From Melioribacteraceae bacterium (GTDB taxonomy: Bacteria; Bacteroidota; Ignavibacteria; Ignavibacteriales; Melioribacteraceae), in contig JAFGMI010000036.1 in the NCBI GenBank assembly GCA_016927595.1, forward strand, positions 1-64,000: DNA of 64,000 bases, read 5' to 3'. How positions within the stretch are numbered: position 1 is the first letter of the stretch; each line of letters starts with the position of its first letter. Under the pieces are notes generated by a model. It was not told where the DNA came from. It did no database searches and saw only the letters and a list, made by a program, of their open reading frames with translations. Both the position numbers and the translations under genes were made by a program. Positions 1-64,000 of the stretch are shown here, in pieces.

Positions 1-1644
1 AATATCGCAGTAAGTTCCGGCGGTGATGTGGCGATAACATTTTCGAGAGTTTCAGAGAACGAGTACGTCGGAGCATATTATACCATCATCCCTCATGATT
101 TTAATCCGGGGTTCGCTGATACCTGGGAAAACTATCCTCTTTACGAAGGCAGAGCAAATTATGTTCTTACGCTCAACGGTGAAAGCAACAGGTGGGGGGA
201 TTATAACGGCGCCTGGAGCGATCCCCTCGATGATAATACTTTCTGGATTTTTACCGAATATGCCAAATCGAAGGATGTGTGGGGTACCAGATTAGGAGCC
301 GTTAGACTACAACCTTATGATGTTCCTTATGTAAATATTATAGAAAAAGAAATTGATTTTGGGGTAAAGGAATTAAGCAGCAGCAGTCTGGTTGAACTTG
401 AAATCAGCAATCTCGGAAGTCCCGATCTTTTAATATCGGGTATTAATTCCGACGGCGGCAGATTCAGTATCGTGAACTCTGCTTTCCCCCTTACTATAAC
501 CGGTTCGGGTTCGGAAATCGTACAGATTGCATTTAACCCAACTGAACACGGTCAGGAAGTTAACGATACGTTAAGAGTAATTTCTAACGATCCAAACAAC
601 AGTGAATATAAAATTGCTGTTAAGGGTAAGGGTTTCGAACTGATAAAAGCTGTTAAAAGCACTCTTTATGCTTCGAGTGTATCGGATAATGGTGATGGCA
701 ATATATCATCTTTGGACAGAAATTCGGCTGCCCCGACCTTAATAGGATATACCGGTTTTAATAAAGTTGAAAGTATTGCAATACATCCGGAAACAAGTGA
801 GGTTTACGGACTGGTTAAGAACGAAGAAGGTCCTCATGTACTTGTCAAACTAAGAGGTACAGACGGTGAAGGCATGGTATATATGCCGGCTCCCGTACAA
901 ATTCACAGATTTGCCTTCGATAATAACGGACTGATACATGCCGTGACCGATGACAGCACGTATTATACTATTAATAGCACAACTTTCGAAGCAACAATGG
1001 TGCGGCAGCTGGTTCATCAGGTTCGGGCTATTACTGTTAATCCGGCAACTAACGATGTTCTTATTAGCTGGGCATTCCCGGAAACAGACGACAGGATAGT
1101 AAAACTTCTGCCGAATGGTTTTATTAATATCGTTGGTTCAACGGGACAGGGACAAAACATAAATACGCTCACATTTGATGATGAAGGAAATATGTACGGA
1201 ACTGTCGGTAAACCGGGACTAATTAACCTCTTGCTGAAGATTGATCCTGCGAACGGCTCAGCTACAACTGTTGGTAATACAAATCTTAAAAACATTGTTG
1301 GTCTTGCTTTTGCATCTGACGGTATTACCGGTGTGAATGACAAGCTGGTTTTGCCGGAAATTTTTACACTGGAACAGAATTATCCTAATCCGTTTAATCC
1401 GTCTACTAATATCAGATTTAACTTACCGGAAAGCGGAAACGTAACACTTACATTGTTCAACGCAATCGGCGAAAAAATTACCGACCTGATTAAAGGTAAT
1501 TTGTCTGCGGGACAGCATTCGTTAGTAGTAGATGCATCGGTAACCTCGCAGCTCAGCAGCGGTATTTATATTTATAAACTTTCGGTTAATTCGATAAGCG
1601 GAAAGAATTTCTCGGAAAGCAAAAAGATGATGCTGCTGAAATAG
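1..1644 (+). CDS. Secreted T9SS cargo protein, 5' end outside the window
   Basis: The reading frame is open from base 1, so this is the C-terminal part (at least 547 residues) of a larger protein; the GTG at 28 is only the first in-window start-like codon. Around residues 110-210 there is an immunoglobulin-like segment with the FGVKEL...LEISNLGS pattern of choice-of-anchor D/ASPM-SPD-2-Hydin repeats. The next 220 residues contain repeated short strands with T-IG, V and D/N turns, resembling a beta-propeller. The last ~80 residues form a type IX secretion sorting domain, starting near NYPNPFNPSTNI and ending in a Lys-rich KKMMLLK tail; such domains are recognised by the T9SS and usually removed at the cell surface. 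Substrate or binding partner cannot be told. No T9SS machinery gene is nearby. Confidence 0.85.
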   Translation, partial: NIAVSSGGDVAITFSRVSENEYVGAYYTIIPHDFNPGFADTWENYPLYEGRANYVLTLNGESNRWGDYNGAWSDPLDDNTFWIFTEYAKSKDVWGTRLGAVRLQPYDVPYVNIIEKEIDFGVKELSSSSLVELEISNLGSPDLLISGINSDGGRFSIVNSAFPLTITGSGSEIVQIAFNPTEHGQEVNDTLRVISNDPNNSEYKIAVKGKGFELIKAVKSTLYASSVSDNGDGNISSLDRNSAAPTLIGYTGFNKVESIAIHPETSEVYGLVKNEEGPHVLVKLRGTDGEGMVYMPAPVQIHRFAFDNNGLIHAVTDDSTYYTINSTTFEATMVRQLVHQVRAITVNPATNDVLISWAFPETDDRIVKLLPNGFINIVGSTGQGQNINTLTFDDEGNMYGTVGKPGLINLLLKIDPANGSATTVGNTNLKNIVGLAFASDGITGVNDKLVLPEIFTLEQNYPNPFNPSTNIRFNLPESGNVTLTLFNAIGEKITDLIKGNLSAGQHSLVVDASVTSQLSSGIYIYKLSVNSISGKNFSESKKMMLLK

Positions 1645-1652
1645 GTATTAAT

Positions 1653-1704
1653 AAAACCTTCGGAGTCGTAATTCGGTGATATAGTTTACGACCCCGGAGG
1701 TTTT
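1653..1704. terminator. Bidirectional hairpin terminator between convergent genes
   Basis: Two 19-base arms (1653-1671 and 1686-1704) pair with only two mismatches around a 14-base loop. The arms begin with AAAACC and end with GGTTTT, so each strand has a U tract after the stem. It lies between the end of the T9SS cargo gene and the end of the convergent peptidase gene, so it can serve both. Confidence 0.85.
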
Positions 1705-1717
1705 ATGTTTTTAGTAA

Positions 1718-3868
1718 CTATAAATTCTCTGTAAAGTAATCTATTATCTTCTGATAAAGATGAATTCCATCTGAACCGACCACGCCATGCCTGTGCCCTA
1801 CATAAGGGAAATAGTCCAGGGACTTATTAAGATCCATCGCTTTTTCCGCAAAAAGAAGCGTGTGCTGCCAGACAACTGTCGGGTCATCTGTTCCATGAAC
1901 AAGTAATAATTTACCGTTGAGATTATCTACATAATTAAGCAGATTTGATTCTTTATAACCTTCAGGATTTGCTTCCGGTGTGTCCATATATCTCTCGGTG
2001 TACATCACCTCGTAAAGTTCCCAGTTTATTACCGCGCCTCCGGCTACTCCTGTTTTAAAGGTATTATTCGTACGAAGCATTAAAGATGTAGTCATGAACC
2101 CGCCGTAACTCCAGCCGAATACTCCGAATCTGGTCGAATCAATATACTGCAGACTTTTAAGATACTTAATGCCTGTCATCTGATCTTCAATCTCTTTGGA
2201 ACCGAGATTTCGGAAAGTTGCCTGTTCAAACTCTAAACCCCTGAATGCCGAACCTCTGTTATCCAGTGTAAAAACTATGTAACCCTCCTGCGCCATCCTG
2301 TAAAACCAGAGTCCGTATTTACCTTCAAGCCATCTGTTTTGAACAAGCTGGGCGTGCGGACCGCCGTAGACATACACGATTGCCGGATAAATTTTTGTGG
2401 AATCAAAATCGGGAGGAAATACAATTCTTCCGTACAATTCAGTGCCACTATCATTTTCTAATGTCAATAACCTTACTTTCCCTGCATTTCTGTCTTTAAG
2501 AGGATTTTCGGAATTAAGTATTATGCTTTCTATCTCGCCCTTGTAATTTATGAGTCTTGTCTGATGCGGTACTTCTACTGACGAATATTCATCAATGTAA
2601 TAAAAGCCTGAGTTATGTATGGAAATGTTGTGCCAGCCTTTATCGATTGTTAATTTTGTTCTTTTGAAGTCATTAAGATTTATTTTATAGAAATGTCTTT
2701 CAACAGGACTCTCTTCAGTCGAGGTTATAAAAAGATGTTTTGCTTCTGCATCAAATCCGTGGATTTGTGTTATCTCCCAATCGCCGCTTGTAAGCTTACC
2801 TAATTCATTTCCACTGCAGTCGTATAAATAAGCATGCTTATATCCGTCCCGCTCCGAGCACCAAATAAATTTTTCGGGATGGTCAGGGACGAAACAGAGA
2901 GTGTCCTCAGGCTCAACGTACTTGTCATTCCTTTCCTCAAAAAGCAGAGAAACCTGCTCACCGTTATCGGGATTATACTTATAAAGCTGAAGGTGATTCT
3001 GGTCCCTGTTCAGATGCGCAACATAAAGATTCCTTTCGTCCGGACTCCAGGAAACAGAGGTTAAATACTGCTCTTCGAAACCTTTAGTATCAAGCCAGGT
3101 AATCTTATCTGAAACTAAATCATAGACACCTATTCTGACTTTCGTACTTGTCATTCCCGCCATCGGATATTTTATAAACTCTGCAGAAGCAGGAACTGTG
3201 TTTACATTCAAAAGAGGATAGTCAGTTACATTCCGTAAATCCTCGTGATAAAATGCTAAATAACTGCTTTTAGGCGACCAGAACATACCGCTGCTAATTC
3301 CGAACTCATTCCGCGATACACTCACACCATAAGTGAAATCGGGCTCACCATCAAATGTAATCTGTTTTACCGAATCTGTCCTGAAACTGATATACAAATT
3401 GTTATTATAAATATATGCTGTTTTGTTGAAATCAGGCGAAGTACGTTTGGTTCCCGCTTCAGATTCAATCTGATTGATCTTCTCTAATTCTTTTGAGTCC
3501 AGATTATAACTGAACAGAGTATTGTTGTTCCAGAATAAAAACTCATTATCTGAAATCCAGTTGTACGACGGGAATTTATTCTTTGCATTTTGATCGTACT
3601 CCCGTAATTCAGCGTTCAGATCTTCAAGTGCAACCAACCTACTTTTTTTACCGGATCTGCTGCCTTTCATCAGAATTTGTTTCCCTTCTTCTTCTTCGAC
3701 GAATGAGTATGAGGCTTCACCGGGCAGCCATTTAAGTTTTTCTAGAGTCTTGGCTTTGAGTGTTGTTCTGGAATTCATTACAATATCGGATGCGCTGAAT
3801 TTACTTACCTGAGCCGACAGCGATACTGTGAGGAATAATAAAATCAAAAAATACCTTTTCATTTTCAT
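1718..3868 (-). CDS. Dipeptidyl-peptidase IV-like serine peptidase (family S9)
   Basis: A 716-residue secreted peptidase expected to release dipeptides, typically X-Pro, from the N-termini of peptides in the periplasm or outside the cell. An N-terminal signal peptide (MKMKRYFLILLFLTVSLSAQ) is visible. Residues ~40-480 form the DPP-IV beta-propeller, with WSPKSSYLAFYHED and WSPDERNLYVAHL blades. The C-terminal alpha/beta-hydrolase domain holds the nucleophile Ser587 in GWSYGG, an Asp in HGTDD and a His near 692-694 in YVGHRHG; the second His of this pair best aligns with the catalytic one. Length fits the family (about 700-750). It stands alone, 98 bases downstream of clpP behind a terminator. 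Exact substrate specificity (DPP-IV versus other S9B members) is inferred. Confidence 0.9.
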   Translation of the reverse strand: MKMKRYFLILLFLTVSLSAQVSKFSASDIVMNSRTTLKAKTLEKLKWLPGEASYSFVEEEEGKQILMKGSRSGKKSRLVALEDLNAELREYDQNAKNKFPSYNWISDNEFLFWNNNTLFSYNLDSKELEKINQIESEAGTKRTSPDFNKTAYIYNNNLYISFRTDSVKQITFDGEPDFTYGVSVSRNEFGISSGMFWSPKSSYLAFYHEDLRNVTDYPLLNVNTVPASAEFIKYPMAGMTSTKVRIGVYDLVSDKITWLDTKGFEEQYLTSVSWSPDERNLYVAHLNRDQNHLQLYKYNPDNGEQVSLLFEERNDKYVEPEDTLCFVPDHPEKFIWCSERDGYKHAYLYDCSGNELGKLTSGDWEITQIHGFDAEAKHLFITSTEESPVERHFYKINLNDFKRTKLTIDKGWHNISIHNSGFYYIDEYSSVEVPHQTRLINYKGEIESIILNSENPLKDRNAGKVRLLTLENDSGTELYGRIVFPPDFDSTKIYPAIVYVYGGPHAQLVQNRWLEGKYGLWFYRMAQEGYIVFTLDNRGSAFRGLEFEQATFRNLGSKEIEDQMTGIKYLKSLQYIDSTRFGVFGWSYGGFMTTSLMLRTNNTFKTGVAGGAVINWELYEVMYTERYMDTPEANPEGYKESNLLNYVDNLNGKLLLVHGTDDPTVVWQHTLLFAEKAMDLNKSLDYFPYVGHRHGVVGSDGIHLYQKIIDYFTENL

Positions 3869-3940
3869 GTCCGTAATAAATTATAATAATAATCGTGTTA
3901 AATTTAGGATGGATTGATTTAAAAGGATAGTATTTTAAAT

Positions 3941-3968
3941 AAAAAAAAGGGGTTTAAAAACCCCTTTT
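3941..3968 (-). terminator. Rho-independent terminator of tig-clpP
   Basis: Read on the minus strand, AAAAGGGG and CCCCTTTT arms (3961-3968 and 3945-3952) flank an 8-base AT loop and are followed by a T run. The stem begins inside the clpP stop codon, so translation termination and transcription termination are nearly superimposed. Confidence 0.85.
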
Positions 3969-4614
3969 ATTTGTTCTCTTTTTTATCTTCATTTTTCTTA
4001 TCAGAGAGGAGTATTCTTTTCTCGAGTACGTTATCAATCAGGTTGTAATCCTTGGCTTCTACAGAAGTCATATATTTATCCCTGTCGCAGTCTAATGTAA
4101 TTTTTTCAAACGACTGTCCGGTATGTTGGGCAAGAATTTTGTAAATAGTGTCGCGGGTTTTAATCATTTCCTTAGCATGTATCTCAATATCGGAAGTCTG
4201 TCCCTGAAGACCGCCTATCCACGGCTGATGAATCATAATTTTCGAATGGGGAAGTGCAGATCTTTTTTTCTCCTGACCTCCTGCGAGTAAAATCGCACCC
4301 ATACTTGCGGCGAGTCCGACGCATATAGTTGCAACGTCAGCTTTAATATATTTCATGGTATCGTAAACAGCCAGTCCGGCTGAAACACTTCCACCAGGGG
4401 AATTTATGTATAGATTTATGTCCTTGTTTGGATCCTCAGCCTCAAGGAACAGTAGCTGAGCGATTATTAAACTTGCGACATGATCATCAATTGCAGTACC
4501 GAGAAAAATTATCCTCTCCCTCAGCAGACGGGAAAAAATATCCATTCCTCTTTCACCGCGACCTGTTTGTTCTATTACGTACGGGACTAACTGATTATAA
4601 ATTTCTGGCTTCAT
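3967..4614 (-). CDS. clpP: ATP-dependent Clp protease proteolytic subunit ClpP
   Basis: The 215-residue serine peptidase forms the tetradecameric barrel that degrades proteins fed to it by Clp ATPases in the cytoplasm. The nucleophile Ser is in [14 protein letters not shown], the catalytic His is in MIHQPWIGG, and the [18 protein letters not shown] segment is the oxyanion-hole region. The start ATG overlaps the trigger factor stop codon (ATGA), showing translational coupling. In many bacteria clpX follows; here clpP is the last gene of the unit and is followed by a terminator, so the ATPase must be encoded elsewhere. Confidence 0.97.
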
Positions 4615-5912
4615 TTCTTTTTACCTTTAGATTCTTTTTCTTTTTTTTCTTCAGGGTCGAATTCTTTAGCCTTGTTATTTGCTTTTAAAAAAGCGAGAAC
4701 CTTTTCCTCTAATATGCTTTCATCCCTCCGGCTTTCTTTATAGTACTTCATCAATTTCTCGGTTGAAATTCCGGTCTGGGCTGCTTCTTCTTCCGCAATT
4801 TTTTTAAGATCGCTTTCTTCTACTTCTATATTTTCTTTTTTAGCAATATTATTCAGAATAATCTCCCATTTAGCATTCCATTCTGCTCTCTGATGCAGAT
4901 GATCTCTGGCTTCAGTTTCGTTAAAAGGTGTTTTATATCGCTTTGCGTTTTCTTTTTCAACCTCAACAAGTCTGTTTAATATTAAATCGACATAACCTTT
5001 CGGAGCTGCAAAATCATTATTCTCAACGATCCTGTTCAGCAGAGAATTCGTATAAATCCTCTCTGACTGCTGATCATAATACGACTTATAATTTTCTCTT
5101 ATCTGATCCTTAAATTCTTCTAGAGATTTAGCTTTTTTATTTGAAATTTCCTCAATTAATTCCTCAGTTGGTTCAGGCAACACTATTTTCTCAATCTTTT
5201 TTACCGTGCACTCATATTTGTAACTTACTTTATGAACCTCTTCACCGTGCATATGTTCATCAATAAAAGTAAAACCGAATTTATCCCCCACTTTTTTTTG
5301 CATAGCGTTGTTTTTAATTTCAGGATTGACCTTTGGATCACTCAAATCAATAACCATGTTTTCCGATTTATTGCCGTCTACAGGATTATCATCATCATCC
5401 AGCTTCTGAAGATCGATGGTAATTTTGAAATTCTCATCCGAAACCAGATCAGCCTCTTCGAAAGAAGCTCTGGTCTTGAGCATGAGGTCTATTTCTTTTT
5501 CAATATCTTCTTCCCTGAGCTTGAAAACAGGTTTTTCAATTTCGAGATTTGTATAATCTTTAAGTTCCAGTTCAGGCCTTACTTCGTATTTTACCTTAAA
5601 ATACAATTTCTCATTAATTTTAAAATCCAGATCGATCAGCTGTGGAGTGCTTATAGGCTGCAGTTTTTCAGAATCAACTATATCCCAAAATTTCTTGTTG
5701 GCAATTTTTTCACTCGCCTGATATTCAATAGCTTCACCGTATAATTTTTTCAGCATCTGAATAGGAGCTTTACCTTTTCTGAATCCCGGAAGGGATATCT
5801 TTTTTCTCTCCTCTTCATACGCATCTTCTATTTCATTTTTTATTTCGTCGTAGACAAGAGTGACTTCAATCTCATGCTCTGACTGAGTTATTTCGTTTAC
5901 TTTCGTATCCAA
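4611..5912 (-). CDS. tig: Trigger factor, ribosome-associated chaperone and peptidyl-prolyl isomerase
   Basis: Trigger factor binds the ribosome near the peptide exit and shields nascent chains. The 433-residue length is typical. The N-terminal ribosome-binding domain is recognised by [19 protein letters not shown] near residues 43-60, which holds the FRK signature. The middle part should be the FKBP-like domain (~160-240), where the sequence is divergent. The rest is the alpha-helical chaperone arms, ending in a very Lys/Glu-rich tail. It is the first gene of a tig-clpP operon and overlaps clpP by four bases, a common pairing of folding and degradation. Confidence 0.95.
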
Positions 5913-5959
5913 TTAAACCTCTTAAATATTTGTATTTCTTCAGACAGTTATCAAAATTA

Positions 5960-6046
<87 letters not shown>

Positions 6047-6199
6047 ATTAAGTTACAGTTTTATACTACTTAATCGCCATTTACTTAAAAAATGAGAACC
6101 ATAAATCTATAGAAAATTATTCTTTTATCATAGCAATCTAAAATCACAAAATTATTTTGTATATTAAACAACTCAAAAACGACACATCATTGTGCATCT

Positions 6200-8113
6200 A
6201 TGGAAGATTTAATAGGTAAAAAAATAGAAAATTACCTGATAACCTCTGTTTTGGGAAGAGGGGGGATGGGAGTTGTTTATAAAGCCAGAGATGAAAAACT
6301 TGACAGATATGTCGCTATAAAAGTGCTTGCGGTTAAGGCTGTGGATAAGGAGCGTTTCATTGAAAGATTTAAACGTGAAGCAAAAAATCATGCTCAACTA
6401 TCGCACCCTAATATCGTAACAGTATACGGTTTTATCGAATATGAGGGCTTGCTCGGGATTGTGATGGAATATGTTGAGGGTGAGAGTCTGGAGAAGGTCC
6501 TTTTCAAGCAGAACAGGCTTCATGTTTTTGATGTAGTTTATATAATCCGTCAGGTGCTTCTGGCTATAGGTTATGCCCACTCAAAAGGATTCGTTCACCG
6601 GGATATCAAGCCTTCAAACATAATTATTAATCACGAAGGTACAGTAAAAATTATGGATTTTGGAATTTCCAAATCCATTGTCGAGAAAGGAATGACACGC
6701 ACCGGGTCAAAAGTAGGAACGGTATTGTATATGAGTCCCGAACAAATCAAGGGTGAATCTACAGATCATCTTACAGATATATATGCTATCGGCTGTACAA
6801 TGTACGAGATGATAACAGGGAAACCACCGTTTTATTCCGATAGTGAATATGAAATAATGGACGGGCACCTGAAAAAGAATCCTGTGAAAGTATCAGTCGC
6901 GACACCTGGAATACCTGCAGTACTTGAAGAGATTGTACTTACCTCACTCAGTAAAAATCCTTCGGACCGTTATCAAAGATGCGAAGATATTCTAGTCTTA
7001 CTCGGAGAACTTGATGAGTACATGAAGGATGTGAAATCCAAGTATTTTCTCAGGACTCAAAAAGATCCTAAAAAAACCAAAGCGCTCTCAACCTTTGCAT
7101 TTTCAGCGTTTATTGTAATAATGGCAGCACTGTTTTATTTCGTATATGTACAAGTGGGTGAACTATTGCAAAGCGATGTGCTCGATAATTTCAAAAAGTA
7201 CAGTGTGCAGTCGATTTTCAGTTCAGGGGATACCGAACTGGAATTTAGTGAAGTTTATGATATTAGTACTAATTCGGTACAGAATCTGCATTCGCTATAC
7301 TTTACTGACGATAGTTTTGGAGTTGTGGTTGGTGATTCGGGGACAGTGCTGGTTACATCTGACAGCGGCAGCACCTGGGAATATCTGGACTTATCGACAA
7401 AGTACAATTTGAGAGATATTGTAATAAACAACAATCACCTGTTTATTGTAGGTGATGGTTCGAGGCTTTATATCTATTCATTAAGCGACATCACACTGAA
7501 TACAGAGTCATTTGCCGGCGGGAATAATTTTTATGCTATTCAGTTCAAAGATAAAATGAATGCATTTATTCTTGGCAGCAGAGGAACTCTTAATGTTACC
7601 AAAGATGGCGGGAAATCCTGGAAAGAAGTATTTTCTCAGACTGACAAAACTTTGTACGATATAATATTTACCAGGTCCGGAAGAGGATTTATAGTCGGCT
7701 GGGGGGGAACAATTATCAGCAGCGAAGATTCCGGAATGAGTTGGGAGAGGATTAAAGAAATAACCGGCAAATATCTTAGAGCCGTCGATTTCTGGGGCGA
7801 AGATATCGGTCTTATAGTAGGCGGTGCCGGCACAATACTGCGTACATCCGATGGCGGTTCAAACTGGGTTGAATTGGAAAACAACAGTTCAACGACCTAT
7901 AACGATGTGAAATTTCTAAACCAGAAGATTGCAATTATTGTAGGTGCCAGAGGGACAATTCTTATTACCTTAGACGGCGGCATCTCCTTTAAAGAAATTG
8001 AAACCAATAACTATGCAAATCTTAATAAGATATCGATTTCAGATTCAGGAAACATTTACATCTCCGGTGTAAATGGCACGGTGCTGAAAATAAATGTGAT
8101 AAACAGGGAGTAG
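6200..8113 (+). CDS. Membrane Ser/Thr protein kinase with YCF48-like propeller sensor
   Basis: Residues ~10-275 form a Hanks-type kinase: glycine loop GRGGMG, catalytic Lys41 in VAIK, HRDIKPSN at 133-140, DFG at 153-155 and SPE at 179-181, so it should be active. One transmembrane helix follows at ~298-317. The remaining ~300 residues, predicted outside the cytoplasm, contain about six repeats of roughly 42 residues with the pattern G-GT-L-T-D-G-SW, as in YCF48/BNR-like seven-bladed propellers. The layout suggests a receptor kinase whose propeller senses an envelope ligand or partner. It is three bases upstream of murA, so a link to wall synthesis is plausible but inferred. Bacterial PASTA kinases have a similar topology with a different sensor. 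No ribosome-binding site is obvious before the ATG. Confidence 0.9.
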   Translation: MEDLIGKKIENYLITSVLGRGGMGVVYKARDEKLDRYVAIKVLAVKAVDKERFIERFKREAKNHAQLSHPNIVTVYGFIEYEGLLGIVMEYVEGESLEKVLFKQNRLHVFDVVYIIRQVLLAIGYAHSKGFVHRDIKPSNIIINHEGTVKIMDFGISKSIVEKGMTRTGSKVGTVLYMSPEQIKGESTDHLTDIYAIGCTMYEMITGKPPFYSDSEYEIMDGHLKKNPVKVSVATPGIPAVLEEIVLTSLSKNPSDRYQRCEDILVLLGELDEYMKDVKSKYFLRTQKDPKKTKALSTFAFSAFIVIMAALFYFVYVQVGELLQSDVLDNFKKYSVQSIFSSGDTELEFSEVYDISTNSVQNLHSLYFTDDSFGVVVGDSGTVLVTSDSGSTWEYLDLSTKYNLRDIVINNNHLFIVGDGSRLYIYSLSDITLNTESFAGGNNFYAIQFKDKMNAFILGSRGTLNVTKDGGKSWKEVFSQTDKTLYDIIFTRSGRGFIVGWGGTIISSEDSGMSWERIKEITGKYLRAVDFWGEDIGLIVGGAGTILRTSDGGSNWVELENNSSTTYNDVKFLNQKIAIIVGARGTILITLDGGISFKEIETNNYANLNKISISDSGNIYISGVNGTVLKINVINRE

Positions 8114-8115
8114 AA

Positions 8116-9381
8116 TTGGATAAATTTATTATCAGGGGTGGAATAAATCTTAAAGGTAGAGTAAACGTAAGTGGTGCCAAAAATGCTGCATTGGCTATAA
8201 TGCCCGCCTGTCTTCTTCACTCGGGTGTCAATAGGCTTGAAAACATTCCCGAAGTTAATGATATTTTTACCATGATGAAGCTTATGACGCATCTTGGTGT
8301 TAAAGTTGATTACGAGAAAGGCGGATTGGTAATTGATGCATCAGAAATTAAAAGTCAGGAAGCTCCTTATGAGCATGTAAAGAAAATGAGAGCGTCGGTA
8401 TACGTGCTGGGGCCACTGTTAAGCAGATATGGTTATGCAAAGGTATCTTTACCTGGGGGCTGTGCATGGGGACCGAGACCGATTAATCTGCACTTGGAAG
8501 CAATGAAAAAACTAGGCGCCGAAATAGATATTGAAAATGGATATATAATTGCACGTTCGAAACGGTTGAACGGTGCGCATATACATTTCGATATATCAAG
8601 TGTTGGTGCCACAGGGAATGCACTGCTGGCTGCGACACTTGCAAAGGGAACAACAAAAATTTCAAATGCAGCTATCGAACCCGAAATTACATCACTGGCT
8701 GAATTTCTGGTTAAGATGGGAGCACGAATTACAGGTATTGGTACAAACCAGCTGGAGATCGAAGGCGTGAATGAACTGAAGGCTTCCGATTTCCGTATTA
8801 TACCCGATCGCATAGAAGCCGGAACTCTTCTTATAGCGGCAGCAATTACAAATGGCAGCATCGAACTTGAGATGGAATATCCACAGTATATTGATGCAGT
8901 AACATCCAAACTTGAGGATTCAGGGCTTAAGTTATTGTATCAAAATAATATACTGAGTTTTAATGCAAATAATTATATGCCGCAAAGTGTTGATGTTCTT
9001 ACAGCAATCTACCCGGGATTCCCAACCGATATGCAGGCTCAATGGACTGCACTTATGACTCTGGGTAATTCTACCGCTACAATAACAGATTCAATTTATC
9101 AGGACAGATTCAAACACGTACCGGAACTAAACAGATTGGGAGCACGGATTGAAATAATTCGTAACAGCGCTGTTGTTAAGGGAGTGAAAAAATTGACCGG
9201 TGCTAAAGTAATGTCAACAGATCTGCGCGCAAGCGCTTCACTTGTTCTTGCCGGGTTAGCTGCTGAAGGCGAGACTGAAATATTACGAATTTATCACCTT
9301 GACCGAGGCTACCAAAAGATTGAGGAGAAATTAAAAAAACTTGGTGCGGATATTCAAAGAGTACCTACAAGTGAATTTTAG
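8116..9381 (+). CDS. murA: UDP-N-acetylglucosamine 1-carboxyvinyltransferase MurA
   Basis: This cytoplasmic enzyme transfers enolpyruvate from PEP to UDP-GlcNAc, the first committed step of peptidoglycan synthesis. The 421 residues match the family length. Lys22/Asn23 in SGAKNAA and catalytic Cys116 in PGGCAWGPRP are present; Cys at this site means fosfomycin sensitivity is expected from known MurA chemistry. Residues SVGATGNALLAA and RIEAGTLLIAAA are further family blocks. The start is TTG, two bases after the kinase stop, and MDKFIIRGG is the conventional N-terminus. It overlaps the next gene by about 11 bases. Confidence 0.97.
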   Translation: MDKFIIRGGINLKGRVNVSGAKNAALAIMPACLLHSGVNRLENIPEVNDIFTMMKLMTHLGVKVDYEKGGLVIDASEIKSQEAPYEHVKKMRASVYVLGPLLSRYGYAKVSLPGGCAWGPRPINLHLEAMKKLGAEIDIENGYIIARSKRLNGAHIHFDISSVGATGNALLAATLAKGTTKISNAAIEPEITSLAEFLVKMGARITGIGTNQLEIEGVNELKASDFRIIPDRIEAGTLLIAAAITNGSIELEMEYPQYIDAVTSKLEDSGLKLLYQNNILSFNANNYMPQSVDVLTAIYPGFPTDMQAQWTALMTLGNSTATITDSIYQDRFKHVPELNRLGARIEIIRNSAVVKGVKKLTGAKVMSTDLRASASLVLAGLAAEGETEILRIYHLDRGYQKIEEKLKKLGADIQRVPTSEF

Positions 9382-11587
9382 TTTTATTAAAAATATTATT
9401 TCAGGAAAGAGCCGGTTTACCCTCTGCGTTTTAATAGTAATATACTCTGTTTTGTTATGTCTACTTCCGTTAAGCAATGTGATGGGTTATGAATTTTCAT
9501 TCTTCCAGTCAATATTCCTCGGATTCGTTGCGGGAATAATCATAATAAATAGTAAAATATCGTTAACTGTAAGTAAATCATTTGTCCGTATTTTATATCA
9601 GAACCGGGGAATTCTGCTGTTTACTATTTTTGTCCCGGTGATAATTTCAATTATTAGTACAAAATACTTTACTGTCTGTCCACTTGAAGATGGACTTATG
9701 TTTTATTTTGTAATTACTGTTCCTGCTGTGTTGATAGGTGTTCTTCTGGCTTATTCCAGTTCATTATCATTTAATAAGTACAGAAAAATAATTTTTACTT
9801 TATCATATTTTGTTTTGTTGTTACTGCCTCTTCTTGAAATTTATTACAGACCTCAGATTTATTTATACAATCCGATATTCGGTTTTTTCCCGGGTACAAT
9901 TTATGACGAAGACATTGCGATTGATAATAAACTGCTTTTATACCGTGTAATCAGTATGCTCCCGATTCTGATTATTATACTTGCAGAGTACATGAAATTA
10001 TCGCGGAAATTGTTTTTCCCTGTTACTATCGTACTTTACTTAATTCTTTTTGGAATTAAACCGTTTCTCGGATTTTCGACAACTGAGGATTTAATAAGAG
10101 AAACGCTGGCTGGTGAGCTGATAACAGATAATATTATAATGACTTATCCTGAATCACTTAATAAAAAAGAAATAAACAATCTCGTGTTGCATCACGAATT
10201 TTATTTACGGGAAATTACGAAACAGGCAGGCATTGATTACAAGCAGAAAATACACTCCATCGTTTTTGAAAATTCATCGCAGAAAAGGGAACTTTTCGGT
10301 GCGGGAGCAGCTGATGTGGCAAAACCGTGGCTCAATCAGATATATATAGAAGCGGATAGTTATAACAAAAGCCTGAAGCATGAAATGGTGCATGTAATAG
10401 CTTCTGAAATCGGGAGCACGATATTTAAGATTTCTGATAATTTTAACCCTGCTGTATTGGAAGGTTATGCAATGGCTATTGAAAATAATTATTCAGACTA
10501 TGATATAAATTATTTAGCCGCAATTGCCGGAAAGAGCGGATACAGTTTTTCGATAGAAAATTTGTTCACTTCCTTTTCTTTTTTTTCAGGGATATCCTCC
10601 GTCTCGTATATATTTTCAGGATCGTTCGTTAAGTTTTTAATTGAGCGCTTCGGAATTGAAAAAGTTAATGCGTTTTATTCAGATACAGATTTTGTTAAAA
10701 TATTTGGTTCTACCGTAAGAGAATTACAGGACAAATATTATAGTTACATTGATTCGATAAATTATCAGGTAAATAAAAATACGGCTCAGTTGTTCTTTGG
10801 GACGCTTCCGATATTTAAAAAAACATGTCCCAGGGTAACGGCAAATAATCTTAATAGAGCCTGGGTGCTTTTCAACAATAATAAATTCGATGAAGCATTT
10901 GAGGTCTTTAAAGAAACATATAGTTACTCGGGTACTTATTCTGCTTTACTGGGTCAGTTGCTGTGTTTCGAAGAAGCAGGTGAATACCAGGAAGCATTTA
11001 ATTTAATTGCCGGGGAGTTCAGTAAATACGATGAAAGTTCATACGAATTTAATCTTCAGATTTTATACGCTGATTATGCCGCAAGAATGAATAACATAAA
11101 TTTCGCGGATAGTCTCTACAAGAACCTAAGTTCTCTTGAGGTTAACGAGTATTATTCCTGCATTGCCAGGACCCGGGAAGCAATTTTGAATTATGGTCAG
11201 GTTAAACTTGTTAAATATCTTAACAGTGATACGGCAAACAGATTGAAAATGCTTGATAGTCTGCTGAACAATAATAACTACGAGTACATGTTGAGTATAA
11301 TAATTAATCTGTCAAATAACCTGGGTATTGAAGCATCTGAAATTTATAAAAAATATTATGAGTATTTTGAACTTGGGGGAGTTTACAGCTATTATAATTA
11401 TTATATGCTCTCCAACTTCTATCTAAGTGATAATAATTGGAATATGGCGCGGGAAATGGCTTTGAAAAGCACTTCTGAAGTTTTAGAAAACCGTAAAGAA
11501 GTATATTTTGAAAATTTAGAAAAAACCAGGTGGATCTTTAATTTTGCAGACAGCATTCTTTCTAATATTTTTTATAGGAATAAGTAA
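9371..11587 (+). CDS. Polytopic membrane protein with peptidase-MA-like HExxH domain and TPR-like tail
   Basis: I do not know a named homologue. From the GTG at 9371 (a TTG at 9341 is possible but lies further inside murA) the protein is 738 residues. About seven hydrophobic helices fill residues 12-230. A following soluble domain contains HEMVH at about residue 337 and LEGYA about 35 residues later, matching the HExxH plus downstream Glu arrangement of gluzincin peptidases of the peptidase MA group. The C-terminal ~250 residues are helical, with TPR-like repeats such as RAWVLFNNNKFDEAFEVFKETY. It probably is a membrane-anchored zinc protease acting in the envelope; substrate unknown. Position between murA and a CCA-type gene with overlaps suggests cotranscription. 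Confidence 0.7.
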   Translation: MNFSFIKNIISGKSRFTLCVLIVIYSVLLCLLPLSNVMGYEFSFFQSIFLGFVAGIIIINSKISLTVSKSFVRILYQNRGILLFTIFVPVIISIISTKYFTVCPLEDGLMFYFVITVPAVLIGVLLAYSSSLSFNKYRKIIFTLSYFVLLLLPLLEIYYRPQIYLYNPIFGFFPGTIYDEDIAIDNKLLLYRVISMLPILIIILAEYMKLSRKLFFPVTIVLYLILFGIKPFLGFSTTEDLIRETLAGELITDNIIMTYPESLNKKEINNLVLHHEFYLREITKQAGIDYKQKIHSIVFENSSQKRELFGAGAADVAKPWLNQIYIEADSYNKSLKHEMVHVIASEIGSTIFKISDNFNPAVLEGYAMAIENNYSDYDINYLAAIAGKSGYSFSIENLFTSFSFFSGISSVSYIFSGSFVKFLIERFGIEKVNAFYSDTDFVKIFGSTVRELQDKYYSYIDSINYQVNKNTAQLFFGTLPIFKKTCPRVTANNLNRAWVLFNNNKFDEAFEVFKETYSYSGTYSALLGQLLCFEEAGEYQEAFNLIAGEFSKYDESSYEFNLQILYADYAARMNNINFADSLYKNLSSLEVNEYYSCIARTREAILNYGQVKLVKYLNSDTANRLKMLDSLLNNNNYEYMLSIIINLSNNLGIEASEIYKKYYEYFELGGVYSYYNYYMLSNFYLSDNNWNMAREMALKSTSEVLENRKEVYFENLEKTRWIFNFADSILSNIFYRNK

Positions 11588-11589
11588 TT

Positions 11590-13020
11590 TTGAAGGATAG
11601 AATTCTGGAATACTTTGAATCGATTAAATTTCTTGAAAAAGCCTCAGAAACAGCCGGAGATTTAAATGTCGGGATTTTTATTGTTGGTGGATTTGTGAGG
11701 GATCTAGTGCTGAACAGGGAAACAAATGAAATTGATTTCCTTGTCGTCGGGGATGGAGTTATGTTTGCATCAATTTTTGCAGATAGACTGGGTGTAAAAA
11801 AAATTAATATTTATAAAAATTTCGGTACAGCACAGTTCAGCTTTAACAACTATAATCTGGAATTTGTAGGTGCAAGAAAAGAATCGTATAATCCGGAAAG
11901 CCGTAATCCCGATATAGCACCGGGTACTTTTAAAGATGATATCCACAGAAGGGATTTTACAATAAACTCCCTGGCAATTTCTCTTAATCAATCAAATTAT
12001 GGGGAACTTATAGATACATTCGGTGGACTGAATGATATTTATGATAGAATAATTAAAACTCCACTGGACCCTCTGTTAACGTTTGATGACGACCCTTTGA
12101 GAATTTTAAGAGCGTTCAGATTTGCGGCTCAGCTAGTTTTTAATGTGCACCAGTCTGTGCTTGATGCAGCTGCCAAGCTGCGGGACAGACTTACAATAAT
12201 TTCACAGGAACGCATTACTGATGAATTTATGAAAATACTTGCTTCACCGAAACCTTCAATCGGAATGTTGCTGCTTGAAGAGACAGGTGTCATGGAAATT
12301 ATCTTTCCTGAGATTTCAGCAATGACCGGTGTGGAACAGAGAAAAGAACATCATCACAAAGATGTTTTCCTTCATACGCTTCAGGTTGTTGATAATGTAG
12401 CAGCTGTGAGCGATAATTTATGGCTTCGTTTTGCAGCTTTAGTTCATGATATAGCCAAACCACCGACAAAAAAGTTTGTTGAAGGCACCGGATGGACTTT
12501 TCATGGTCATGATGAGTTAGGTGCAAGAATGATGAAATCCATATTCAGAAGGATGAAATTACCTTTTCACAAACTTGAATACGTGCAGAAAATGATTCGG
12601 CTTCATCTGAGACCTATTGCACTTGTCGATGATATTGTTACAGATTCTGCCATACGTAGATTAATAGTATCAGCGGATAATGACCTGGATGATTTAATAG
12701 TTCTCTGCCGTGCTGATATAACGAGTAAGAATCCCGAGAAAGTAAGCAGATACTTGTCCAATTATGAAAAAGTGATGGAAAGAGTCAAAGAGGTAAAAGA
12801 AAAAGATGCACTGAGGGCATTTCAATCGCCTGTGCGGGGCGATGTAATTATGGAAGTATGCGGTCTCGCACCTTGTAAAACAGTCGGACTGATTAAATCG
12901 GAAATTGAAGAGGCGATTATCGACGGTAAAATTAAGAATACATACGAAGATGCATTTGAGTACCTGCTTAAAATTAAAGAGAAATTTATCGCATCGAATA
13001 ATTCCCATTCTACAGTGTAA
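11590..13020 (+). CDS. CCA tRNA nucleotidyltransferase/poly(A) polymerase-type enzyme with HD domain
   Basis: The 476-residue protein has the class II nucleotidyltransferase head: VGGFVRD (residues 32-38), the metal site NEID (46-49) and RRDFTINSLAI, the part that binds nucleotide. A central RNA-binding region with LRILRAFRFAAQ follows, then an HD phosphohydrolase domain with LVHDIAKPP and HHKDVFLHTL. The family adds or repairs the tRNA 3' CCA, or adds poly(A) in some members. The expected Asp-x-Asp metal pair reads Glu47-Ile-Asp49 here, a conservative change. The start is TTG, two bases after the preceding stop. CCA addition is the most likely role, although the nearby tRNA-Leu encodes its CCA. 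Confidence 0.9.
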   Translation: MKDRILEYFESIKFLEKASETAGDLNVGIFIVGGFVRDLVLNRETNEIDFLVVGDGVMFASIFADRLGVKKINIYKNFGTAQFSFNNYNLEFVGARKESYNPESRNPDIAPGTFKDDIHRRDFTINSLAISLNQSNYGELIDTFGGLNDIYDRIIKTPLDPLLTFDDDPLRILRAFRFAAQLVFNVHQSVLDAAAKLRDRLTIISQERITDEFMKILASPKPSIGMLLLEETGVMEIIFPEISAMTGVEQRKEHHHKDVFLHTLQVVDNVAAVSDNLWLRFAALVHDIAKPPTKKFVEGTGWTFHGHDELGARMMKSIFRRMKLPFHKLEYVQKMIRLHLRPIALVDDIVTDSAIRRLIVSADNDLDDLIVLCRADITSKNPEKVSRYLSNYEKVMERVKEVKEKDALRAFQSPVRGDVIMEVCGLAPCKTVGLIKSEIEEAIIDGKIKNTYEDAFEYLLKIKEKFIASNNSHSTV

Positions 13021-13074
13021 TCTTGCAAAATAAATTCGGATTCGAGGTTTTTTTTTGTAACTTTTTAGAAACTT

Positions 13075-13096
13075 AAACCGTCCAAATTTACGGTTT
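13075..13096. promoter_or_regulatory. Palindrome upstream of the efflux operon, possible operator
   Basis: AAACCGT and ACGGTTT form a perfect 7-base inverted repeat with an 8-base AT-rich spacer, 51 bases before the tolC-like ATG. The dimensions fit a dimeric repressor site. No regulator gene is adjacent, and a weak hairpin is the alternative. Confidence 0.3.
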
Positions 13097-13147
13097 GTCA
13101 AATATTTACAGATTTTTATTAAAACATATGCTTAATAAGGAGTTAAA

Positions 13148-14494
13148 ATGAGAAAATATGTGGTTGCTATTTTGTGCCTGTTCTTCGTTTCTCAGACATC
13201 TGCACAAAACAAACTAACACTTGATGATGCAATCCAAATAGCTCTTCAAAGAAATACCGGATTAATTAAATCCAAAAACCAGATCGAATCAGCAAAAACA
13301 AATGTTAAAAGCTCATACGGTGATTTACTGCCTAATTTTGGAGTTTCAGGTTCTTTTGGGTGGCAGAGGATTGATGATGACGGCGGTACGCAGACAGATT
13401 TTTTTGGAAATCTAGTTGATATTCCGGCTTCGACATCTGAAAACAGAAGCTGGTCGGTATCTGCCGGAGGAAGTGTTACATTATTTAATGGATTGGCTAA
13501 TTACGCAACAATTAAGCAATCCGAAAATGATCTTGAATCTGCCGAGTTTAGTCTTAATAAACTAAAACAAGACATTGTTCAGATTACTGCTGATTTATAT
13601 TATTCCGTTTTGAATGCTGCAGCACAGCAGAAAGTGAGAGAGGATAATGTTAAATACAATGAAAAACTTTTCGAAACAATCTCTGAGAGAAACAGGCTGG
13701 GTTCCGTCCCGATTGCCGATGTTTATGCTCAACAGGTTCAGCTGGGTAATGCTCAGCTTCTGCTGATTCAAGCGGAGAATAATCTTGACAGGACAAAAAA
13801 TTCTCTGCTCAATTACCTTGCCCTCGATGTTTTAGAAGACTATGAGTTTATTGATCCGTTCGAAAGTGTTCAGCAGGTTGATACCGAATCTTTTATGCGC
13901 GATTTCGGCGAAGTAAGCGCAATGGTTGCTGAGGCTTTGAATATGCGACTTGATTATAAAAGTCAGCTTCTTAATGTTGAAAGTGCATCGAAGGGTGTTA
14001 CGATCGCACAAAGCGGTTTCTTACCCAGATTAACCGGTAATTATTCATATTCAACAAACGCTACACAGCCCGATAATCTATTTAACCGCAGAACCATATC
14101 TGCAGGATTAACCTTGAGCCTGCCGATTTTCTCAAACTGGAATACCGAAAGCGCAATCCAGTTTGCCGAGGTTTCTTATAAGAACACCCTCGAAGATTTG
14201 TCCGCACTCGAACGTACAATTAAGATTGAAGTTAAACAGGGATATCTTGATCTGCTTGCCGGAAAGAAAAGTCTTGAAGTAGCTCGTGAAAATGTTAAAG
14301 CTGCGGAAGAAAACAGAAGAATTAATTACGAAAGATACAGTCTGGGTTCGGGTACCATCCTTGATGTTCTTCAATCAGACAGAGATTATACTCAGGCGGT
14401 CAGCGGTAATATAGACGCAAAGTTTCAATTTTATAAATTGCGCGACAACTTAATGAACGCTTTGGGTAAACTGGACTATAAAAAGTTTGAGTAA
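13148..14494 (+). CDS. TolC-family outer-membrane efflux protein
   Basis: The 448-residue precursor starts with a signal peptide (MRKYVVAILCLFFVSQTSAQ). It shows the two-fold TolC layout: LTLDDAIQIALQRNTGLIKSKNQIESAKTNVKSSYGDLLPNFGVSGSFG is split here as LTLDDAIQIAL then SYGDLLPNFGVSG in the first half, and QSGFLPRLTGNYSYS then GLTLSLPIFSNW in the second. Such trimers form the outer-membrane channel and periplasmic tunnel for tripartite efflux or type I secretion. A good AAGGAG site precedes the ATG. It opens the operon with the adaptor, ATPase and permeases that follow, so it is the exit duct of a MacAB-type system. Transported substrate is unknown. Confidence 0.93.
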   Translation: MRKYVVAILCLFFVSQTSAQNKLTLDDAIQIALQRNTGLIKSKNQIESAKTNVKSSYGDLLPNFGVSGSFGWQRIDDDGGTQTDFFGNLVDIPASTSENRSWSVSAGGSVTLFNGLANYATIKQSENDLESAEFSLNKLKQDIVQITADLYYSVLNAAAQQKVREDNVKYNEKLFETISERNRLGSVPIADVYAQQVQLGNAQLLLIQAENNLDRTKNSLLNYLALDVLEDYEFIDPFESVQQVDTESFMRDFGEVSAMVAEALNMRLDYKSQLLNVESASKGVTIAQSGFLPRLTGNYSYSTNATQPDNLFNRRTISAGLTLSLPIFSNWNTESAIQFAEVSYKNTLEDLSALERTIKIEVKQGYLDLLAGKKSLEVARENVKAAEENRRINYERYSLGSGTILDVLQSDRDYTQAVSGNIDAKFQFYKLRDNLMNALGKLDYKKFE

Positions 14495-14521
14495 AAATTT
14501 ATATCAAAGGAGAAATATATA

Positions 14522-15856
14522 ATGGCTAACGGCAATAAGAAAAAATCTAAAAAGAAACTGTTTATTTTCGGCGGAATTGGTGCTCTTGTGGTTATAATAG
14601 TAATTCTTGTATTAACCAGCAGCGATAAGGAAAGAATCATTCAGGTACAGACGGAAGAAACTTCCAAAAGGACAATTACGCAGATCGTAACGGCAACCGG
14701 AAAAATTTATCCCGAATATCAGGTAATACTCAGACCCGAAGTTACAGGCGAGGTTGTTCAATTGCCTGTTGAGGAAGGGCAAAAGGTTCAAAAAGGTCAG
14801 TTGCTTATAAGAATAAAACCTGAACAATACATTGCACAACGAAATCAGGCCCGGGCACAATGGGAAGCTGCGAAAGCGCAACTGAAAGTACGGGAAGCAG
14901 ATTTGGATAGAGTTAAAGCTGAGTATGACAGAGTTAAGGATTTGTTCGAGAAAAAACTTGCAAGCGAGCAGGAAATGGAAATTGCAAAAGCAAGCTTCCT
15001 TCAGAGTGAAGGTCAGTATGAGGCTCAGATAGCTGCCGTTGATCAGGCAAAAGAACGACTTAACGATTCCCAGGTACAACTTGATAAGACAACTATTTAT
15101 TCTCCAATCGATGGCTGGATTACAAGTCTTCCTGTCGAATTGAGCGAACGAGTTCTGGGAAGTTCATTCAGTCAGGGAACCCAGTTAATGACTGTTGCTG
15201 ACCTAAATAATATGGAAGCACGCGTGGAAGTTGATGAGAACGATGTTGTTCTGGTTTCCGTAGGCGATACTGCATACGTTGAGGTGGATGCCTTCGGAGA
15301 TAAGAAATTTTTGGGATTGGTCTCGCAGATTGGGAACAGTGCTCAAACAACCGGCTTGGGAACACAGGATGAAGTTGTAAATTTTGAAGTCCGAATCCGT
15401 ATAGTTGATCCGGGTCGTGAACTGCGCCCGGGAATGTCGTGTGATTCTGATATCGAGACTGAAACCAGAACGGATGTAGTTGCTGTTCCGATACAAAGTG
15501 TAACTGCAAGAATGGATAAACCGATGAACGGCAACGATGAAAATTCTGATGAAGAAGTTGAAGATGACAGACCGAACAGAAATAACAGTAAACCGAACGG
15601 TAATCCAAATAAACCAAAAGAGGTTGTCTTTGTTGCAGACGGGAATGTCGCAAAGAAAGTCGAAGTTGAAACAGGCATAAGCGACGACAACTATATTGAA
15701 ATTATTAAGGGACTTGATGGTACCGAGAAAGTTATAAGCGGACCTTACAGAGCGATTTCGAAAGAACTTGAAGATGGTACAAAGATCAGGGTACCAGGCG
15801 GAGATAAGACAAAAAAAGATAGTGAAGAACAAAAGTCTGATAGTACATCGAACTAG
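14522..15856 (+). CDS. MacA/HlyD-like periplasmic adaptor protein
   Basis: A single N-terminal transmembrane helix (~13-30, FIFGGIGALVVIIVILVL) anchors the 444-residue protein in the inner membrane. A lipoyl/barrel-sandwich half with GEVVQLPVEEGQKVQKGQLL (about residues 74-93) is followed by a long coiled-coil hairpin (~105-185, rich in Glu, Lys and Gln), the second lipoyl half with TTIYSPIDGWIT, and beta-barrel domains. Near residues 335-370 an insert rich in Asn, Asp, Glu, Pro and Lys is present that is probably disordered, and the C-terminus is another charged Lys/Asp/Ser tail. Adaptors of this family connect MacB-type permeases to TolC. AGGAG precedes the ATG. Confidence 0.93.
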   Translation: MANGNKKKSKKKLFIFGGIGALVVIIVILVLTSSDKERIIQVQTEETSKRTITQIVTATGKIYPEYQVILRPEVTGEVVQLPVEEGQKVQKGQLLIRIKPEQYIAQRNQARAQWEAAKAQLKVREADLDRVKAEYDRVKDLFEKKLASEQEMEIAKASFLQSEGQYEAQIAAVDQAKERLNDSQVQLDKTTIYSPIDGWITSLPVELSERVLGSSFSQGTQLMTVADLNNMEARVEVDENDVVLVSVGDTAYVEVDAFGDKKFLGLVSQIGNSAQTTGLGTQDEVVNFEVRIRIVDPGRELRPGMSCDSDIETETRTDVVAVPIQSVTARMDKPMNGNDENSDEEVEDDRPNRNNSKPNGNPNKPKEVVFVADGNVAKKVEVETGISDDNYIEIIKGLDGTEKVISGPYRAISKELEDGTKIRVPGGDKTKKDSEEQKSDSTSN

Positions 15857-15887
15857 TTCTTATAACAAAATTAAATATGAGTGAAAA

Positions 15888-16607
15888 ATGAATATTATAA
15901 CCATAGAACATATTGCTAAAGTCTACCAGGTTGGAATGGAGGAGGTACATGCACTCAGAGATGTATCCCTGAGAATTGATAAAAATGAATATGTAGCGAT
16001 AATGGGTCCGTCAGGGTCCGGTAAGTCAACGCTGATGAATATGCTGGGTTGTCTCGATACTCCTACCAGCGGTTTGTATAACTTTAAGGATCATAACGTA
16101 AGCCAGATGAACGATAATGAACTGGCAACAATCAGAAACAAGGAAATAGGTTTTGTATTTCAGACTTTTAATCTGCTGCCGCGATCAGACGCGCTTCATA
16201 ATGTTGAACTCCCATTAATTTATGCGGGGATTACGTCGCATGAAAGGAAAGAAAGAGCTGCAGCAGCGCTGGAGAGTGTGGGATTAGCAGATCGAATGCA
16301 TCATAAACCGAATGAACTGTCGGGTGGTCAGAGGCAGCGGGTGGCAATTGCCAGAGCCCTGGTCACTAATCCGTCAATTATTCTGGCAGATGAACCTACA
16401 GGCAACCTTGATTCGAAAACCGGTGAAGATATAATGCTTCTGTTCAACGAAATATTCGAGCAGGGAAATACTATTATCCTGGTTACTCATGAGGAGTATA
16501 TAGCCGAGCATGCCGCACGAATAATAAGGTTGCGCGATGGTCTGATTGAGAGTGATGAAAATGTATCTGACCGATTTATACCGGGGAAAAAAGTATCAGT
16601 AGATTAA
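15888..16607 (+). CDS. MacB/LolD-type ABC transporter ATP-binding protein
   Basis: This 239-residue cytoplasmic ATPase powers the adjacent permeases. Walker A is GPSGSGKST, the Q-loop lies in [11 protein letters not shown], the signature is LSGGQRQR, Walker B is [13 protein letters not shown] and the switch His is in VTHEE. The [21 protein letters not shown] stretch is typical of the MacB/LolD/FtsE class that drives mechanotransmission rather than substrate passage through the membrane. The operon has only this one ATPase for four separate permease genes, so it may serve all combinations. Confidence 0.96.
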
Positions 16608-16622
16608 TCCGAAAGGGATGAA

Positions 16623-17864
16623 ATGAAAAACTATTTATTTGAACTTAAAGAGGGATTGATAATTTCTCTCAAAGCAATCAGAAGTAATAAGATAAGGTCT
16701 GTTTTAACTACCCTTGGTATTATAATCGGTGTATGGGCGGTTGTTGTTATGACTATGGCTATCAGGGGAATAGATGAATCTTTTCAAACTGGCGTAGCTT
16801 CACTGGGTAGTGATAATCTTTATATAGATAAATGGGCATGGTTTGATAATGATATTCCATGGTGGGAGTTAAGAAACAGAAAAAATCTGGAGATGGATGA
16901 TTTCAGACGATACGTTGAGCTTGCAAAACTGCCTCTGGCTGCAGCCCCGTCAGCCGGAACTAACAGAACAATTAAGTATGAAGATAAATCAGTTGAGTTT
17001 GTAAATATTCAGGGGACTACGAATCAGTATATAAATACCACGAATCTCACATTTGCGCAGGGAAGGTTCTTTAATGAACTGGAAAGCAAAGGCGGAAGAC
17101 AGGTGTGTGTCCTTGGCAGCGAAGTTAATAATAAACTTTTTCCGCTTGGTAACGGGCTTGGCAACAATGTAAAAATAGGCGGCCGGAAATTTAAAGTAGT
17201 TGGTATTCTGGAAGAACAAGGCAGTTGGGTGATGGGTAACTGGAATCCTGATAATCAGGTATTTATCCCGATAGAAAATATATTCAGATATTTCCAGAGT
17301 CAGAGACACAGAAGCATAACAATTAATGTGAGAGCTCCAAACAGCCAGATGGTAGAAGCGGTTAAGGAAGAAGCTATAGGTATTATGCGCAGGGTGCGCG
17401 GACTGAAATATGATGAGCGGAATGATTTTTCTATAAATCAACAGGAAGGTTTGTTAACAAATATTAACCAGACCATCGGTGTAATTCAGGTTGCCGGTTT
17501 GGTAATTACTGGTCTCGCGTTGTTCGTGGGAGCAATTGGTATCATGAATATTATGTTTGTATCGGTCAAGGAAAGGACCAGGGAGATTGGTATTCGTAAA
17601 GCAATTGGGGCAAAGAACAGGACTATACTGGGACAGTTTATTTCCGAATCTGCGATGCTTTGTCTGATAGGTGGATTTATAGGACTTTTCCTTGCAATGA
17701 TAACAAGTATGATAATAGCTCAGATGGATTTTCCGTCTAAAATTACACCGGATTCAGTGATACTTGCAATTATGGTTTCATTAATAACGGGGGTATTGTC
17801 AGGATTCGCACCGGCGTTTACTGCATCAAAAATGGATCCCGTAGATTCTCTGAGGTATGAATAA
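16623..17864 (+). CDS. MacB-type ABC permease 1
   Basis: The 413-residue protein has the MacB permease topology: one helix at ~20-45 after the conserved SNKIRSVLTTLGIIIGV, a large periplasmic MacB_PCD domain (~50-285), then three helices with the FGV-like GIMNIMFVSVKERTREIGIRKAIGA block. It ends with ASKMDPVDSLRYE, the usual family ending. AAAGGG precedes the ATG. It overlaps the next permease start by one base. It is the most divergent of the four permeases here (for example MKNYLFELKEGLIISLKAI at the N-terminus), and may be the partner of any one of the following three. Confidence 0.94.
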   Translation: MKNYLFELKEGLIISLKAIRSNKIRSVLTTLGIIIGVWAVVVMTMAIRGIDESFQTGVASLGSDNLYIDKWAWFDNDIPWWELRNRKNLEMDDFRRYVELAKLPLAAAPSAGTNRTIKYEDKSVEFVNIQGTTNQYINTTNLTFAQGRFFNELESKGGRQVCVLGSEVNNKLFPLGNGLGNNVKIGGRKFKVVGILEEQGSWVMGNWNPDNQVFIPIENIFRYFQSQRHRSITINVRAPNSQMVEAVKEEAIGIMRRVRGLKYDERNDFSINQQEGLLTNINQTIGVIQVAGLVITGLALFVGAIGIMNIMFVSVKERTREIGIRKAIGAKNRTILGQFISESAMLCLIGGFIGLFLAMITSMIIAQMDFPSKITPDSVILAIMVSLITGVLSGFAPAFTASKMDPVDSLRYE

Positions 17865-19102
17865 TGTTAATAACCGAAATTATTAAAGTTGCACTTTCAT
17901 CTTTACATTCGAATAAATTAAGATCCACCTTAACGATGTTGGGAATTATTGTCGGTATATTCTCAATAATATCTATCAGCACGGTAATTGCAATGCTTCA
18001 GAACAGCATCGAGGAGGGTGTATCGGCGCTTGGTAAAAACACCTTCCAGCTTCAGAAATTTCCTTCAATCAGAACGGGCAGTGCCGAGGAGAGAGCCTTA
18101 ATACGTAACAGAAGAAACATAACTGTTGAAGAGTATTATCGTCTGAGGGAAGAACTTCAGGGTAAGGCAAAGTCTGTAGGCGGTGAGCTTTGGAGGTGGG
18201 GAAGGACAATAAAATTCGGGAATAAAGAGACCAATCCGAATGTAAATCTTTCAGGCTGTACTCCGGAAGCCTTTGCAAACAACAATTGGGTAATTGAATA
18301 TGGAAGGGAATTTAACCAGCGTGAGGTTGATAATTCTTCGAAATATATAGTACTGGGGAAAGACATTGCCGACCACCTGTTCGAGTATATGAATCCAATC
18401 GGGCAGGAAGTCTGGATGGACGGACGAAAATTCCAGGTAATCGGTGTACTCGAAAGCCAGGGGGCTGTCTTCGGTCAGAGTCAGGATAACTTCGTCATTA
18501 TTCCGCTGAATACTTTTCTTGCCTATTACGGAAGTGAAAGATGGAACAGTGTAAACATCACAATTCAATCATTTGAAAAAGAGGACTACGATAAACTGAT
18601 TGAAGTAACCGAAGGACATTTCCGAACAATTAGGAAAGTTCCTCCGGGCGAACCCAATGATTTTGAAATCCGAAGCAACGAACAGATGTTGAAACAGATA
18701 AATGAAATGACAGCTGGAGTCAGAATCGGCGCTTTCGCAATAGCTGCAATTGCACTGCTGGCGGCGGGAATCGGAATTATGAATATTATGCTTGTATCCG
18801 TTACTGAACGGACAAAAGAAATAGGCATCCGGAAATCAATTGGAGCTAAAAGGTTTAACGTGCTATTTCAGTTTTTGGTTGAAGCAATTACATTATGCAT
18901 ACTTGGGGGAATTGTAGGGATTGTACTGGGAGTGGGTGTGGGTAACTGGGCAGGTTCATTCTTAAATGCTACTGCGATAATACCAATGGACTGGGTGGTT
19001 ATCGGTGTTTCATTGTGCGTTACCATCGGCATTATATTCGGTACATATCCGGCGTATAAAGCCGCAAATCTGGATCCTATAGAAGCCCTCAGATACGAAT
19101 AA
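17864..19102 (+). CDS. MacB-type ABC permease 2
   Basis: Same topology as permease 1 in 412 residues. It begins with SSLHSNKLRSTLTMLGIIVGIFSIISISTV, given in parts: LHSNKLRSTLTMLGI is the conserved first-helix motif. The periplasmic domain shows IKFGNKETNPNVNLSGCTPEA, and the C-terminal helices carry GIGIMNIMLVSVTERTKEIG. The ending AANLDPIEALRYE is shared almost exactly with the next two permeases. Its ATG overlaps the stop of permease 1, so the two are translationally coupled. The probable function is force-coupled export or lipoprotein-type extraction with the upstream adaptor and TolC; the substrate is unknown. Confidence 0.94.
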   Translation: MLITEIIKVALSSLHSNKLRSTLTMLGIIVGIFSIISISTVIAMLQNSIEEGVSALGKNTFQLQKFPSIRTGSAEERALIRNRRNITVEEYYRLREELQGKAKSVGGELWRWGRTIKFGNKETNPNVNLSGCTPEAFANNNWVIEYGREFNQREVDNSSKYIVLGKDIADHLFEYMNPIGQEVWMDGRKFQVIGVLESQGAVFGQSQDNFVIIPLNTFLAYYGSERWNSVNITIQSFEKEDYDKLIEVTEGHFRTIRKVPPGEPNDFEIRSNEQMLKQINEMTAGVRIGAFAIAAIALLAAGIGIMNIMLVSVTERTKEIGIRKSIGAKRFNVLFQFLVEAITLCILGGIVGIVLGVGVGNWAGSFLNATAIIPMDWVVIGVSLCVTIGIIFGTYPAYKAANLDPIEALRYE

Positions 19103-19106
19103 AATT

Positions 19107-19136
19107 TACAGATGCCGGTATATGCCGGCATCTGTA
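19107..19136 (+). other. Strong hairpin between permease genes 2 and 3
   Basis: A perfect 12-base stem (19107-19118 with 19125-19136) closes a 6-base loop; its core is GATGCCGG/CCGGCATC. No T run follows, so it is not a canonical terminator. It starts five bases after the permease 2 stop codon and could be an mRNA stabiliser or processing site, or a partial attenuator. Confidence 0.7.
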
Positions 19137-19171
19137 TACATATCGAATATTTTCCATTTCCGGGGGATAAA

Positions 19172-20395
19172 ATGGAATTATTTAAAGTCGCGCTCAGCTC
19201 GTTAAAGTCCAACAAATTAAGATCCGCTTTAACCATTCTTGGGATTGTTGTAGGCATATTCTCTATTATCTCAACGAGTACAGTAATTCGTATGCTTCAG
19301 AACAGTATAGAGTCGGGAGTTTCACAACTTGGAAAGAATACCTTCCAGATACAGAAATGGGATGTGGTTGTGGGAGGCGGTCACGAAGCAAGGTCGCGCT
19401 ATAGAAATCGCAGAGATATTTCTATTGAAGAATACTATAGATTAAGGGAAGTGCTGAAGGATGCTCAATATATAGGCGCCGAGCAATGGACATTTGCCAG
19501 AACGTTTTCTTACGGTAGTAAAAAGACGAATCCGAATGTTATGTTCTGCGGCTGCACACCCGAAGCTCTCCCTAATAACCAGTGGTATGTCGAATCAGGA
19601 AGGGAGTTCAACTATAATGATGTTGAACATTATCAGAACTATGCTCTGATAGGTATTGATATTGCCAATGCACTGTTCGAGTATGAAGATCCCATAGGAA
19701 AGGAAATTAAAGTCGATAATCATAAACTGAAAGTAATTGGTTTACTTGAAAAGCAGGGAGGACTGTTCGGAATGAGCCGCGATAATTTCGTCCTCATGCC
19801 TATAACCGCATTTCAAAACTTCTACGGTAGAAGAAGCAGAAGTATTAACATAACAGTTTCATCGTTCGACCAGGCATCTTATGATGATACGATTGAGAAA
19901 GCTGTCGGTGCAATGAGGCTGATCCGAAAAGTAAAACCCGGTGAACAAAATGATTTCGGTATTTTCTCGAACCAGAGTATTCTCGAACAGATCGACGGGA
20001 TTACAAGCGGTGTGCGTGTGGGAGCAATAGTCATAGCTGCAATTGCCTTGCTGGCAGCAGGTATCGGAATAATGAATATTATGCTGGTTTCCGTAACTGA
20101 GCGTACTAAGGAGATCGGATTAAGAAAATCAGTAGGTGCCAAAAAGAGTAATATATTAAATCAATTTATAATTGAAGCTGTATCACTTTGTATATTAGGC
20201 GGAGTTTTCGGAATATTACTGGGTTTAGCTGCTGGTAATTTTGCAGGCTCATTTTTAAACGCAGCTGCAGCCTTCCCGATGGACTGGATAAGTATCGGCG
20301 TGGGATTATGCATATTAATAGGAGTTTCATTCGGGACTTATCCTGCGTATAAAGCTGCTAATCTGGATCCGATAGAAGCGCTCAGGTACGATTAA
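19172..20395 (+). CDS. MacB-type ABC permease 3
   Basis: I place the start at the ATG at 19172 (MELFKVALSSLKSNKLRSALT), preceded by GGGGGAT; an upstream ATG at 19112 would put 20 additional residues inside the hairpin sequence. The 407-residue product matches permease 2 along its whole length: LGKNTFQIQKW, KKTNPNVMFCGCTPEAL, GIGIMNIMLVSVTERTKEIG and AANLDPIEALRYD. It is evidently a paralogue from local duplication, with variation concentrated in the periplasmic domain. Confidence 0.93.
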   Translation: MELFKVALSSLKSNKLRSALTILGIVVGIFSIISTSTVIRMLQNSIESGVSQLGKNTFQIQKWDVVVGGGHEARSRYRNRRDISIEEYYRLREVLKDAQYIGAEQWTFARTFSYGSKKTNPNVMFCGCTPEALPNNQWYVESGREFNYNDVEHYQNYALIGIDIANALFEYEDPIGKEIKVDNHKLKVIGLLEKQGGLFGMSRDNFVLMPITAFQNFYGRRSRSINITVSSFDQASYDDTIEKAVGAMRLIRKVKPGEQNDFGIFSNQSILEQIDGITSGVRVGAIVIAAIALLAAGIGIMNIMLVSVTERTKEIGLRKSVGAKKSNILNQFIIEAVSLCILGGVFGILLGLAAGNFAGSFLNAAAAFPMDWISIGVGLCILIGVSFGTYPAYKAANLDPIEALRYD

Positions 20396-20430
20396 TAGGT
20401 ACCATACTGGCAGGCACATCTTTCACTTCA

Positions 20431-20458
20431 TTGCGGGCATAATGGTGATGTCCCGCAA
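20431..20458 (+). other. Weak hairpin in the 176-base gap before permease 4
   Basis: TTGCGGG at 20431-20437 and CCCGCAA at 20452-20458 pair over seven bases around a 14-base loop. No T run follows. The rest of this gap (20396-20571) shows nothing else that I can recognise, apart from AT-rich sequence directly before the ATG that may hold an internal promoter. Confidence 0.35.
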
Positions 20459-20571
20459 GTAAACACATTCATGATCAACGAATTATTTTTAAGAATTCCT
20501 GTCGACTGATTTCAACTTTCGAAATGATTACTTATATTTAAAAAGACATATAAGTTTTTTTATGGTGCCAA

Positions 20572-21804
20572 ATGAACATCATCGAAATATTTAAAGTATC
20601 ATTCCAGTCTCTGCATTCTAATAAATTACGGTCATCTTTAACAATGCTGGGAATAATTGTAGGTATATTCTCCATTATAGCTGTGAGTACGGTAATTTCA
20701 ATGCTTCAAACAAGTATTGAAGAAGGGATTTCATTTTTCGGTAAAAATACATTTCAAATTCAAAAATGGCCTGCAGTAAGGAGCGGCGACCGTTCCGATT
20801 GGCATAAGTACCGCAACAGAAAAAATATAACTTTCGATGATTATACAGATTTACAGGGTAAGCTGGTTAATGCTAAAGCTATGGCTGCCGAAATGTCGCG
20901 CTGGGGAAGAACGCTGAGATACGGCAGCGAGAAGACAAATCCGAATGTTGGTCTTCAGGGTGTTACGCCCGAGGCATTTATAACGAGAGATTGGAATGTT
21001 GAACGCGGGAGAGCAATAAATCAACAGGATATCAATCGTAATTCAAAGGTTATTATACTGGGTCAGGATATTGTAAATACTCTGTTCAAGAATGTGAACC
21101 CTATCGGACAGGAAGTATGGGTTGATAAGTACAAACTTCGCATCATCGGTGTGTTGGAAAAAGAAGGTGATATTTTCGGTCAGAGTCTGGATAATTTCGC
21201 CATAATCCCTTTGACAACTTATATGAATTTTTACGGCGACAGAAGAAGAAGTTTAAGTATATCGGTTATGACTTATTCTAAGGAAGATTATGATGATATT
21301 ATGCTTAAAGCTGAAGGATTTATGCGTACCATCAGAAAAGTTCCTCCGGGAGAGGAAAACGATTTTGAAATGGTATCCAATGAGTCTATACTCGGACAGA
21401 TTAACGATATAACGTTTGGAATCCGAACGGGAGCATTTGTTATAGCCGGTATAGCACTTTTAGCTGCAGGCGTTGGAATAATGAACATTATGCTTGTATC
21501 AGTTACGGAAAGAACAAAGGAAATCGGAATCCGGAAATCTATTGGTGCTAAAAAGAAAAATGTCCTTGCTCAGTTCCTGATCGAAGCAATCACCTTATGT
21601 CTGCTCGGAGGTGCGGTTGGTATTGTCCTCGGTGTAATGACCGGGAATTTTGTCGGGTCGTTTCTGAATGCAAAAGCGGTTGTTCCGCTGGATTGGGTTG
21701 GTATCGGAGTGACAATCTGCGTTTTAATCGGTGTGACTTTCGGAACCTATCCGGCTTATAAGGCCGCAAACCTTGATCCGATCGAAGCACTCAGATACGA
21801 ATAA
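20572..21804 (+). CDS. MacB-type ABC permease 4
   Basis: A 410-residue paralogue of permeases 2 and 3: LHSNKLRSSLTMLGIIVGIFSII at the first helix (shown here in part as LRSSLTMLGIIVGIFS), KTNPNVGLQGVTPEAF in the periplasmic domain, GVGIMNIMLVSVTERTKEIG before the last helices and AANLDPIEALRYE at the end. The Cys of the GCTPEA motif in permeases 2 and 3 is Val here. It sits 176 bases after permease 3, so it could be expressed separately. It is the last of the permease run and is followed by a 108-base gap. Confidence 0.93.
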   Translation: MNIIEIFKVSFQSLHSNKLRSSLTMLGIIVGIFSIIAVSTVISMLQTSIEEGISFFGKNTFQIQKWPAVRSGDRSDWHKYRNRKNITFDDYTDLQGKLVNAKAMAAEMSRWGRTLRYGSEKTNPNVGLQGVTPEAFITRDWNVERGRAINQQDINRNSKVIILGQDIVNTLFKNVNPIGQEVWVDKYKLRIIGVLEKEGDIFGQSLDNFAIIPLTTYMNFYGDRRRSLSISVMTYSKEDYDDIMLKAEGFMRTIRKVPPGEENDFEMVSNESILGQINDITFGIRTGAFVIAGIALLAAGVGIMNIMLVSVTERTKEIGIRKSIGAKKKNVLAQFLIEAITLCLLGGAVGIVLGVMTGNFVGSFLNAKAVVPLDWVGIGVTICVLIGVTFGTYPAYKAANLDPIEALRYE

Positions 21805-21912
21805 TAGATTCAATAAAAATAACCTTGCAATAGTTGATTGTTAAAAATACATTTATGATTTAAATGATCAATTAATACAAGGATATTTCCTTCGATTAAC
21901 TCGTCTTTTAAT

Positions 21913-24900
21913 TTGAACAGAATACTTTCGCATTTATTACTGATGCTTCTCGTGAATTCGCTTTTATATTCGCAGGATAGCCTGTACCATATCACTGCAA
22001 CTGATACTTTAATAATAAAAGTTGATAATCAGTACAATCTGAAATCGACTAACATTGTACCCTTTACGGAGGAAATTGCAATTGGTACAATCAGATTATC
22101 AACAGAAGAGTATATATTTAATTACCGTCTCGCATCATTTTCTTTGTCAGATCCCGTAAAGTATGCTTTATTCGATACAATCTTTGTGAAATATAAAACC
22201 GTACTTACAAGCCTGAGAAAGGAATATAAACGCCGTTCACTGATTAGAATAGTGGATAAAGAATTCCCCGACAGCATTCGTGTAATTAAAACGGAGTACT
22301 CTCCACTAACATCTGAATCGATCTTCGGTAAAGAAATTCAGCGAAGCGGATCGATTATAAGGGGATTTACTTTTGGATCAAATAAGGACTTCAGTTTAGA
22401 CAGCGGGTTAAGACTACAGTTGTCGGGGAAACTTGCCGAAGACATAGATATTGTTGCTGCGCTGTCCGATGAGAATACTCCCATTCAGCCCGAGGGAAAT
22501 ACTGAAACTCTCGAAGAACTTGATAAAGTCTTTATTCAGGTGAATCATACAAATGCATCAGGGACTTTCGGTGACTATGATTTGAGTAACGCTACTGGTG
22601 AATTCGGTAAAGTAAGCAGAAAGCTCCAGGGTTTGAAAACGGAATTTAAATTTAAGGATTATTCCGGAACGTTCGCTGTTGCAGGTTCAAGAGGAAAATT
22701 TAATTCGATCCAGTTCAACGGCGATGACGGCAATCAGGGACCTTACCGCTTAAACGGAATAAATAATGAGCGTGACATTATTGTGGTAGCGGGGAGTGAA
22801 AGAGTTTATCTGGACGGAGAGGAAATGAAAAGAGGTGAGAATAAAGATTATATAATTGAATATGCAAATGCTGAACTGACTTTTACACCCAACAGGTTAA
22901 TAACCTCCGCCAGCAGAATCATAGTTGATTTTGAATACTCCGACAGACAATATGAAAGAAACTTTATTGGCGGTAGTTTTAATGGTACATTATGGAATAA
23001 CAGGCTGAATGTAGGTGTATCTTTTTACAGGGAGAGTGATGATGAAAATAATCCGGTTGATTTATCGCTTTCTGAATACGATAAACTTTTATTGAAAACC
23101 GCGGGCGACGACAGGGAACTGGCTGCCCGTGACGGCGCAACTGTTGTCAGTCCTGATTCAACCGGTGCAAGCAAAGGAGTGTACACAAAGATTGATACAG
23201 TAATAGACGGAAAGAACTATACGTATTACAAATATATGCCGGGTGAACCTTTGGCAATCTATAATGTTACTTTCAGTTATTTAGGTCCGGGTAAAGGTGA
23301 TTATATAAGTGAGAGCACAGGTAGATATAAGTTTATCGGGATTAACAAGGGCAGCTACCTTCCTGTAAAATATATACCGCTTGCTCAATCCAAACAGCAT
23401 GGGAATGTGATGATTAAAGGAGAAATATTTAAAGACCTTAATCTGACTTTTGAAGTTGCAGGAAGTGAGTGGGATAAAAATAAATTGTCGGATATGGATG
23501 ATGATGATAATTTCGGTTTCTCGAGAAATTTAAGTTTATCTTTCTTGAAAAATAATTTCAATTTCGGGCTTGGCGAATTCAAAAATATAAATATTTCTGT
23601 AAGGGACAGATATGTTGATAAAAGATTTACATCACTCGACCGCTACAATGAAGTTGAATTCGAAAGATATTATAACACAGGTACTATTGCGATAACTGAC
23701 GAATATCTGACTGAAGCCGCCGTTAATATTTCACCTGTCAGTGAAATCCTTTTCAGCTCACTCTATGGTCACTTGAAAAGGAACGGTCAAATAGCATCGG
23801 ATAGATATAATGCCAGACTAGTTGTCAATAATTTTCATAATTTATCAATGGAATACAACTTTGATTATGTGAGTTCGAACACGGGGAATTTTAAGACAAA
23901 TTGGGATAAACAAAACGGATTTTTAAAATATAACTTCAGCAATCTTGTTCCCGGTGTTTTTTACTTATATGAGTCCAGAAAAGATTACAGTCCGGAGAGT
24001 GATTCCCTTCTCACTGGAAGTCTTAGATATCTGGAAATAGGCCCGACGCTTGATCTATTAAATTATTATGGCTTTAAACTGAGTGCGAGTTATACCTTGA
24101 GGGAAGAGTCATCCCCGCTCGCCGGAAAGATGGTTAATGAATCCCACGCAGAATCTCAGACTTATTCGATAGTTTATAACGGGATAAAAGGAATAAATTC
24201 AAGTGTTGATTTAGCACTCAGGAATAAAGAATATACCGCCAGATTTCGTGAACTTGGATTTGTAAATTCAAAAACTGCACTATTAAAATCGAAAACAAGG
24301 ATTAATTCTGCCGATGATTTTGTGAAGGGACAACTTTATTACGAGGCATCAACTCAAAAAACTGCCCGGCTTGAAAAAGTATTCATACGTGTTCAGCAGG
24401 GAACCGGAAATTATGTCTACCTGGGTGATTTAAATGATAACGGAATATCTGAAGAAGAGGAATTTGAACCTACCTTTTTCGAGGGAGATTACATACTTAC
24501 AACAATACCGACTGACGAACTCTTCCCGGTGATTGATTTGAAATTCAACACGAATTGGTTGCTGGAATTTAACAGGTATTTCAGGGGCAACTCATTACCT
24601 GAAAATATTTTAAAGGTTATTTCAACTGAAACAACTTATCGCGTGGAAGAAAAAAACAAGAATGAAAATGTTGAAGACATTTACCTTTTGCGCTTCAGTA
24701 AGTTTCTTAACGAAGAGTATACAATCAGCGGGTTCAACTTTTTCGAACATGATTTTAACTTGTTCAAAAATAACGAGGACATTTCGATGCGGCTGAGATT
24801 TACCGAAAGGAATAATCTTACCCAGTACAGCGGCGGACAGGAAAAAGGTTATTTTAATGAAAAATCATTTCGGTTGAACGTAAGACTTATCGAGGCAATT

Positions 24901-25374
24901 AATAATCTTACCGAGTATTCCGTTAAACGCGAAAATGTAAGCGCACCGGTAAATTTAAACAGATCAAGGAATGTTCTTGAGAGTACTTTAACTACTGAAT
25001 TTTCGTACAGACCGGTCAGAAATCTGGAAATTGGTTTTAGAGTCAGTACAGGGGAAATTACCGATGTTTATCCTACAGAGCCAACTCGTATTAACCAGAA
25101 CTCCCAATTGCTCAGATTAACAATATCATTCACGGGCAGAGGAAGAATTCGTTTCGAAGCAGAGCGTGTTGAACTGGTTGCAAAAAACACCGGGAATATT
25201 ATCCCTTTCGAAATTACAAGGGGAAATGTACTTGGTAAGAATTATATTTGGAGATCTAATATTGATTACAGGATATCCACTAATCTGCAGACTACGTTGA
25301 CATATTTTGGCAGGAAGCTGGGGCAGGGTGATGCGATACATTCGCTTCGGGCTGAAGCCAGAGCATTTTTTTAA
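21913..25374 (+). CDS. Very large outer-membrane or surface protein, partly SprA-like motifs
   Basis: I do not recognise a named family with certainty. The 1153-residue protein begins at a TTG with a signal peptide (MNRILSHLLLMLLVNSLLYS). Residues ~115-190 include GSIIRGFTFGSNKDFSLDSGLRL, here in parts, then a segment with VVAGSERVYLDGEEMKRGE and DYIIEYANAELTFTPNR (near 295-330), which resembles repeats in the gliding/T9SS translocon protein SprA and in other large Bacteroidota/Chlorobiota surface proteins. The remaining ~800 residues alternate hydrophobic and polar residues, with many aromatic-ended strands, and end in AEARAFF, a terminal Phe typical of outer-membrane beta-barrels. SprA is about twice as long, so identity with it is doubtful. 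No T9SS sorting domain is seen. Confidence 0.75.
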   Translation: MNRILSHLLLMLLVNSLLYSQDSLYHITATDTLIIKVDNQYNLKSTNIVPFTEEIAIGTIRLSTEEYIFNYRLASFSLSDPVKYALFDTIFVKYKTVLTSLRKEYKRRSLIRIVDKEFPDSIRVIKTEYSPLTSESIFGKEIQRSGSIIRGFTFGSNKDFSLDSGLRLQLSGKLAEDIDIVAALSDENTPIQPEGNTETLEELDKVFIQVNHTNASGTFGDYDLSNATGEFGKVSRKLQGLKTEFKFKDYSGTFAVAGSRGKFNSIQFNGDDGNQGPYRLNGINNERDIIVVAGSERVYLDGEEMKRGENKDYIIEYANAELTFTPNRLITSASRIIVDFEYSDRQYERNFIGGSFNGTLWNNRLNVGVSFYRESDDENNPVDLSLSEYDKLLLKTAGDDRELAARDGATVVSPDSTGASKGVYTKIDTVIDGKNYTYYKYMPGEPLAIYNVTFSYLGPGKGDYISESTGRYKFIGINKGSYLPVKYIPLAQSKQHGNVMIKGEIFKDLNLTFEVAGSEWDKNKLSDMDDDDNFGFSRNLSLSFLKNNFNFGLGEFKNINISVRDRYVDKRFTSLDRYNEVEFERYYNTGTIAITDEYLTEAAVNISPVSEILFSSLYGHLKRNGQIASDRYNARLVVNNFHNLSMEYNFDYVSSNTGNFKTNWDKQNGFLKYNFSNLVPGVFYLYESRKDYSPESDSLLTGSLRYLEIGPTLDLLNYYGFKLSASYTLREESSPLAGKMVNESHAESQTYSIVYNGIKGINSSVDLALRNKEYTARFRELGFVNSKTALLKSKTRINSADDFVKGQLYYEASTQKTARLEKVFIRVQQGTGNYVYLGDLNDNGISEEEEFEPTFFEGDYILTTIPTDELFPVIDLKFNTNWLLEFNRYFRGNSLPENILKVISTETTYRVEEKNKNENVEDIYLLRFSKFLNEEYTISGFNFFEHDFNLFKNNEDISMRLRFTERNNLTQYSGGQEKGYFNEKSFRLNVRLIEAINNLTEYSVKRENVSAPVNLNRSRNVLESTLTTEFSYRPVRNLEIGFRVSTGEITDVYPTEPTRINQNSQLLRLTISFTGRGRIRFEAERVELVAKNTGNIIPFEITRGNVLGKNYIWRSNIDYRISTNLQTTLTYFGRKLGQGDAIHSLRAEARAFF

Positions 25375-25394
25375 TAAGAATAATCGGGTTTGGA

Positions 25395-25874
25395 ATGAAT
25401 ATAGTATCCAACATGGTCGAAGTTCATATTTTCAGGCAAACAAAAACCGGTATCGAGTTTCTTCTTCTTAAAAGATCCGAGGATGAAATTTATCCCGGTT
25501 TGTGGCAGATGGTAACAGGCTCGGTTAAGGATGGTGAAAATGCTTATGCCGCAGCTTTCAGGGAGTTGAAAGAAGAAACAGGACTACTTCCAGTTGGATT
25601 CTGGGTAGTACCTAATGTTAATTCGTTTTATTCACCCGACAATGATTCCGTATATCTGATTCCGGTATTTGCCGCGCTTGTGGTTGATCCCTGCAAAGTA
25701 ATTATTTCAGACGAACATTCAGAGTACAAGTGGCTCGATCCCGATGAAGCTAAAAAATTACTTGCCTGGACCGGACAGAGAGAATCTGTAGACATCATTT
25801 GTAATTATTTTCTGAATGAAAAAAGTAAGCTGGAATTTGTTGACTTAACCGACCGTATTCGTATTAATGTGTAA
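25395..25874 (+). CDS. NUDIX hydrolase
   Basis: The 159-residue protein contains a full NUDIX box at about residues 42-64: G at GSVKDGE, then RELKEETGL with the metal-binding Glu residues. NUDIX enzymes cleave nucleoside diphosphates linked to another moiety. LLLKRSEDEIYPGLWQMVTGSV resembles NudB-like dihydroneopterin-triphosphate or dATP pyrophosphohydrolases, so a role in folate precursor synthesis or nucleotide cleaning is possible, but specificity cannot be set from sequence alone. It is a stand-alone gene 20 bases after the large surface protein gene. Confidence 0.9.
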   Translation: MNIVSNMVEVHIFRQTKTGIEFLLLKRSEDEIYPGLWQMVTGSVKDGENAYAAAFRELKEETGLLPVGFWVVPNVNSFYSPDNDSVYLIPVFAALVVDPCKVIISDEHSEYKWLDPDEAKKLLAWTGQRESVDIICNYFLNEKSKLEFVDLTDRIRINV

Positions 25875-25934
25875 TAGATTTTCTGCTTATTATTATCGAT
25901 TTTTACAAACACAATTAAATTATCCGAGGTTACA

Positions 25935-26840
25935 GTGTCTTTACTTGTAGTTGGTTCAGTGGCATACGACAGCATAGAAACGCCCTTTGATAAAATAAAC
26001 GATGCACTAGGCGGCTCGGCAACCTATATTTCGTTGGCAGCAAGTTATTTTACGGCACCCGTTAATCTTGTCGGTGTTGTCGGTAATGACTTCAAACCTG
26101 AGCATACAAAAATATTGGAAGATCATGATATCGATCTTACAGGTCTTGAAAGGATTGAAGACGGTAAAACATTCAGATGGGGAGGAAAATATCATTACGA
26201 TTTGAATGTGCGCGATACACTTTTTACAGATCTTAATGTGTTTGAGAATTTTAAACCTAAGATACCTGAAAAATGGAAAAAAGCATCTTTCATTGTGCTA
26301 GGCAATATCATGCCGTCTTTGCAATCACTCGTGCTCGATCAGCTTGAAAAACCAAGGTTTGTTTTGTGCGACACAATGAACCTATGGATTAATAACACAA
26401 AGGAGGATCTGCTGGATGTTATGAAAAGAGTTGATGTTCTTATAATTAATGATTCCGAAGCAAGACTTCTTACTGACGAACCTAACCTGATTAAGGCTGC
26501 CCGGCGTATACTTCAGATGGGACCAGAATACTTGATCATAAAGAAAGGCGAACACGGTGCTCTTTTATTTGGGGATAACTCAATCTTTTCTGCACCGGCA
26601 TATCCTTTGGAAAATATTTTTGATCCTACTGGCGCGGGCGATACATTTGCAGGAGGTTTTGCAGGATACCTTCATAAGACACAGGATTTGTCTTTCGAAA
26701 ATCTGAAGAAAGCTGTTATTTACGGCAGCACTATGGCGTCTTTCAGCGTTGAAAAATTTAGTACAAAAGCGCTTGAAGGATTATCAAACCTGGAAATTCA
26801 TGACAGATTTATAGAATTCCGCGAACTATCAAATTTTTAG
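25935..26840 (+). CDS. PfkB-family carbohydrate/nucleoside kinase
   Basis: A 301-residue ribokinase-fold kinase, starting at GTG after CCGAGG. The N-terminal GGSATYISLAASYF is the first PfkB signature region, and the C-terminal DPTGAGDTFAGGFAGYL contains the anion hole and catalytic Asp. Its stop codon is two bases before mtnA, which implies cotranscription. A link to methylthioribose, 5-deoxyribose or adenosine salvage is therefore attractive, because MtnA needs a 1-phosphorylated sugar; canonical MtnK belongs to a different fold, so this is inference. Alternatives are adenosine kinase or a general sugar kinase. Confidence 0.9.
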   Translation: MSLLVVGSVAYDSIETPFDKINDALGGSATYISLAASYFTAPVNLVGVVGNDFKPEHTKILEDHDIDLTGLERIEDGKTFRWGGKYHYDLNVRDTLFTDLNVFENFKPKIPEKWKKASFIVLGNIMPSLQSLVLDQLEKPRFVLCDTMNLWINNTKEDLLDVMKRVDVLIINDSEARLLTDEPNLIKAARRILQMGPEYLIIKKGEHGALLFGDNSIFSAPAYPLENIFDPTGAGDTFAGGFAGYLHKTQDLSFENLKKAVIYGSTMASFSVEKFSTKALEGLSNLEIHDRFIEFRELSNF

Positions 26841-26841
26841 T

Positions 26842-27843
26842 ATGCGCAAAATTAAAAATCTTGAATACAGCGACGGTAAAATATTGTTACTGGATCAGAC
26901 CAGACTCCCGTTGAGGGAAGAATACATTGTAACTGATGATTACGAAAGGATTGCCGAAGCTATTGAAAAACTTGAAATAAGAGGAGCTCCTGCTATCGGA
27001 CTGGCTGCTGCTTTTGCTTGCGCCCTTTCGCTCAGAAATATAGAACAGAATCATGAATCAGAATTTCGTAAAGCAGTGGAAAGATTAAGAAAGACAAGAC
27101 CAACTGCAGTTAATCTTTTCTGGGCATTGGATAGAATGGAAAATAAATTCAGAAAATGCACAGAAATCGAAAATGTTTATGAGTCATTGATTGAAGAAGC
27201 AGAGCAAATATTCGAGGAAGACAGACAGATGTGCGAGAGAATCGCCGGTAACGGTCTTCAGTTATTTTCAAAAGTATCAAGAGTACTTACGCATTGCAAC
27301 ACAGGTGCGTTGGTAAGCGGTGGCGGCGGTACGGCGTTTTATATAATTCAAAAAGCGTTTGAAAGCGGATTAGTTGATCATGTTTATGCTGACGAAACGC
27401 GTCCGCTTCTCCAGGGTTCCAGATTAACCGCCTATGAACTGGATAAATCAGGTATACCTTTCTCCATTATAACAGATTCTTCAGCAGCTTTTGTAATGAA
27501 ATATGTAGGAATCGATTTAATTGTTGTCGGTGCCGATAGAATAGCGCTGAACGGTGATACTGCCAATAAAATCGGCACGTATAATCTCGCTGTGTTAGCA
27601 AAATATCATAATGTGCCTTTTTATATTGCCGCTCCGTCATCGACTATTGATAAAAACTGCTTCAATGGAAATTCAATTGATATCGAATTCCGAAGCGGTG
27701 ATGAAATACGCACAATAAACGGACACCTGGTAACCAGACCCGATTTTAATGCTTACTCACCGGCATTCGACATCACTCCGAATGAACTTATAAGCGGTAT
27801 AATAACTGAGGAAAATCTTTTTAAGCCACCATATAAATTTTAA
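26842..27843 (+). CDS. mtnA: S-methyl-5-thioribose-1-phosphate isomerase (MtnA)
   Basis: The enzyme converts methylthioribose 1-phosphate to methylthioribulose 1-phosphate in methionine salvage; relatives act on ribose 1,5-bisphosphate or are eIF2B-like. The 333 residues fit MtnA. EIRGAPAIGLAAAFACAL marks the N-terminal domain; HCNTGALVSGG holds the catalytic Cys; VVGADRIALNGDTANKIGTYNLA, seen here in parts as GADRIALNGDTANKIGT, holds the catalytic Asp; YIAAPSSTID is the phosphate site. No other mtn gene lies in the window, so whether the full methionine cycle exists or only a 5-deoxyribose-type shunt is open. Directly followed by recO with no gap. Confidence 0.92.
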   Translation: MRKIKNLEYSDGKILLLDQTRLPLREEYIVTDDYERIAEAIEKLEIRGAPAIGLAAAFACALSLRNIEQNHESEFRKAVERLRKTRPTAVNLFWALDRMENKFRKCTEIENVYESLIEEAEQIFEEDRQMCERIAGNGLQLFSKVSRVLTHCNTGALVSGGGGTAFYIIQKAFESGLVDHVYADETRPLLQGSRLTAYELDKSGIPFSIITDSSAAFVMKYVGIDLIVVGADRIALNGDTANKIGTYNLAVLAKYHNVPFYIAAPSSTIDKNCFNGNSIDIEFRSGDEIRTINGHLVTRPDFNAYSPAFDITPNELISGIITEENLFKPPYKF

Positions 27844-28584
27844 ATGACCGAAATAATTAAAACTGATGCTGTGGTTCTCAAAAAAATTAACCATGGGGAG
27901 TCGAGCAGAATTGTAAGTCTTTATTCCAGGGAGCGTGGTAAAATATCGGTGATAGCAAAGGGTATCAGGTCGCCAAAATCTAAATTAAATACCAGGCTGG
28001 AAATATTTAATCATGTTGAATGCGTTATTTATACAAAAGATAGCAGAGATATACAGGTTGTCACGGAAGCGTCCACTCTAAAATCATTCAACTTTCTTTT
28101 GGAGGACCTCGATAAATATAAATTCGCTTCTGCTGTTCTTGAACTGTACATCGGTTTGCTTCATGAAAACGAAAAGAATGAAAGGCTTTTCAGGGGTCTT
28201 GTCAAAATACTTTCACTTATTAATGAAAGTGATAGATATCCGGGGGCTATCTTTGCCAGCTTTATGATATTTTTTATTGAAGAAGCCGGCTACAGGATTG
28301 AATTGGGAAAATGCAGTGGCTGTGGCAAAAATCTCTCAAGGGGTGATGCTGCTGTATACAGTTACACTGAGGGATTTTTCTGCACAGATTGCGGCAGGGA
28401 CCATCTTATTTCTTTTAATTTCAATGAGGAACTTTTCAACTTACTATTTTGTCTAAGCAGTAAAAAAAACGATATAGAATTCAGTAAAAAAGATATCGAT
28501 TACGTAATCACGTTCCTTGAAAAACATTTATCGTATCATATTGAAGAATTTAAAGGTTTAAATTCATTAAAAATTTTCAGATAA
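27844..28584 (+). CDS. recO: DNA repair protein RecO
   Basis: RecO binds single-stranded DNA and SSB and, with RecR, loads RecA in the RecFOR gap-repair pathway. The 246-residue protein has the N-terminal OB fold (TDAVVLKKINHGESSRIVSLYSRERGKISVIAKGIR, seen as ESSRIVSLYSRERGKISVIA) and a C-terminal helical domain with a four-Cys zinc site, CSGCG near residue 157 and CTDCG near 181. Its ATG directly follows the mtnA stop codon. Confidence 0.93.
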   Translation: MTEIIKTDAVVLKKINHGESSRIVSLYSRERGKISVIAKGIRSPKSKLNTRLEIFNHVECVIYTKDSRDIQVVTEASTLKSFNFLLEDLDKYKFASAVLELYIGLLHENEKNERLFRGLVKILSLINESDRYPGAIFASFMIFFIEEAGYRIELGKCSGCGKNLSRGDAAVYSYTEGFFCTDCGRDHLISFNFNEELFNLLFCLSSKKNDIEFSKKDIDYVITFLEKHLSYHIEEFKGLNSLKIFR

Positions 28585-28598
28585 AAACAGGTGTAATT

Positions 28599-30104
28599 AT
28601 GAAACGCAAAAATATATTTGGAGTTCTTTCGTTGCTCTTTATAGGGGCTGTATTCGGAGCAATTCTTGTATCGAATTTCGGATTTGTAAGACCGAGTTTA
28701 GCCGATGTACATATAGGGAATGAAAATCCGCCGTTTGAATCCGTTGATCCGGATGTGGCTGCCTTTAATAATGCTTTTGTGAAAGTATCGGAAAAGGTTA
28801 CTCCATCAATTGTACAAATAAGGGTAATAAGCAGTGTTTCCAATAAAACTAACGATGCATTCAGATTTTTCTTTCCGTTCAGGGATGACGAAACTCCGCA
28901 AGATAGAATTTCGGGTGGAAGCGGTGTAATAATTTCCGAGGATGGTTACATTCTTACAAATAACCACGTAGTTGAAAACGCTACAAAGGTAGATGTAGGA
29001 CTTCAGGATAAACGTGAGTTCGAGGCTGAAGTAGTGGGTACCGATCCGCTTACAGATTTGGCTGTAATAAAAATAAATGCCTCAGGATTACCTGCAGCGT
29101 ATCTTGGCGACTCAGATGATTTAAAGGTCGGACAGTGGGTTATGGCGATTGGTAATCCGTTATCCCTTGCATCAACTGTAACAGCAGGGATTGTAAGCGC
29201 TCTTGGTCGTGATATTTCGATCATAAGAAATGATGACGGATATGGTGTTGAGGCTTTCATCCAGACCGATGCTGCTATAAATCCGGGCAACAGCGGCGGT
29301 GCACTTGTTGATCTGCAGGGATCGGTAATCGGAATTAATACTGCAATTGCTACTAATGGTTTTACATCGAACTACATAGGTTACGGATTTGCAATCCCGA
29401 TAAACCTTGCAAGGTCGGTTGCTGAAGATCTGATAGCCAATGGTAAAGTCAGCAGGGGTTATATAGGTGTAAGAATTGAAGAGGTTGATGCAGATCTGGC
29501 AAAAGCCGTGGGATTGGATTCTCCCCGAGGTGTTATAATACAAGATGTTGTGGAAGACGGAGCTGCATCCGGTAAGGACATTAAAGCGGGTGATATAATT
29601 TTAAAAATTGATGAAAAGGTAATCGATCAGGCAAATCAGCTGCAGGCTTATGTTGCGACACGGAGGGCAGGTGATGATGTAAATTTAACTTTATTCCGCG
29701 ATGGTAAGGAGATAACAAGAACCGTAACGCTGAAAGGAAGAGATGATGATGAAGAAACTGTTAAAATAGCGGGGGATGATAAGAATGAAAAGAAACCAGA
29801 AAGAGAACTGGTCGAAAAGGAATTTGATAAGATCGGGCTTACAGTTAAAAATATGAGTCAGGCAGATTATGATACATACAAAGTCAGCAATGGCGTGATG
29901 ATTACATCCGTTAAAAAATTCAGTAAGGCAGAAAGCCAGAGACTTGGAAGAGGACTGGTAATTACACAGGTTGATAGGAATAAAATTAACTCGGTAAGTG
30001 AATTTGAAGATGCTGTTGAAGGGAAAAGAGGGGCTGCAGCTTTACTTAAAATAGTAGACCGTAACGGTAATTCACGATTGGTCGGTTTGGAAATTCCCGA
30101 CTAG
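28599..30104 (+). CDS. HtrA/DegP-family periplasmic serine protease, Do type
   Basis: The 501-residue protein has an N-terminal signal/anchor (LLFIGAVFGAILVSNFG) and a trypsin-like domain with the triad His in NNHVVEN, Asp in TDLAVIKI and Ser in NPGNSGGALV. Two PDZ domains follow: the first with GYIGVRIEEVD and GVIIQDVVEDGAA, the second divergent with GVMITSVKKFSKAE near the end. A charged linker of about 30 residues (DDDEET...EKKPERE) separates them. Do/DegQ proteins degrade or refold damaged envelope proteins. The gene is ended by a strong terminator. Confidence 0.95.
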   Translation: MKRKNIFGVLSLLFIGAVFGAILVSNFGFVRPSLADVHIGNENPPFESVDPDVAAFNNAFVKVSEKVTPSIVQIRVISSVSNKTNDAFRFFFPFRDDETPQDRISGGSGVIISEDGYILTNNHVVENATKVDVGLQDKREFEAEVVGTDPLTDLAVIKINASGLPAAYLGDSDDLKVGQWVMAIGNPLSLASTVTAGIVSALGRDISIIRNDDGYGVEAFIQTDAAINPGNSGGALVDLQGSVIGINTAIATNGFTSNYIGYGFAIPINLARSVAEDLIANGKVSRGYIGVRIEEVDADLAKAVGLDSPRGVIIQDVVEDGAASGKDIKAGDIILKIDEKVIDQANQLQAYVATRRAGDDVNLTLFRDGKEITRTVTLKGRDDDEETVKIAGDDKNEKKPERELVEKEFDKIGLTVKNMSQADYDTYKVSNGVMITSVKKFSKAESQRLGRGLVITQVDRNKINSVSEFEDAVEGKRGAAALLKIVDRNGNSRLVGLEIPD

Positions 30105-30131
30105 TAAATAATTATTATAAACAGCATTCAT

Positions 30132-30164
30132 AAAAAGCGTCCTTTATATGGACGCTTTTTTTAT
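30132..30164 (+). terminator. Rho-independent terminator after the HtrA gene
   Basis: Perfect 11-base arms AAAAAGCGTCC and GGACGCTTTTT enclose a 7-base AT loop, and the T run continues for two more bases. Confidence 0.93.
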
Positions 30165-30169
30165 ATTTG
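30162..30169 (+). promoter_or_regulatory. Possible TAnnTTTG minus-7 promoter element for aroC
   Basis: TATATTTG matches the Bacteroidota-type minus-7 consensus and would place transcription start about 20-25 bases before the aroC ATG. No clear TTTG minus-33 element is found at the expected distance, because that region is the terminator stem of the upstream gene. Confidence 0.35.
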
Positions 30170-30199
30170 CATAAATATTCCAAAACTTCCAGGGACATT

Positions 30200-31414
30200 A
30201 TGATAAGATTCCTAACTTCCGGTGAATCGCACGGTAAAGGTTTAAATACTATTGTCGAAGGAATTCCTTCCAATCTGAAGATAACCGAAAAATATATTAA
30301 CGATCATCTTTACCGCAGGCAGCAAGGATACGGACGCGGTCTTAGGATGAAAATTGAAAAGGATACAGCTGAAATAATTTCGGGTGTAAGGTTTCAAAAA
30401 ACTTTAGGATCGCCGATTTCGTTATTTATCAGAAACAATGACTGGGAAAATTGGACCGATAAAATGACTCCCGGAAAGAGAACCGCCGATATTGAAAAGA
30501 TTACAATTCCACGACCGGGTCATGCAGATCTGGTAGGCGTATCGAAGTACAATTTCGATGATATCCGCAATTCAATTGAAAGATCAAGCGCCAGAGAAAC
30601 AGCAGCCCGTGTTGCGGCATGTTCGGTAGTGAGAAAGCTGTTAGAGGAGTTCGGGATTCGTATCGGAAGTTTCGTTGAGTCGATCGGAAATATTTATCCG
30701 GATGATAACTTTGCAGAACGACTCTTCAACAACGATTTACCACCTCAGTTTAACGCATGGAAACTAGCTTGCGAAGCAGACAAAAGCCCCGTAAGGGTTC
30801 TTAACGGCAAACAGGAAACACGAATAATAAATAAGATAAAACTGGTCAAGAAGAAAGGCGATACGCTCGGAGGGAGTTTTTATGTTATAGCTACCGGAGT
30901 ACCTTCAGGTTTGGGCAGTTTTGTGCATTACGATACGAAACTTGATGCCGATATTGCGCATACAATGATGTCAATCAATGCTGTAAAAGGTGTTGAAATC
31001 GGCACTGGTTTTAATTCTGCCGAAGCCATGGGCTCGTCTTCTCATGACGAGATTATAAGAAAGGGAACTCGAATCACAAGAAAGACAAACAGGGCAGGAG
31101 GAATCGAAGGCGGAGTATCGACGGGATTACCGATAATTGTAAGGGTTGCTATGAAACCAATAGCTACTTTAATGTCACCGCTTGAAGCAGTTGATTTATC
31201 CAGTATGAAACAGGTTATATCGCGCCGGGAAAGGAGCGATTTTGTCGCTGTGCCCGCTTGTGCAGTAATAGGTGAATCAATGTTAGCCTGGACTTTAGCG
31301 AGTCATTTTTTAAATAAGTTCGGTGGTGATTCTATTGAGGAAACCAGGGATAATTTCACCAATTATCAGAATAAACTATTTGATCGTCTTAAATCTAATT
31401 TCAGAAAGAACTGA
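30200..31414 (+). CDS. aroC: Chorismate synthase
   Basis: The enzyme makes chorismate from EPSP using reduced FMN, the last step of the shikimate pathway. I choose the ATG at 30200 (MIRFLTSGESHGKGL, the family N-terminus); an earlier TTG at 30167 falls beside the upstream terminator. The 404-residue length and signature regions GESHG, RRQQGYGRG, RSSARETAARVA and the flavin-binding GGIEGGVSTG are in place. Followed three bases later by a metallo-hydrolase gene. Confidence 0.96.
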   Translation: MIRFLTSGESHGKGLNTIVEGIPSNLKITEKYINDHLYRRQQGYGRGLRMKIEKDTAEIISGVRFQKTLGSPISLFIRNNDWENWTDKMTPGKRTADIEKITIPRPGHADLVGVSKYNFDDIRNSIERSSARETAARVAACSVVRKLLEEFGIRIGSFVESIGNIYPDDNFAERLFNNDLPPQFNAWKLACEADKSPVRVLNGKQETRIINKIKLVKKKGDTLGGSFYVIATGVPSGLGSFVHYDTKLDADIAHTMMSINAVKGVEIGTGFNSAEAMGSSSHDEIIRKGTRITRKTNRAGGIEGGVSTGLPIIVRVAMKPIATLMSPLEAVDLSSMKQVISRRERSDFVAVPACAVIGESMLAWTLASHFLNKFGGDSIEETRDNFTNYQNKLFDRLKSNFRKN

Positions 31415-31417
31415 TTT

Positions 31418-32059
31418 ATGCTTGAGATAAAAAAGTTCGTATTCAATCCTTTCAGTGAAAACACGTATTTAATCTGGGATAAAGATTCGTTGGAAGCGGT
31501 TGTCATCGATCCCGGCTGCTCTGATTCTATTGAAGAAAATGAACTGACTGAATTAATAGCTAACCAGAATCTTGCGGTTAAGTACCTGATAAATACTCAC
31601 TGTCATCTTGATCATATTTTCGGGAACGCTTTTATAAAAACAAAATACAATCCGATATTTATCGCTCCGGAAAAAGATCTTCCACTGCTTAAAAAGGCGG
31701 AAGAACAGGCAGACATTTTCGGTGTATCCATAAATCCGTCGCCATTGCCGGATTCATTTATTACTGAGGATCTGCAAATTTCCTTAGGGAATGTTACTCC
31801 AAGATTTATTTTTACACCGGGTCATACACCGGGGGAATACAGTATTTACTTCGGTAACGAAAATTTTTGCATCACTGGGGACGTTTTATTTCACGAATCA
31901 ATCGGGCGAACGGATTTATGGGGCGGTGATTATAATACCTTAATTAACTCGATTATGGAAAAATTGTTCGCGCTTCCAGATGATGTTGTTATTTATCCCG
32001 GTCATAACGGGCTTTCAACCATCGGACATGAACGAAAATATAATCCGTTTCTTCAGTGA
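31418..32059 (+). CDS. Metallo-beta-lactamase-fold hydrolase, glyoxalase II-like
   Basis: The 213-residue protein shows the binuclear metal-binding pattern THCHLDH, TPGHTPGE, ITGDVLF and YPGHN, which are the five conserved MBL motifs. The length and order fit the YcbL/glyoxalase II-like branch of hydroxyacylglutathione hydrolases or persulfide dioxygenase relatives; the precise thioester substrate cannot be assigned. Probably cotranscribed with aroC (three-base gap). Confidence 0.92.
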   Translation: MLEIKKFVFNPFSENTYLIWDKDSLEAVVIDPGCSDSIEENELTELIANQNLAVKYLINTHCHLDHIFGNAFIKTKYNPIFIAPEKDLPLLKKAEEQADIFGVSINPSPLPDSFITEDLQISLGNVTPRFIFTPGHTPGEYSIYFGNENFCITGDVLFHESIGRTDLWGGDYNTLINSIMEKLFALPDDVVIYPGHNGLSTIGHERKYNPFLQ

Positions 32060-32150
32060 ACAAGTTGTATTTGACTTAGACAATATCATTAGATATATTT
32101 TTCTCAATGACTGAACAAAATAATATTGAGGGCTGCCACTGAAACAGGAA

Positions 32151-32897
32151 ATGAAATCGGGGATCTCAGATAAAATAAAATTTACACTTATACTTCTATT
32201 CGTTTATATAGTTTTATTTGAGTTTGTTCTTCCGGTAAATAAAATTTTACCGCGTCCGTCACTGTTACTCGAATCCTTTGTCCAGATTTGGGAGGATTAT
32301 AATTTCATCTATCATCTGTCCTTTTCCTCTCTTATAATTTACAGCTCAATGATTTTGGTCTATTTATTCGTTTCACTTTTCAGAAAAACTATTCTGAAAA
32401 TTTTCCTTAACTTTTCTTCCGGCTTCGATAACCTCAGCATATTTAAATATTTTCCTGCATTCTTTTTTGCGATAATTTTTGCATACTGGTTCCCGCAGTC
32501 ATTATTGGCAGAATTTGTCTTCGTACTTTTAGCACTGACTGTTTATCTGCTGGTGGTAATTCGCGATTCGGTTACAGCTATTAATGAAAATCAGCTGCTT
32601 GTAGCAAAATCTATTGGTATGCCTGATGATCAGGTGGTAAAAAAAGTGTTATGGAAAAATGTTCAGCCTATTATATTCAGGAAAGCAGGCAGCATTCACT
32701 ACACAATCTGGATACTGGTTTTAATCTACGAGTTTATCGGCAATCATGAAGGGATTGGTCATGTCTACAATATGTCTTTGAATTACAACGATTTTGCCGG
32801 TCTGTTCTCAATCGCCGTTTATGTTTCCCTGCTTGTATTCATCGGTGCTGTTTTAATTAAGTACGCAGAATCAAAAATAATTTTCTGGGAAAAGTAG
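32151..32897 (+). CDS. ABC transporter permease, nitrate/sulfonate/taurine type
   Basis: The 248-residue protein has about six hydrophobic helices and the EAA-loop region AKSIGMPDDQVVKKVLWKNVQPIIF (core SIGMPDDQVVKKVLWKN), which contacts the ATPase. The GxGxxY-like ending GIGHVYNMSLNYND resembles SsuC/TauC/ThiX-type permeases. No substrate-binding protein is encoded nearby, which is unusual for an importer. Its stop is two bases before the ATPase start. The 5' gap of 91 bases upstream shows nothing notable. Confidence 0.85.
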   Translation: MKSGISDKIKFTLILLFVYIVLFEFVLPVNKILPRPSLLLESFVQIWEDYNFIYHLSFSSLIIYSSMILVYLFVSLFRKTILKIFLNFSSGFDNLSIFKYFPAFFFAIIFAYWFPQSLLAEFVFVLLALTVYLLVVIRDSVTAINENQLLVAKSIGMPDDQVVKKVLWKNVQPIIFRKAGSIHYTIWILVLIYEFIGNHEGIGHVYNMSLNYNDFAGLFSIAVYVSLLVFIGAVLIKYAESKIIFWEK

Positions 32898-32898
32898 T

Positions 32899-33651
32899 GT
32901 GAGTTCATTTTTATCGGTTAAAAATTTAACAAAGGAATTTACAAGCATATCAGGTTATAAGAATTTATTGCTTGATAATATTAGCTTTGATCTACCTGCG
33001 GGAGAAATAACCTCGGTTCTTGCTCCAACCGGATCAGGTAAGAGTACATTGCTTAAAATTATTACCGGATTTGATAAACCTACCAGCGGCGAAATTATAC
33101 CTGAACTGAAAAATGTATTGTATTTACCAGCAGATGATCTGATATTTCCCTGGCTGAATGTTAAGGAAAATATTTTGTTTAACAATACGGTTTCAGAAAA
33201 ATCTGAATACAGAAACATTATTAGTTTCGTTAAACTAGATGGTTACGAGGATCATTATCCGTCACCTTTAAGCAAGGGTTTTATTTTCAGGATTGCTCTT
33301 GCAAGATCATTACTCAGAAAGCCTGATTTACTGGTGATTGACGAAACATTCAGTTTGATTAGACCCGGCATCAGGACACAGCTTATGGAGTTAACCTGTA
33401 ATGCTTCTGCTGAATTCGGAATTAACGTATTCTTTGCTACTACTAATATAACAAGCGCACTGTTTTTATCGCATAAAATTTATCTTATGCAGAAAAATCC
33501 CGGAAGAATAATTGAGGAATTTCAAATTGACCTGCCTTATAAACGGACTCATGATTTAATTAAGACCGATGATTATAAGATTTGCAAGTTGAAGATCGAA
33601 AAAAGAATTGATGAGTTACCCACATTGGCTAATCACGAATTTTCAATATAA
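32899..33651 (+). CDS. ABC transporter ATP-binding protein with degenerate motifs
   Basis: The 250-residue partner of the preceding permease begins with GTG. Walker A is intact (APTGSGKST, residues 42-50) and Walker B is LLVIDE (144-149). Other motifs are altered: the Q-loop region reads [14 protein letters not shown] without the Gln, the signature is LSKGF (124-128) instead of LSGGQ, and the switch His is Asn183 (TTNIT for THDI). The family otherwise matches SsuB/TauB. Hydrolysis at the canonical site is therefore doubtful; it might dimerise with another ATPase or act as a regulated or inactive subunit. Confidence 0.85.
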
Positions 33652-33652
33652 C

Positions 33653-35197
33653 ATGAAAGAGAAAATTGAGAATTTGAGAAAAATAAAATCCGAAGCGCTT
33701 CTTGGCGGCGGCGAGGAAAAAATTCGGAATCAGCACAGCAAAGGAAAACTTACAGCCAGGGAAAGAATTGAACTCCTCGTTGATGAGGGTAGCTTCGATG
33801 AAGTCGATATGCTGGTTAAGCACCGTAGCAGCGATTTCGGTCTGGATAAACAAAAAATTCCTGGGGACGGAGTCGTAACAGGATTCGCCAGAATTCATGG
33901 CAAACCGGTTGCCTTATTCAGTCAGGACTTTACAGTTTTCGGCGGCTCGCTGTCTGAAGCACATGCGGAGAAAATATGTAAAATCCAGGATATGGCTTTA
34001 AAAATTGGTATCCCGGTTATTGGATTAAATGATTCAGGCGGTGCAAGAATTCAGGAAGGGGTTGTGAGTCTGGGAGGCTATGCAGAAATATTTCTTAGAA
34101 ATACACTCTCCTCGGGAGTAATACCGCAGATTAGCGCTGTACTGGGTCCATGTGCCGGCGGAGCAGTTTATTCTCCTGCAATTACGGACTTTATATTCAT
34201 GGTTGATAAAACTAGCCAGATGTTTGTAACTGGTCCGAATGTAGTAAAAACAGTTACACATGAGGAAGTAACATTCGAAGAACTTGGCGGCGCTGAAACT
34301 CATGCTGTTAAAAGCGGTGTCGCTCACTTCAAATTTGAGAGCGAAGTGGAATTACTCAGCGCTATAAGGAGGCTGATTACTTTTATTCCGCTCAACTGGA
34401 AGGACAGAGGGATTGAAAAAGAATTTGACTTTACGCAGGATTTAATCGTTAAAGAATTGGATGCAATTATACCTCTGCAAAGCAACAAACCTTATAATAT
34501 GCACGACATTATAGAGAAAATTGTGGACGATAATGACTTTATGGAAGTTCACAAATATTATGCTGAAAACATTATTGTTGGTTTTGCACGTATCGGAGGC
34601 ATCTCCGTGGGCGTTGTTGCGAATCAGCCTGCCGTGCTTGCCGGTGTTCTCGATATTAACGCATCGGTAAAAGGAGCCCGATTCATAAGATTTTGCGATT
34701 CATTCAACATTCCGCTTCTTGTTATTGAGGATGTACCGGGATTTATGCCCGGAACCGATCAGGAATGGAACGGGATTATCAGACACGGTGCAAAGCTTCT
34801 TTTCGCATTCTGTGAAGCCACCGTCCCAAAAGTAACGGTTATCACCCGTAAAGCGTACGGTGGTGCCTACGACGTAATGAATTCGAAGCATATCAGGGGC
34901 GATTTTAACTTTGCGTGGCCAAGCGCGGAAATTGCAGTGATGGGTCCGAAAGGTGCTGTGGAAATAATATTTAAGAAGGAGATTTCTAAGTCCGACAACC
35001 CGGAGCTAAAAATTGAAGAAAAATTGAATGAATATATAGAGAAATTCGCCAATCCTTTTGTAGCTGCCGAAAGGGGATATATTGACGACGTTATCGAACC
35101 GAATCAAACACGGTTAAAACTGATAAATGCTTTTCAATTGTTAAAAACCAAGGTTGATAAAAATCCCCCCAAAAAGCATTCGAATATCCCGCTGTAA
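33653..35197 (+). CDS. Acyl-CoA (propionyl-CoA type) carboxylase carboxyltransferase subunit
   Basis: The start ATG at 33653 ([16 protein letters not shown]) lies two bases after the ABC ATPase stop; an upstream ATG is inside that gene. The ~514-residue product is a decarboxylase/carboxylase beta subunit: [20 protein letters not shown] at the N-terminus, [14 protein letters not shown] in the first oxyanion-hole region and [12 protein letters not shown] in the second. These features match propionyl-CoA carboxylase beta/methylmalonyl-CoA decarboxylase alpha. The biotin carboxylase and biotin carrier genes are not in the window. A second, methylcrotonyl-type paralogue lies at 49567-51222. Confidence 0.94.
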
Positions 35198-35309
35198 ATA
35201 TTATTAAGATTCCCTATATTTTTTTCGATTATAGTTTATTAAGTATAAAGAAAAAATTTTCATAACTTATTATAATTGAATGAATTACTTATATCATATA
35301 ATTTGTTAC

Positions 35310-35338
35310 TTGACAAAATTTGTGTAAGCTGTTAAATT
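35310..35338 (+). promoter_or_regulatory. Possible sigma-70-type promoter before the LysM transglycosylase gene
   Basis: TTGACA at 35310-35315, 17-base spacer, TAAATT at 35333-35338. This is the clearest such pair in the 156-base gap; it would put the transcript start close to the start codon, leaving a very short leader. Confidence 0.4.
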
Positions 35339-35353
35339 GTAATTATATTTAAT

Positions 35354-38300
35354 ATGATTGGGGTAAAATTGAAAAAAATCCGGATTTTAATAAATTTTCT
35401 GTTATTATCGCTTATTTTCTCTTCCTGCAGTCTTTATGATTCAATAACTAAAAATGAAAATACCAGCCAGAGCGACAGTTTAATTACTGTTAATACGGTA
35501 ACTGTTGTAAATGAACTTTTAGAGGAAGCCCGTCTCGAATACATTGATGCTTTGGCTAACCAGAATTTAGGCTATAGAGAAGCAGCAATTAATTCATATG
35601 AAAATGCAGTCGGAATTTTAACGAGGGTGAGTTATTTCCCCGGTATAAACGATTATCAGGCATACGTTGAACTTGAAACAGCTATTGTTGACGATTATAA
35701 GAATTTTATAGAAACACTTGATGAACTTCCACCGGGTATTTCAATGACCGGTTTCGACTCGTGGGTCAATAAAAATATAAATGAAATTGAATTCAAGGAT
35801 GAGGAAGAAAAGATCGATACTACACCGGAAGATATAATCATTGTTGGCGATTTTCCTCTTGAAGTTAATAGTTATGTAGAAAAATATATTGAGTACTTTA
35901 CCGGACGCGGCAGAGAATATATGGGGACATGGTTAAGCCGTTCGGGCAAGTATTTTCCGATGATGGGCAGAATATTCAATGATGAACAGGTGCCTCAGCA
36001 ACTGATTTTCCTCAGTATGCCGGAAAGCGGGCTCAATCCGCTTGCCCGCTCATGGGCTAGGGCAGTCGGGATGTGGCAGTTTGTAAGTTCTACAGCCAAA
36101 TTGTATGATCTGAAAATTGATTTTTATGTCGATGAAAGACGCGATCCGGAAAAGGCAACCAGAGCAGCAGCCCGTCATTTAAGGGATTTATATTATTCAT
36201 TAGGCGATTGGTATCTTGCTCTAGCTGCTTATAATTCCGGTGAAGGAAGAGTAAGAAGAGCAATCCGCCGTGCAGGTTCAACAAATTTCTGGGAGATTCG
36301 CAGGTTTCTGCCGCGCGAAACAAGAAATTATGTGCCACAATATATCGCGGTTTCTTTAATTTGCGCAGAACCCGATAAATATGGTTTTACCGATATCAAA
36401 TATCAAAAGCCGATCGAATATTCTTATTTTACTCTTAATGAGGCTGTTGATCTGCAGGTAATAGCTTCATGCGCCGGTGTTACGAAAGAAGTTATTCAGG
36501 AACTTAATCCCGAGCTGACTCAGCATCATACACCGCCAAATTATAACGGGGGATATCATCTTAAAATTCCGAAGGTAAGTGAAAGTGTATTTGCTGATAA
36601 TCTTAAACTTATTCCCGATGAAGCAAAGCTTCAGTACGTAATACATACTGTTAGAAGCGGCGAAACTCTCTCGCATATTGCTCTGAAATATAACGTCGGT
36701 TTAAGCCGGCTGTCAAAACTTAATAATCTGTCGGTGCGGTCTAATATCTATCCCAGGCAGCAACTAAAGATTCCGTTATCAAACGTAAAACCGACAGATT
36801 TTGCTATTAACACCGATCTAATGCCCGCGTTGGAAGATATTGAAAACGGCGATCAGAACGCACCGTATCAGATGCGGATTACTCAAAATGGTGATGAGAA
36901 TAAATTCAGAAATCTTTATGAGAAAGTGCTTAACGATTCAATCGATGTTGTTATAATTCCCGAGGGCTATGAGATTGTTGAATATACCGTTAGATCGAGA
37001 GATAATCTGATTGATATTGCCGATATGTTCAACGTAAGAGTATCCGATATCCGAAACTGGAATAACATTCCGTACACGTCAAATATTCATATTTCACAAA
37101 AACTAAGAATATACGTTCCGGAAGAGAAGAAGAATTACTATGCGTCCATCGACAGCCTTACCCGTGCACAGAAGCTTTCGGTAATTTACGGTAATTCCGG
37201 TGAAACATGGTTAAAGCACAAAATAAGAAGGGGAGAATCACTTTCAACTATTGCACACAGATACGGGGTACGTGTCAGTGACTTGAAGAGATGGAATAAT
37301 TTAAGGAATAACAGGATATATGCTGGTAAAGTTCTGCAGATAAATACAAATAAGTTTGCAAGTTCATTTGCAGAATCTGCTGCCGATAATACTGATGCAT
37401 CGTCGAATACAAAGTTATTAAAGTATAAAATAAGAAACGGTGATACTCTCAGTGAAATAGCAGAGCAATTTAAGGTGTCTACAGTTATGCTGAGAAAGTG
37501 GAACGATCTTCCAAACAACAGGATAATTGCGGGCAGAACCTTAAAAATTTACGGTACCCAACCAGATGCCGGTGAATCATCTGCGGATACCGGTATCTAT
37601 ATTGTGAAAAAAGGAGATACGCTCAGTGAGATCGCTTTGACGCATGGACTGACAATAGCACAGATTAAGGAATATAACGGTTTGGAGAATGATGAAATTT
37701 TTGCAGGGAAGAAACTTGCGTTGACAGGTTCACCCGATGTTCCTGAAAATAAAACAGCACAAAACGATAGCCCGGATAGTGCGATAGAAGATGAAGAAAC
37801 AAATGGCGAATCAAAAATAATGTATACGATTAAATCGGGCGATACTGTCAGCCAGATTGCCGAAGTTCACGGCGTAAGCAGCAGAGATATCATAAGATGG
37901 AATGATTTAGTAAATGAAAAAATAGTAGCCGGCAAGCAACTGATTATTTATCCAAGAATGGAAAAACAGACACAGCAATTCGCAGTTGAACAGGTTCCGG
38001 AAAATAAATCTCCGGTGGTGAAAAACACTGATGGTTCAATTACTTACAGCGTTAAAAACGGCGATACGCTTGGACACATTGCCGAAGCATTTAATATTCT
38101 TGCAAAGGATATCAGGAAATGGAATAATATAAAAGGCAGCAGGATATTTCCGGGCGATAGACTTAAAATTTATCCGGGTGCAGATAAAACCGATACAGAA
38201 ATTGCCAGCGTTAGTGACATATCAACCGGAGGAGTAAAATTACATAAAGTAAAAGAGGGCGAATCGCTCTGGATCATAGCAAAAAATTATAATGTAACTG

Positions 38301-38377
38301 TTGCCGATATTATCGAATGGAATTCGCTTCAGGATGATAAGATCAGGGTCGGATGGGACCTAAAGATTTTGAATTAG
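35354..38377 (+). CDS. Membrane-bound lytic transglycosylase (MltD-like) with eight LysM repeats
   Basis: The 1007-residue lipoprotein begins with a hydrophobic signal and a lipobox ending in SSC. ATG at 35354 is used; a TTG at 35369 preceded by GGGG gives a more standard signal peptide and may be the real start. Residues ~185-330 form the soluble-lytic-transglycosylase domain, with catalytic Glu in [13 protein letters not shown] and the family motif [17 protein letters not shown]. The next half contains eight LysM modules of ~45 residues, each with GDTLSEIA and WN, separated by linkers; LysM binds peptidoglycan. The enzyme cleaves the glycan chain to 1,6-anhydro muropeptides in wall remodelling. 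MltD of other bacteria has two to three LysM, so the multiplication is unusual. Confidence 0.95.
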
Positions 38378-38412
38378 TTCTTTTATTAATTACTTTTACA
38401 TCAGATAAAAAA

Positions 38413-38488
38413 GCTGTTAGGGGTGTCCTATACGGGCTGAGAATATACCCTTGAACCTGATCTGGATAATGCCAGCGTAGGAAAACGG
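38413..38488 (+). ncRNA. TPP riboswitch (THI element) aptamer
   Basis: The conserved core is present in order: GGGGTGTCC, CTGAGA at 38437-38442, ACCCTTGAACCTGATCTGG, GATAATGCCAG and GCGTAG at 38475-38480. The closing stem P1 is CTGTT (38414-38418) with AACGG (38484-38488). The aptamer binds thiamine pyrophosphate. It lies 74-149 bases before the TonB-dependent receptor start and controls the three-gene unit that follows. Confidence 0.95.
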
Positions 38489-38507
38489 GAAGTGTTAAAA
38501 GTTTCCG

Positions 38508-38532
38508 AGCCGTTTTCCAGAACGGCTTTTTT
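38508..38532 (+). terminator. Riboswitch-controlled terminator
   Basis: AGCCGTT and AACGGCT pair over seven bases around TTCCAG and are followed by six T. CCGTTTTC at 38510-38517, which includes the terminator stem, is also fully complementary to GAAAACGG at 38481-38488, the P1 3' strand. TPP binding should hold GAAAACGG in P1 and allow the terminator; without TPP the antiterminator pair forms. Confidence 0.9.
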
Positions 38533-38561
38533 ATTTCTCAGACAAAATAAGGAGAAATAAA

Positions 38562-41033
38562 ATGAAACATTTAATACTTTTTTGTTTACTTCTGTCTGCC
38601 ACATCTGTTATACCGCAGAAAAAAACTATCAGCGGAATAGTTACTAACGAAAAAGGTACTCCGCTGCAATTAGCCAATGTAATTTTACTTGGGACTGATC
38701 TTGGTACGGTTACGGATTCCGAAGGGAGTTTTGAGCTATCGGGAAAATTTGAATCCGTAGGGAAACTGAGAGTCAGTTACATCGGTTATGAACCGGTTGA
38801 AATGGAAGTAATTGATTTCTACAACCAAAGTAATATTATAATCGTATTGAAACGAAAAGTACTCACAAGCCAGACAGTTCTCGTCAAAGGAGTTATTGGC
38901 GAAGTAGGCATCTCGCCGTTGACATTTTCGAAAGTTAGCAGGGATGATATAGAGAAAGGTTATGTAAATCAGGATATACCGGAATTACTCAGCTATCTGC
39001 CCTCTACTACTTTTTATTCGGAAGGCGGTGGTAATATAGGATATAATTACTTGAGTATAAGGGGATTCGACCAGAGACGGATTTCGGTTTCGATAAACGG
39101 GATACCCCAGAACGATCCGGAAGACCACAATGTTTACTGGGTGGATTTCCCGGATCTGATTGCCAGTACTGAAATGATTCAGGTTCAGCGCGGTGCCGGT
39201 TCGGGAGTGATTGGCTACCCGGCGGTTGGCGGCTCAATCAATATTATCACTTCTCCTTTTTCAGATAAATCAAGATTCGAACTGGATGTAAAAACAGGCA
39301 GTTACAATACCAGGAAATACACGGTTTCTTTCGCCAGCGGTTTGATTAATAACAAATATTCTATTTATGCGAAACTCGGACATCTGCTTAGTGACGGCTA
39401 CAAGGAAAATAACTGGGTCGATTTTAAGTCGTACCACTTTTCAGCTGTTCGTTATGATGAAAATTTTACAACTCAGATAAATTTATTCGGTGGTCCGATA
39501 GCCGACGGATTGACATATACGGGTATCGCAAAGTTTGCAGTAAAAGATAAAGAGCTCAGAAGAAAAAATTATTCCTACTGGGAAGCCGATGAATCAGGTT
39601 ATACTTATACACTTGAGCGACGGAAGGATGAGATTGAAAATTTCTCACAACCTCATTATGAATTACTTAACGAAATTAAACTTAGTGATGATATTCTCCT
39701 TAACTCCGCACTTTTTCTCGTCTCGGGGCAGGGGTTTTTCGATTACGACGGTTCATGGAGTATTTATTATGATGATTACTTCAGATTGGAATCAAATGGT
39801 TTTGATCCCGGCAAAGTTCCCGAAAATGCACTTATTCGTGCAAAGGTTGAGAATACTCAATGGGGCTGGATTCCGAGAATGAGTATAAATCATAATAGAG
39901 GCACTTTAATTCTCGGAGCAGAAATCCGTAAGCATAAATCACTACACTGGGGAAGTATAAATTATGCCGAGAACCTTCCTGCAGGTGTAACAAAAGACTA
40001 CAGATACTATCAGTATAATGGTGCAAAAGATATTTTTAATTTTTACGCGCATGAGAAATATCGTATAACTGATAACATCAATTTACTTGCCGAACTTCAA
40101 GTTGCATATCATGAATACGCCGTCGAAAATGAAAAATATCTGAATAATGAATTCAGCATTAGCAACACATTCTTAAATCCAAGGTTTGGCATTAATTACG
40201 TAATTACAGCCGGCATCAATGGATTTTTTTCTTTTGCCAGAGTATCCAGAGAACCCCGCCTGAAAACATACTATGATGCTGCGGAATCAAGCGCGGGCGA
40301 ATTACCGATGTTTGAACTGAATTCCGACGGCAGTTATGATTTCGACAAACCTCTTGTTGAACCCGAAACCATGAACAGTTTCGAACTCGGGTTTAATTAT
40401 ACAGGCGGTGCATCATCATTATCGTTAAATAGTTACCTGATGCTGTTTGACAATGAAATAGTAAAGCAGGGACAGGTTGACCGTTTCGGGCAGCCGATAA
40501 CAGGTAACGTTGAGAGAACGGTGCATACGGGTATTGAACTTTCGGCGGTTTCAAGAATTAATAGTCATTCCGATCTCAGAATTAACGGGTCCTTCAGCCA
40601 AAACTATATCAGCAAAGGAAGGTATTACATCAGTGAAAACGAATACATTAACCTCGATGGAAACAGAATCAGCGGTTTTCCGGAACTGACTTTTAATGCG
40701 ATTGTGAATTATAGATTCAATGGATTATTCCTTCAACTTACGGCTAAATATGTCGGGGAGTTTTATTCTGATAATTATGATAAGAAACTTACTGATTACC
40801 TTAATGCATTTCCCGGATTCGTGGATTACAGCGACAATATTGTCGAATCATACTTTGTTTCAAATTTATTAGCAAGCTATGAATTAGAACTTGATCCTTA
40901 CTTTAGTAAATTAAAAATATTTCTGCAGGTGAATAACATATTTGATAAGTTGTACGCTGCTTATGCGGTGGGAAAAGAATTTTATCCTGCTGCCGAAAGA
41001 AATTTTATAACAGGGATAATGCTTGGTTTGTGA
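38562..41033 (+). CDS. TonB-dependent outer-membrane receptor, predicted thiamine/TPP uptake
   Basis: The 823-residue receptor has a signal peptide (MKHLILFCLLLSATSVIPQ), an N-terminal carboxypeptidase-regulatory-like domain (KTISGIVTNEKGTPLQLANV, residues ~20-100), a plug with LSIRGFDQRRISVSINGIP and QVQRGAGSGVIGYPAVGGSINI, and a 22-strand-type barrel to the C-terminus. AAGGAG precedes the ATG. Its control by a TPP riboswitch and its position before thiamine pyrophosphokinase strongly suggest the ligand is thiamine, its phosphates or a precursor; energy comes from TonB-ExbBD elsewhere. Confidence 0.93.
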   Translation: MKHLILFCLLLSATSVIPQKKTISGIVTNEKGTPLQLANVILLGTDLGTVTDSEGSFELSGKFESVGKLRVSYIGYEPVEMEVIDFYNQSNIIIVLKRKVLTSQTVLVKGVIGEVGISPLTFSKVSRDDIEKGYVNQDIPELLSYLPSTTFYSEGGGNIGYNYLSIRGFDQRRISVSINGIPQNDPEDHNVYWVDFPDLIASTEMIQVQRGAGSGVIGYPAVGGSINIITSPFSDKSRFELDVKTGSYNTRKYTVSFASGLINNKYSIYAKLGHLLSDGYKENNWVDFKSYHFSAVRYDENFTTQINLFGGPIADGLTYTGIAKFAVKDKELRRKNYSYWEADESGYTYTLERRKDEIENFSQPHYELLNEIKLSDDILLNSALFLVSGQGFFDYDGSWSIYYDDYFRLESNGFDPGKVPENALIRAKVENTQWGWIPRMSINHNRGTLILGAEIRKHKSLHWGSINYAENLPAGVTKDYRYYQYNGAKDIFNFYAHEKYRITDNINLLAELQVAYHEYAVENEKYLNNEFSISNTFLNPRFGINYVITAGINGFFSFARVSREPRLKTYYDAAESSAGELPMFELNSDGSYDFDKPLVEPETMNSFELGFNYTGGASSLSLNSYLMLFDNEIVKQGQVDRFGQPITGNVERTVHTGIELSAVSRINSHSDLRINGSFSQNYISKGRYYISENEYINLDGNRISGFPELTFNAIVNYRFNGLFLQLTAKYVGEFYSDNYDKKLTDYLNAFPGFVDYSDNIVESYFVSNLLASYELELDPYFSKLKIFLQVNNIFDKLYAAYAVGKEFYPAAERNFITGIMLGL

Positions 41034-41034
41034 C

Positions 41035-41700
41035 ATGCCGGGGAAAGCAATCATAATCGGAAACGGTAAAATACCTCCGAGAGGTTATTTGGAATATTTG
41101 CAAACCAAAGGTTTTAATGATATCATTTGCGCGGATGGCGGAGCAGAGCACGCCAGGAAATTAAATCTTATTCCCTCCGTCATTATAGGCGATCTGGATT
41201 CTGTAAAAAGTGAGACTTTAGAATACTACAAACCCTCTGTCAGGATAATTTATTATCAAAGGCAGAATGATACTGATATTGAAAAAAGTATCAAATACGC
41301 TGTATCAAGAAAGTATAGCGAAATTGTATTATGCGCTGTTACCGGCAACAGACTCGATCATTCATTTTGTAATATCGGAGTAATGTTAAAATTTTCCGAC
41401 CGGATAAAAATATCTATTCTTCACGATGATTCAATAATGTACGTCATAAGTGGAGTAAATAAGATCAAAACGCATAAAGGCGAAACAATATCGGTTTATG
41501 GTATTGATGGTAAAACTAAATTCACCTCCAAAGGTCTGAAATATAAACTGGGAAAGGTTAGTCTTCCTTTCGGTGTGAAAGAAAGTACATCCAACAAAGC
41601 CGAATCAGGACAGGTGGAAATTATCGTAACAGGAGGGAAAGGTATAATTGTACGTGAAAGTAAGATAGTTAAAAAGTATGGTCTCCTTTTCTACTGTTGA
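41035..41700 (+). CDS. Thiamine pyrophosphokinase
   Basis: Start at ATG 41035, one base after the receptor stop (MPGKAIIIGNGKIPPRG). The 221-residue enzyme converts thiamine to TPP with ATP. Typical motifs are CADGGAEHA, IIGDLDSV, QNDTDIEKS and GNRLDHSFCN, which bind ATP/magnesium and thiamine. Salvage through this route needs no de novo thiamine synthesis. The 3' end overlaps the transporter start by 23 bases. Confidence 0.95.
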   Translation: MPGKAIIIGNGKIPPRGYLEYLQTKGFNDIICADGGAEHARKLNLIPSVIIGDLDSVKSETLEYYKPSVRIIYYQRQNDTDIEKSIKYAVSRKYSEIVLCAVTGNRLDHSFCNIGVMLKFSDRIKISILHDDSIMYVISGVNKIKTHKGETISVYGIDGKTKFTSKGLKYKLGKVSLPFGVKESTSNKAESGQVEIIVTGGKGIIVRESKIVKKYGLLFYC

Positions 41701-43078
41701 TGTAATAATTATACTGATCTTTTTTCTTTCACTGTTGATAATTGGCTTTATTCCAAATTATAACAGGAAGGACTCGAAAGATGCATTCCTCTTGTCCGGA
41801 AGGAATGTCGGTATTGTTTTATTTGTTTTGACAAATGTTGCAACATGGTACGGAGGAATTCTCGGTGTTGGAGAGTTTACATATAAATATGGATTGCTAA
41901 GCTGGTTTACCCAGGGTTTGCCTTATTATATCTTCGCTTTATTTTTTGCTTTTCTTTTAGCTCCCAAAATAAGGGAATCATCTCTTTATACAATTCCGGA
42001 CAAACTGGAATTAACATACGGAAAGGGTGTTGGACTTGCGACCTCAGTGCTAATTTATTTACTGGTGTCGCCTGCAGCTTATATTTTAATGTTAGGAAAT
42101 ATGATCTCGTTAATATTAGGGATAAGTTTTACATCTTCTTTATTTATTGGTTTTATCGTTTCCGTAATTTATTTATTCAAAGGCGGATATAAATCAGATT
42201 TGTATACTGATGCCTTTCAGTTTTTTATTATGTTCGGAGGATTTATAATTCTGTTCGTTTTTTTACTGACGGATCTCGGCGGTGTTGATTTTCTTCAGAA
42301 AAATTTACCCGAATCACATTTAAGTTTTACAGGGAATGCATCGGTAACTTATATAATAGTCTGGTTTCTGGTAGCACTATGGACTTTTACCGATCCCGGT
42401 TTTCACCAGCGTTGCTATGCTGCCAGAACTCCCAAAGTTGCCAAATACGGCATTCTGATCTCGATTATATTCTGGATGCTCTTCGATTTTTTAACGACCG
42501 CCACCGGTCTGTATTCCCGGGCGGTGTTGCCCGAATCATCCAATGCTGTGATGGCATTTCCGTTACTCGCCGAGAGTGTATTACCTCCTGGATTGAAAGG
42601 TGTATTTTATGCCGCCTTATTTGCGACCATAATTTCGACTTTGAACAGTTATTTTTTCCTTAGCGCAACTACATTCAGCAAAGATTTAATAAGTAAAAAT
42701 TTTAATGTCGATAGTAGCAAACTTGTTAAATACACGAGAGTAGGTCTTGCTTTTACAGGTATTATAGGTATTACACTTGCACTTTATCTTCAGTCTGTTA
42801 TAGAAATATGGTATACCATTGGCAGTATCTGCATACCGGGATTGATACTTTTAATAATAAGTGCTTATTATGAAAAATTCAGGATAAGCAGTAAAGCCGC
42901 GCTTATAGAGGTTATATTTTCAGTAGTAGTAAGTGTTTTATGGATGATTATACGCACTGAACTCACCAGAGGCAGCTTACTTTTTGAAATCGAGCCGATG
43001 ATCCTCGGGCTTGTAACCGCTTTAATTATTCATACTTACGGTTTGTTAAAAAGAAGAAAGCGGCTACTTATGAAATAA
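41678..43078 (+). CDS. Sodium:solute symporter family protein, candidate thiamine transporter
   Basis: The 466-residue protein has about 12-13 hydrophobic helices and SSS-family features: [26 protein letters not shown] (core [19 protein letters not shown]), [16 protein letters not shown] and a Na-binding-like [20 protein letters not shown] region. It begins inside the thiamine pyrophosphokinase gene, so the two are coupled. SSS proteins use the sodium gradient to import small solutes. In a TPP-riboswitch unit after an outer-membrane receptor and a TPP-forming kinase, thiamine (or its precursor) is the best substrate guess. I recall that an SSS-family transporter named ThiV has been proposed from genome comparison in other phyla; I cannot check it. 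Its 3' end overlaps the convergent decarboxylase by 11 bases. Confidence 0.9.
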
Positions 43079-43613
43079 GTATAGCCGCAGCAACAACAGT
43101 TGTCCACAATCCGCTTTTATCACCTTGCGCAGATTGAGTATTGTTGAAACTTCTAACGATTTTACCGGACATTTTATAAACCTGTTCTCTCTCGTTCCAT
43201 GCCCGGTCGGGATCAAAATCAATTCCCAGCGTGGTTGCAAGCATCGTAGCTGCCAAATCTTCGGCATATTCGCCGGCAACATTTGCTTTTTCACCGAAAG
43301 GATGATGCTCGGAGAGGTATCCGTACATTTTCTTGTCGGCAGGCAGTGCAACTCCTATAGATGCAGCAATTAATCGGTTGGGTTCGTTTGTTGCGTTTCG
43401 GGCTATTACGGTATGTACTATTTGTCCTGGCTTTAAAAATTTTAATCCTTCTTCTACACTTATAATTTTGCAACCGACAGGATAAATGCTGCTTACGCTT
43501 ACAAGATTGTATTTTTCGATTCGTGCATTCCGAAGTGCAGATTCAAAGGAAGCAAGATATTCTCTGTGCTTTCCAACACCTTTTGTAAAGAAGATTTTTG
43601 TCGGTACGTACAA
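43068..43613 (-). CDS. Pyruvoyl-dependent arginine decarboxylase
   Basis: The 181-residue proenzyme should self-cleave at a Ser in the [10 protein letters not shown] segment (about residue 42), making a beta chain and a pyruvoyl alpha chain. The family decarboxylates arginine to agmatine for polyamine synthesis or acid resistance. The C-terminal [22 protein letters not shown] and [20 protein letters not shown] (seen in parts) are PvlArgDC hallmarks. It lies 17 bases downstream of tyrS on the same strand. This type is frequent in archaea, Chlamydia and some Bacteroidota/Chlorobiota. Confidence 0.93.
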
Positions 43614-43630
43614 TTTACACCCTCCTTATT

Positions 43631-44863
43631 TTAATTCGCCGATAATTTAATAAATTTCCTTTTGCCAACCTTAAGAATTTTTTCATGCTCAAAGGTGACT
43701 ATATATTTTATATCATCTACTTTTTTACCGTCAATTGAAACGCCTCCCTGTTGAACCAGTCTTCTTGCCTCGCCGTTTGATGCAGCAAAATTAACTGCTA
43801 CTATCAAATCGAGCAGACCTATTTCCGATGTCCCTGAATCAGGTTTATATTCAGGTATGTCCTGCGGTATGCCCTTATCTTTAAAAATATTATCGAATTC
43901 CTCTTCGGCTCTTAAAGCATCTGCGGCTGAATGATACATTTCAACGATTTTGCGGGCAAGTTGCCGCTTAATGTCTCTCGGATTAATACCGGAATTATCG
44001 AGTGATTTTTTGATCTCAATAAGTTCTTCGTTTGAAACATCGGTAGCCAGCTCATAATAATTATAAATTATATCGTCGGGTATAGATAATGTACGTCCGT
44101 ACATTTCATTCGGATCATCATTAATTCCAATATAGTTGTCGTACGATTTACTCATTTTCTCTTTACCGTCTGTACCAACAAGAAGCGGCATCGTTAATAT
44201 CACCTGAGGCAACTGACCGTGTTCCCTCTGAATGTCTCTTCCGACAAGAAGGTTGAATTTCTGATCAGTACCGCCCAACTCAACGTCGCTTTTAATTGAT
44301 ACCGAATCCATTGCCTGTGCGAGCGGGTAAAGAATTTCGTGCATGGATATTGGTATTCCGCCGTTAAACCTTTTTGTAAAATCATCTCTTTCCAGCATTC
44401 TGGCAACGGTGTATTTAGATGAAAGTTTTATAACGTCGCCAAAATTCATCCTGCCGAGCCATTCAGAGTTCTTAACAATTTTTGTTTTTTCTTTATCCAG
44501 TATTTTCGATGCCTGCTCGAAGTAAGTTTTTGCATTCATATCTATTTCTCCGGGAGAAAGAGGCGGACGGGTTGAATTCCTTCCTGACGGGTCACCGATC
44601 AGACTTGTAAAGTCGCCTATGATCAGAATTGCCTGATGTCCGCATCGTTGAAACTGAGCTAGTTTTCTGAGTACTACCGAATGACCGAGATGCAGATCAG
44701 GTCTGGTTGGATCGCATCCGAGTTTTATGTTTAATGGTTTATTGTTTTTGATCGAATATTCTAGTTTCTGAACCAGTTCATCCTCGGGTATAATTTCAAC
44801 AGCCCCTCTTTTGTAGATATCCATCTGTTCATTAATATCTGGGAATATTTTTTTACCGCTCAA
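43631..44863 (-). CDS. tyrS: Tyrosyl-tRNA synthetase
   Basis: The 410-residue class I enzyme charges tRNA-Tyr. The HIGH motif appears as HLGHS, followed by VVLRKLAQFQ; the KMSKS motif is EKMSKSYDN. A C-terminal S4 RNA-binding domain (~345-405, with ARRLVQQGGVSIDGKKV) anchors the tRNA. The length and the KMSKS neighbourhood match the TyrZ-like bacterial branch. First of the pair with the decarboxylase, 16 bases from smpB. Confidence 0.97.
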   Translation of the reverse strand: MSGKKIFPDINEQMDIYKRGAVEIIPEDELVQKLEYSIKNNKPLNIKLGCDPTRPDLHLGHSVVLRKLAQFQRCGHQAILIIGDFTSLIGDPSGRNSTRPPLSPGEIDMNAKTYFEQASKILDKEKTKIVKNSEWLGRMNFGDVIKLSSKYTVARMLERDDFTKRFNGGIPISMHEILYPLAQAMDSVSIKSDVELGGTDQKFNLLVGRDIQREHGQLPQVILTMPLLVGTDGKEKMSKSYDNYIGINDDPNEMYGRTLSIPDDIIYNYYELATDVSNEELIEIKKSLDNSGINPRDIKRQLARKIVEMYHSAADALRAEEEFDNIFKDKGIPQDIPEYKPDSGTSEIGLLDLIVAVNFAASNGEARRLVQQGGVSIDGKKVDDIKYIVTFEHEKILKVGKRKFIKLSAN

Positions 44864-44879
44864 TTAACTCTCCTTATTA

Positions 44880-45335
44880 CTATTTGATATTTCTTTCTAA
44901 CTCTCTTCTTATATCTTTTTTTGCAATGCTTTCCCTTTTATCGTAAGATTTTTTCCCTCTCGCCAAACCAAGTTCAAGTTTTACTTTACCCTGCTTAAAA
45001 TATAAACGGAGAGGAATCAGCGTGTAACCTTTTTCTTTAATTTTATTATCTAATTTCCTCAGCTCACTTTTTTTAAGCAGCAGCTTTCTTTTTCTTACAG
45101 GATCATGATTATAAATATTTCCCTGGTCGTATCTGCTGATATTAGCACCTATCAGCCAGGCTTCACCGTTCCGTATAAACGCGTAGCCGTCGGTCAGATT
45201 GGCTTTGTTTTGCCGAAGAGCCTTAACCTCGGTTCCCACCAGTGAAATGCCCGCTTCTATCCTTTGCTCAATATAATATTCATATTCAGCTTTTTTATTA
45301 ACGGTAATATTTTTTTCCTGCGCTTCCATTTTCAA
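44880..45335 (-). CDS. smpB: SsrA-binding protein SmpB
   Basis: SmpB binds tmRNA and delivers it to stalled ribosomes for trans-translation. The 151-residue protein shows NKKAEYEYYIEQRIEAGI, GTEVKALRQNKANLTDGYA (core GTEVKALRQ) and the Lys-rich C-terminal tail with GKKSYDKRESI, which becomes helical in the A site. First gene of the smpB-tyrS-decarboxylase unit. tmRNA itself is not in this window. Confidence 0.97.
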   Translation of the reverse strand: MKMEAQEKNITVNKKAEYEYYIEQRIEAGISLVGTEVKALRQNKANLTDGYAFIRNGEAWLIGANISRYDQGNIYNHDPVRKRKLLLKKSELRKLDNKIKEKGYTLIPLRLYFKQGKVKLELGLARGKKSYDKRESIAKKDIRRELERNIK

Positions 45336-45495
45336 AAATAAACAACAAAGTTATTTTGATTGATAATTAAATGCAAGAAATGAGTAATTCTAGATTAAAC
45401 TGAAAGTATTTATCTGACGGTCTTTTAACAGTAATCCATAAAAAATACTTTTTATATTAAAGACTAATTATATATTTTGGCACGAAAAAATTATG

Positions 45496-45507
45496 GCAGT
45501 CGACTGC
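45496..45507. promoter_or_regulatory. Perfect 12-base palindrome before the MFS gene, possible operator
   Basis: GCAGTCGACTGC lies 16 bases before the ATG at 45523, between smpB and the transporter. LacI-type operators are symmetric with a central CG and regulate sugar transporters, so this may be one. It is GC-rich relative to the surrounding AT-rich leader. No regulator gene is adjacent. Confidence 0.3.
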
Positions 45508-45522
45508 TTATTAAAGGTATAA

Positions 45523-46992
45523 ATGAGAGACTTTCAAAAAAAACTTTCCAATTCATTTTACGCAGTTGTTAGCCTTCCGGCTACAGCTATGGGTTTTGCG
45601 CTTTCAATTCAAATAGCAGCGCTCAGCTGGATAATGAGTTTCCGATACAATCTGAATATTGAAGAGGTAGGCATTGTATGGGCTGCTGGTCCGCTCGCCG
45701 GAATATTCGGTCAGGTAATTGTAGGAATGATAAGTGATAATGTCTGGTTCTGGGGCGGAAGAAGAAGACCCTTCATTCTGATAGGTGGGACACTCGCTGC
45801 TTTAATGCTGCTGGCTTTACCAAATCTTGATGCAATAAAATCATTTTTCGGTTTCGGCGACATACTTGTAGTTGCTGTTATGGTCGCGCTTACTCTGGAT
45901 ATGTCTATAAACATTAGTTTTAATCCGACCAGATCAGTCATTGCTGATGTTACTCCCGAGGGCATTCCCCGCACCAAAGGTTATACATGGATGCAGACCA
46001 TTTCAGGATTCTTTGGTGTATTGGCTTACTTTGTGGGAATAGTCTTTGACAATTTCTTCCTGATATATTTTGGTGCTGTTCTGGTATTTTTATTTTCGGT
46101 TGTGCCATTAATCTTTATAAGTGAACCTAAAAGTCTGAAACTGGAAGAGAAAGATGATCAACCTTATAAAAAATCATCGGTTTGGGATATTATTAAAGTT
46201 ATTGAACCGTTGTGGGGCTATGTTCCTTTTGCCACGTATTTTCTGATTATAAACGCTTTTGAGATTCGTGTTGATGAAGCTTTTAATGACTATTTGATAA
46301 TTGCATTTATAATACTTCACGGCTTACTGACTCTAAAAACATTCTTTAAAAAACCTGCTCATAATAATATCGAACAAACAAGCAGAATAGGTTTTCAAAA
46401 AGTTCTTTCAGCTCATTCATTTTCCTGGATCGGTGTACAAACAATGTTTGTGTACATGTTTGCATTTATCAGGGAATTTAAGTACGGGTCCGATAGCGAA
46501 CTTCTTCCTGAGCAGCAAAATGAAATAGGTGTAATTATTAATGTATCTTTTCTAATTCTCAACGCCGTCGGTTTTATATTGCCCGCATTTGTTCTTGAAC
46601 CCTTCACAGAGAAGATCGGGAGAATAAAAACTCATTTCATCAGTATTGGTATAATGTCTGCCGGCTACTGGTCGATAGCACTTTTTACAAACTCACCGGT
46701 AATGCTTTATATATTTATGGCGGTTTGCGGCATCGGATGGGCTGCTGTTGTAAGTCTGCCGTTCGCCATAATGAGTGAAAAAGTGGATAAAAGCCTGATG
46801 GGTTTATATATGGGTATTTTTAATCTTTCAGTGGTATTACCTCAGCTGATAGTTAGTTCGGGAATAGGCAGAATTATTCAAAACTCTGAAGGGAAAAACA
46901 TTATATTTATAATCAGCGGCGTATCGTTGATGATATCGGCGGTATTATGGAGTCTGATAAGAGAAGACAGAAACAGCAGGTCTGAAGATTAG
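45523..46992 (+). CDS. MFS transporter, SLC45/GPH sugar:cation symporter-like
   Basis: The 489-residue membrane protein has 12 predicted helices. The loop GGRRRPFILIGG after helix 2-3, and PATAMGFALSIQIAALSW at the N-terminus, are characteristic of SLC45-like disaccharide transporters (sucrose, maltose, glucosides). GWAAVVSLPFAIMSE in the C-terminal half is also typical. The substrate is not evident because no glycosidase is nearby. Its stop overlaps the convergent FecR-like gene by four bases. Confidence 0.9.
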   Translation: MRDFQKKLSNSFYAVVSLPATAMGFALSIQIAALSWIMSFRYNLNIEEVGIVWAAGPLAGIFGQVIVGMISDNVWFWGGRRRPFILIGGTLAALMLLALPNLDAIKSFFGFGDILVVAVMVALTLDMSINISFNPTRSVIADVTPEGIPRTKGYTWMQTISGFFGVLAYFVGIVFDNFFLIYFGAVLVFLFSVVPLIFISEPKSLKLEEKDDQPYKKSSVWDIIKVIEPLWGYVPFATYFLIINAFEIRVDEAFNDYLIIAFIILHGLLTLKTFFKKPAHNNIEQTSRIGFQKVLSAHSFSWIGVQTMFVYMFAFIREFKYGSDSELLPEQQNEIGVIINVSFLILNAVGFILPAFVLEPFTEKIGRIKTHFISIGIMSAGYWSIALFTNSPVMLYIFMAVCGIGWAAVVSLPFAIMSEKVDKSLMGLYMGIFNLSVVLPQLIVSSGIGRIIQNSEGKNIIFIISGVSLMISAVLWSLIREDRNSRSED

Positions 46993-48158
46993 ATTTGCCA
47001 TTCAATTTCGAACCAGAGTTTCTCCAATGAATCTTCATCGAGATTAAGCACTTCTCCTTTCGTAATACCTTCGGGAGGAGGGAACAAACTTACAATTCTG
47101 TTATAGATTATCTCACGGTTTACGAGTGGTATACTTTTCATAACTTCTAATAACGTTAAAATATCTGAACGCCTCGCAGCAATGAGCAGTGCAGTAATGG
47201 AATTAATATCGCCGGGATTAGTACGTGCAAGATACAATGCATCTTTAAATTCCTGACCAGTGTTGATGTGAACGGGGAAACCGATATATCCGCTTTTATC
47301 AACAACGCAGTAATAATCATTCGCAAGTTTCAGTTTACCCTTAGGGGAAACAATATCGATATAGTCCTTGCTGGCGATTACTATCAGATTGTTACTACTG
47401 TCAATGATTGCCTGAATATTGCTGCCATGCTCAATGACATGTATATCATTATATACAATTTCGAAATTCGGCGAGTTATCAACGGCTGTAAATCTTAAAC
47501 TGCCTGAAAACAAATTAATTCTATTACTCGATTTTTTAGTCGAAAGTATTCGTAAGGATGAACCACCGTATATTAAAATTTCACCTTCCTGGGGTATGGA
47601 TAATTTAACGCTGGAATTATCATCAACCTTAATCAGATCGTCACTGTAAGCTTTATAATCATGCGCCTTTTCACCGTTTAATTCGAAAGTACCCTGAACA
47701 GCATTAATTATCCACGGTGAAGTGGAATTGAAAAAATTGTATATGTAGAATAGTATTAATGACAGTACAATTAATGAAATTATTATAGAAACATTTTTTG
47801 ATGAAGAAAATGCTTCAATAAGTCCCTTTTTATCCCATTTTGTCTTTTTTCTTTCTTCTTCAGAAACCCTCTTTATATGTTCATCTACTTTCTTGATTTT
47901 TTGAGAAGGTTCAGATACAGGTTTAGATTTTTCACTTATTTCAAGTAACTTTTCGGTAAGTGCTGGTATGATTTCTTTGGGAGGTTCGAATGAAAGCGGC
48001 AAGTTTCTTAAACGATTGTTCAACGATTCCAGAAGTTTGATTTCTGCAGCCTGATCCGGACAGTTATCAAGAGCAATTTCAAAATTTGATTTTACCTCCC
48101 CATCAAGATTACCATCTAGATAATCATCCATCAATCGTTTTACATCATCACAATTCAT
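46989..48158 (-). CDS. Putative anti-sigma/FecR-like membrane protein
   Basis: The 389-residue protein starts as an anti-sigma factor does: MNCDDVKRLMDDYLDGNLDGEV at the N-terminus, but the usual HxxxCxxC zinc ligands are absent. One transmembrane helix lies near residues 118-138 (VSIIISLIVLSLILFYIYNFF, partly given), and a FecR-like periplasmic domain (about 145-275) follows with GTFELNGEKAHDYKAYSDD and ELSIPQEG-like strands. The C-terminal 90 residues are helical. It overlaps the sigma factor gene by 11 bases, which argues that it regulates that sigma factor by sequestering it at the membrane. Binding partner and signal are unknown. Confidence 0.8.
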   Translation of the reverse strand: MNCDDVKRLMDDYLDGNLDGEVKSNFEIALDNCPDQAAEIKLLESLNNRLRNLPLSFEPPKEIIPALTEKLLEISEKSKPVSEPSQKIKKVDEHIKRVSEEERKKTKWDKKGLIEAFSSSKNVSIIISLIVLSLILFYIYNFFNSTSPWIINAVQGTFELNGEKAHDYKAYSDDLIKVDDNSSVKLSIPQEGEILIYGGSSLRILSTKKSSNRINLFSGSLRFTAVDNSPNFEIVYNDIHVIEHGSNIQAIIDSSNNLIVIASKDYIDIVSPKGKLKLANDYYCVVDKSGYIGFPVHINTGQEFKDALYLARTNPGDINSITALLIAARRSDILTLLEVMKSIPLVNREIIYNRIVSLFPPPEGITKGEVLNLDEDSLEKLWFEIEWQI

Positions 48159-48657
48159 CTTTCATAGCCTCCAGAATTTTCCGTCTGGTTTCTCCGAACA
48201 ATAATTTAATTTCTTCCAATGCGTACTCGTTAAAAAAATCTTTAATTTCATCAAACGTATATCCTTCGGATTCTCGAAGAAGAAAAATTATTCTTTCTTT
48301 TTCCGGCAGATTAACAAGCAGCTCGTCTAATTTATTATCGGTAGTAATATTAGTGTCTTCCTTATCAAATTCAATTGAAGTTGTAACAGTTTTCGTGCGG
48401 ATTTCCTCCAGCAGAGCATAAATTGCTATACTCTTCAGCCATAATTCAAACGGTGTATCTGTTCTGACGAACTGGATATTTTCCCAGGCTTGAAGAAATA
48501 TTTGTATAGTAATTTTAGATGCAACTTTTTTATTTGCGAGCATTCTGACACATAGGGTATAAATTTTTTTTGTGTTTAATTCGCAAAGATCTATAAATGC
48601 ATTCTTGCGACCTTTTTGTGCGGACTGAATTAATAATTGAAAATAATCGTGCTGCAT
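48148..48657 (-). CDS. ECF-like RNA polymerase sigma factor
   Basis: The 169-residue protein has sigma region 2 features (TQIFLQAWENIQFVRTD-like, KIYTLCVRMLANKKVASKIT), a variable linker, and a region 4 helix-turn-helix (LPEKERIIFLLRESEGYTFDEIKDFF). Region 2 is divergent, for example lacking the usual DLVQEVFL motif; an acidic stretch (EFDKEDTNITTDNKLDE) lies between domains. The overlap with the anti-sigma-like gene supports an ECF-type switch. Genes it controls cannot be read from this window. Confidence 0.85.
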   Translation of the reverse strand: MQHDYFQLLIQSAQKGRKNAFIDLCELNTKKIYTLCVRMLANKKVASKITIQIFLQAWENIQFVRTDTPFELWLKSIAIYALLEEIRTKTVTTSIEFDKEDTNITTDNKLDELLVNLPEKERIIFLLRESEGYTFDEIKDFFNEYALEEIKLLFGETRRKILEAMKDEL

Positions 48658-48660
48658 AAA

Positions 48661-49056
48661 CTAGTTCCTTGTCTGTAAAACAAGCCCTTCTTTATCTATT
48701 AATCCGCGGATTATTATCGGTCTTTTACCATCAGTTCCGGTTACCCGACCTCTTATCGTGAGGACTATCTGATCTCTCCGTTCCCTGTAGTTGATATTAA
48801 TTCTTCGTATTGTTTCGGTTTTCTCCGTCAATTTTTCATTCGGCTTGTAACCTTTGAATGAATAACCTCCGCCGCCCTGATCTTTAGGTCTGTTGTAGTA
48901 AACAAACGCATCGTTTGAAATTAAGCTGACCCGGTTAATTAGTTCCTGTCTGATGTTCTCTGTATACTGCGCATCATAAATCTGCATTCCGGAATATACT
49001 GCAACTGTAACTACGATTACTCCAAGTACAATCAGAAGTAATTGTTTGGTACCCAT
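48661..49056 (-). CDS. Short membrane-anchored protein of unknown function
   Basis: The 131-residue protein has one N-terminal hydrophobic helix (LLLIVLGVIVVTVAVYSGM) followed by a helix and beta-rich part with GGGGYSFKGY and VLTIRGRVTGTDGK. Helix-then-beta layout recalls pseudopilins, but the usual prepilin cleavage motif is absent, so this is only structural resemblance. It lies between the STAS protein gene and the sigma factor gene on one strand, so it could belong to their transcript. Confidence 0.6.
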   Translation of the reverse strand: MGTKQLLLIVLGVIVVTVAVYSGMQIYDAQYTENIRQELINRVSLISNDAFVYYNRPKDQGGGGYSFKGYKPNEKLTEKTETIRRININYRERRDQIVLTIRGRVTGTDGKRPIIIRGLIDKEGLVLQTRN

Positions 49057-49095
49057 CTAAAAATCTCTTTTATTGGTTATCAAAGTAAAATGTAA

Positions 49096-49452
49096 TCATG
49101 CCGAATAACTTTCCACAGCCGATTCAATATCTTTATATATCTTAAATATTCTGAACATATTTGTTGTTTCAAACATGGTCCAGACAGGACTCTCAAAGTT
49201 TCCAAGTATCAGTTTTAAATCGCCGCTGTCAATCGCTGCCTTCTTTAGTGAATAAACCAGAGAACCAAGAAATGTGGAATCCATAAAATTTACATTCCTG
49301 CAGTCAATTATAATCTTCGACCGATTTTTAATAATACGTTGTACCATAAAATATTTAAATGACTGCGCGTATTTTAATGTAGCTTCAGATATATTCAGTG
49401 TTACGATGGAAATATCGCCTTCGCTGTTAACCGTAAAAGTATTATCCATCAA
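49096..49452 (-). CDS. STAS-domain protein, anti-sigma-factor-antagonist-like
   Basis: The 118-residue cytoplasmic protein is a single STAS domain: IVTLNISEATL, IIIDCRNVNFMDSTFLGSLV, and LILGNFESPVWTMFETTNM. The phosphorylatable position of SpoIIAA/RsbV proteins corresponds to the Ser in MDSTFLGS. Such proteins bind and antagonise an anti-sigma kinase. No RsbW-like kinase is near. The start is ATG at 49452; the gene heads the minus-strand set with the membrane-anchored protein and sigma factor. Confidence 0.85.
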   Translation of the reverse strand: MMDNTFTVNSEGDISIVTLNISEATLKYAQSFKYFMVQRIIKNRSKIIIDCRNVNFMDSTFLGSLVYSLKKAAIDSGDLKLILGNFESPVWTMFETTNMFRIFKIYKDIESAVESYSA

Positions 49453-49566
49453 TGACTTCCGTATTGCCGGCTTTATTAAACAGAATTTAATTAATAATAA
49501 TTGTAAAACAAGAATTATTTAACCAGAACAAAATATTAAAATAAGTACCGGTATTCAATAATGAGC

Positions 49567-51222
49567 TCAAGTCTGTATAACCCCTACGACAAATTCCGGG
49601 ATGTGGGGATTGTTGGCAGAAATTGACAAAGAATGTGATACATACTCTCGTGTTTTTGCCGGATCAATCACTTCATCTATCCATAGTCGGGCTGCTGCAT
49701 AAAGCGGATTACTGCTGGAATCATACGATTCAGTTACTTCTCTTATAATACCATTCTTCTCATCCTCAGTCAGTTGTTTCCCCGATTTCTGCATCTGTTT
49801 GAGTTTAATGTCAACCAGCACGTTGCTTGCCTGGTTGCCGCCCATAACAGCAATCTTCGAATTCGGATAGGCATATATAAAACGGGGGTCATAAGCTTTG
49901 CCGCACATTGCGTAATTTCCCGCACCATAACTGTTTCCCACAATAATAGTAATTTTGGGTACTACCGAATTCGCAACAACATTTACCATTTTAGCGCCGT
50001 CTTTTATTATTCCCGCATGCTCTGCTTTGCTTCCCACCATAAATCCTGTTACATCCTGGAAAAATATAATAGGTATTTTCTTCTGGTTACAGTTCATTAT
50101 AAACCGCGCAGCTTTATCGGCACTGTCGGAGTAGATAACACCCCCTATTTGCATTTCGCCTGATTCGCTTTTCACTATCTTACGCTGGTTTGCTACAATC
50201 CCTACTGCCCATCCGTCAATGCGGGCGTAGGCTGTTATAATCGATTTACCGTAACCGGCTTTATATTCATCAATTTTTGATTCATCAACGATACGTGCAA
50301 GCAAATCGTACATATTGTACTGATCGAATGTATCTCTGGGAAGAATACCGTAAATTTCTTCGGGTTTGTATCTGGGCGGTTTGGATTCGATTCTGCTGAA
50401 AGGTGCTTTTAACGTATCAGACATTTTATCGGTCAATGATCTGATTTGCTGAATGCAGTCATCATCATTCTTCATTATATAATCTGTAACACCTGAAATA
50501 TTAGACTGAACTCTTGCTCCACCCAAAGACTCGTTGTCAATTTCTTCGCCGATGGCTGCTTTAACCAGATGCGAACCGGCAAGAAAAACGGAACCTTCGT
50601 CCTCCACGATTAAAGCTTCGTCACTCATAATCGGTAGGTAAGCACCACCGGCAACGCAAGGTCCCATAATTGCCGAAATCTGAGGTATTCCCATCGCCGA
50701 GATTTTTGCGTTGTTCCTGAAAATTCTTCCGAAATGCTCTTTGTCCGGGAATATGTCCTCCTGAAGCGGAAGAAAAACACCTGCACTGTCTACCAGATAT
50801 ATTATCGGTAACCTGTTCTCAATTGCTATTTCCTGAGCACGCAAATTCTTCTTAGCAGTTATCGGAAACCATGCGCCTGCTTTTACCGTAGCGTCGTTCG
50901 CTACTATAATAAATTCCTTTCCCGTTACTTTGCCGACACCGAATACGGTGCCTGCAGACGGAGCTCCGCCGTATTCCTTATACATTTCATGTGCGGCAAA
51001 AGTGTTCAGTTCGAAAAATTCAGTGCCATTATCAATAAGCAGACTGATTCTCTCGCGAGCAGTAAGCTTGCCTTTATCTTTATGTTTCTTTATTGCGGTT
51101 TCACCACCGCCGAGTTCGTTTTTTTCTCTAATAGCTTTTAGTTTTCTTACAAGATTTTTCTGATAATCTTCGTTTGCATAAAATTTTTCGTTTTTATTAA
51201 TTTGAGATCCTATTTCATTCAT
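49567..51222 (-). CDS. Acyl-CoA carboxylase carboxyltransferase subunit, methylcrotonyl-CoA carboxylase-like
   Basis: I start it at the ATG at 51222 (MNEIGSQINKNEKF) with a GGGA site; the longer form to 51291 would run into the acyl-CoA dehydrogenase gene. The ~551-residue protein has [38 protein letters not shown] and FQDVTGFMVGSKAE, typical of the MccB/AccD-like branch. Acting with biotin carboxylase and carrier subunits (not in the window), it would carboxylate 3-methylcrotonyl-CoA in leucine degradation. Its acyl-CoA dehydrogenase and MeaB neighbours fit branched-chain or odd-chain acid catabolism. Confidence 0.93.
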   Translation of the reverse strand: MNEIGSQINKNEKFYANEDYQKNLVRKLKAIREKNELGGGETAIKKHKDKGKLTARERISLLIDNGTEFFELNTFAAHEMYKEYGGAPSAGTVFGVGKVTGKEFIIVANDATVKAGAWFPITAKKNLRAQEIAIENRLPIIYLVDSAGVFLPLQEDIFPDKEHFGRIFRNNAKISAMGIPQISAIMGPCVAGGAYLPIMSDEALIVEDEGSVFLAGSHLVKAAIGEEIDNESLGGARVQSNISGVTDYIMKNDDDCIQQIRSLTDKMSDTLKAPFSRIESKPPRYKPEEIYGILPRDTFDQYNMYDLLARIVDESKIDEYKAGYGKSIITAYARIDGWAVGIVANQRKIVKSESGEMQIGGVIYSDSADKAARFIMNCNQKKIPIIFFQDVTGFMVGSKAEHAGIIKDGAKMVNVVANSVVPKITIIVGNSYGAGNYAMCGKAYDPRFIYAYPNSKIAVMGGNQASNVLVDIKLKQMQKSGKQLTEDEKNGIIREVTESYDSSSNPLYAAARLWIDEVIDPAKTREYVSHSLSISANNPHIPEFVVGVIQT

Positions 51223-51235
51223 ATTGTTTCCCTGA

Positions 51236-52393
51236 TTATGCCAGGTTTCTTGCAATGATGATTTTGTGTACTTCCGACGTACCTTCGCCAATTGTAAGAA
51301 GTTTTACATCTCTGTAAAATTTCTCAACAGGGTAGTCTTTTGTAAAACCGTATCCGCCGAAAATCTGCACTGCTTCGCTGGCAGCCTTTGTTGCAGTTTC
51401 ACTTGCAAATAACTTTGCTATCGATGCTTCTTTGTTAATATCCTTCCCCTGATTCTTCATTACAGCTGCTTTGTAGGTCATTAATCTCGATGCTTCAATC
51501 TCCGTCGCAATTTCGGATAGCTTGAACTGAATTCCCTGAAAATCGAAGATCGGTCGCTTGAACTGTTTTCTTTCTTTCGAATACTTCAGAGAATTTTCAA
51601 GGCAGCCCTGCGCCAATCCGACACTAAGTGCTGCGATAGAAATCCTTCCGCCCTCAAGTATTTTCATCGCCTGAATAAAACCTTCGCCCTCTGCACCGAT
51701 TAAATTCTCTGAAGGGATTTCACAATTCTCAAATATGAGTTGTGTGGTTTCACTTGCTCTCATTCCCAGTTTGTTTTCCTTTTTGCCTGCGCTGAATCCT
51801 TTGGTACCTTTTTCAACAACAAAGGCGGAAATCCCTTTTTTACCTGCCTGCTTATCGGTAATTGCCATCACTACTGCAACATCAGACACACCGCCGTGAG
51901 TAATGAAATTTTTAGTGCCGTTAAGAATATATTTGTCTCCGGATTTGTCTGCAGTTGTCTGCATTGCGGCTGCATCTGTGCCCGAGCACGGTTCGGTTAA
52001 CCCCCATGCTCCTATCATCCTTCCTGTTGCCAGATTCGGAAGGTATTTTGATTTTATCAGATCATTCGCAAAAAGATTAATATGATTCGTGCATAGCCCG
52101 TTATGTGCGGCAACTGAAAGAGAGACCGATGGATCTATTCTTGCCAGTTCTTCAATTACAATAGAATACTCAACGTAACCCAGACCAGCGCCGCCGAATT
52201 TTTCGGGCACCAGTATTCCCATGAATCCAAGCTCACCTAATTCTTTTATTAATTCTGCAGGGAATTCCTGCCTTTCATCAAAATGCATTACAACAGGTTT
52301 AATTCTGGTCTCGGCAAACTCTCTTATCGTATTCTTTATGATTTGCTGCTCTTCAGTAAAATTTATGCTGAAGCCTTCATTCCGGTTTTCCAT
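51236..52393 (-). CDS. Acyl-CoA dehydrogenase
   Basis: A 385-residue FAD enzyme that makes enoyl-CoA from acyl-CoA. GAWGLTEPCSGTDAAAMQTT (core LTEPCSGTDA) and QIFGGYGFTKDYPVEKFYRD are family motifs; the catalytic base is expected to be the Glu in IGEGTSEVHK. Electrons go to ETF. Substrate class, short-chain or isovaleryl-type, is not fixed by sequence alone, but the neighbouring methylcrotonyl-type carboxylase makes isovaleryl-CoA a good candidate. Thirteen bases separate it from the MeaB-like gene upstream. Confidence 0.95.
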   Translation of the reverse strand: MENRNEGFSINFTEEQQIIKNTIREFAETRIKPVVMHFDERQEFPAELIKELGELGFMGILVPEKFGGAGLGYVEYSIVIEELARIDPSVSLSVAAHNGLCTNHINLFANDLIKSKYLPNLATGRMIGAWGLTEPCSGTDAAAMQTTADKSGDKYILNGTKNFITHGGVSDVAVVMAITDKQAGKKGISAFVVEKGTKGFSAGKKENKLGMRASETTQLIFENCEIPSENLIGAEGEGFIQAMKILEGGRISIAALSVGLAQGCLENSLKYSKERKQFKRPIFDFQGIQFKLSEIATEIEASRLMTYKAAVMKNQGKDINKEASIAKLFASETATKAASEAVQIFGGYGFTKDYPVEKFYRDVKLLTIGEGTSEVHKIIIARNLA

Positions 52394-52405
52394 TTTTAAC
52401 TCTAT

Positions 52406-53350
52406 TTAGTTGTACTTCTTATAAATTTCATCTGCTAGTTCATTCGGCGATTTAACCTTCTTCAGCAGCGTCATTAAGTTCTGATGAAGAAAATCATTTG
52501 AACGATCATCCCAGAATTCACTGTTCAGCTTTCTGCTTACAACTTCTCTTGTCCGTGCCTCGTAATTATTCATTCTTAACTGATTCAGTTTATCGGTACG
52601 TAAAAGAAAATTCCTGTGAAATTCAATCTTGTCTGCAAGATCCGCAATCCCGATATTTTCCTGCGCCACTGTTTTAACAATTTCTGTTTTCCATTCATCA
52701 GCTTGTCGCACTTTAAATTGCATTATACTATTCAGAGATGCTATAGCTGCATCGGCACCCGGTCTGTCCGATTTATTGAATGCAAATATGTCGGCTATTT
52801 CCATCAGCCCGGCTTTCATTGCCTGTATTGAATCACCCGATTCGGGGACAAGAGTTACAACTGTCGTATCGGCAGCTTTGGCTATGTCAAGCTCGGATTG
52901 TCCGACTCCTACCGTTTCAAAAATTATATATTCGAATCCGGCTGCATCGAGGACATCGCCGGCAACGATAGCTTTTCTGCTTAAACCACCCATGCTGCCG
53001 CGTGAAGCCATGCTGCGGATATAAACTTTATCATCCAATCCTATTTCACTCATCCTCACTCTGTCACCCAGCAGTGCGCCGCCCGTGAACGGGCTTGTAG
53101 GATCCACTGCGATTATTCCGACTGATTTATCCTGCAGCCTGAAAAGCTTTGTGAGCTGATTTGTGATAGTCGATTTTCCCGCGCCCGGGGGACCGGTGAT
53201 GCCTATTTTATATGATTTTCCACTCTGCTTAAACACCGCATTTTCCAGTAATGTGCTTTCGGCAGCTTCATTTTCAACTATTGATATTATTCTTGAAATT
53301 ACACCTTTGTTTTCGAGTGACAGCGATTGTATAAGTGAGGTTGTAGTCAT
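52406..53350 (-). CDS. MeaB/ArgK-family GTPase, methylmalonyl-CoA mutase chaperone
   Basis: The 314-residue G3E GTPase has P-loop GPPGAGKST, switch motif VDPTSPFTGGALLGDRVRM and FNKSDRPGAD for base recognition, as in MeaB. MeaB protects and reloads B12-dependent methylmalonyl-CoA mutase. No mutase gene is present in the window, but propionyl-type and methylcrotonyl-type carboxylase subunits are, so the propionyl-to-succinyl-CoA route probably exists. Confidence 0.94.
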   Translation of the reverse strand: MTTTSLIQSLSLENKGVISRIISIVENEAAESTLLENAVFKQSGKSYKIGITGPPGAGKSTITNQLTKLFRLQDKSVGIIAVDPTSPFTGGALLGDRVRMSEIGLDDKVYIRSMASRGSMGGLSRKAIVAGDVLDAAGFEYIIFETVGVGQSELDIAKAADTTVVTLVPESGDSIQAMKAGLMEIADIFAFNKSDRPGADAAIASLNSIMQFKVRQADEWKTEIVKTVAQENIGIADLADKIEFHRNFLLRTDKLNQLRMNNYEARTREVVSRKLNSEFWDDRSNDFLHQNLMTLLKKVKSPNELADEIYKKYN

Positions 53351-53353
53351 TTA

Positions 53354-53932
53354 TTATTTATTGCGATATAAGTTGTTTTCTTTAATATATGATTTTACAG
53401 TCTCGGGTACAAGGTGATCGATTGGTAAATTATTTTTAACCTTTTCTCTAATTTTGGTCGATGATATATCAATTATTGGAGTGTCTATTACAACCGCCCG
53501 TTTTAAATACTTGTTGTCTCCGGATTCGGTATCGATGTTTCTGCGTAAAACCACAACGTTTGCCAGATTAAATATTTTATCGGGATCTTTCCACTTATTG
53601 AATGAGGCAATATTGTCATAACCGATTATCAGGTCGATTTCATCGTAGAATTGCTTAAAATGTTTAATTGTATCAATAGTGAAAGAAACACCTTTGTTTT
53701 TAATTTCATAATCACTACACTCGAAACGGCTAACGTCTTTTATCGCAAGTTGTACCATTTTTAACCGGTCATCTGCCGAACTGCTGTCCACACCTGTTTT
53801 TAAGGGGGAGATGAAACAGGGGACAAATATAATTTTATCGAGATTTCTATGGTCAAGCACATTAATCACGGTAATCAAATGTCCATTATGTATCGGATCG
53901 AATGTACCGCCGAAAATACCGATGTGACTCAT
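53354..53932 (-). CDS. nadD: Nicotinate-nucleotide adenylyltransferase
   Basis: The enzyme adenylates nicotinate mononucleotide in NAD synthesis. The 192-residue protein shows GIFGGTFDPIHNGH with the HxGH-type ATP site and SSTKIREKVKNNLP, equivalent to the ISSTxIR motif. It overlaps the start of the PrsW-like gene by one base and precedes MeaB; NAD synthesis and this membrane protease seem only transcriptionally linked. Confidence 0.96.
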   Translation of the reverse strand: MSHIGIFGGTFDPIHNGHLITVINVLDHRNLDKIIFVPCFISPLKTGVDSSSADDRLKMVQLAIKDVSRFECSDYEIKNKGVSFTIDTIKHFKQFYDEIDLIIGYDNIASFNKWKDPDKIFNLANVVVLRRNIDTESGDNKYLKRAVVIDTPIIDISSTKIREKVKNNLPIDHLVPETVKSYIKENNLYRNK

Positions 53933-54867
53933 TATAACCCGATGTCTTTTTCAAGCAAAATAATTTCTCTTATTCTTTCCCGCAAGTTTATTATTTCTTT
54001 TTCTATATGATAGTCGTTTTTCAGAAACCGCATCTGTCTTTTACGGAATGCCAGCCGGGTTGATAATCTGATAATATCCGGTCTCATCGATTCCCGGATC
54101 CAACCGCGTCTGAAACGCAGATCCGATGATAAATACTTACTTAAACTTTCAGGCAGTTCGCCTGCCAACTCATTTTTCAGAACCTTTCTTTCAAATCCGA
54201 GTGAGTATTTGAATATAGCAATAAAAGTTATTACGACCATAATAATGAAAACAAATCCGAAATTATATGTTTCGTAAAAACTTACGCTTAAATTCCAAAA
54301 CGCATGTATAAGAATTGCCAGGGAAATTGCTGAACCAACCATTCTGGATTTATTTTTTACTTTCGAATATTTCAAGTATCCGATAAATGCTCCTACAAGT
54401 CCGGTGCTCATGCAATGCATAACTGCCGAGAACCCCGATCGGATAATTACCAGCCACATCCATTCCTCAAAACTGTCGGCGTAAGTGATAAAGTAAAAAA
54501 AGTTCTCAGTCATGCCGAATCCCAGACCGATTGCAGCGCCGTAAACCAGTCCGTCGGTTATATTATCTAAACGTTTGTCAAAGTAAGTTTTCCTGAGATA
54601 AGATGCTTTAACAATTTCTTCGAGAAATGGAGCCGCAACAATGGTCATTATCAGATGTCTGAATTTTTCTGCGAATATATAGTCGACCCCTATCGAAATT
54701 AAAGCGCTGCCTAGAATTGCGAATATTATGGCGCCCAAAGCTCCCCATATAAAATGCTGCAATACGAATTTTAAAGGTTCGGGTTCGTATTTATCCATCT
54801 TCCAGATTATGTAGAGATAGAGCGTAATGGGAAATATTGCAGCAATAAATGAAGAAAGTATAAGCAT
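53932..54867 (-). CDS. PrsW-like intramembrane metalloprotease
   Basis: The 311-residue protein has about eight hydrophobic helices. FLEEIVKASYL carries the EExxK motif and TENFFYF and HAFWN lie in later helices, which is the PrsW/CPBP-type arrangement of Glu/His ligands in membrane. PrsW cleaves anti-sigma factors in other bacteria; here an anti-sigma-like protein is encoded several kilobases away but no direct link is shown. A positively charged C-terminal tail (about 40 residues rich in Arg, Lys, Glu) lies in the cytoplasm. Confidence 0.85.
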   Translation of the reverse strand: MLILSSFIAAIFPITLYLYIIWKMDKYEPEPLKFVLQHFIWGALGAIIFAILGSALISIGVDYIFAEKFRHLIMTIVAAPFLEEIVKASYLRKTYFDKRLDNITDGLVYGAAIGLGFGMTENFFYFITYADSFEEWMWLVIIRSGFSAVMHCMSTGLVGAFIGYLKYSKVKNKSRMVGSAISLAILIHAFWNLSVSFYETYNFGFVFIIMVVITFIAIFKYSLGFERKVLKNELAGELPESLSKYLSSDLRFRRGWIRESMRPDIIRLSTRLAFRKRQMRFLKNDYHIEKEIINLRERIREIILLEKDIGL

Positions 54868-55063
54868 ATTTTACCAGGGATGGTCAGAAAACGGATCAAA
54901 TTTAAATAATAATAAAGAGAACTCTAATAAAAAAATCCGGTTAATTTTAATTAAACTCAGCTTATAACAGTATATTAAATGAATAATTACAAATTCAAAT
55001 AATAATATTTTGCAAAAACGGGTTTTCTGATTTGTATGAGAAATACCCTGAAATTTGAAAATC

Positions 55064-55094
55064 TTGCTTATAATTTGTTGCGTGATTATATTTG
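55064..55094 (+). promoter_or_regulatory. Possible TTG-N20-TAnnTTTG promoter
   Basis: TTG at 55064-55066, 20-base spacer, TATATTTG at 55087-55094 matches the Bacteroidota-type promoter consensus and lies 27 bases before the DUF177 gene. The other part of the 253-base gap (54868-55063) holds an AT-rich sequence with no gene that I can support; a minus-strand frame there has no conserved features. Confidence 0.45.
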
Positions 55095-55120
55095 CAGGAT
55101 ATTTTTTTTGGGTTCTTTCT

Positions 55121-55615
55121 ATGATTATCAAGTTTACAAACTATTCCGACGGAATACATCAGATTGAATTCTCAAAGAAGGTTGAAGAACTTGATCTTGA
55201 GGACCCGTTTATTAATAACGTTCTTTTAAGTTGTAAAATGGATAAATCACGAAGCCAGATTTATTTGAGCTGTGATTTATCAGTGGAAGCACACCTTACA
55301 TGCGATAGATGTAATGCGGAATTCGACAGGATATTTTCAAACCATTTCGACAGCATATATTTGTTTTCGAAGGATGAGGATAAACCTGATGAAATAGGGG
55401 TTTATCTGCTGCATCCCGATTCGGATAAGATCGATTTAACCGAAGATGTGGTCGAATATACAAAATTATCACTGCCTATGAAGATCCTTTGCAGTGAGGA
55501 TTGCAAAGGATTATGCGCACGTTGCGGAGCAAATCTGAATGAAGAGGAATGTAAATGCAGCGATGATCAGGTATCGGATGTATGGGAACCACTTAAGAAA
55601 TTGAAAAAAAATTAA
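55121..55615 (+). CDS. DUF177 (YceD-like) protein, rpmF partner
   Basis: Start at ATG 55121 (MIIKFTNYSDGIHQIEF) avoids an unlikely hydrophobic 22-residue extension. The 164-residue protein belongs to the YceD/DUF177 family: CDRCNAEFDR in the first Cys pair, and LCSEDCKGLCARCGANLNEEECKC-type cluster (core CKGLCARCG) at the C-terminus. The family always sits upstream of rpmF and appears to help 23S rRNA or L32 maturation. Here rpmF starts 18 bases downstream. Confidence 0.9.
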   Translation: MIIKFTNYSDGIHQIEFSKKVEELDLEDPFINNVLLSCKMDKSRSQIYLSCDLSVEAHLTCDRCNAEFDRIFSNHFDSIYLFSKDEDKPDEIGVYLLHPDSDKIDLTEDVVEYTKLSLPMKILCSEDCKGLCARCGANLNEEECKCSDDQVSDVWEPLKKLKKN

Positions 55616-55633
55616 TTATAAGGTGAAATAGAA

Positions 55634-55813
55634 ATGGCACATCCAAAGCGAAAGATTTCGAAGAGCAGACGGGATAAGAGAAGAACACATTATAAAGCGG
55701 CAGCTCCTTCGTTGGCTACATGTTCCAACTGCGGCGAGATGAAACTCAGCCATAGAGCCTGCCCGAACTGCGGCTACTACGCTGGTAAATCTATGTTCGT
55801 TCCCGAATCTTAA
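55634..55813 (+). CDS. rpmF: 50S ribosomal protein L32
   Basis: A 59-residue basic protein beginning [35 protein letters not shown] gives four zinc-type Cys, a L32 signature. AGGTGAA precedes the ATG. Genes before and after it (DUF177, plsX) are the usual neighbours in many bacteria, linking ribosome assembly and fatty acid synthesis. Confidence 0.97.
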
Positions 55814-55825
55814 ACATTTCAAATT

Positions 55826-56863
55826 ATGAGTTCAGCTAATAATTCCAATTGCATTATTGCGGTGGATGCGATGGGGGGAGATTTTGCCCCGCGCAACACC
55901 GTACTGGGTGCAGTTGAAGCACTTAATACGAACCCGAATTTCGAGTTGCTGCTTGTCGGAGATAAGGATAAAATTCTGAAAGAACTGAAAAATTTAAGCC
56001 TTTCATTCGACGAATCGAAAATTGTTCATGCGGCTCAGGTTATTGAAATGCATGATTCACCAACTGGTTCGCTGAAAAGCAAACCTGATTCTTCAATAGT
56101 TGTAGGTGCCAAACTTGTAAAGGAAAAGAAAGCGCATGCTTTTGTAAGCGCCGGAAATACAGGTGCAATGATGGCTGCATCTACGCTCATAACGGGTAGA
56201 ATAAAGGGTGTATCGCGTCCGACAATAGGTGCTACCTTCCCCACAGTCGACGGAGGCATATGCAACGTTTATGATGTGGGTGCCAGCGTTGACAGTAAAG
56301 CCGAACACTTATTCGAGTATGCTGTTATGTCAACGATTTTTGTTCGTGAAATGCAGGGTAATACAAACCCGACGGTTGGACTTCTTAGTGTGGGTGAAGA
56401 AGAGGAGAAAGGAAGTGAAGTCTCCAAAGTCGCATATAAGCTATTGAAAAACTCAAAAATAAATTTTGTAGGGAACGTTGAGGGAAGGGATGTATTGAAC
56501 GGTGCGGTCGATATAGTTATCTGCGACGGATTTGTAGGCAATATTCTCTTGAAATTTGCTGAAAGTGTAATCGGTTTCCTTAAGGGCAGAGTAAAGAAGT
56601 ATGCCGATATAAGTTTCGGGAATAAATTCAAAGCACTGGCATCCAAACCTGCTCTTAAAGGTGCGCTCGGCGGACTCGACTACCAGGAGTACGGCGGAGT
56701 GCCTCTTCTGGGAATAAATGGAATAAGTATTATAGGTCATGGTTCAAGTTCACCTCTTGCTATAAAGAATATGGTATTGCGGGCAAAAGAAATGTTCGAT
56801 AAAGATCTCGTCCGCAAAATTGAAGTGTCTCTAAATTCATTTTCGGAAGGAATTAATGGCTAA
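55826..56863 (+). CDS. plsX: Phosphate acyltransferase PlsX
   Basis: PlsX converts acyl-ACP to acyl phosphate for phosphatidic acid synthesis with PlsY. The 345 residues include IAVDAMGGDFAPRNTVLGAV, SAGNTGAMMAAS and DGFVGNILLKFAES. The start is ATG 55826, 12 bases after rpmF. It overlaps fabH by eight bases. Confidence 0.97.
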   Translation: MSSANNSNCIIAVDAMGGDFAPRNTVLGAVEALNTNPNFELLLVGDKDKILKELKNLSLSFDESKIVHAAQVIEMHDSPTGSLKSKPDSSIVVGAKLVKEKKAHAFVSAGNTGAMMAASTLITGRIKGVSRPTIGATFPTVDGGICNVYDVGASVDSKAEHLFEYAVMSTIFVREMQGNTNPTVGLLSVGEEEEKGSEVSKVAYKLLKNSKINFVGNVEGRDVLNGAVDIVICDGFVGNILLKFAESVIGFLKGRVKKYADISFGNKFKALASKPALKGALGGLDYQEYGGVPLLGINGISIIGHGSSSPLAIKNMVLRAKEMFDKDLVRKIEVSLNSFSEGING

Positions 56864-57854
56864 AAAATTTAATGCTGCAGTTACAGGTGTCGGAATGTTT
56901 GCACCTGAAAAGATATTGGACAATGAATATTTCGAAACAATTGTCGATACATCTCATGAATGGATAATTTCAAGAACAGGAATAAAAGAAAGAAGGCTAA
57001 TGGAGAACGGCGCCAGTAGTGATATGGGCGCTAAAGCAGTAAAAGATTTATTGAAAACATCAGGGACTAATCCCGAAGATATAGATTTAATTATTTGTGC
57101 TACCGTTACGCCCGACATGTTTTTCCCCGCAACAGCATGCCTCATAGCCCATAAAGCCGGTTTGAAAAATGCCTGGGGTTATGATCTCTCTGCAGCATGT
57201 TCGGGTTTCCTCTTCGCACTTGAAACTGGTGCGAAATTTATTGAGTCTGGTTCTTATAAAAAGGTTATAGTAGTAGGAACCGACAAAATGAGTTCTATAG
57301 TCGACTATACCGACAGGAACACGTGCATACTTTTTGGCGATGCCGCTTCGGCAGTACTTCTGGAACCAACCGAAGATTTAAATTCCGGACTTATCGATTC
57401 TAAGCTTTATGTGGATGGTAAAGGCTCGGAAGTTTTAAATATGAAAGCAGGCGGAAGTGCTTTACCTGCCTCACACGAAACTATCGATAAAAAACTACAT
57501 TATATCTATCAGGATGGTAAGGCGGTATTTAAAGTAGCCGTAAAAGGGATGGCTGATGTCGCGGTTGAGATTCTCGAGAGGAATAATCTCACAGGAGATG
57601 ATGTTGCCTGGCTAGTTCCACATCAGGCTAACTTAAGAATAATTGACGCGACTGCACAGCGGATGGGAATACCATCGGAGAGAGTTACAATTAATATTCA
57701 AAAGTACGGTAATACAACTGCCGCTACCATTCCGCTTTGTTTGACCGAGTACTACAGGGACGGAAAAATAAAGAAGGGTGATAAACTTGTACTCGCTGCA
57801 TTCGGCGGGGGATTTACCTGGGGTGCATCATACCTGGTTTGGAGTTTGGATTAA
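56856..57854 (+). CDS. fabH: 3-oxoacyl-ACP synthase III FabH
   Basis: FabH starts fatty acid synthesis by condensing acetyl-CoA or another acyl-CoA with malonyl-ACP. The 332 residues carry the catalytic triad: Cys in AACSGFLFAL, His in VPHQANLRI and Asn in YGNTTAATIPL. Substrate preference (straight or branched primer) cannot be fixed. The stop codon overlaps the fabD ATG by one base. Confidence 0.97.
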   Translation: MAKKFNAAVTGVGMFAPEKILDNEYFETIVDTSHEWIISRTGIKERRLMENGASSDMGAKAVKDLLKTSGTNPEDIDLIICATVTPDMFFPATACLIAHKAGLKNAWGYDLSAACSGFLFALETGAKFIESGSYKKVIVVGTDKMSSIVDYTDRNTCILFGDAASAVLLEPTEDLNSGLIDSKLYVDGKGSEVLNMKAGGSALPASHETIDKKLHYIYQDGKAVFKVAVKGMADVAVEILERNNLTGDDVAWLVPHQANLRIIDATAQRMGIPSERVTINIQKYGNTTAATIPLCLTEYYRDGKIKKGDKLVLAAFGGGFTWGASYLVWSLD

Positions 57855-58768
57855 TGGGCAAAACTGCATTTATCTTTCCCGGACAGGGATCACAGTATGT
57901 CGGGATGGCTAAAGAAATTTACGAGAATGAGTCTTCGGTGAGGGAACTAGTTCAGGAAGCCGAAGAGACTATTCAATTCAATTTATCAAAAGTCATGTTT
58001 AATGGTCCGGCAGAGGACTTAAAACAGACCGACATTACACAACCTGCAATATTTCTTCACAGCATAATTATCAATCAGCTAATTAAAAACTTAAAACCCG
58101 ATATGGCAGCCGGTCATTCGCTGGGGGAATACTCGGCACTTGTCTGTGCCGGAGCTATAGACTTTACTGCTGCTCTCAGGCTTGTAAGAACCAGAGGACA
58201 GGCGATGCTTCAATCCGGTATCGATCAGCCGGGAACTATGGCGGCAATAATAGGACTCGAGCCGCAAAAGGTAGAGGCGTTCTGTAATAAAGCTGCGCAC
58301 AAAGGGGTAGTTCAGTGCGCTAATTTTAATTCTCCTGGTCAGATCGTTATTTCAGGATCAATCGATGGCGTGCATGAAGCAATGCAGTTGTGTAAAAGTG
58401 GTGGAGCGAAGCTAGTAAAGGAATTGGTGGTCAGCGGCGCTTTCCATTCACCGCTAATGTCGGGAGCGAAGGAAAAACTGAAAACCAAGCTCGATGAGAC
58501 AAATATTTGTAACTGCATAATTCCTGTATACGCGAATGTAACTGCTTCGCCAGTATTTGAGTCAGATGAAATAAAAAAACTGCTCTTTGATCAGCTGTCA
58601 GCTCCTGTAAGATGGGAAGAGACAATACTGAATATGATAAACGACGGGGCGGATGAGTTTATTGAAATCGGTCCGGGAAAAGTGCTGCAGGGACTTGTGA
58701 AAAGAATTAATCCGGATGTTAATATCTCCGGTATTGACTCATATACTGATTTAACAAACTTAAGATAG
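57854..58768 (+). CDS. fabD: Malonyl-CoA:ACP transacylase FabD
   Basis: Start at ATG 57854, sharing its A with the fabH TAA (MGKTAFIFPGQGSQYVGMA). The enzyme loads malonate on ACP. GHSLGEYSALVCAGA holds the nucleophile Ser, GAFHSPLM the catalytic His. Length ~304 residues is typical. Two bases before a Cys-rich protein gene. Confidence 0.97.
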   Translation: MGKTAFIFPGQGSQYVGMAKEIYENESSVRELVQEAEETIQFNLSKVMFNGPAEDLKQTDITQPAIFLHSIIINQLIKNLKPDMAAGHSLGEYSALVCAGAIDFTAALRLVRTRGQAMLQSGIDQPGTMAAIIGLEPQKVEAFCNKAAHKGVVQCANFNSPGQIVISGSIDGVHEAMQLCKSGGAKLVKELVVSGAFHSPLMSGAKEKLKTKLDETNICNCIIPVYANVTASPVFESDEIKKLLFDQLSAPVRWEETILNMINDGADEFIEIGPGKVLQGLVKRINPDVNISGIDSYTDLTNLR

Positions 58769-58770
58769 TT

Positions 58771-59382
58771 ATGTCAGAAAAATTTGAAAAAAAAATAAAC
58801 GGTTATTTTATTGATCCTCTTATTTTCACGCATAAGTTTGTGAAATCTTGTGATGTTTGCGTTTGTTCCGGCGAGTGCTGTTATTATGGTGTATATACCG
58901 ATAAGAAGGAATATGAACAAATAATGGCGATTAAAGAACGCATAAAATCTTCTATGGATGATTCTCAGACGACAGATGATTCGAAATGGTTCGAAGAACC
59001 TGAAGAAGATGAAGATTTTGAATCGGGAATTGCTGTCGGAACAGAATTGTATAACGGGAAATGTGTATTTCTGGACAGGCAGGGCTATTGTACGCTTCAG
59101 AAAGTGGCGATGGAAGATGATGAATTCAAGTGGAAATATAAACCTCTATATTGTATATTATTCCCGCTAATTATTTGGGATGGTGCTATTACCGTGGATG
59201 ATGAGCATCTTGCCAGGCTTCATTACTGCAGCAAAATCGATAATCAGAACTCAACCATTTACGATTGTTGTCAGGAAGAACTGGAATATCTGCTTGGCAA
59301 AAACGGTATGATCGAACTGAATGAGTATAGAGAACAGTATTTTAATAAAGAAAATCTGAGGAAAGGTAAAAGTGGTAACTAA
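58771..59382 (+). CDS. Cys-rich protein, DUF3109-like, in the fatty acid cluster
   Basis: The 203-residue protein has 11 Cys: CDVCVCSGECC near residue 30, GKCVFLDRQGYC near 92-101, then LYCILFP, HYCSK and YDCCQEE. The spacing resembles DUF3109/YkgJ-type putative metal-binding domains, which may chelate zinc or iron. An acidic insert (EEPEEDEDFESG) lies at about 70-84. Function unknown. Its position between fabD and fabG, with 2-base and 11-base overlaps, suggests cotranscription with fatty acid synthesis. Confidence 0.75.
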   Translation: MSEKFEKKINGYFIDPLIFTHKFVKSCDVCVCSGECCYYGVYTDKKEYEQIMAIKERIKSSMDDSQTTDDSKWFEEPEEDEDFESGIAVGTELYNGKCVFLDRQGYCTLQKVAMEDDEFKWKYKPLYCILFPLIIWDGAITVDDEHLARLHYCSKIDNQNSTIYDCCQEELEYLLGKNGMIELNEYREQYFNKENLRKGKSGN

Positions 59383-60130
59383 GAATAAAAGAGCGATCGT
59401 TACCGGCGGCACCAGAGGCATAGGAAAAGCTATAGTTAAAGAATTAGCAGCACGCAGCTGCTGTGGCGTTCTTTTCTCCGATGTTGCGTTTATTTATAAC
59501 AGTTGTGATGAGTGCGCAGAGGAGATACAACGTGAAATAGGCGGTGGGACTGAAGTATTTGGATTTAAAGCCGACGCATCATCATTTGAAGAGGCTCAGG
59601 CAACTATTGATGCAGCTATTGAAAAACTTGGCGGCGTTGATATTCTGATTAATAATGCGGGAATTACAAGGGACAATCTGCTGCTTAGAATGGATGAGAA
59701 GGATTTTGATACGGTTATTAATGTCAACCTTAAAAGTGTATTTAATTATACCAAAGCCGTCATGAAACATATGATTCAGCAGAGATACGGAAGAATTGTA
59801 AATATTGCCTCTGTTGTTGGATTAATCGGCAACGCCGGACAGTCTAACTACGCTGCGTCTAAAGCCGGGGTTATAGGCTTTACTAAATCAGTTGCACGTG
59901 AACTGGCTTCAAGAGGTATTACCGTTAATGCAGTTGCACCGGGTTTTATTGAAACCGAAATGACTGCTAAATTGAATGAAAAACAACGGGAGGCACTTCA
60001 GGCTCAGATACCGATGAAAAGGCTGGGGAAACCCGAAGATGTTGCGAAGGTTGTCGGTTTCCTCTGCAGCGATGAAGCTGAATATATAACCGGACAGGTT
60101 ATTGCAGTCGACGGCGGTATGGTAATGTAA
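59372..60130 (+). CDS. fabG: 3-oxoacyl-ACP reductase FabG
   Basis: The 252-residue SDR enzyme reduces beta-ketoacyl-ACP with NADPH. TGGTRGIGKAI is the cofactor-binding loop, NNAGITRDNLL and VNIASVVG hold the catalytic Ser and YAASKAG the Tyr/Lys pair. GTG at 59372 is preceded by GAGGAAAGG and begins 11 bases before the stop of the preceding gene. Residues ~28-55 contain a slightly longer, Cys-bearing stretch (ARSCCGVLFSDVAF) than usual FabG, which may alter cofactor preference. Confidence 0.96.
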   Translation: MVTKNKRAIVTGGTRGIGKAIVKELAARSCCGVLFSDVAFIYNSCDECAEEIQREIGGGTEVFGFKADASSFEEAQATIDAAIEKLGGVDILINNAGITRDNLLLRMDEKDFDTVINVNLKSVFNYTKAVMKHMIQQRYGRIVNIASVVGLIGNAGQSNYAASKAGVIGFTKSVARELASRGITVNAVAPGFIETEMTAKLNEKQREALQAQIPMKRLGKPEDVAKVVGFLCSDEAEYITGQVIAVDGGMVM

Positions 60131-60178
60131 GTTTAGTGAACCAATAAAATTAACTCATAATCAATTTAGGAGAATAAA

Positions 60179-60415
60179 ATGGACGTTGAAGCAAAAGTAA
60201 AAGAAATTATTATGGACAAATTGGGTGTTGAAGAATCACAAATTACACCCGAAGCTTCTTTTACTAACGATCTTGGTGCTGATTCTTTGGATATAGTTGA
60301 ATTAGTGATGGGCTTCGAATCAGAGTTCGATTTATCAATCCCTGATGAAGATGCTGAAAAAATCTCAACCGTTGGCGACGCTGTCAAGTACTTAGGTGAG
60401 AAATTACAGGGATAA
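60179..60415 (+). CDS. acpP: Acyl carrier protein
   Basis: A 78-residue acidic protein, [19 protein letters not shown] at the start. Ser38 in [13 protein letters not shown] carries 4'-phosphopantetheine. AGGAG precedes the ATG. It lies between fabG and fabF as in most bacteria. Confidence 0.98.
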
Positions 60416-60430
60416 AAATATAGTTCAGAT

Positions 60431-60464
60431 TTCGGGATTGTTCCCATGAATGAACAATCCCGGA
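60431..60464 (+). other. Hairpin in the acpP-fabF gap
   Basis: Thirteen pairs, including one T-G (60431-60443 with 60452-60464), enclose an 8-base loop; the core is CGGGATTGTTC/GAACAATCCCG. No T run follows on the plus strand. It begins 15 bases after the acpP stop codon. Such a structure can protect the acpP message from 3' degradation or cut transcription toward fabF, which would help make ACP much more abundant than FabF. Confidence 0.7.
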
Positions 60465-60564
60465 CCAATATGAGCCTAAGATAATAGTCTTATTATTTAA
60501 TTTATTGCGGCTCATTTTTTGTTTTTACATAATTTTCTCCGTCAACTATTAACAGGAAGAATGC

Positions 60565-61809
60565 ATGTCGAAGAGACGAGTTGTAGTAACTGGCTTGGGA
60601 GCTTTAACCCCCATCGGAAATACTGTTGAAGAATACTGGGACGGGTTGGTAAAAGGGAAAAACGGTGCTGGACTTATAACTAAATTTGATGCTTCCAATT
60701 TTGCAACCAAGTTCGCATTTGAAGTAAAGAACTTCAATATCGAAGATCACATCGATAAGAAGGAAGCCAAAAGGATGGACCCGTATACACAGTACTCTAT
60801 CTATACCTCAATAATGGCTATGAAGGATTCCGGAATCGATCTTGAAAAAGTAGACAGGGACAGATTCGGCGTGATTTATGGAAGCGGTATAGGCGGCATG
60901 CAGACATTTGAAACTCAGACTAAAAATTACCTGGAAGGCGGTCCGAGAAAAATAAGCCCGTTTTTCGTCCCGATGATGATATCCGATATTGCAGCAGGTC
61001 AAATCTCAATACAATTCGGATTGAAGGGACCTAATTATGCTACAACTTCGGCATGTGCGACTTCAACTCATGCCATTGCGGATGCATTTATTCATATACA
61101 AAGAGGTTCTGCCGACTTAATGATCTGCGGCGGTTCTGAAGCAGCTATCACTCCGATGGCAATTGGAGGTTTTAATGCTGCCAGAGCTATCTCTACCTGG
61201 AACGACCGCTACATGGAAGCTTCACGCCCGTTTGACAAAGACAGGAATGGATTTGTTATGGGCGAGGGATCGGGTACATTAATTCTTGAAGAGTATGAAC
61301 ATGCCGTTAAAAGAGAAGCCAGAATCTATGCCGAAATTATCGGTGTGGGATTAACAGGCGATGCATATCATATAACTGCTCCCGCTCCCGAAGGAGAAGG
61401 CGCGCAAAGGTCAATGCGCGAAGCGCTTAGGGACGCCGGTGTTGAGCCGGGTGTTATTGATTATATAAATGCCCACGGTACATCGACCGAGTTGAACGAT
61501 AGAAATGAAACTATTGCAATTAAAAAAGTCTTCGGCAATCATGCTTATGAAATTGCGGTCAGTTCAACCAAATCAATGACGGGACATCTGCTTGGCGCTG
61601 CCGGTGCTGTAGAATCGATAGCTACCATTCTTGCGATGAATTACAGTATTATCCCGCCTACTATAAATCTTGACGAACCTGAAGAAGGACTGGATCTGAA
61701 TTTTACTCCGAAGGTGGCGGCTGAAAAAGAAATCGAATATGCACTCAGCAATACTTTCGGTTTCGGGGGTCATAACTCAACTTTACTATTCAAAAAGTTT
61801 GCAGGTTAA
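60565..61809 (+). CDS. fabF: 3-oxoacyl-ACP synthase II FabF
   Basis: FabF extends acyl-ACP by condensation with malonyl-ACP. The 414 residues include the catalytic Cys in [11 protein letters not shown], His in [14 protein letters not shown] and [17 protein letters not shown]-terminus [16 protein letters not shown] is canonical. Two bases before rnc. Confidence 0.98.
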
Positions 61810-61811
61810 AA

Positions 61812-62573
61812 TTGTTCCGTAAAATCATTCGGTGGTTAAAAAAACCGTTTCGGAAAATTTCCACGGATGATATCAATTCACACGAAGCAGCCAGACTATC
61901 TCTCCTGGAAGAGAAAGTAGGTTTTAACTTCGGCAGAACAGAACTATATCGTAAAGCACTTACTCACCGTTCTTTTTTGGAAATCAATCCTGATCTTGAA
62001 AAATCGAATGAACGACTCGAATTTCTCGGGGATGCAGTACTCGGATTGGTTGCGGCAGAAACTCTGTTTCTAAAATATCCTTCTAAGAATGAAGGTTACC
62101 TTACTAAATACAGATCCCAGCTTGTTGATAAAGAATCTTTGTATAAATCCGCCCAGAGATTAAATCTGATTGATTTCGTGCTTTATGATAAAAGATATGT
62201 TAAAGGCTCGGAAGAGGGTAAAAAGACAATTGTTGCTGACTGCCTTGAAGCACTGATAGGCGCCATTTACCTGGATGTCGGTCTGCATTCAGCTACGGAG
62301 TTCGTCCATAAATGGATTATTGATCCTAACCTTAAATCTGGCGATCTGCGGGTTGATAAGAATTTTAAAGGTCAGCTTTTAGAATATACTCATTCACAAA
62401 AACTTGAATCTCCTAAATATAAGGTTGTAAGCGAAAACGGTCCCGATCACGATAAAAACTTTCAAATAGAAGTCTTAATAGGGGATCAGAGTTTCGGACT
62501 GGGAGAGGGGAAAAATAAAAAATCTGCCGAGCAGGAAGCTGCACGAATCGCACTTGAAAAAATTAACTCCTGA
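61812..62573 (+). CDS. rnc: Ribonuclease III
   Basis: The 253-residue endonuclease processes rRNA and double-stranded RNA. The RNase III domain signature is NERLEFLGDAVLGL (acidic catalytic site) with later DCLEALIGAIYLD, and the C-terminal dsRBD begins near residue 180 (FKGQLLEYTHSQKLESPKYKV in parts). The start is TTG at 61812, preceded by AGGTTAAA. The N-terminal ~20 residues are basic. Order acpP-fabF-rnc is common in bacteria. Confidence 0.97.
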   Translation: MFRKIIRWLKKPFRKISTDDINSHEAARLSLLEEKVGFNFGRTELYRKALTHRSFLEINPDLEKSNERLEFLGDAVLGLVAAETLFLKYPSKNEGYLTKYRSQLVDKESLYKSAQRLNLIDFVLYDKRYVKGSEEGKKTIVADCLEALIGAIYLDVGLHSATEFVHKWIIDPNLKSGDLRVDKNFKGQLLEYTHSQKLESPKYKVVSENGPDHDKNFQIEVLIGDQSFGLGEGKNKKSAEQEAARIALEKINS

Positions 62574-62698
62574 TTGCAGTTTATGCGTCAATTACACCAC
62601 GCCTATCAAAAGTATTTCGAACTTATTAATTATATTTCGATATGTAATCGATTCAATTAATTAAAACATATTTCTGTAATTAAAAGAGTGATTTAAAT

Positions 62699-64000
62699 AT
62701 GTTGAAACTACAATTTACAGACCGGTTTGCTGTAAGACACATTGGACCTTCGGAAAATGAATTAAATAAAATGCTGCAGGTAATCGGTGTTAAAAAAACT
62801 GAGGAATTAATAGAAAAAACAATTCCTTCATCAATTTTACTTGAAAACGATCTTAATCTGGGTGAAGCATTAACGGAATTTGAATATTTAAATGATATCC
62901 GTAGACTGGCTTCAGGGAACAAATTATTTAACTGTTTTATCGGAATGGGTTATTACCCCACAATTACTCCTCCAGTAATTCAAAGAAATATTCTGGAGAA
63001 TCCGGGATGGTATACTCAATATACTCCGTATCAGGCAGAGATTTCTCAGGGCAGACTGGAAGCGCTTCTGAATTTTCAAACTATGGTAATCGATCTTACC
63101 GGGCTGCCGCTAGCAAATGCTTCTCTCCTTGATGAGGGTACTGCCGCTGCCGAAGCAATGGTGATGGCTTATAATATGCGGAAGGGGAACAGGAAAAATG
63201 CTGATACTTTTCTCGTTGACAGCAGCATTTACCCGCAGACGATAGACGTGCTGAAAACAAGAGCTTTTCCGCTCAATATTAAATTGGATGTGTCCGATTT
63301 TAGCAAATGGGAGCTGGATGATAATGTATTCGGTTTGATCGTTCAATATCCGAATAATTCCGGTGCAGTTATTGACTATAGTAGTGTTTTCAGCAGGGCG
63401 GCAGAAGCCGGTATTTTTAACGTTGCAGCTGCTGATTTACTCAGCCTTACACTCTTAAAACCTCCCGGTGAAATGGGGGCGGATGCCGTTGTCGGTTCCA
63501 CTCAGCGGTTCGGTGTACCTATGGGTTTTGGCGGTCCGCACGCTGCGTATTTTTCGACCAAAGAAGAATTTAAAAGATTTATCCCCGGAAGAATCATTGG
63601 TGTATCGGTTGATTCGAATAACCGTCCTGCGCTCAGAATGGCTCTTCAGACCAGGGAGCAGCATATCAAACGAGAAAAAGCAACGAGTAATATCTGTACC
63701 GCACAGGTGCTGCTCGCAATAATGGCAGGAATGTATGCAGTCTATCACGGTGCTGCAGGATTGAAAAAAATTGCTGAAAGAATTCATCTTCTGGCGAAGC
63801 TGACTGATCTCGCGCTTCGCAGATCAGGTATAAAGCAAAACAATTCTGTTTTTTTTGATACGCTTGAAATTCAATTGAATGATAATAAAGCTCAGCAGAA
63901 TGTTAAAAATATTGCCGAGAAAAGTGAGGTGAACTTCAGGTATTATGACAGGAATAAAGTAGGGATTTCAATGGGTGAGTCCCATACTGTTGATGATGTA
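62699..64000 (+). CDS. gcvP: Glycine dehydrogenase (decarboxylating), N-terminal part, runs off the window
   Basis: ATG at 62699; the frame is open to base 64000 (434 codons). The P protein of the glycine cleavage system decarboxylates glycine with PLP and passes the aminomethyl group to the H protein lipoate. RHIGPSENE at the N-terminus, GMGYYPTITPPVI, NPGWYTQYTPYQAEI, GLPLANASLLDE, GADAVVGSTQRFGVPMGFGG (in parts) and TREQHIKREKATSNICTAQ are P-protein motifs. The latter suggests a long, single-chain P protein rather than the split type, but the PLP-lysine lies outside the window, so this cannot be checked. Confidence 0.95.
   Translation, partial: MLKLQFTDRFAVRHIGPSENELNKMLQVIGVKKTEELIEKTIPSSILLENDLNLGEALTEFEYLNDIRRLASGNKLFNCFIGMGYYPTITPPVIQRNILENPGWYTQYTPYQAEISQGRLEALLNFQTMVIDLTGLPLANASLLDEGTAAAEAMVMAYNMRKGNRKNADTFLVDSSIYPQTIDVLKTRAFPLNIKLDVSDFSKWELDDNVFGLIVQYPNNSGAVIDYSSVFSRAAEAGIFNVAAADLLSLTLLKPPGEMGADAVVGSTQRFGVPMGFGGPHAAYFSTKEEFKRFIPGRIIGVSVDSNNRPALRMALQTREQHIKREKATSNICTAQVLLAIMAGMYAVYHGAAGLKKIAERIHLLAKLTDLALRRSGIKQNNSVFFDTLEIQLNDNKAQQNVKNIAEKSEVNFRYYDRNKVGISMGESHTVDDV

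Follow-up and report, generated by a model that had tools for sequence, protein, structure and literature searches.

A riboswitch-headed operon of a Melioribacteraceae bacterium and the case for its SSS symporter as an inner-membrane thiamine importer

An operon in which a TPP riboswitch is followed by genes for a TonB-dependent receptor, a thiamine kinase and an SSS-family symporter raises the question of what the last of these proteins carries, and whether it serves as the inner-membrane importer, the role filled by PnuT in Bacteroides. The locus lies in the genome (G000) of a Melioribacteraceae bacterium, within an analysed stretch of 64,000 nucleotides hereafter termed the window. Taken together with its relatives and the remainder of the genome, it is very probably a thiamine-scavenging operon of a likely auxotroph, with the SSS symporter acting as the inner-membrane thiamine importer.

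The operon and its riboswitch

Searches with Rfam located a single TPP riboswitch aptamer (THI element, RF00059) in the window, at 38409–38500 on the forward strand (72.2 bits where the gathering score is 54.3; E = 2.8e-12; model positions 1–105); the first-pass annotation had started the unit at 38413, where the aptamer does indeed lie, but Rfam places its start 4 bases away, at 38409. The three genes downstream share its strand. The first (38562–41033) codes for an 823-residue TonB-dependent outer-membrane receptor with barrel (PF00593), Plug (PF07715) and CarbopepD_reg_2 (PF13715) domains, each above the Pfam cut-off; the second (41035–41700, with its ATG at 41035) for a 221-residue thiamine diphosphokinase (thiamine pyrophosphokinase) matching PF04263, PF04265 and TIGR01378 (142.8 bits, cut-off 76.4); and the third (41678–43078) for a 466-residue protein assigned to the SSS/SSF family by both PF00474 (110.4 bits, cut-off 22.8) and the SSS fold, and proposed from its gene context to be the inner-membrane thiamine importer. 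The Rfam, Pfam and TIGR01378 matches bear out the order of parts first described, and the coordinates do the same for its spacing: 1 base separates the receptor stop, which ends at 41033, from the kinase ATG, and the kinase and symporter genes overlap by 23 bases (41678–41700), an overlap found identically in a relative (L064). Because it recurs across the order Ignavibacteriales and beyond, this riboswitch, receptor, kinase and symporter arrangement is beyond chance.

Upstream of the unit, 35354–38377 of the window encodes a long protein that, judged by eye, combines a transglycosylase-like part with LysM-like repeats; its gene stops 31 bases short of the aptamer, and in many relatives a gene for a protein of about 900 residues precedes the uptake unit. 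On its 3' side, at 43068–45335, stand converging genes for pyruvoyl-dependent arginine decarboxylase, tyrosyl-tRNA synthetase and SmpB (by eye); similar genes lie downstream of the unit in relatives, L064 and L066 among them.

A terminator scan placed an intrinsic-terminator-like hairpin with a T-rich tail, a candidate expression platform, at 38507–38528 on the forward strand, and the predicted RNA fold that includes this hairpin was stabler than its shuffles (z = −3.71). A candidate antiterminator strand at 38480–38488 (also forward), overlapping the 3' strand of P1, is the exact complement of 38510–38518, a segment in and beside the 5' arm of the terminator. Since terminator-like sites in the region were no more numerous than in shuffled sequence (3 observed, 3.8 expected), the argument for a terminator is one of placement and recurrence. 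The scan covered 29 riboswitch loci out of the 59 matches recorded in the order sample of 58 genomes; at one of them, L051, the riboswitch stands before a salvage operon rather than a receptor, kinase and symporter unit. A terminator of this kind was present at 21 loci and lacking at 8, and a P1 segment pairing with the terminator arm extended over at least 5 nt in 20 of the 21 and at least 6 nt in 17, the matches at single loci often lying within the shuffle range and the loci being related, with repetition as the argument.

From this layout we infer that TPP attenuates transcription of the operon. With TPP plentiful, the aptamer would be bound, P1 would form, the terminator at 38507–38528 could form and transcription would stop; with TPP scarce, 38480–38488 would pair with 38510–38518 and the operon would be read.

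The host genome and its relatives

The host assembly (3.85 Mb, 59 contigs, 99.8% complete) holds one TPP riboswitch, at this operon only, and seven matches to the SSS family (PF00474), of which only the symporter at 41678–43078 stands at a riboswitch. No match to the PnuC/PnuT family (PF04973), no ThiC and no ThiB was found in the genome (as a control, the ThiB search was run on 14 control genomes and exceeded its cut-off in one), and the ThiE family (PF02581) gave one partial match of 20 bits, below the cut-off of 27. A riboswitch-controlled PnuT or ThiBPQ elsewhere in the genome would have spoken against the first-pass reading; searches gave no PnuC-family protein, no ThiB and no second TPP riboswitch. 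With the PnuC family and ThiB as the importer families looked for, the symporter is the sole inner-membrane importer candidate found in the genome. Because neither ThiC nor a ThiE-family match above cut-off was found, the organism would, as far as tested (the TMP synthase search covering the ThiE family), be without thiamine synthesis from HMP; it is likely a thiamine auxotroph, whose kinase would, again as far as tested, be able to use imported thiamine.

An order sample of 58 genomes (same genus, family and order, G000 included) yielded a symporter orthologue in 53, at 47–64% identity to the query (the query itself aside) as against about 30% or less for other SSS proteins among the matches listed. 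Forty-eight of the 53 follow a same-strand TPP riboswitch at a distance of 3096–3484 nt, and five have no upstream riboswitch on their contig, four of these (G027, G032, G036, G043) standing at contig ends. The fifth, G023, disproves the notion that all unlinked cases in the order are contig breaks: its riboswitch and receptor occupy one contig and its kinase and symporter another (L271, L272), and the latter carries 5.6 kb of other upstream sequence with no riboswitch and no contig break beside the symporter, an arrangement that is either a real split or a misassembly. A kinase gene was present at 29 of the 30 order loci opened, the exception (L009, in G032) ending 149 bases upstream of the symporter. 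A further notion, that the symporter is missing from some relatives and hence dispensable, was rejected since contig ends explain three of the five genomes lacking an orthologue: there the receptor gene lies 0 (G013), 131 (G017) or about 490 bases (G028) from the contig end, with the kinase start at the very end of the G028 contig. G021 (68% complete) and G029 showed neither riboswitch nor orthologue.

TPP riboswitches were recorded in 55 of the 58 genomes, ThiC in 2 and the ThiE family above cut-off in 4 (full length in G001, G008 and G053, partial in G046); ThiB was found in none, and nor was PnuC above its cut-off, one genome (G041) having a match below it. Second riboswitches had been considered as possible drivers of PnuT, an idea discarded when those of G008 and G053 proved to head ThiC operons and that of G001 a ThiM-ThiE-ThiL-like salvage operon; the second riboswitch of G054 lies at a contig end. 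The two ThiC synthesis operons (L083/L084) stand alongside the uptake unit, and ThiC and symporter coexist in these two genomes, which belong to the 58 and lie outside the phylum sample described below. Named relatives comprised Melioribacteraceae, other Ignavibacteriae and Candidatus Chrysopegis kryptomonas, the last having the same order of parts as the G000 unit; loss of thiamine synthesis in Kryptonia genomes is reported in PMC4737851. Two of ten named loci (L071, L073) carry a kinase gene, a single peptidase-like gene and the symporter gene; no riboswitch or receptor was seen there, and a search with the TPP model used for the phylum was negative.

Across 395 sampled genomes of the phylum Bacteroidota, a symporter homologue (E of 1e-60 or better) was present in 112, 40 of them in the order. 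Outside the order all 73 places, from 72 genomes (G061 being in two pieces), were opened. In 53 of the 72 genomes the symporter has a same-strand kinase gene no more than 1 kb away, and in 52 of those 53 no more than 300 bases away; together with the 48 riboswitch-linked orthologues of the order, this answers in the affirmative the question put by the first-pass reading, whether homologues lie beside TPP riboswitches or thiamine genes. The TPP model detected a riboswitch at 20 of the 73 places (a further hit, at E = 4.6, was taken as chance), and the 52 genomes in which no riboswitch is linked to the symporter each carry one elsewhere. Where a kinase-symporter pair had no local riboswitch, 15 of 32 other genomes were opened, and all 15 show a receptor homologue behind a riboswitch; in G366 these lie ahead of that very operon, three salvage genes intervening. 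A riboswitch-controlled receptor, a kinase and a symporter are thus kept per genome even where the operon is split. Additional riboswitches, in some of these genomes, stand ahead of thiD, tenA, ThiM or ThiE-like genes (names assigned partly by eye). In G322, which has the kinase-symporter pair too, one place (L236) shows thiD-tenA-like genes and a YkoEDC-like transporter, so named by eye, behind a TPP riboswitch.

The other 19 of these 72 genomes have the symporter apart from both kinase and riboswitch and form one clade with a support of 100. Each of the 19 holds a kinase gene and one TPP riboswitch at sites away from the symporter, the riboswitch in every case preceding a receptor homologue, as it does in G219; six of the receptors score weakly against the unit receptor profile (172–233 bits as against about 790–890 for most others), and that of L209 is split over two frames. 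Neither PnuC nor ThiC was found in any of the 19. Residues E66, D239, R245 and D270 are kept throughout the clade, W235 is replaced by Gln in all 19 and W378 by Ile in 14, and the cargo of these symporters may have shifted. A pgsA-like gene (by eye) often adjoins them (L124, L125, L139, L143, L159, L173, L176, L183).

The symporter and its cargo

Although the symporter shares a superfamily with PanF, the Na+/pantothenate symporter, NCBIfam holds no dedicated family for it: superfamily and PanF/PutP-type models match, all below their cut-offs, the best equivalog, PanF TIGR02119, giving 97.3 bits against 328.05, and a tree built by a quick method places PanF and PutP of E. coli well outside its clade. 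The rows of the order in that tree are labelled riboswitch-linked by default, the count of 65 under that label being no measurement, and the label 'none' is measured; L069, on a short contig, and some of the unlinked order cases described above bear the default label all the same, and L018 and L082 are an identical protein. Five AlphaFold models were obtained, the best with a pLDDT of 85 and a pTM of 0.85 and the others with pLDDT values of 82, 63, 50 and 48. The closest solved fold by Z was CHT1 (41.8 over 460 residues, 3.3 Å), a carrier of the cation choline, followed by SGLT1 (34.1) and SiaT (34.0), the Foldseek order differing in that SGLT2 ranked first, above CHT1. The fold is common over nearly the whole protein but identity to the solved CHT1, SGLT and SiaT structures is about 18%, and fold does not tell the cargo.

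Residues S320 and T321 align with the SS of SGLT1, a Ser/Thr pair on a core helix which we take to be the Na2-site motif of solved SSS structures. The S320 hydroxyl is retained in 98 of 100 kinase-linked homologues and, among 20, at least 90% keep that of T321; transport is probably Na+-coupled. E66, W229, D239, R245, D270 and W378 are invariant in the 100 kinase-linked rows, some of which are near-identical.

A division of labour can be proposed on these grounds. The receptor would draw on TonB energy to bring scarce thiamine through the outer membrane, the symporter would take it on through the inner membrane, probably coupled to Na+, and the kinase would convert it to TPP and hence trap it, the symporter taking the position that PnuT has in Bacteroides. 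As with the riboswitch, we infer the substrate, the sodium coupling and the inward direction of transport from sequence.

The distribution of the PnuC family (PF04973) is consistent with this proposal. Above cut-off it occurs in 157 of the 395 genomes and the symporter in 112, yet no genome has both, the nearest approach being the PnuC match of 23.6 bits, below cut-off, in G041. ThiC, present in 138, never accompanies the symporter in this sample and accompanies PnuC in 35 genomes. Fisher's test, treating genomes as independent and ignoring ancestry, gave 3.5e-31 for symporter and PnuC and 1.7e-26 for symporter and ThiC. The 257 genomes lacking ThiC divide into 112 with the symporter, 122 with PnuC and 23 with neither, the last indicating that other thiamine routes exist. 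Three families (f6, f10, f32) include both symporter and PnuC-family proteins, in different genomes: in f10, where G164, G237 and G278 carry the symporter, two loci (L245, L247) have riboswitch, receptor, kinase and PnuC, with PnuC in the symporter slot. Of 20 PnuC places opened, 2 lie in a thiamine operon, 5 beside an opposite-strand kinase (L254, L257–L260) and 13 without kinase or receptor. The PF04973 family also includes nicotinamide riboside carriers, and because those 13 places show no gene of the unit, many of the counted PnuC proteins, those of f6 included, may be such carriers. The earlier reading of the SSS protein as occupant of the importer slot, and so as a candidate importer, draws support from gene context, from this exclusion and from the exchange at L245 and L247.

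That reading left the cargo as thiamine or a precursor. Import of a precursor (HMP or another pyrimidine) in place of thiamine would follow the proposal made for ThiV, a TPP-regulated SSS protein of SAR11 regarded as an HMP carrier (PMC11452348), but we consider it unlikely: HMP would be useful only with a TMP synthase, and PF02581 exceeds its cut-off in few genomes of the order, G000 not among them; the enzyme of the operon is a thiamine kinase; and PnuC occupies the symporter slot elsewhere. Because ThiC and a real ThiE were not found, thiamine is likelier than a precursor, which refines the earlier wording. It is highly improbable that the symporter is a passenger carrying some other solute as a mere operon neighbour, as the many cargoes of the SSS family, the choline carrier as nearest fold by Z and the unlinked 19-genome clade, often beside a pgsA-like gene, might suggest, given its linkage to kinase outside the order and riboswitch within it, its absence from every genome of the 395 that has ThiC or a PnuC-family protein, and the want of another inner-membrane candidate in G000 among the families tested.

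The symporter as importer of thiamine itself leads to a broader proposition, for and against which we find the case evenly balanced: that these proteins constitute a previously unnamed, phylum-wide group which imports intact thiamine by Na+ coupling, differs from the HMP-carrying ThiV and stands in for PnuT slot for slot, with auxotrophs largely split between the two importers and none seen to have both. If true, the cargo of this sodium-driven importer would be thiamine itself, and PnuT versus symporter would form a natural experiment in the non-orthologous replacement of a vitamin importer. It would also supply a candidate B1 importer for auxotrophs that gene lists may score as importer-less; PMC10881298 reports clusters of Bacteroidota for which no B1 synthesis or transport system has been described.

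Comparison with known systems

Searches of the open-licence literature gave no account of an SSS, kinase and receptor unit in the phylum, nor of exclusion between such a symporter and PnuT. TPP-regulated SSS proteins, designated ThiV or SSSP, are described from SAR11, Methylobacillus, algae and others in PMC4260697, PMC11452348 and PMC2211319, the name ThiV going back to Rodionov 2002 (cited through PMC4260697), and ThiV figures among the B1 transporters listed in PMC6593275. Such proteins are mostly read as HMP carriers and are described alongside genes of HMP salvage or synthesis, thiE, thiG and tenA among them; for SAR11, whole-cell HMP uptake has a Km of 9.5 pM to 1.2 nM (PMC11452348). The present symporter is like them in its SSS family, its TPP riboswitch control and its proposed role as a thiamine or HMP carrier, but differs, by description, in its company of receptor and kinase, in a genome where neither ThiC nor ThiE was found. 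The ThiV signature published in PMC11452348, in SiaT numbering, is Tyr78, Asp139 and Phe254 followed by His or a polar residue, and by eye the conserved F242-H243 pair of the symporter may correspond to its last item. A ThiV reference was sought via plasmids, a search centred on another phylum and viral contigs, and none was found in these: the plasmid homologues (71 records) were all below 60% identity, at 21–35% in the 60 listed, five of their places held no thiamine genes, and the viral contigs contained no relative of the symporter.

The closest parallel to the unit as a whole is that of Bacteroides, in which OMthi, pnuT and tnr3 are under TPP riboswitches and loss of the receptor or of PnuT matters once synthesis is deleted too, B. 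thetaiotaomicron being able to synthesise thiamine (PMC5613172). The operon described here resembles it in having a TPP riboswitch, a TonB-dependent receptor, an inner-membrane importer and a TPP-forming step; unlike it, the proposed importer belongs to the SSS family and not to PF04973, the order is receptor, kinase, importer, and the genome has no found ThiC. Both TPP-regulated SSS proteins and the Bacteroides-type unit are known, and what would have been exchanged here is the importer.
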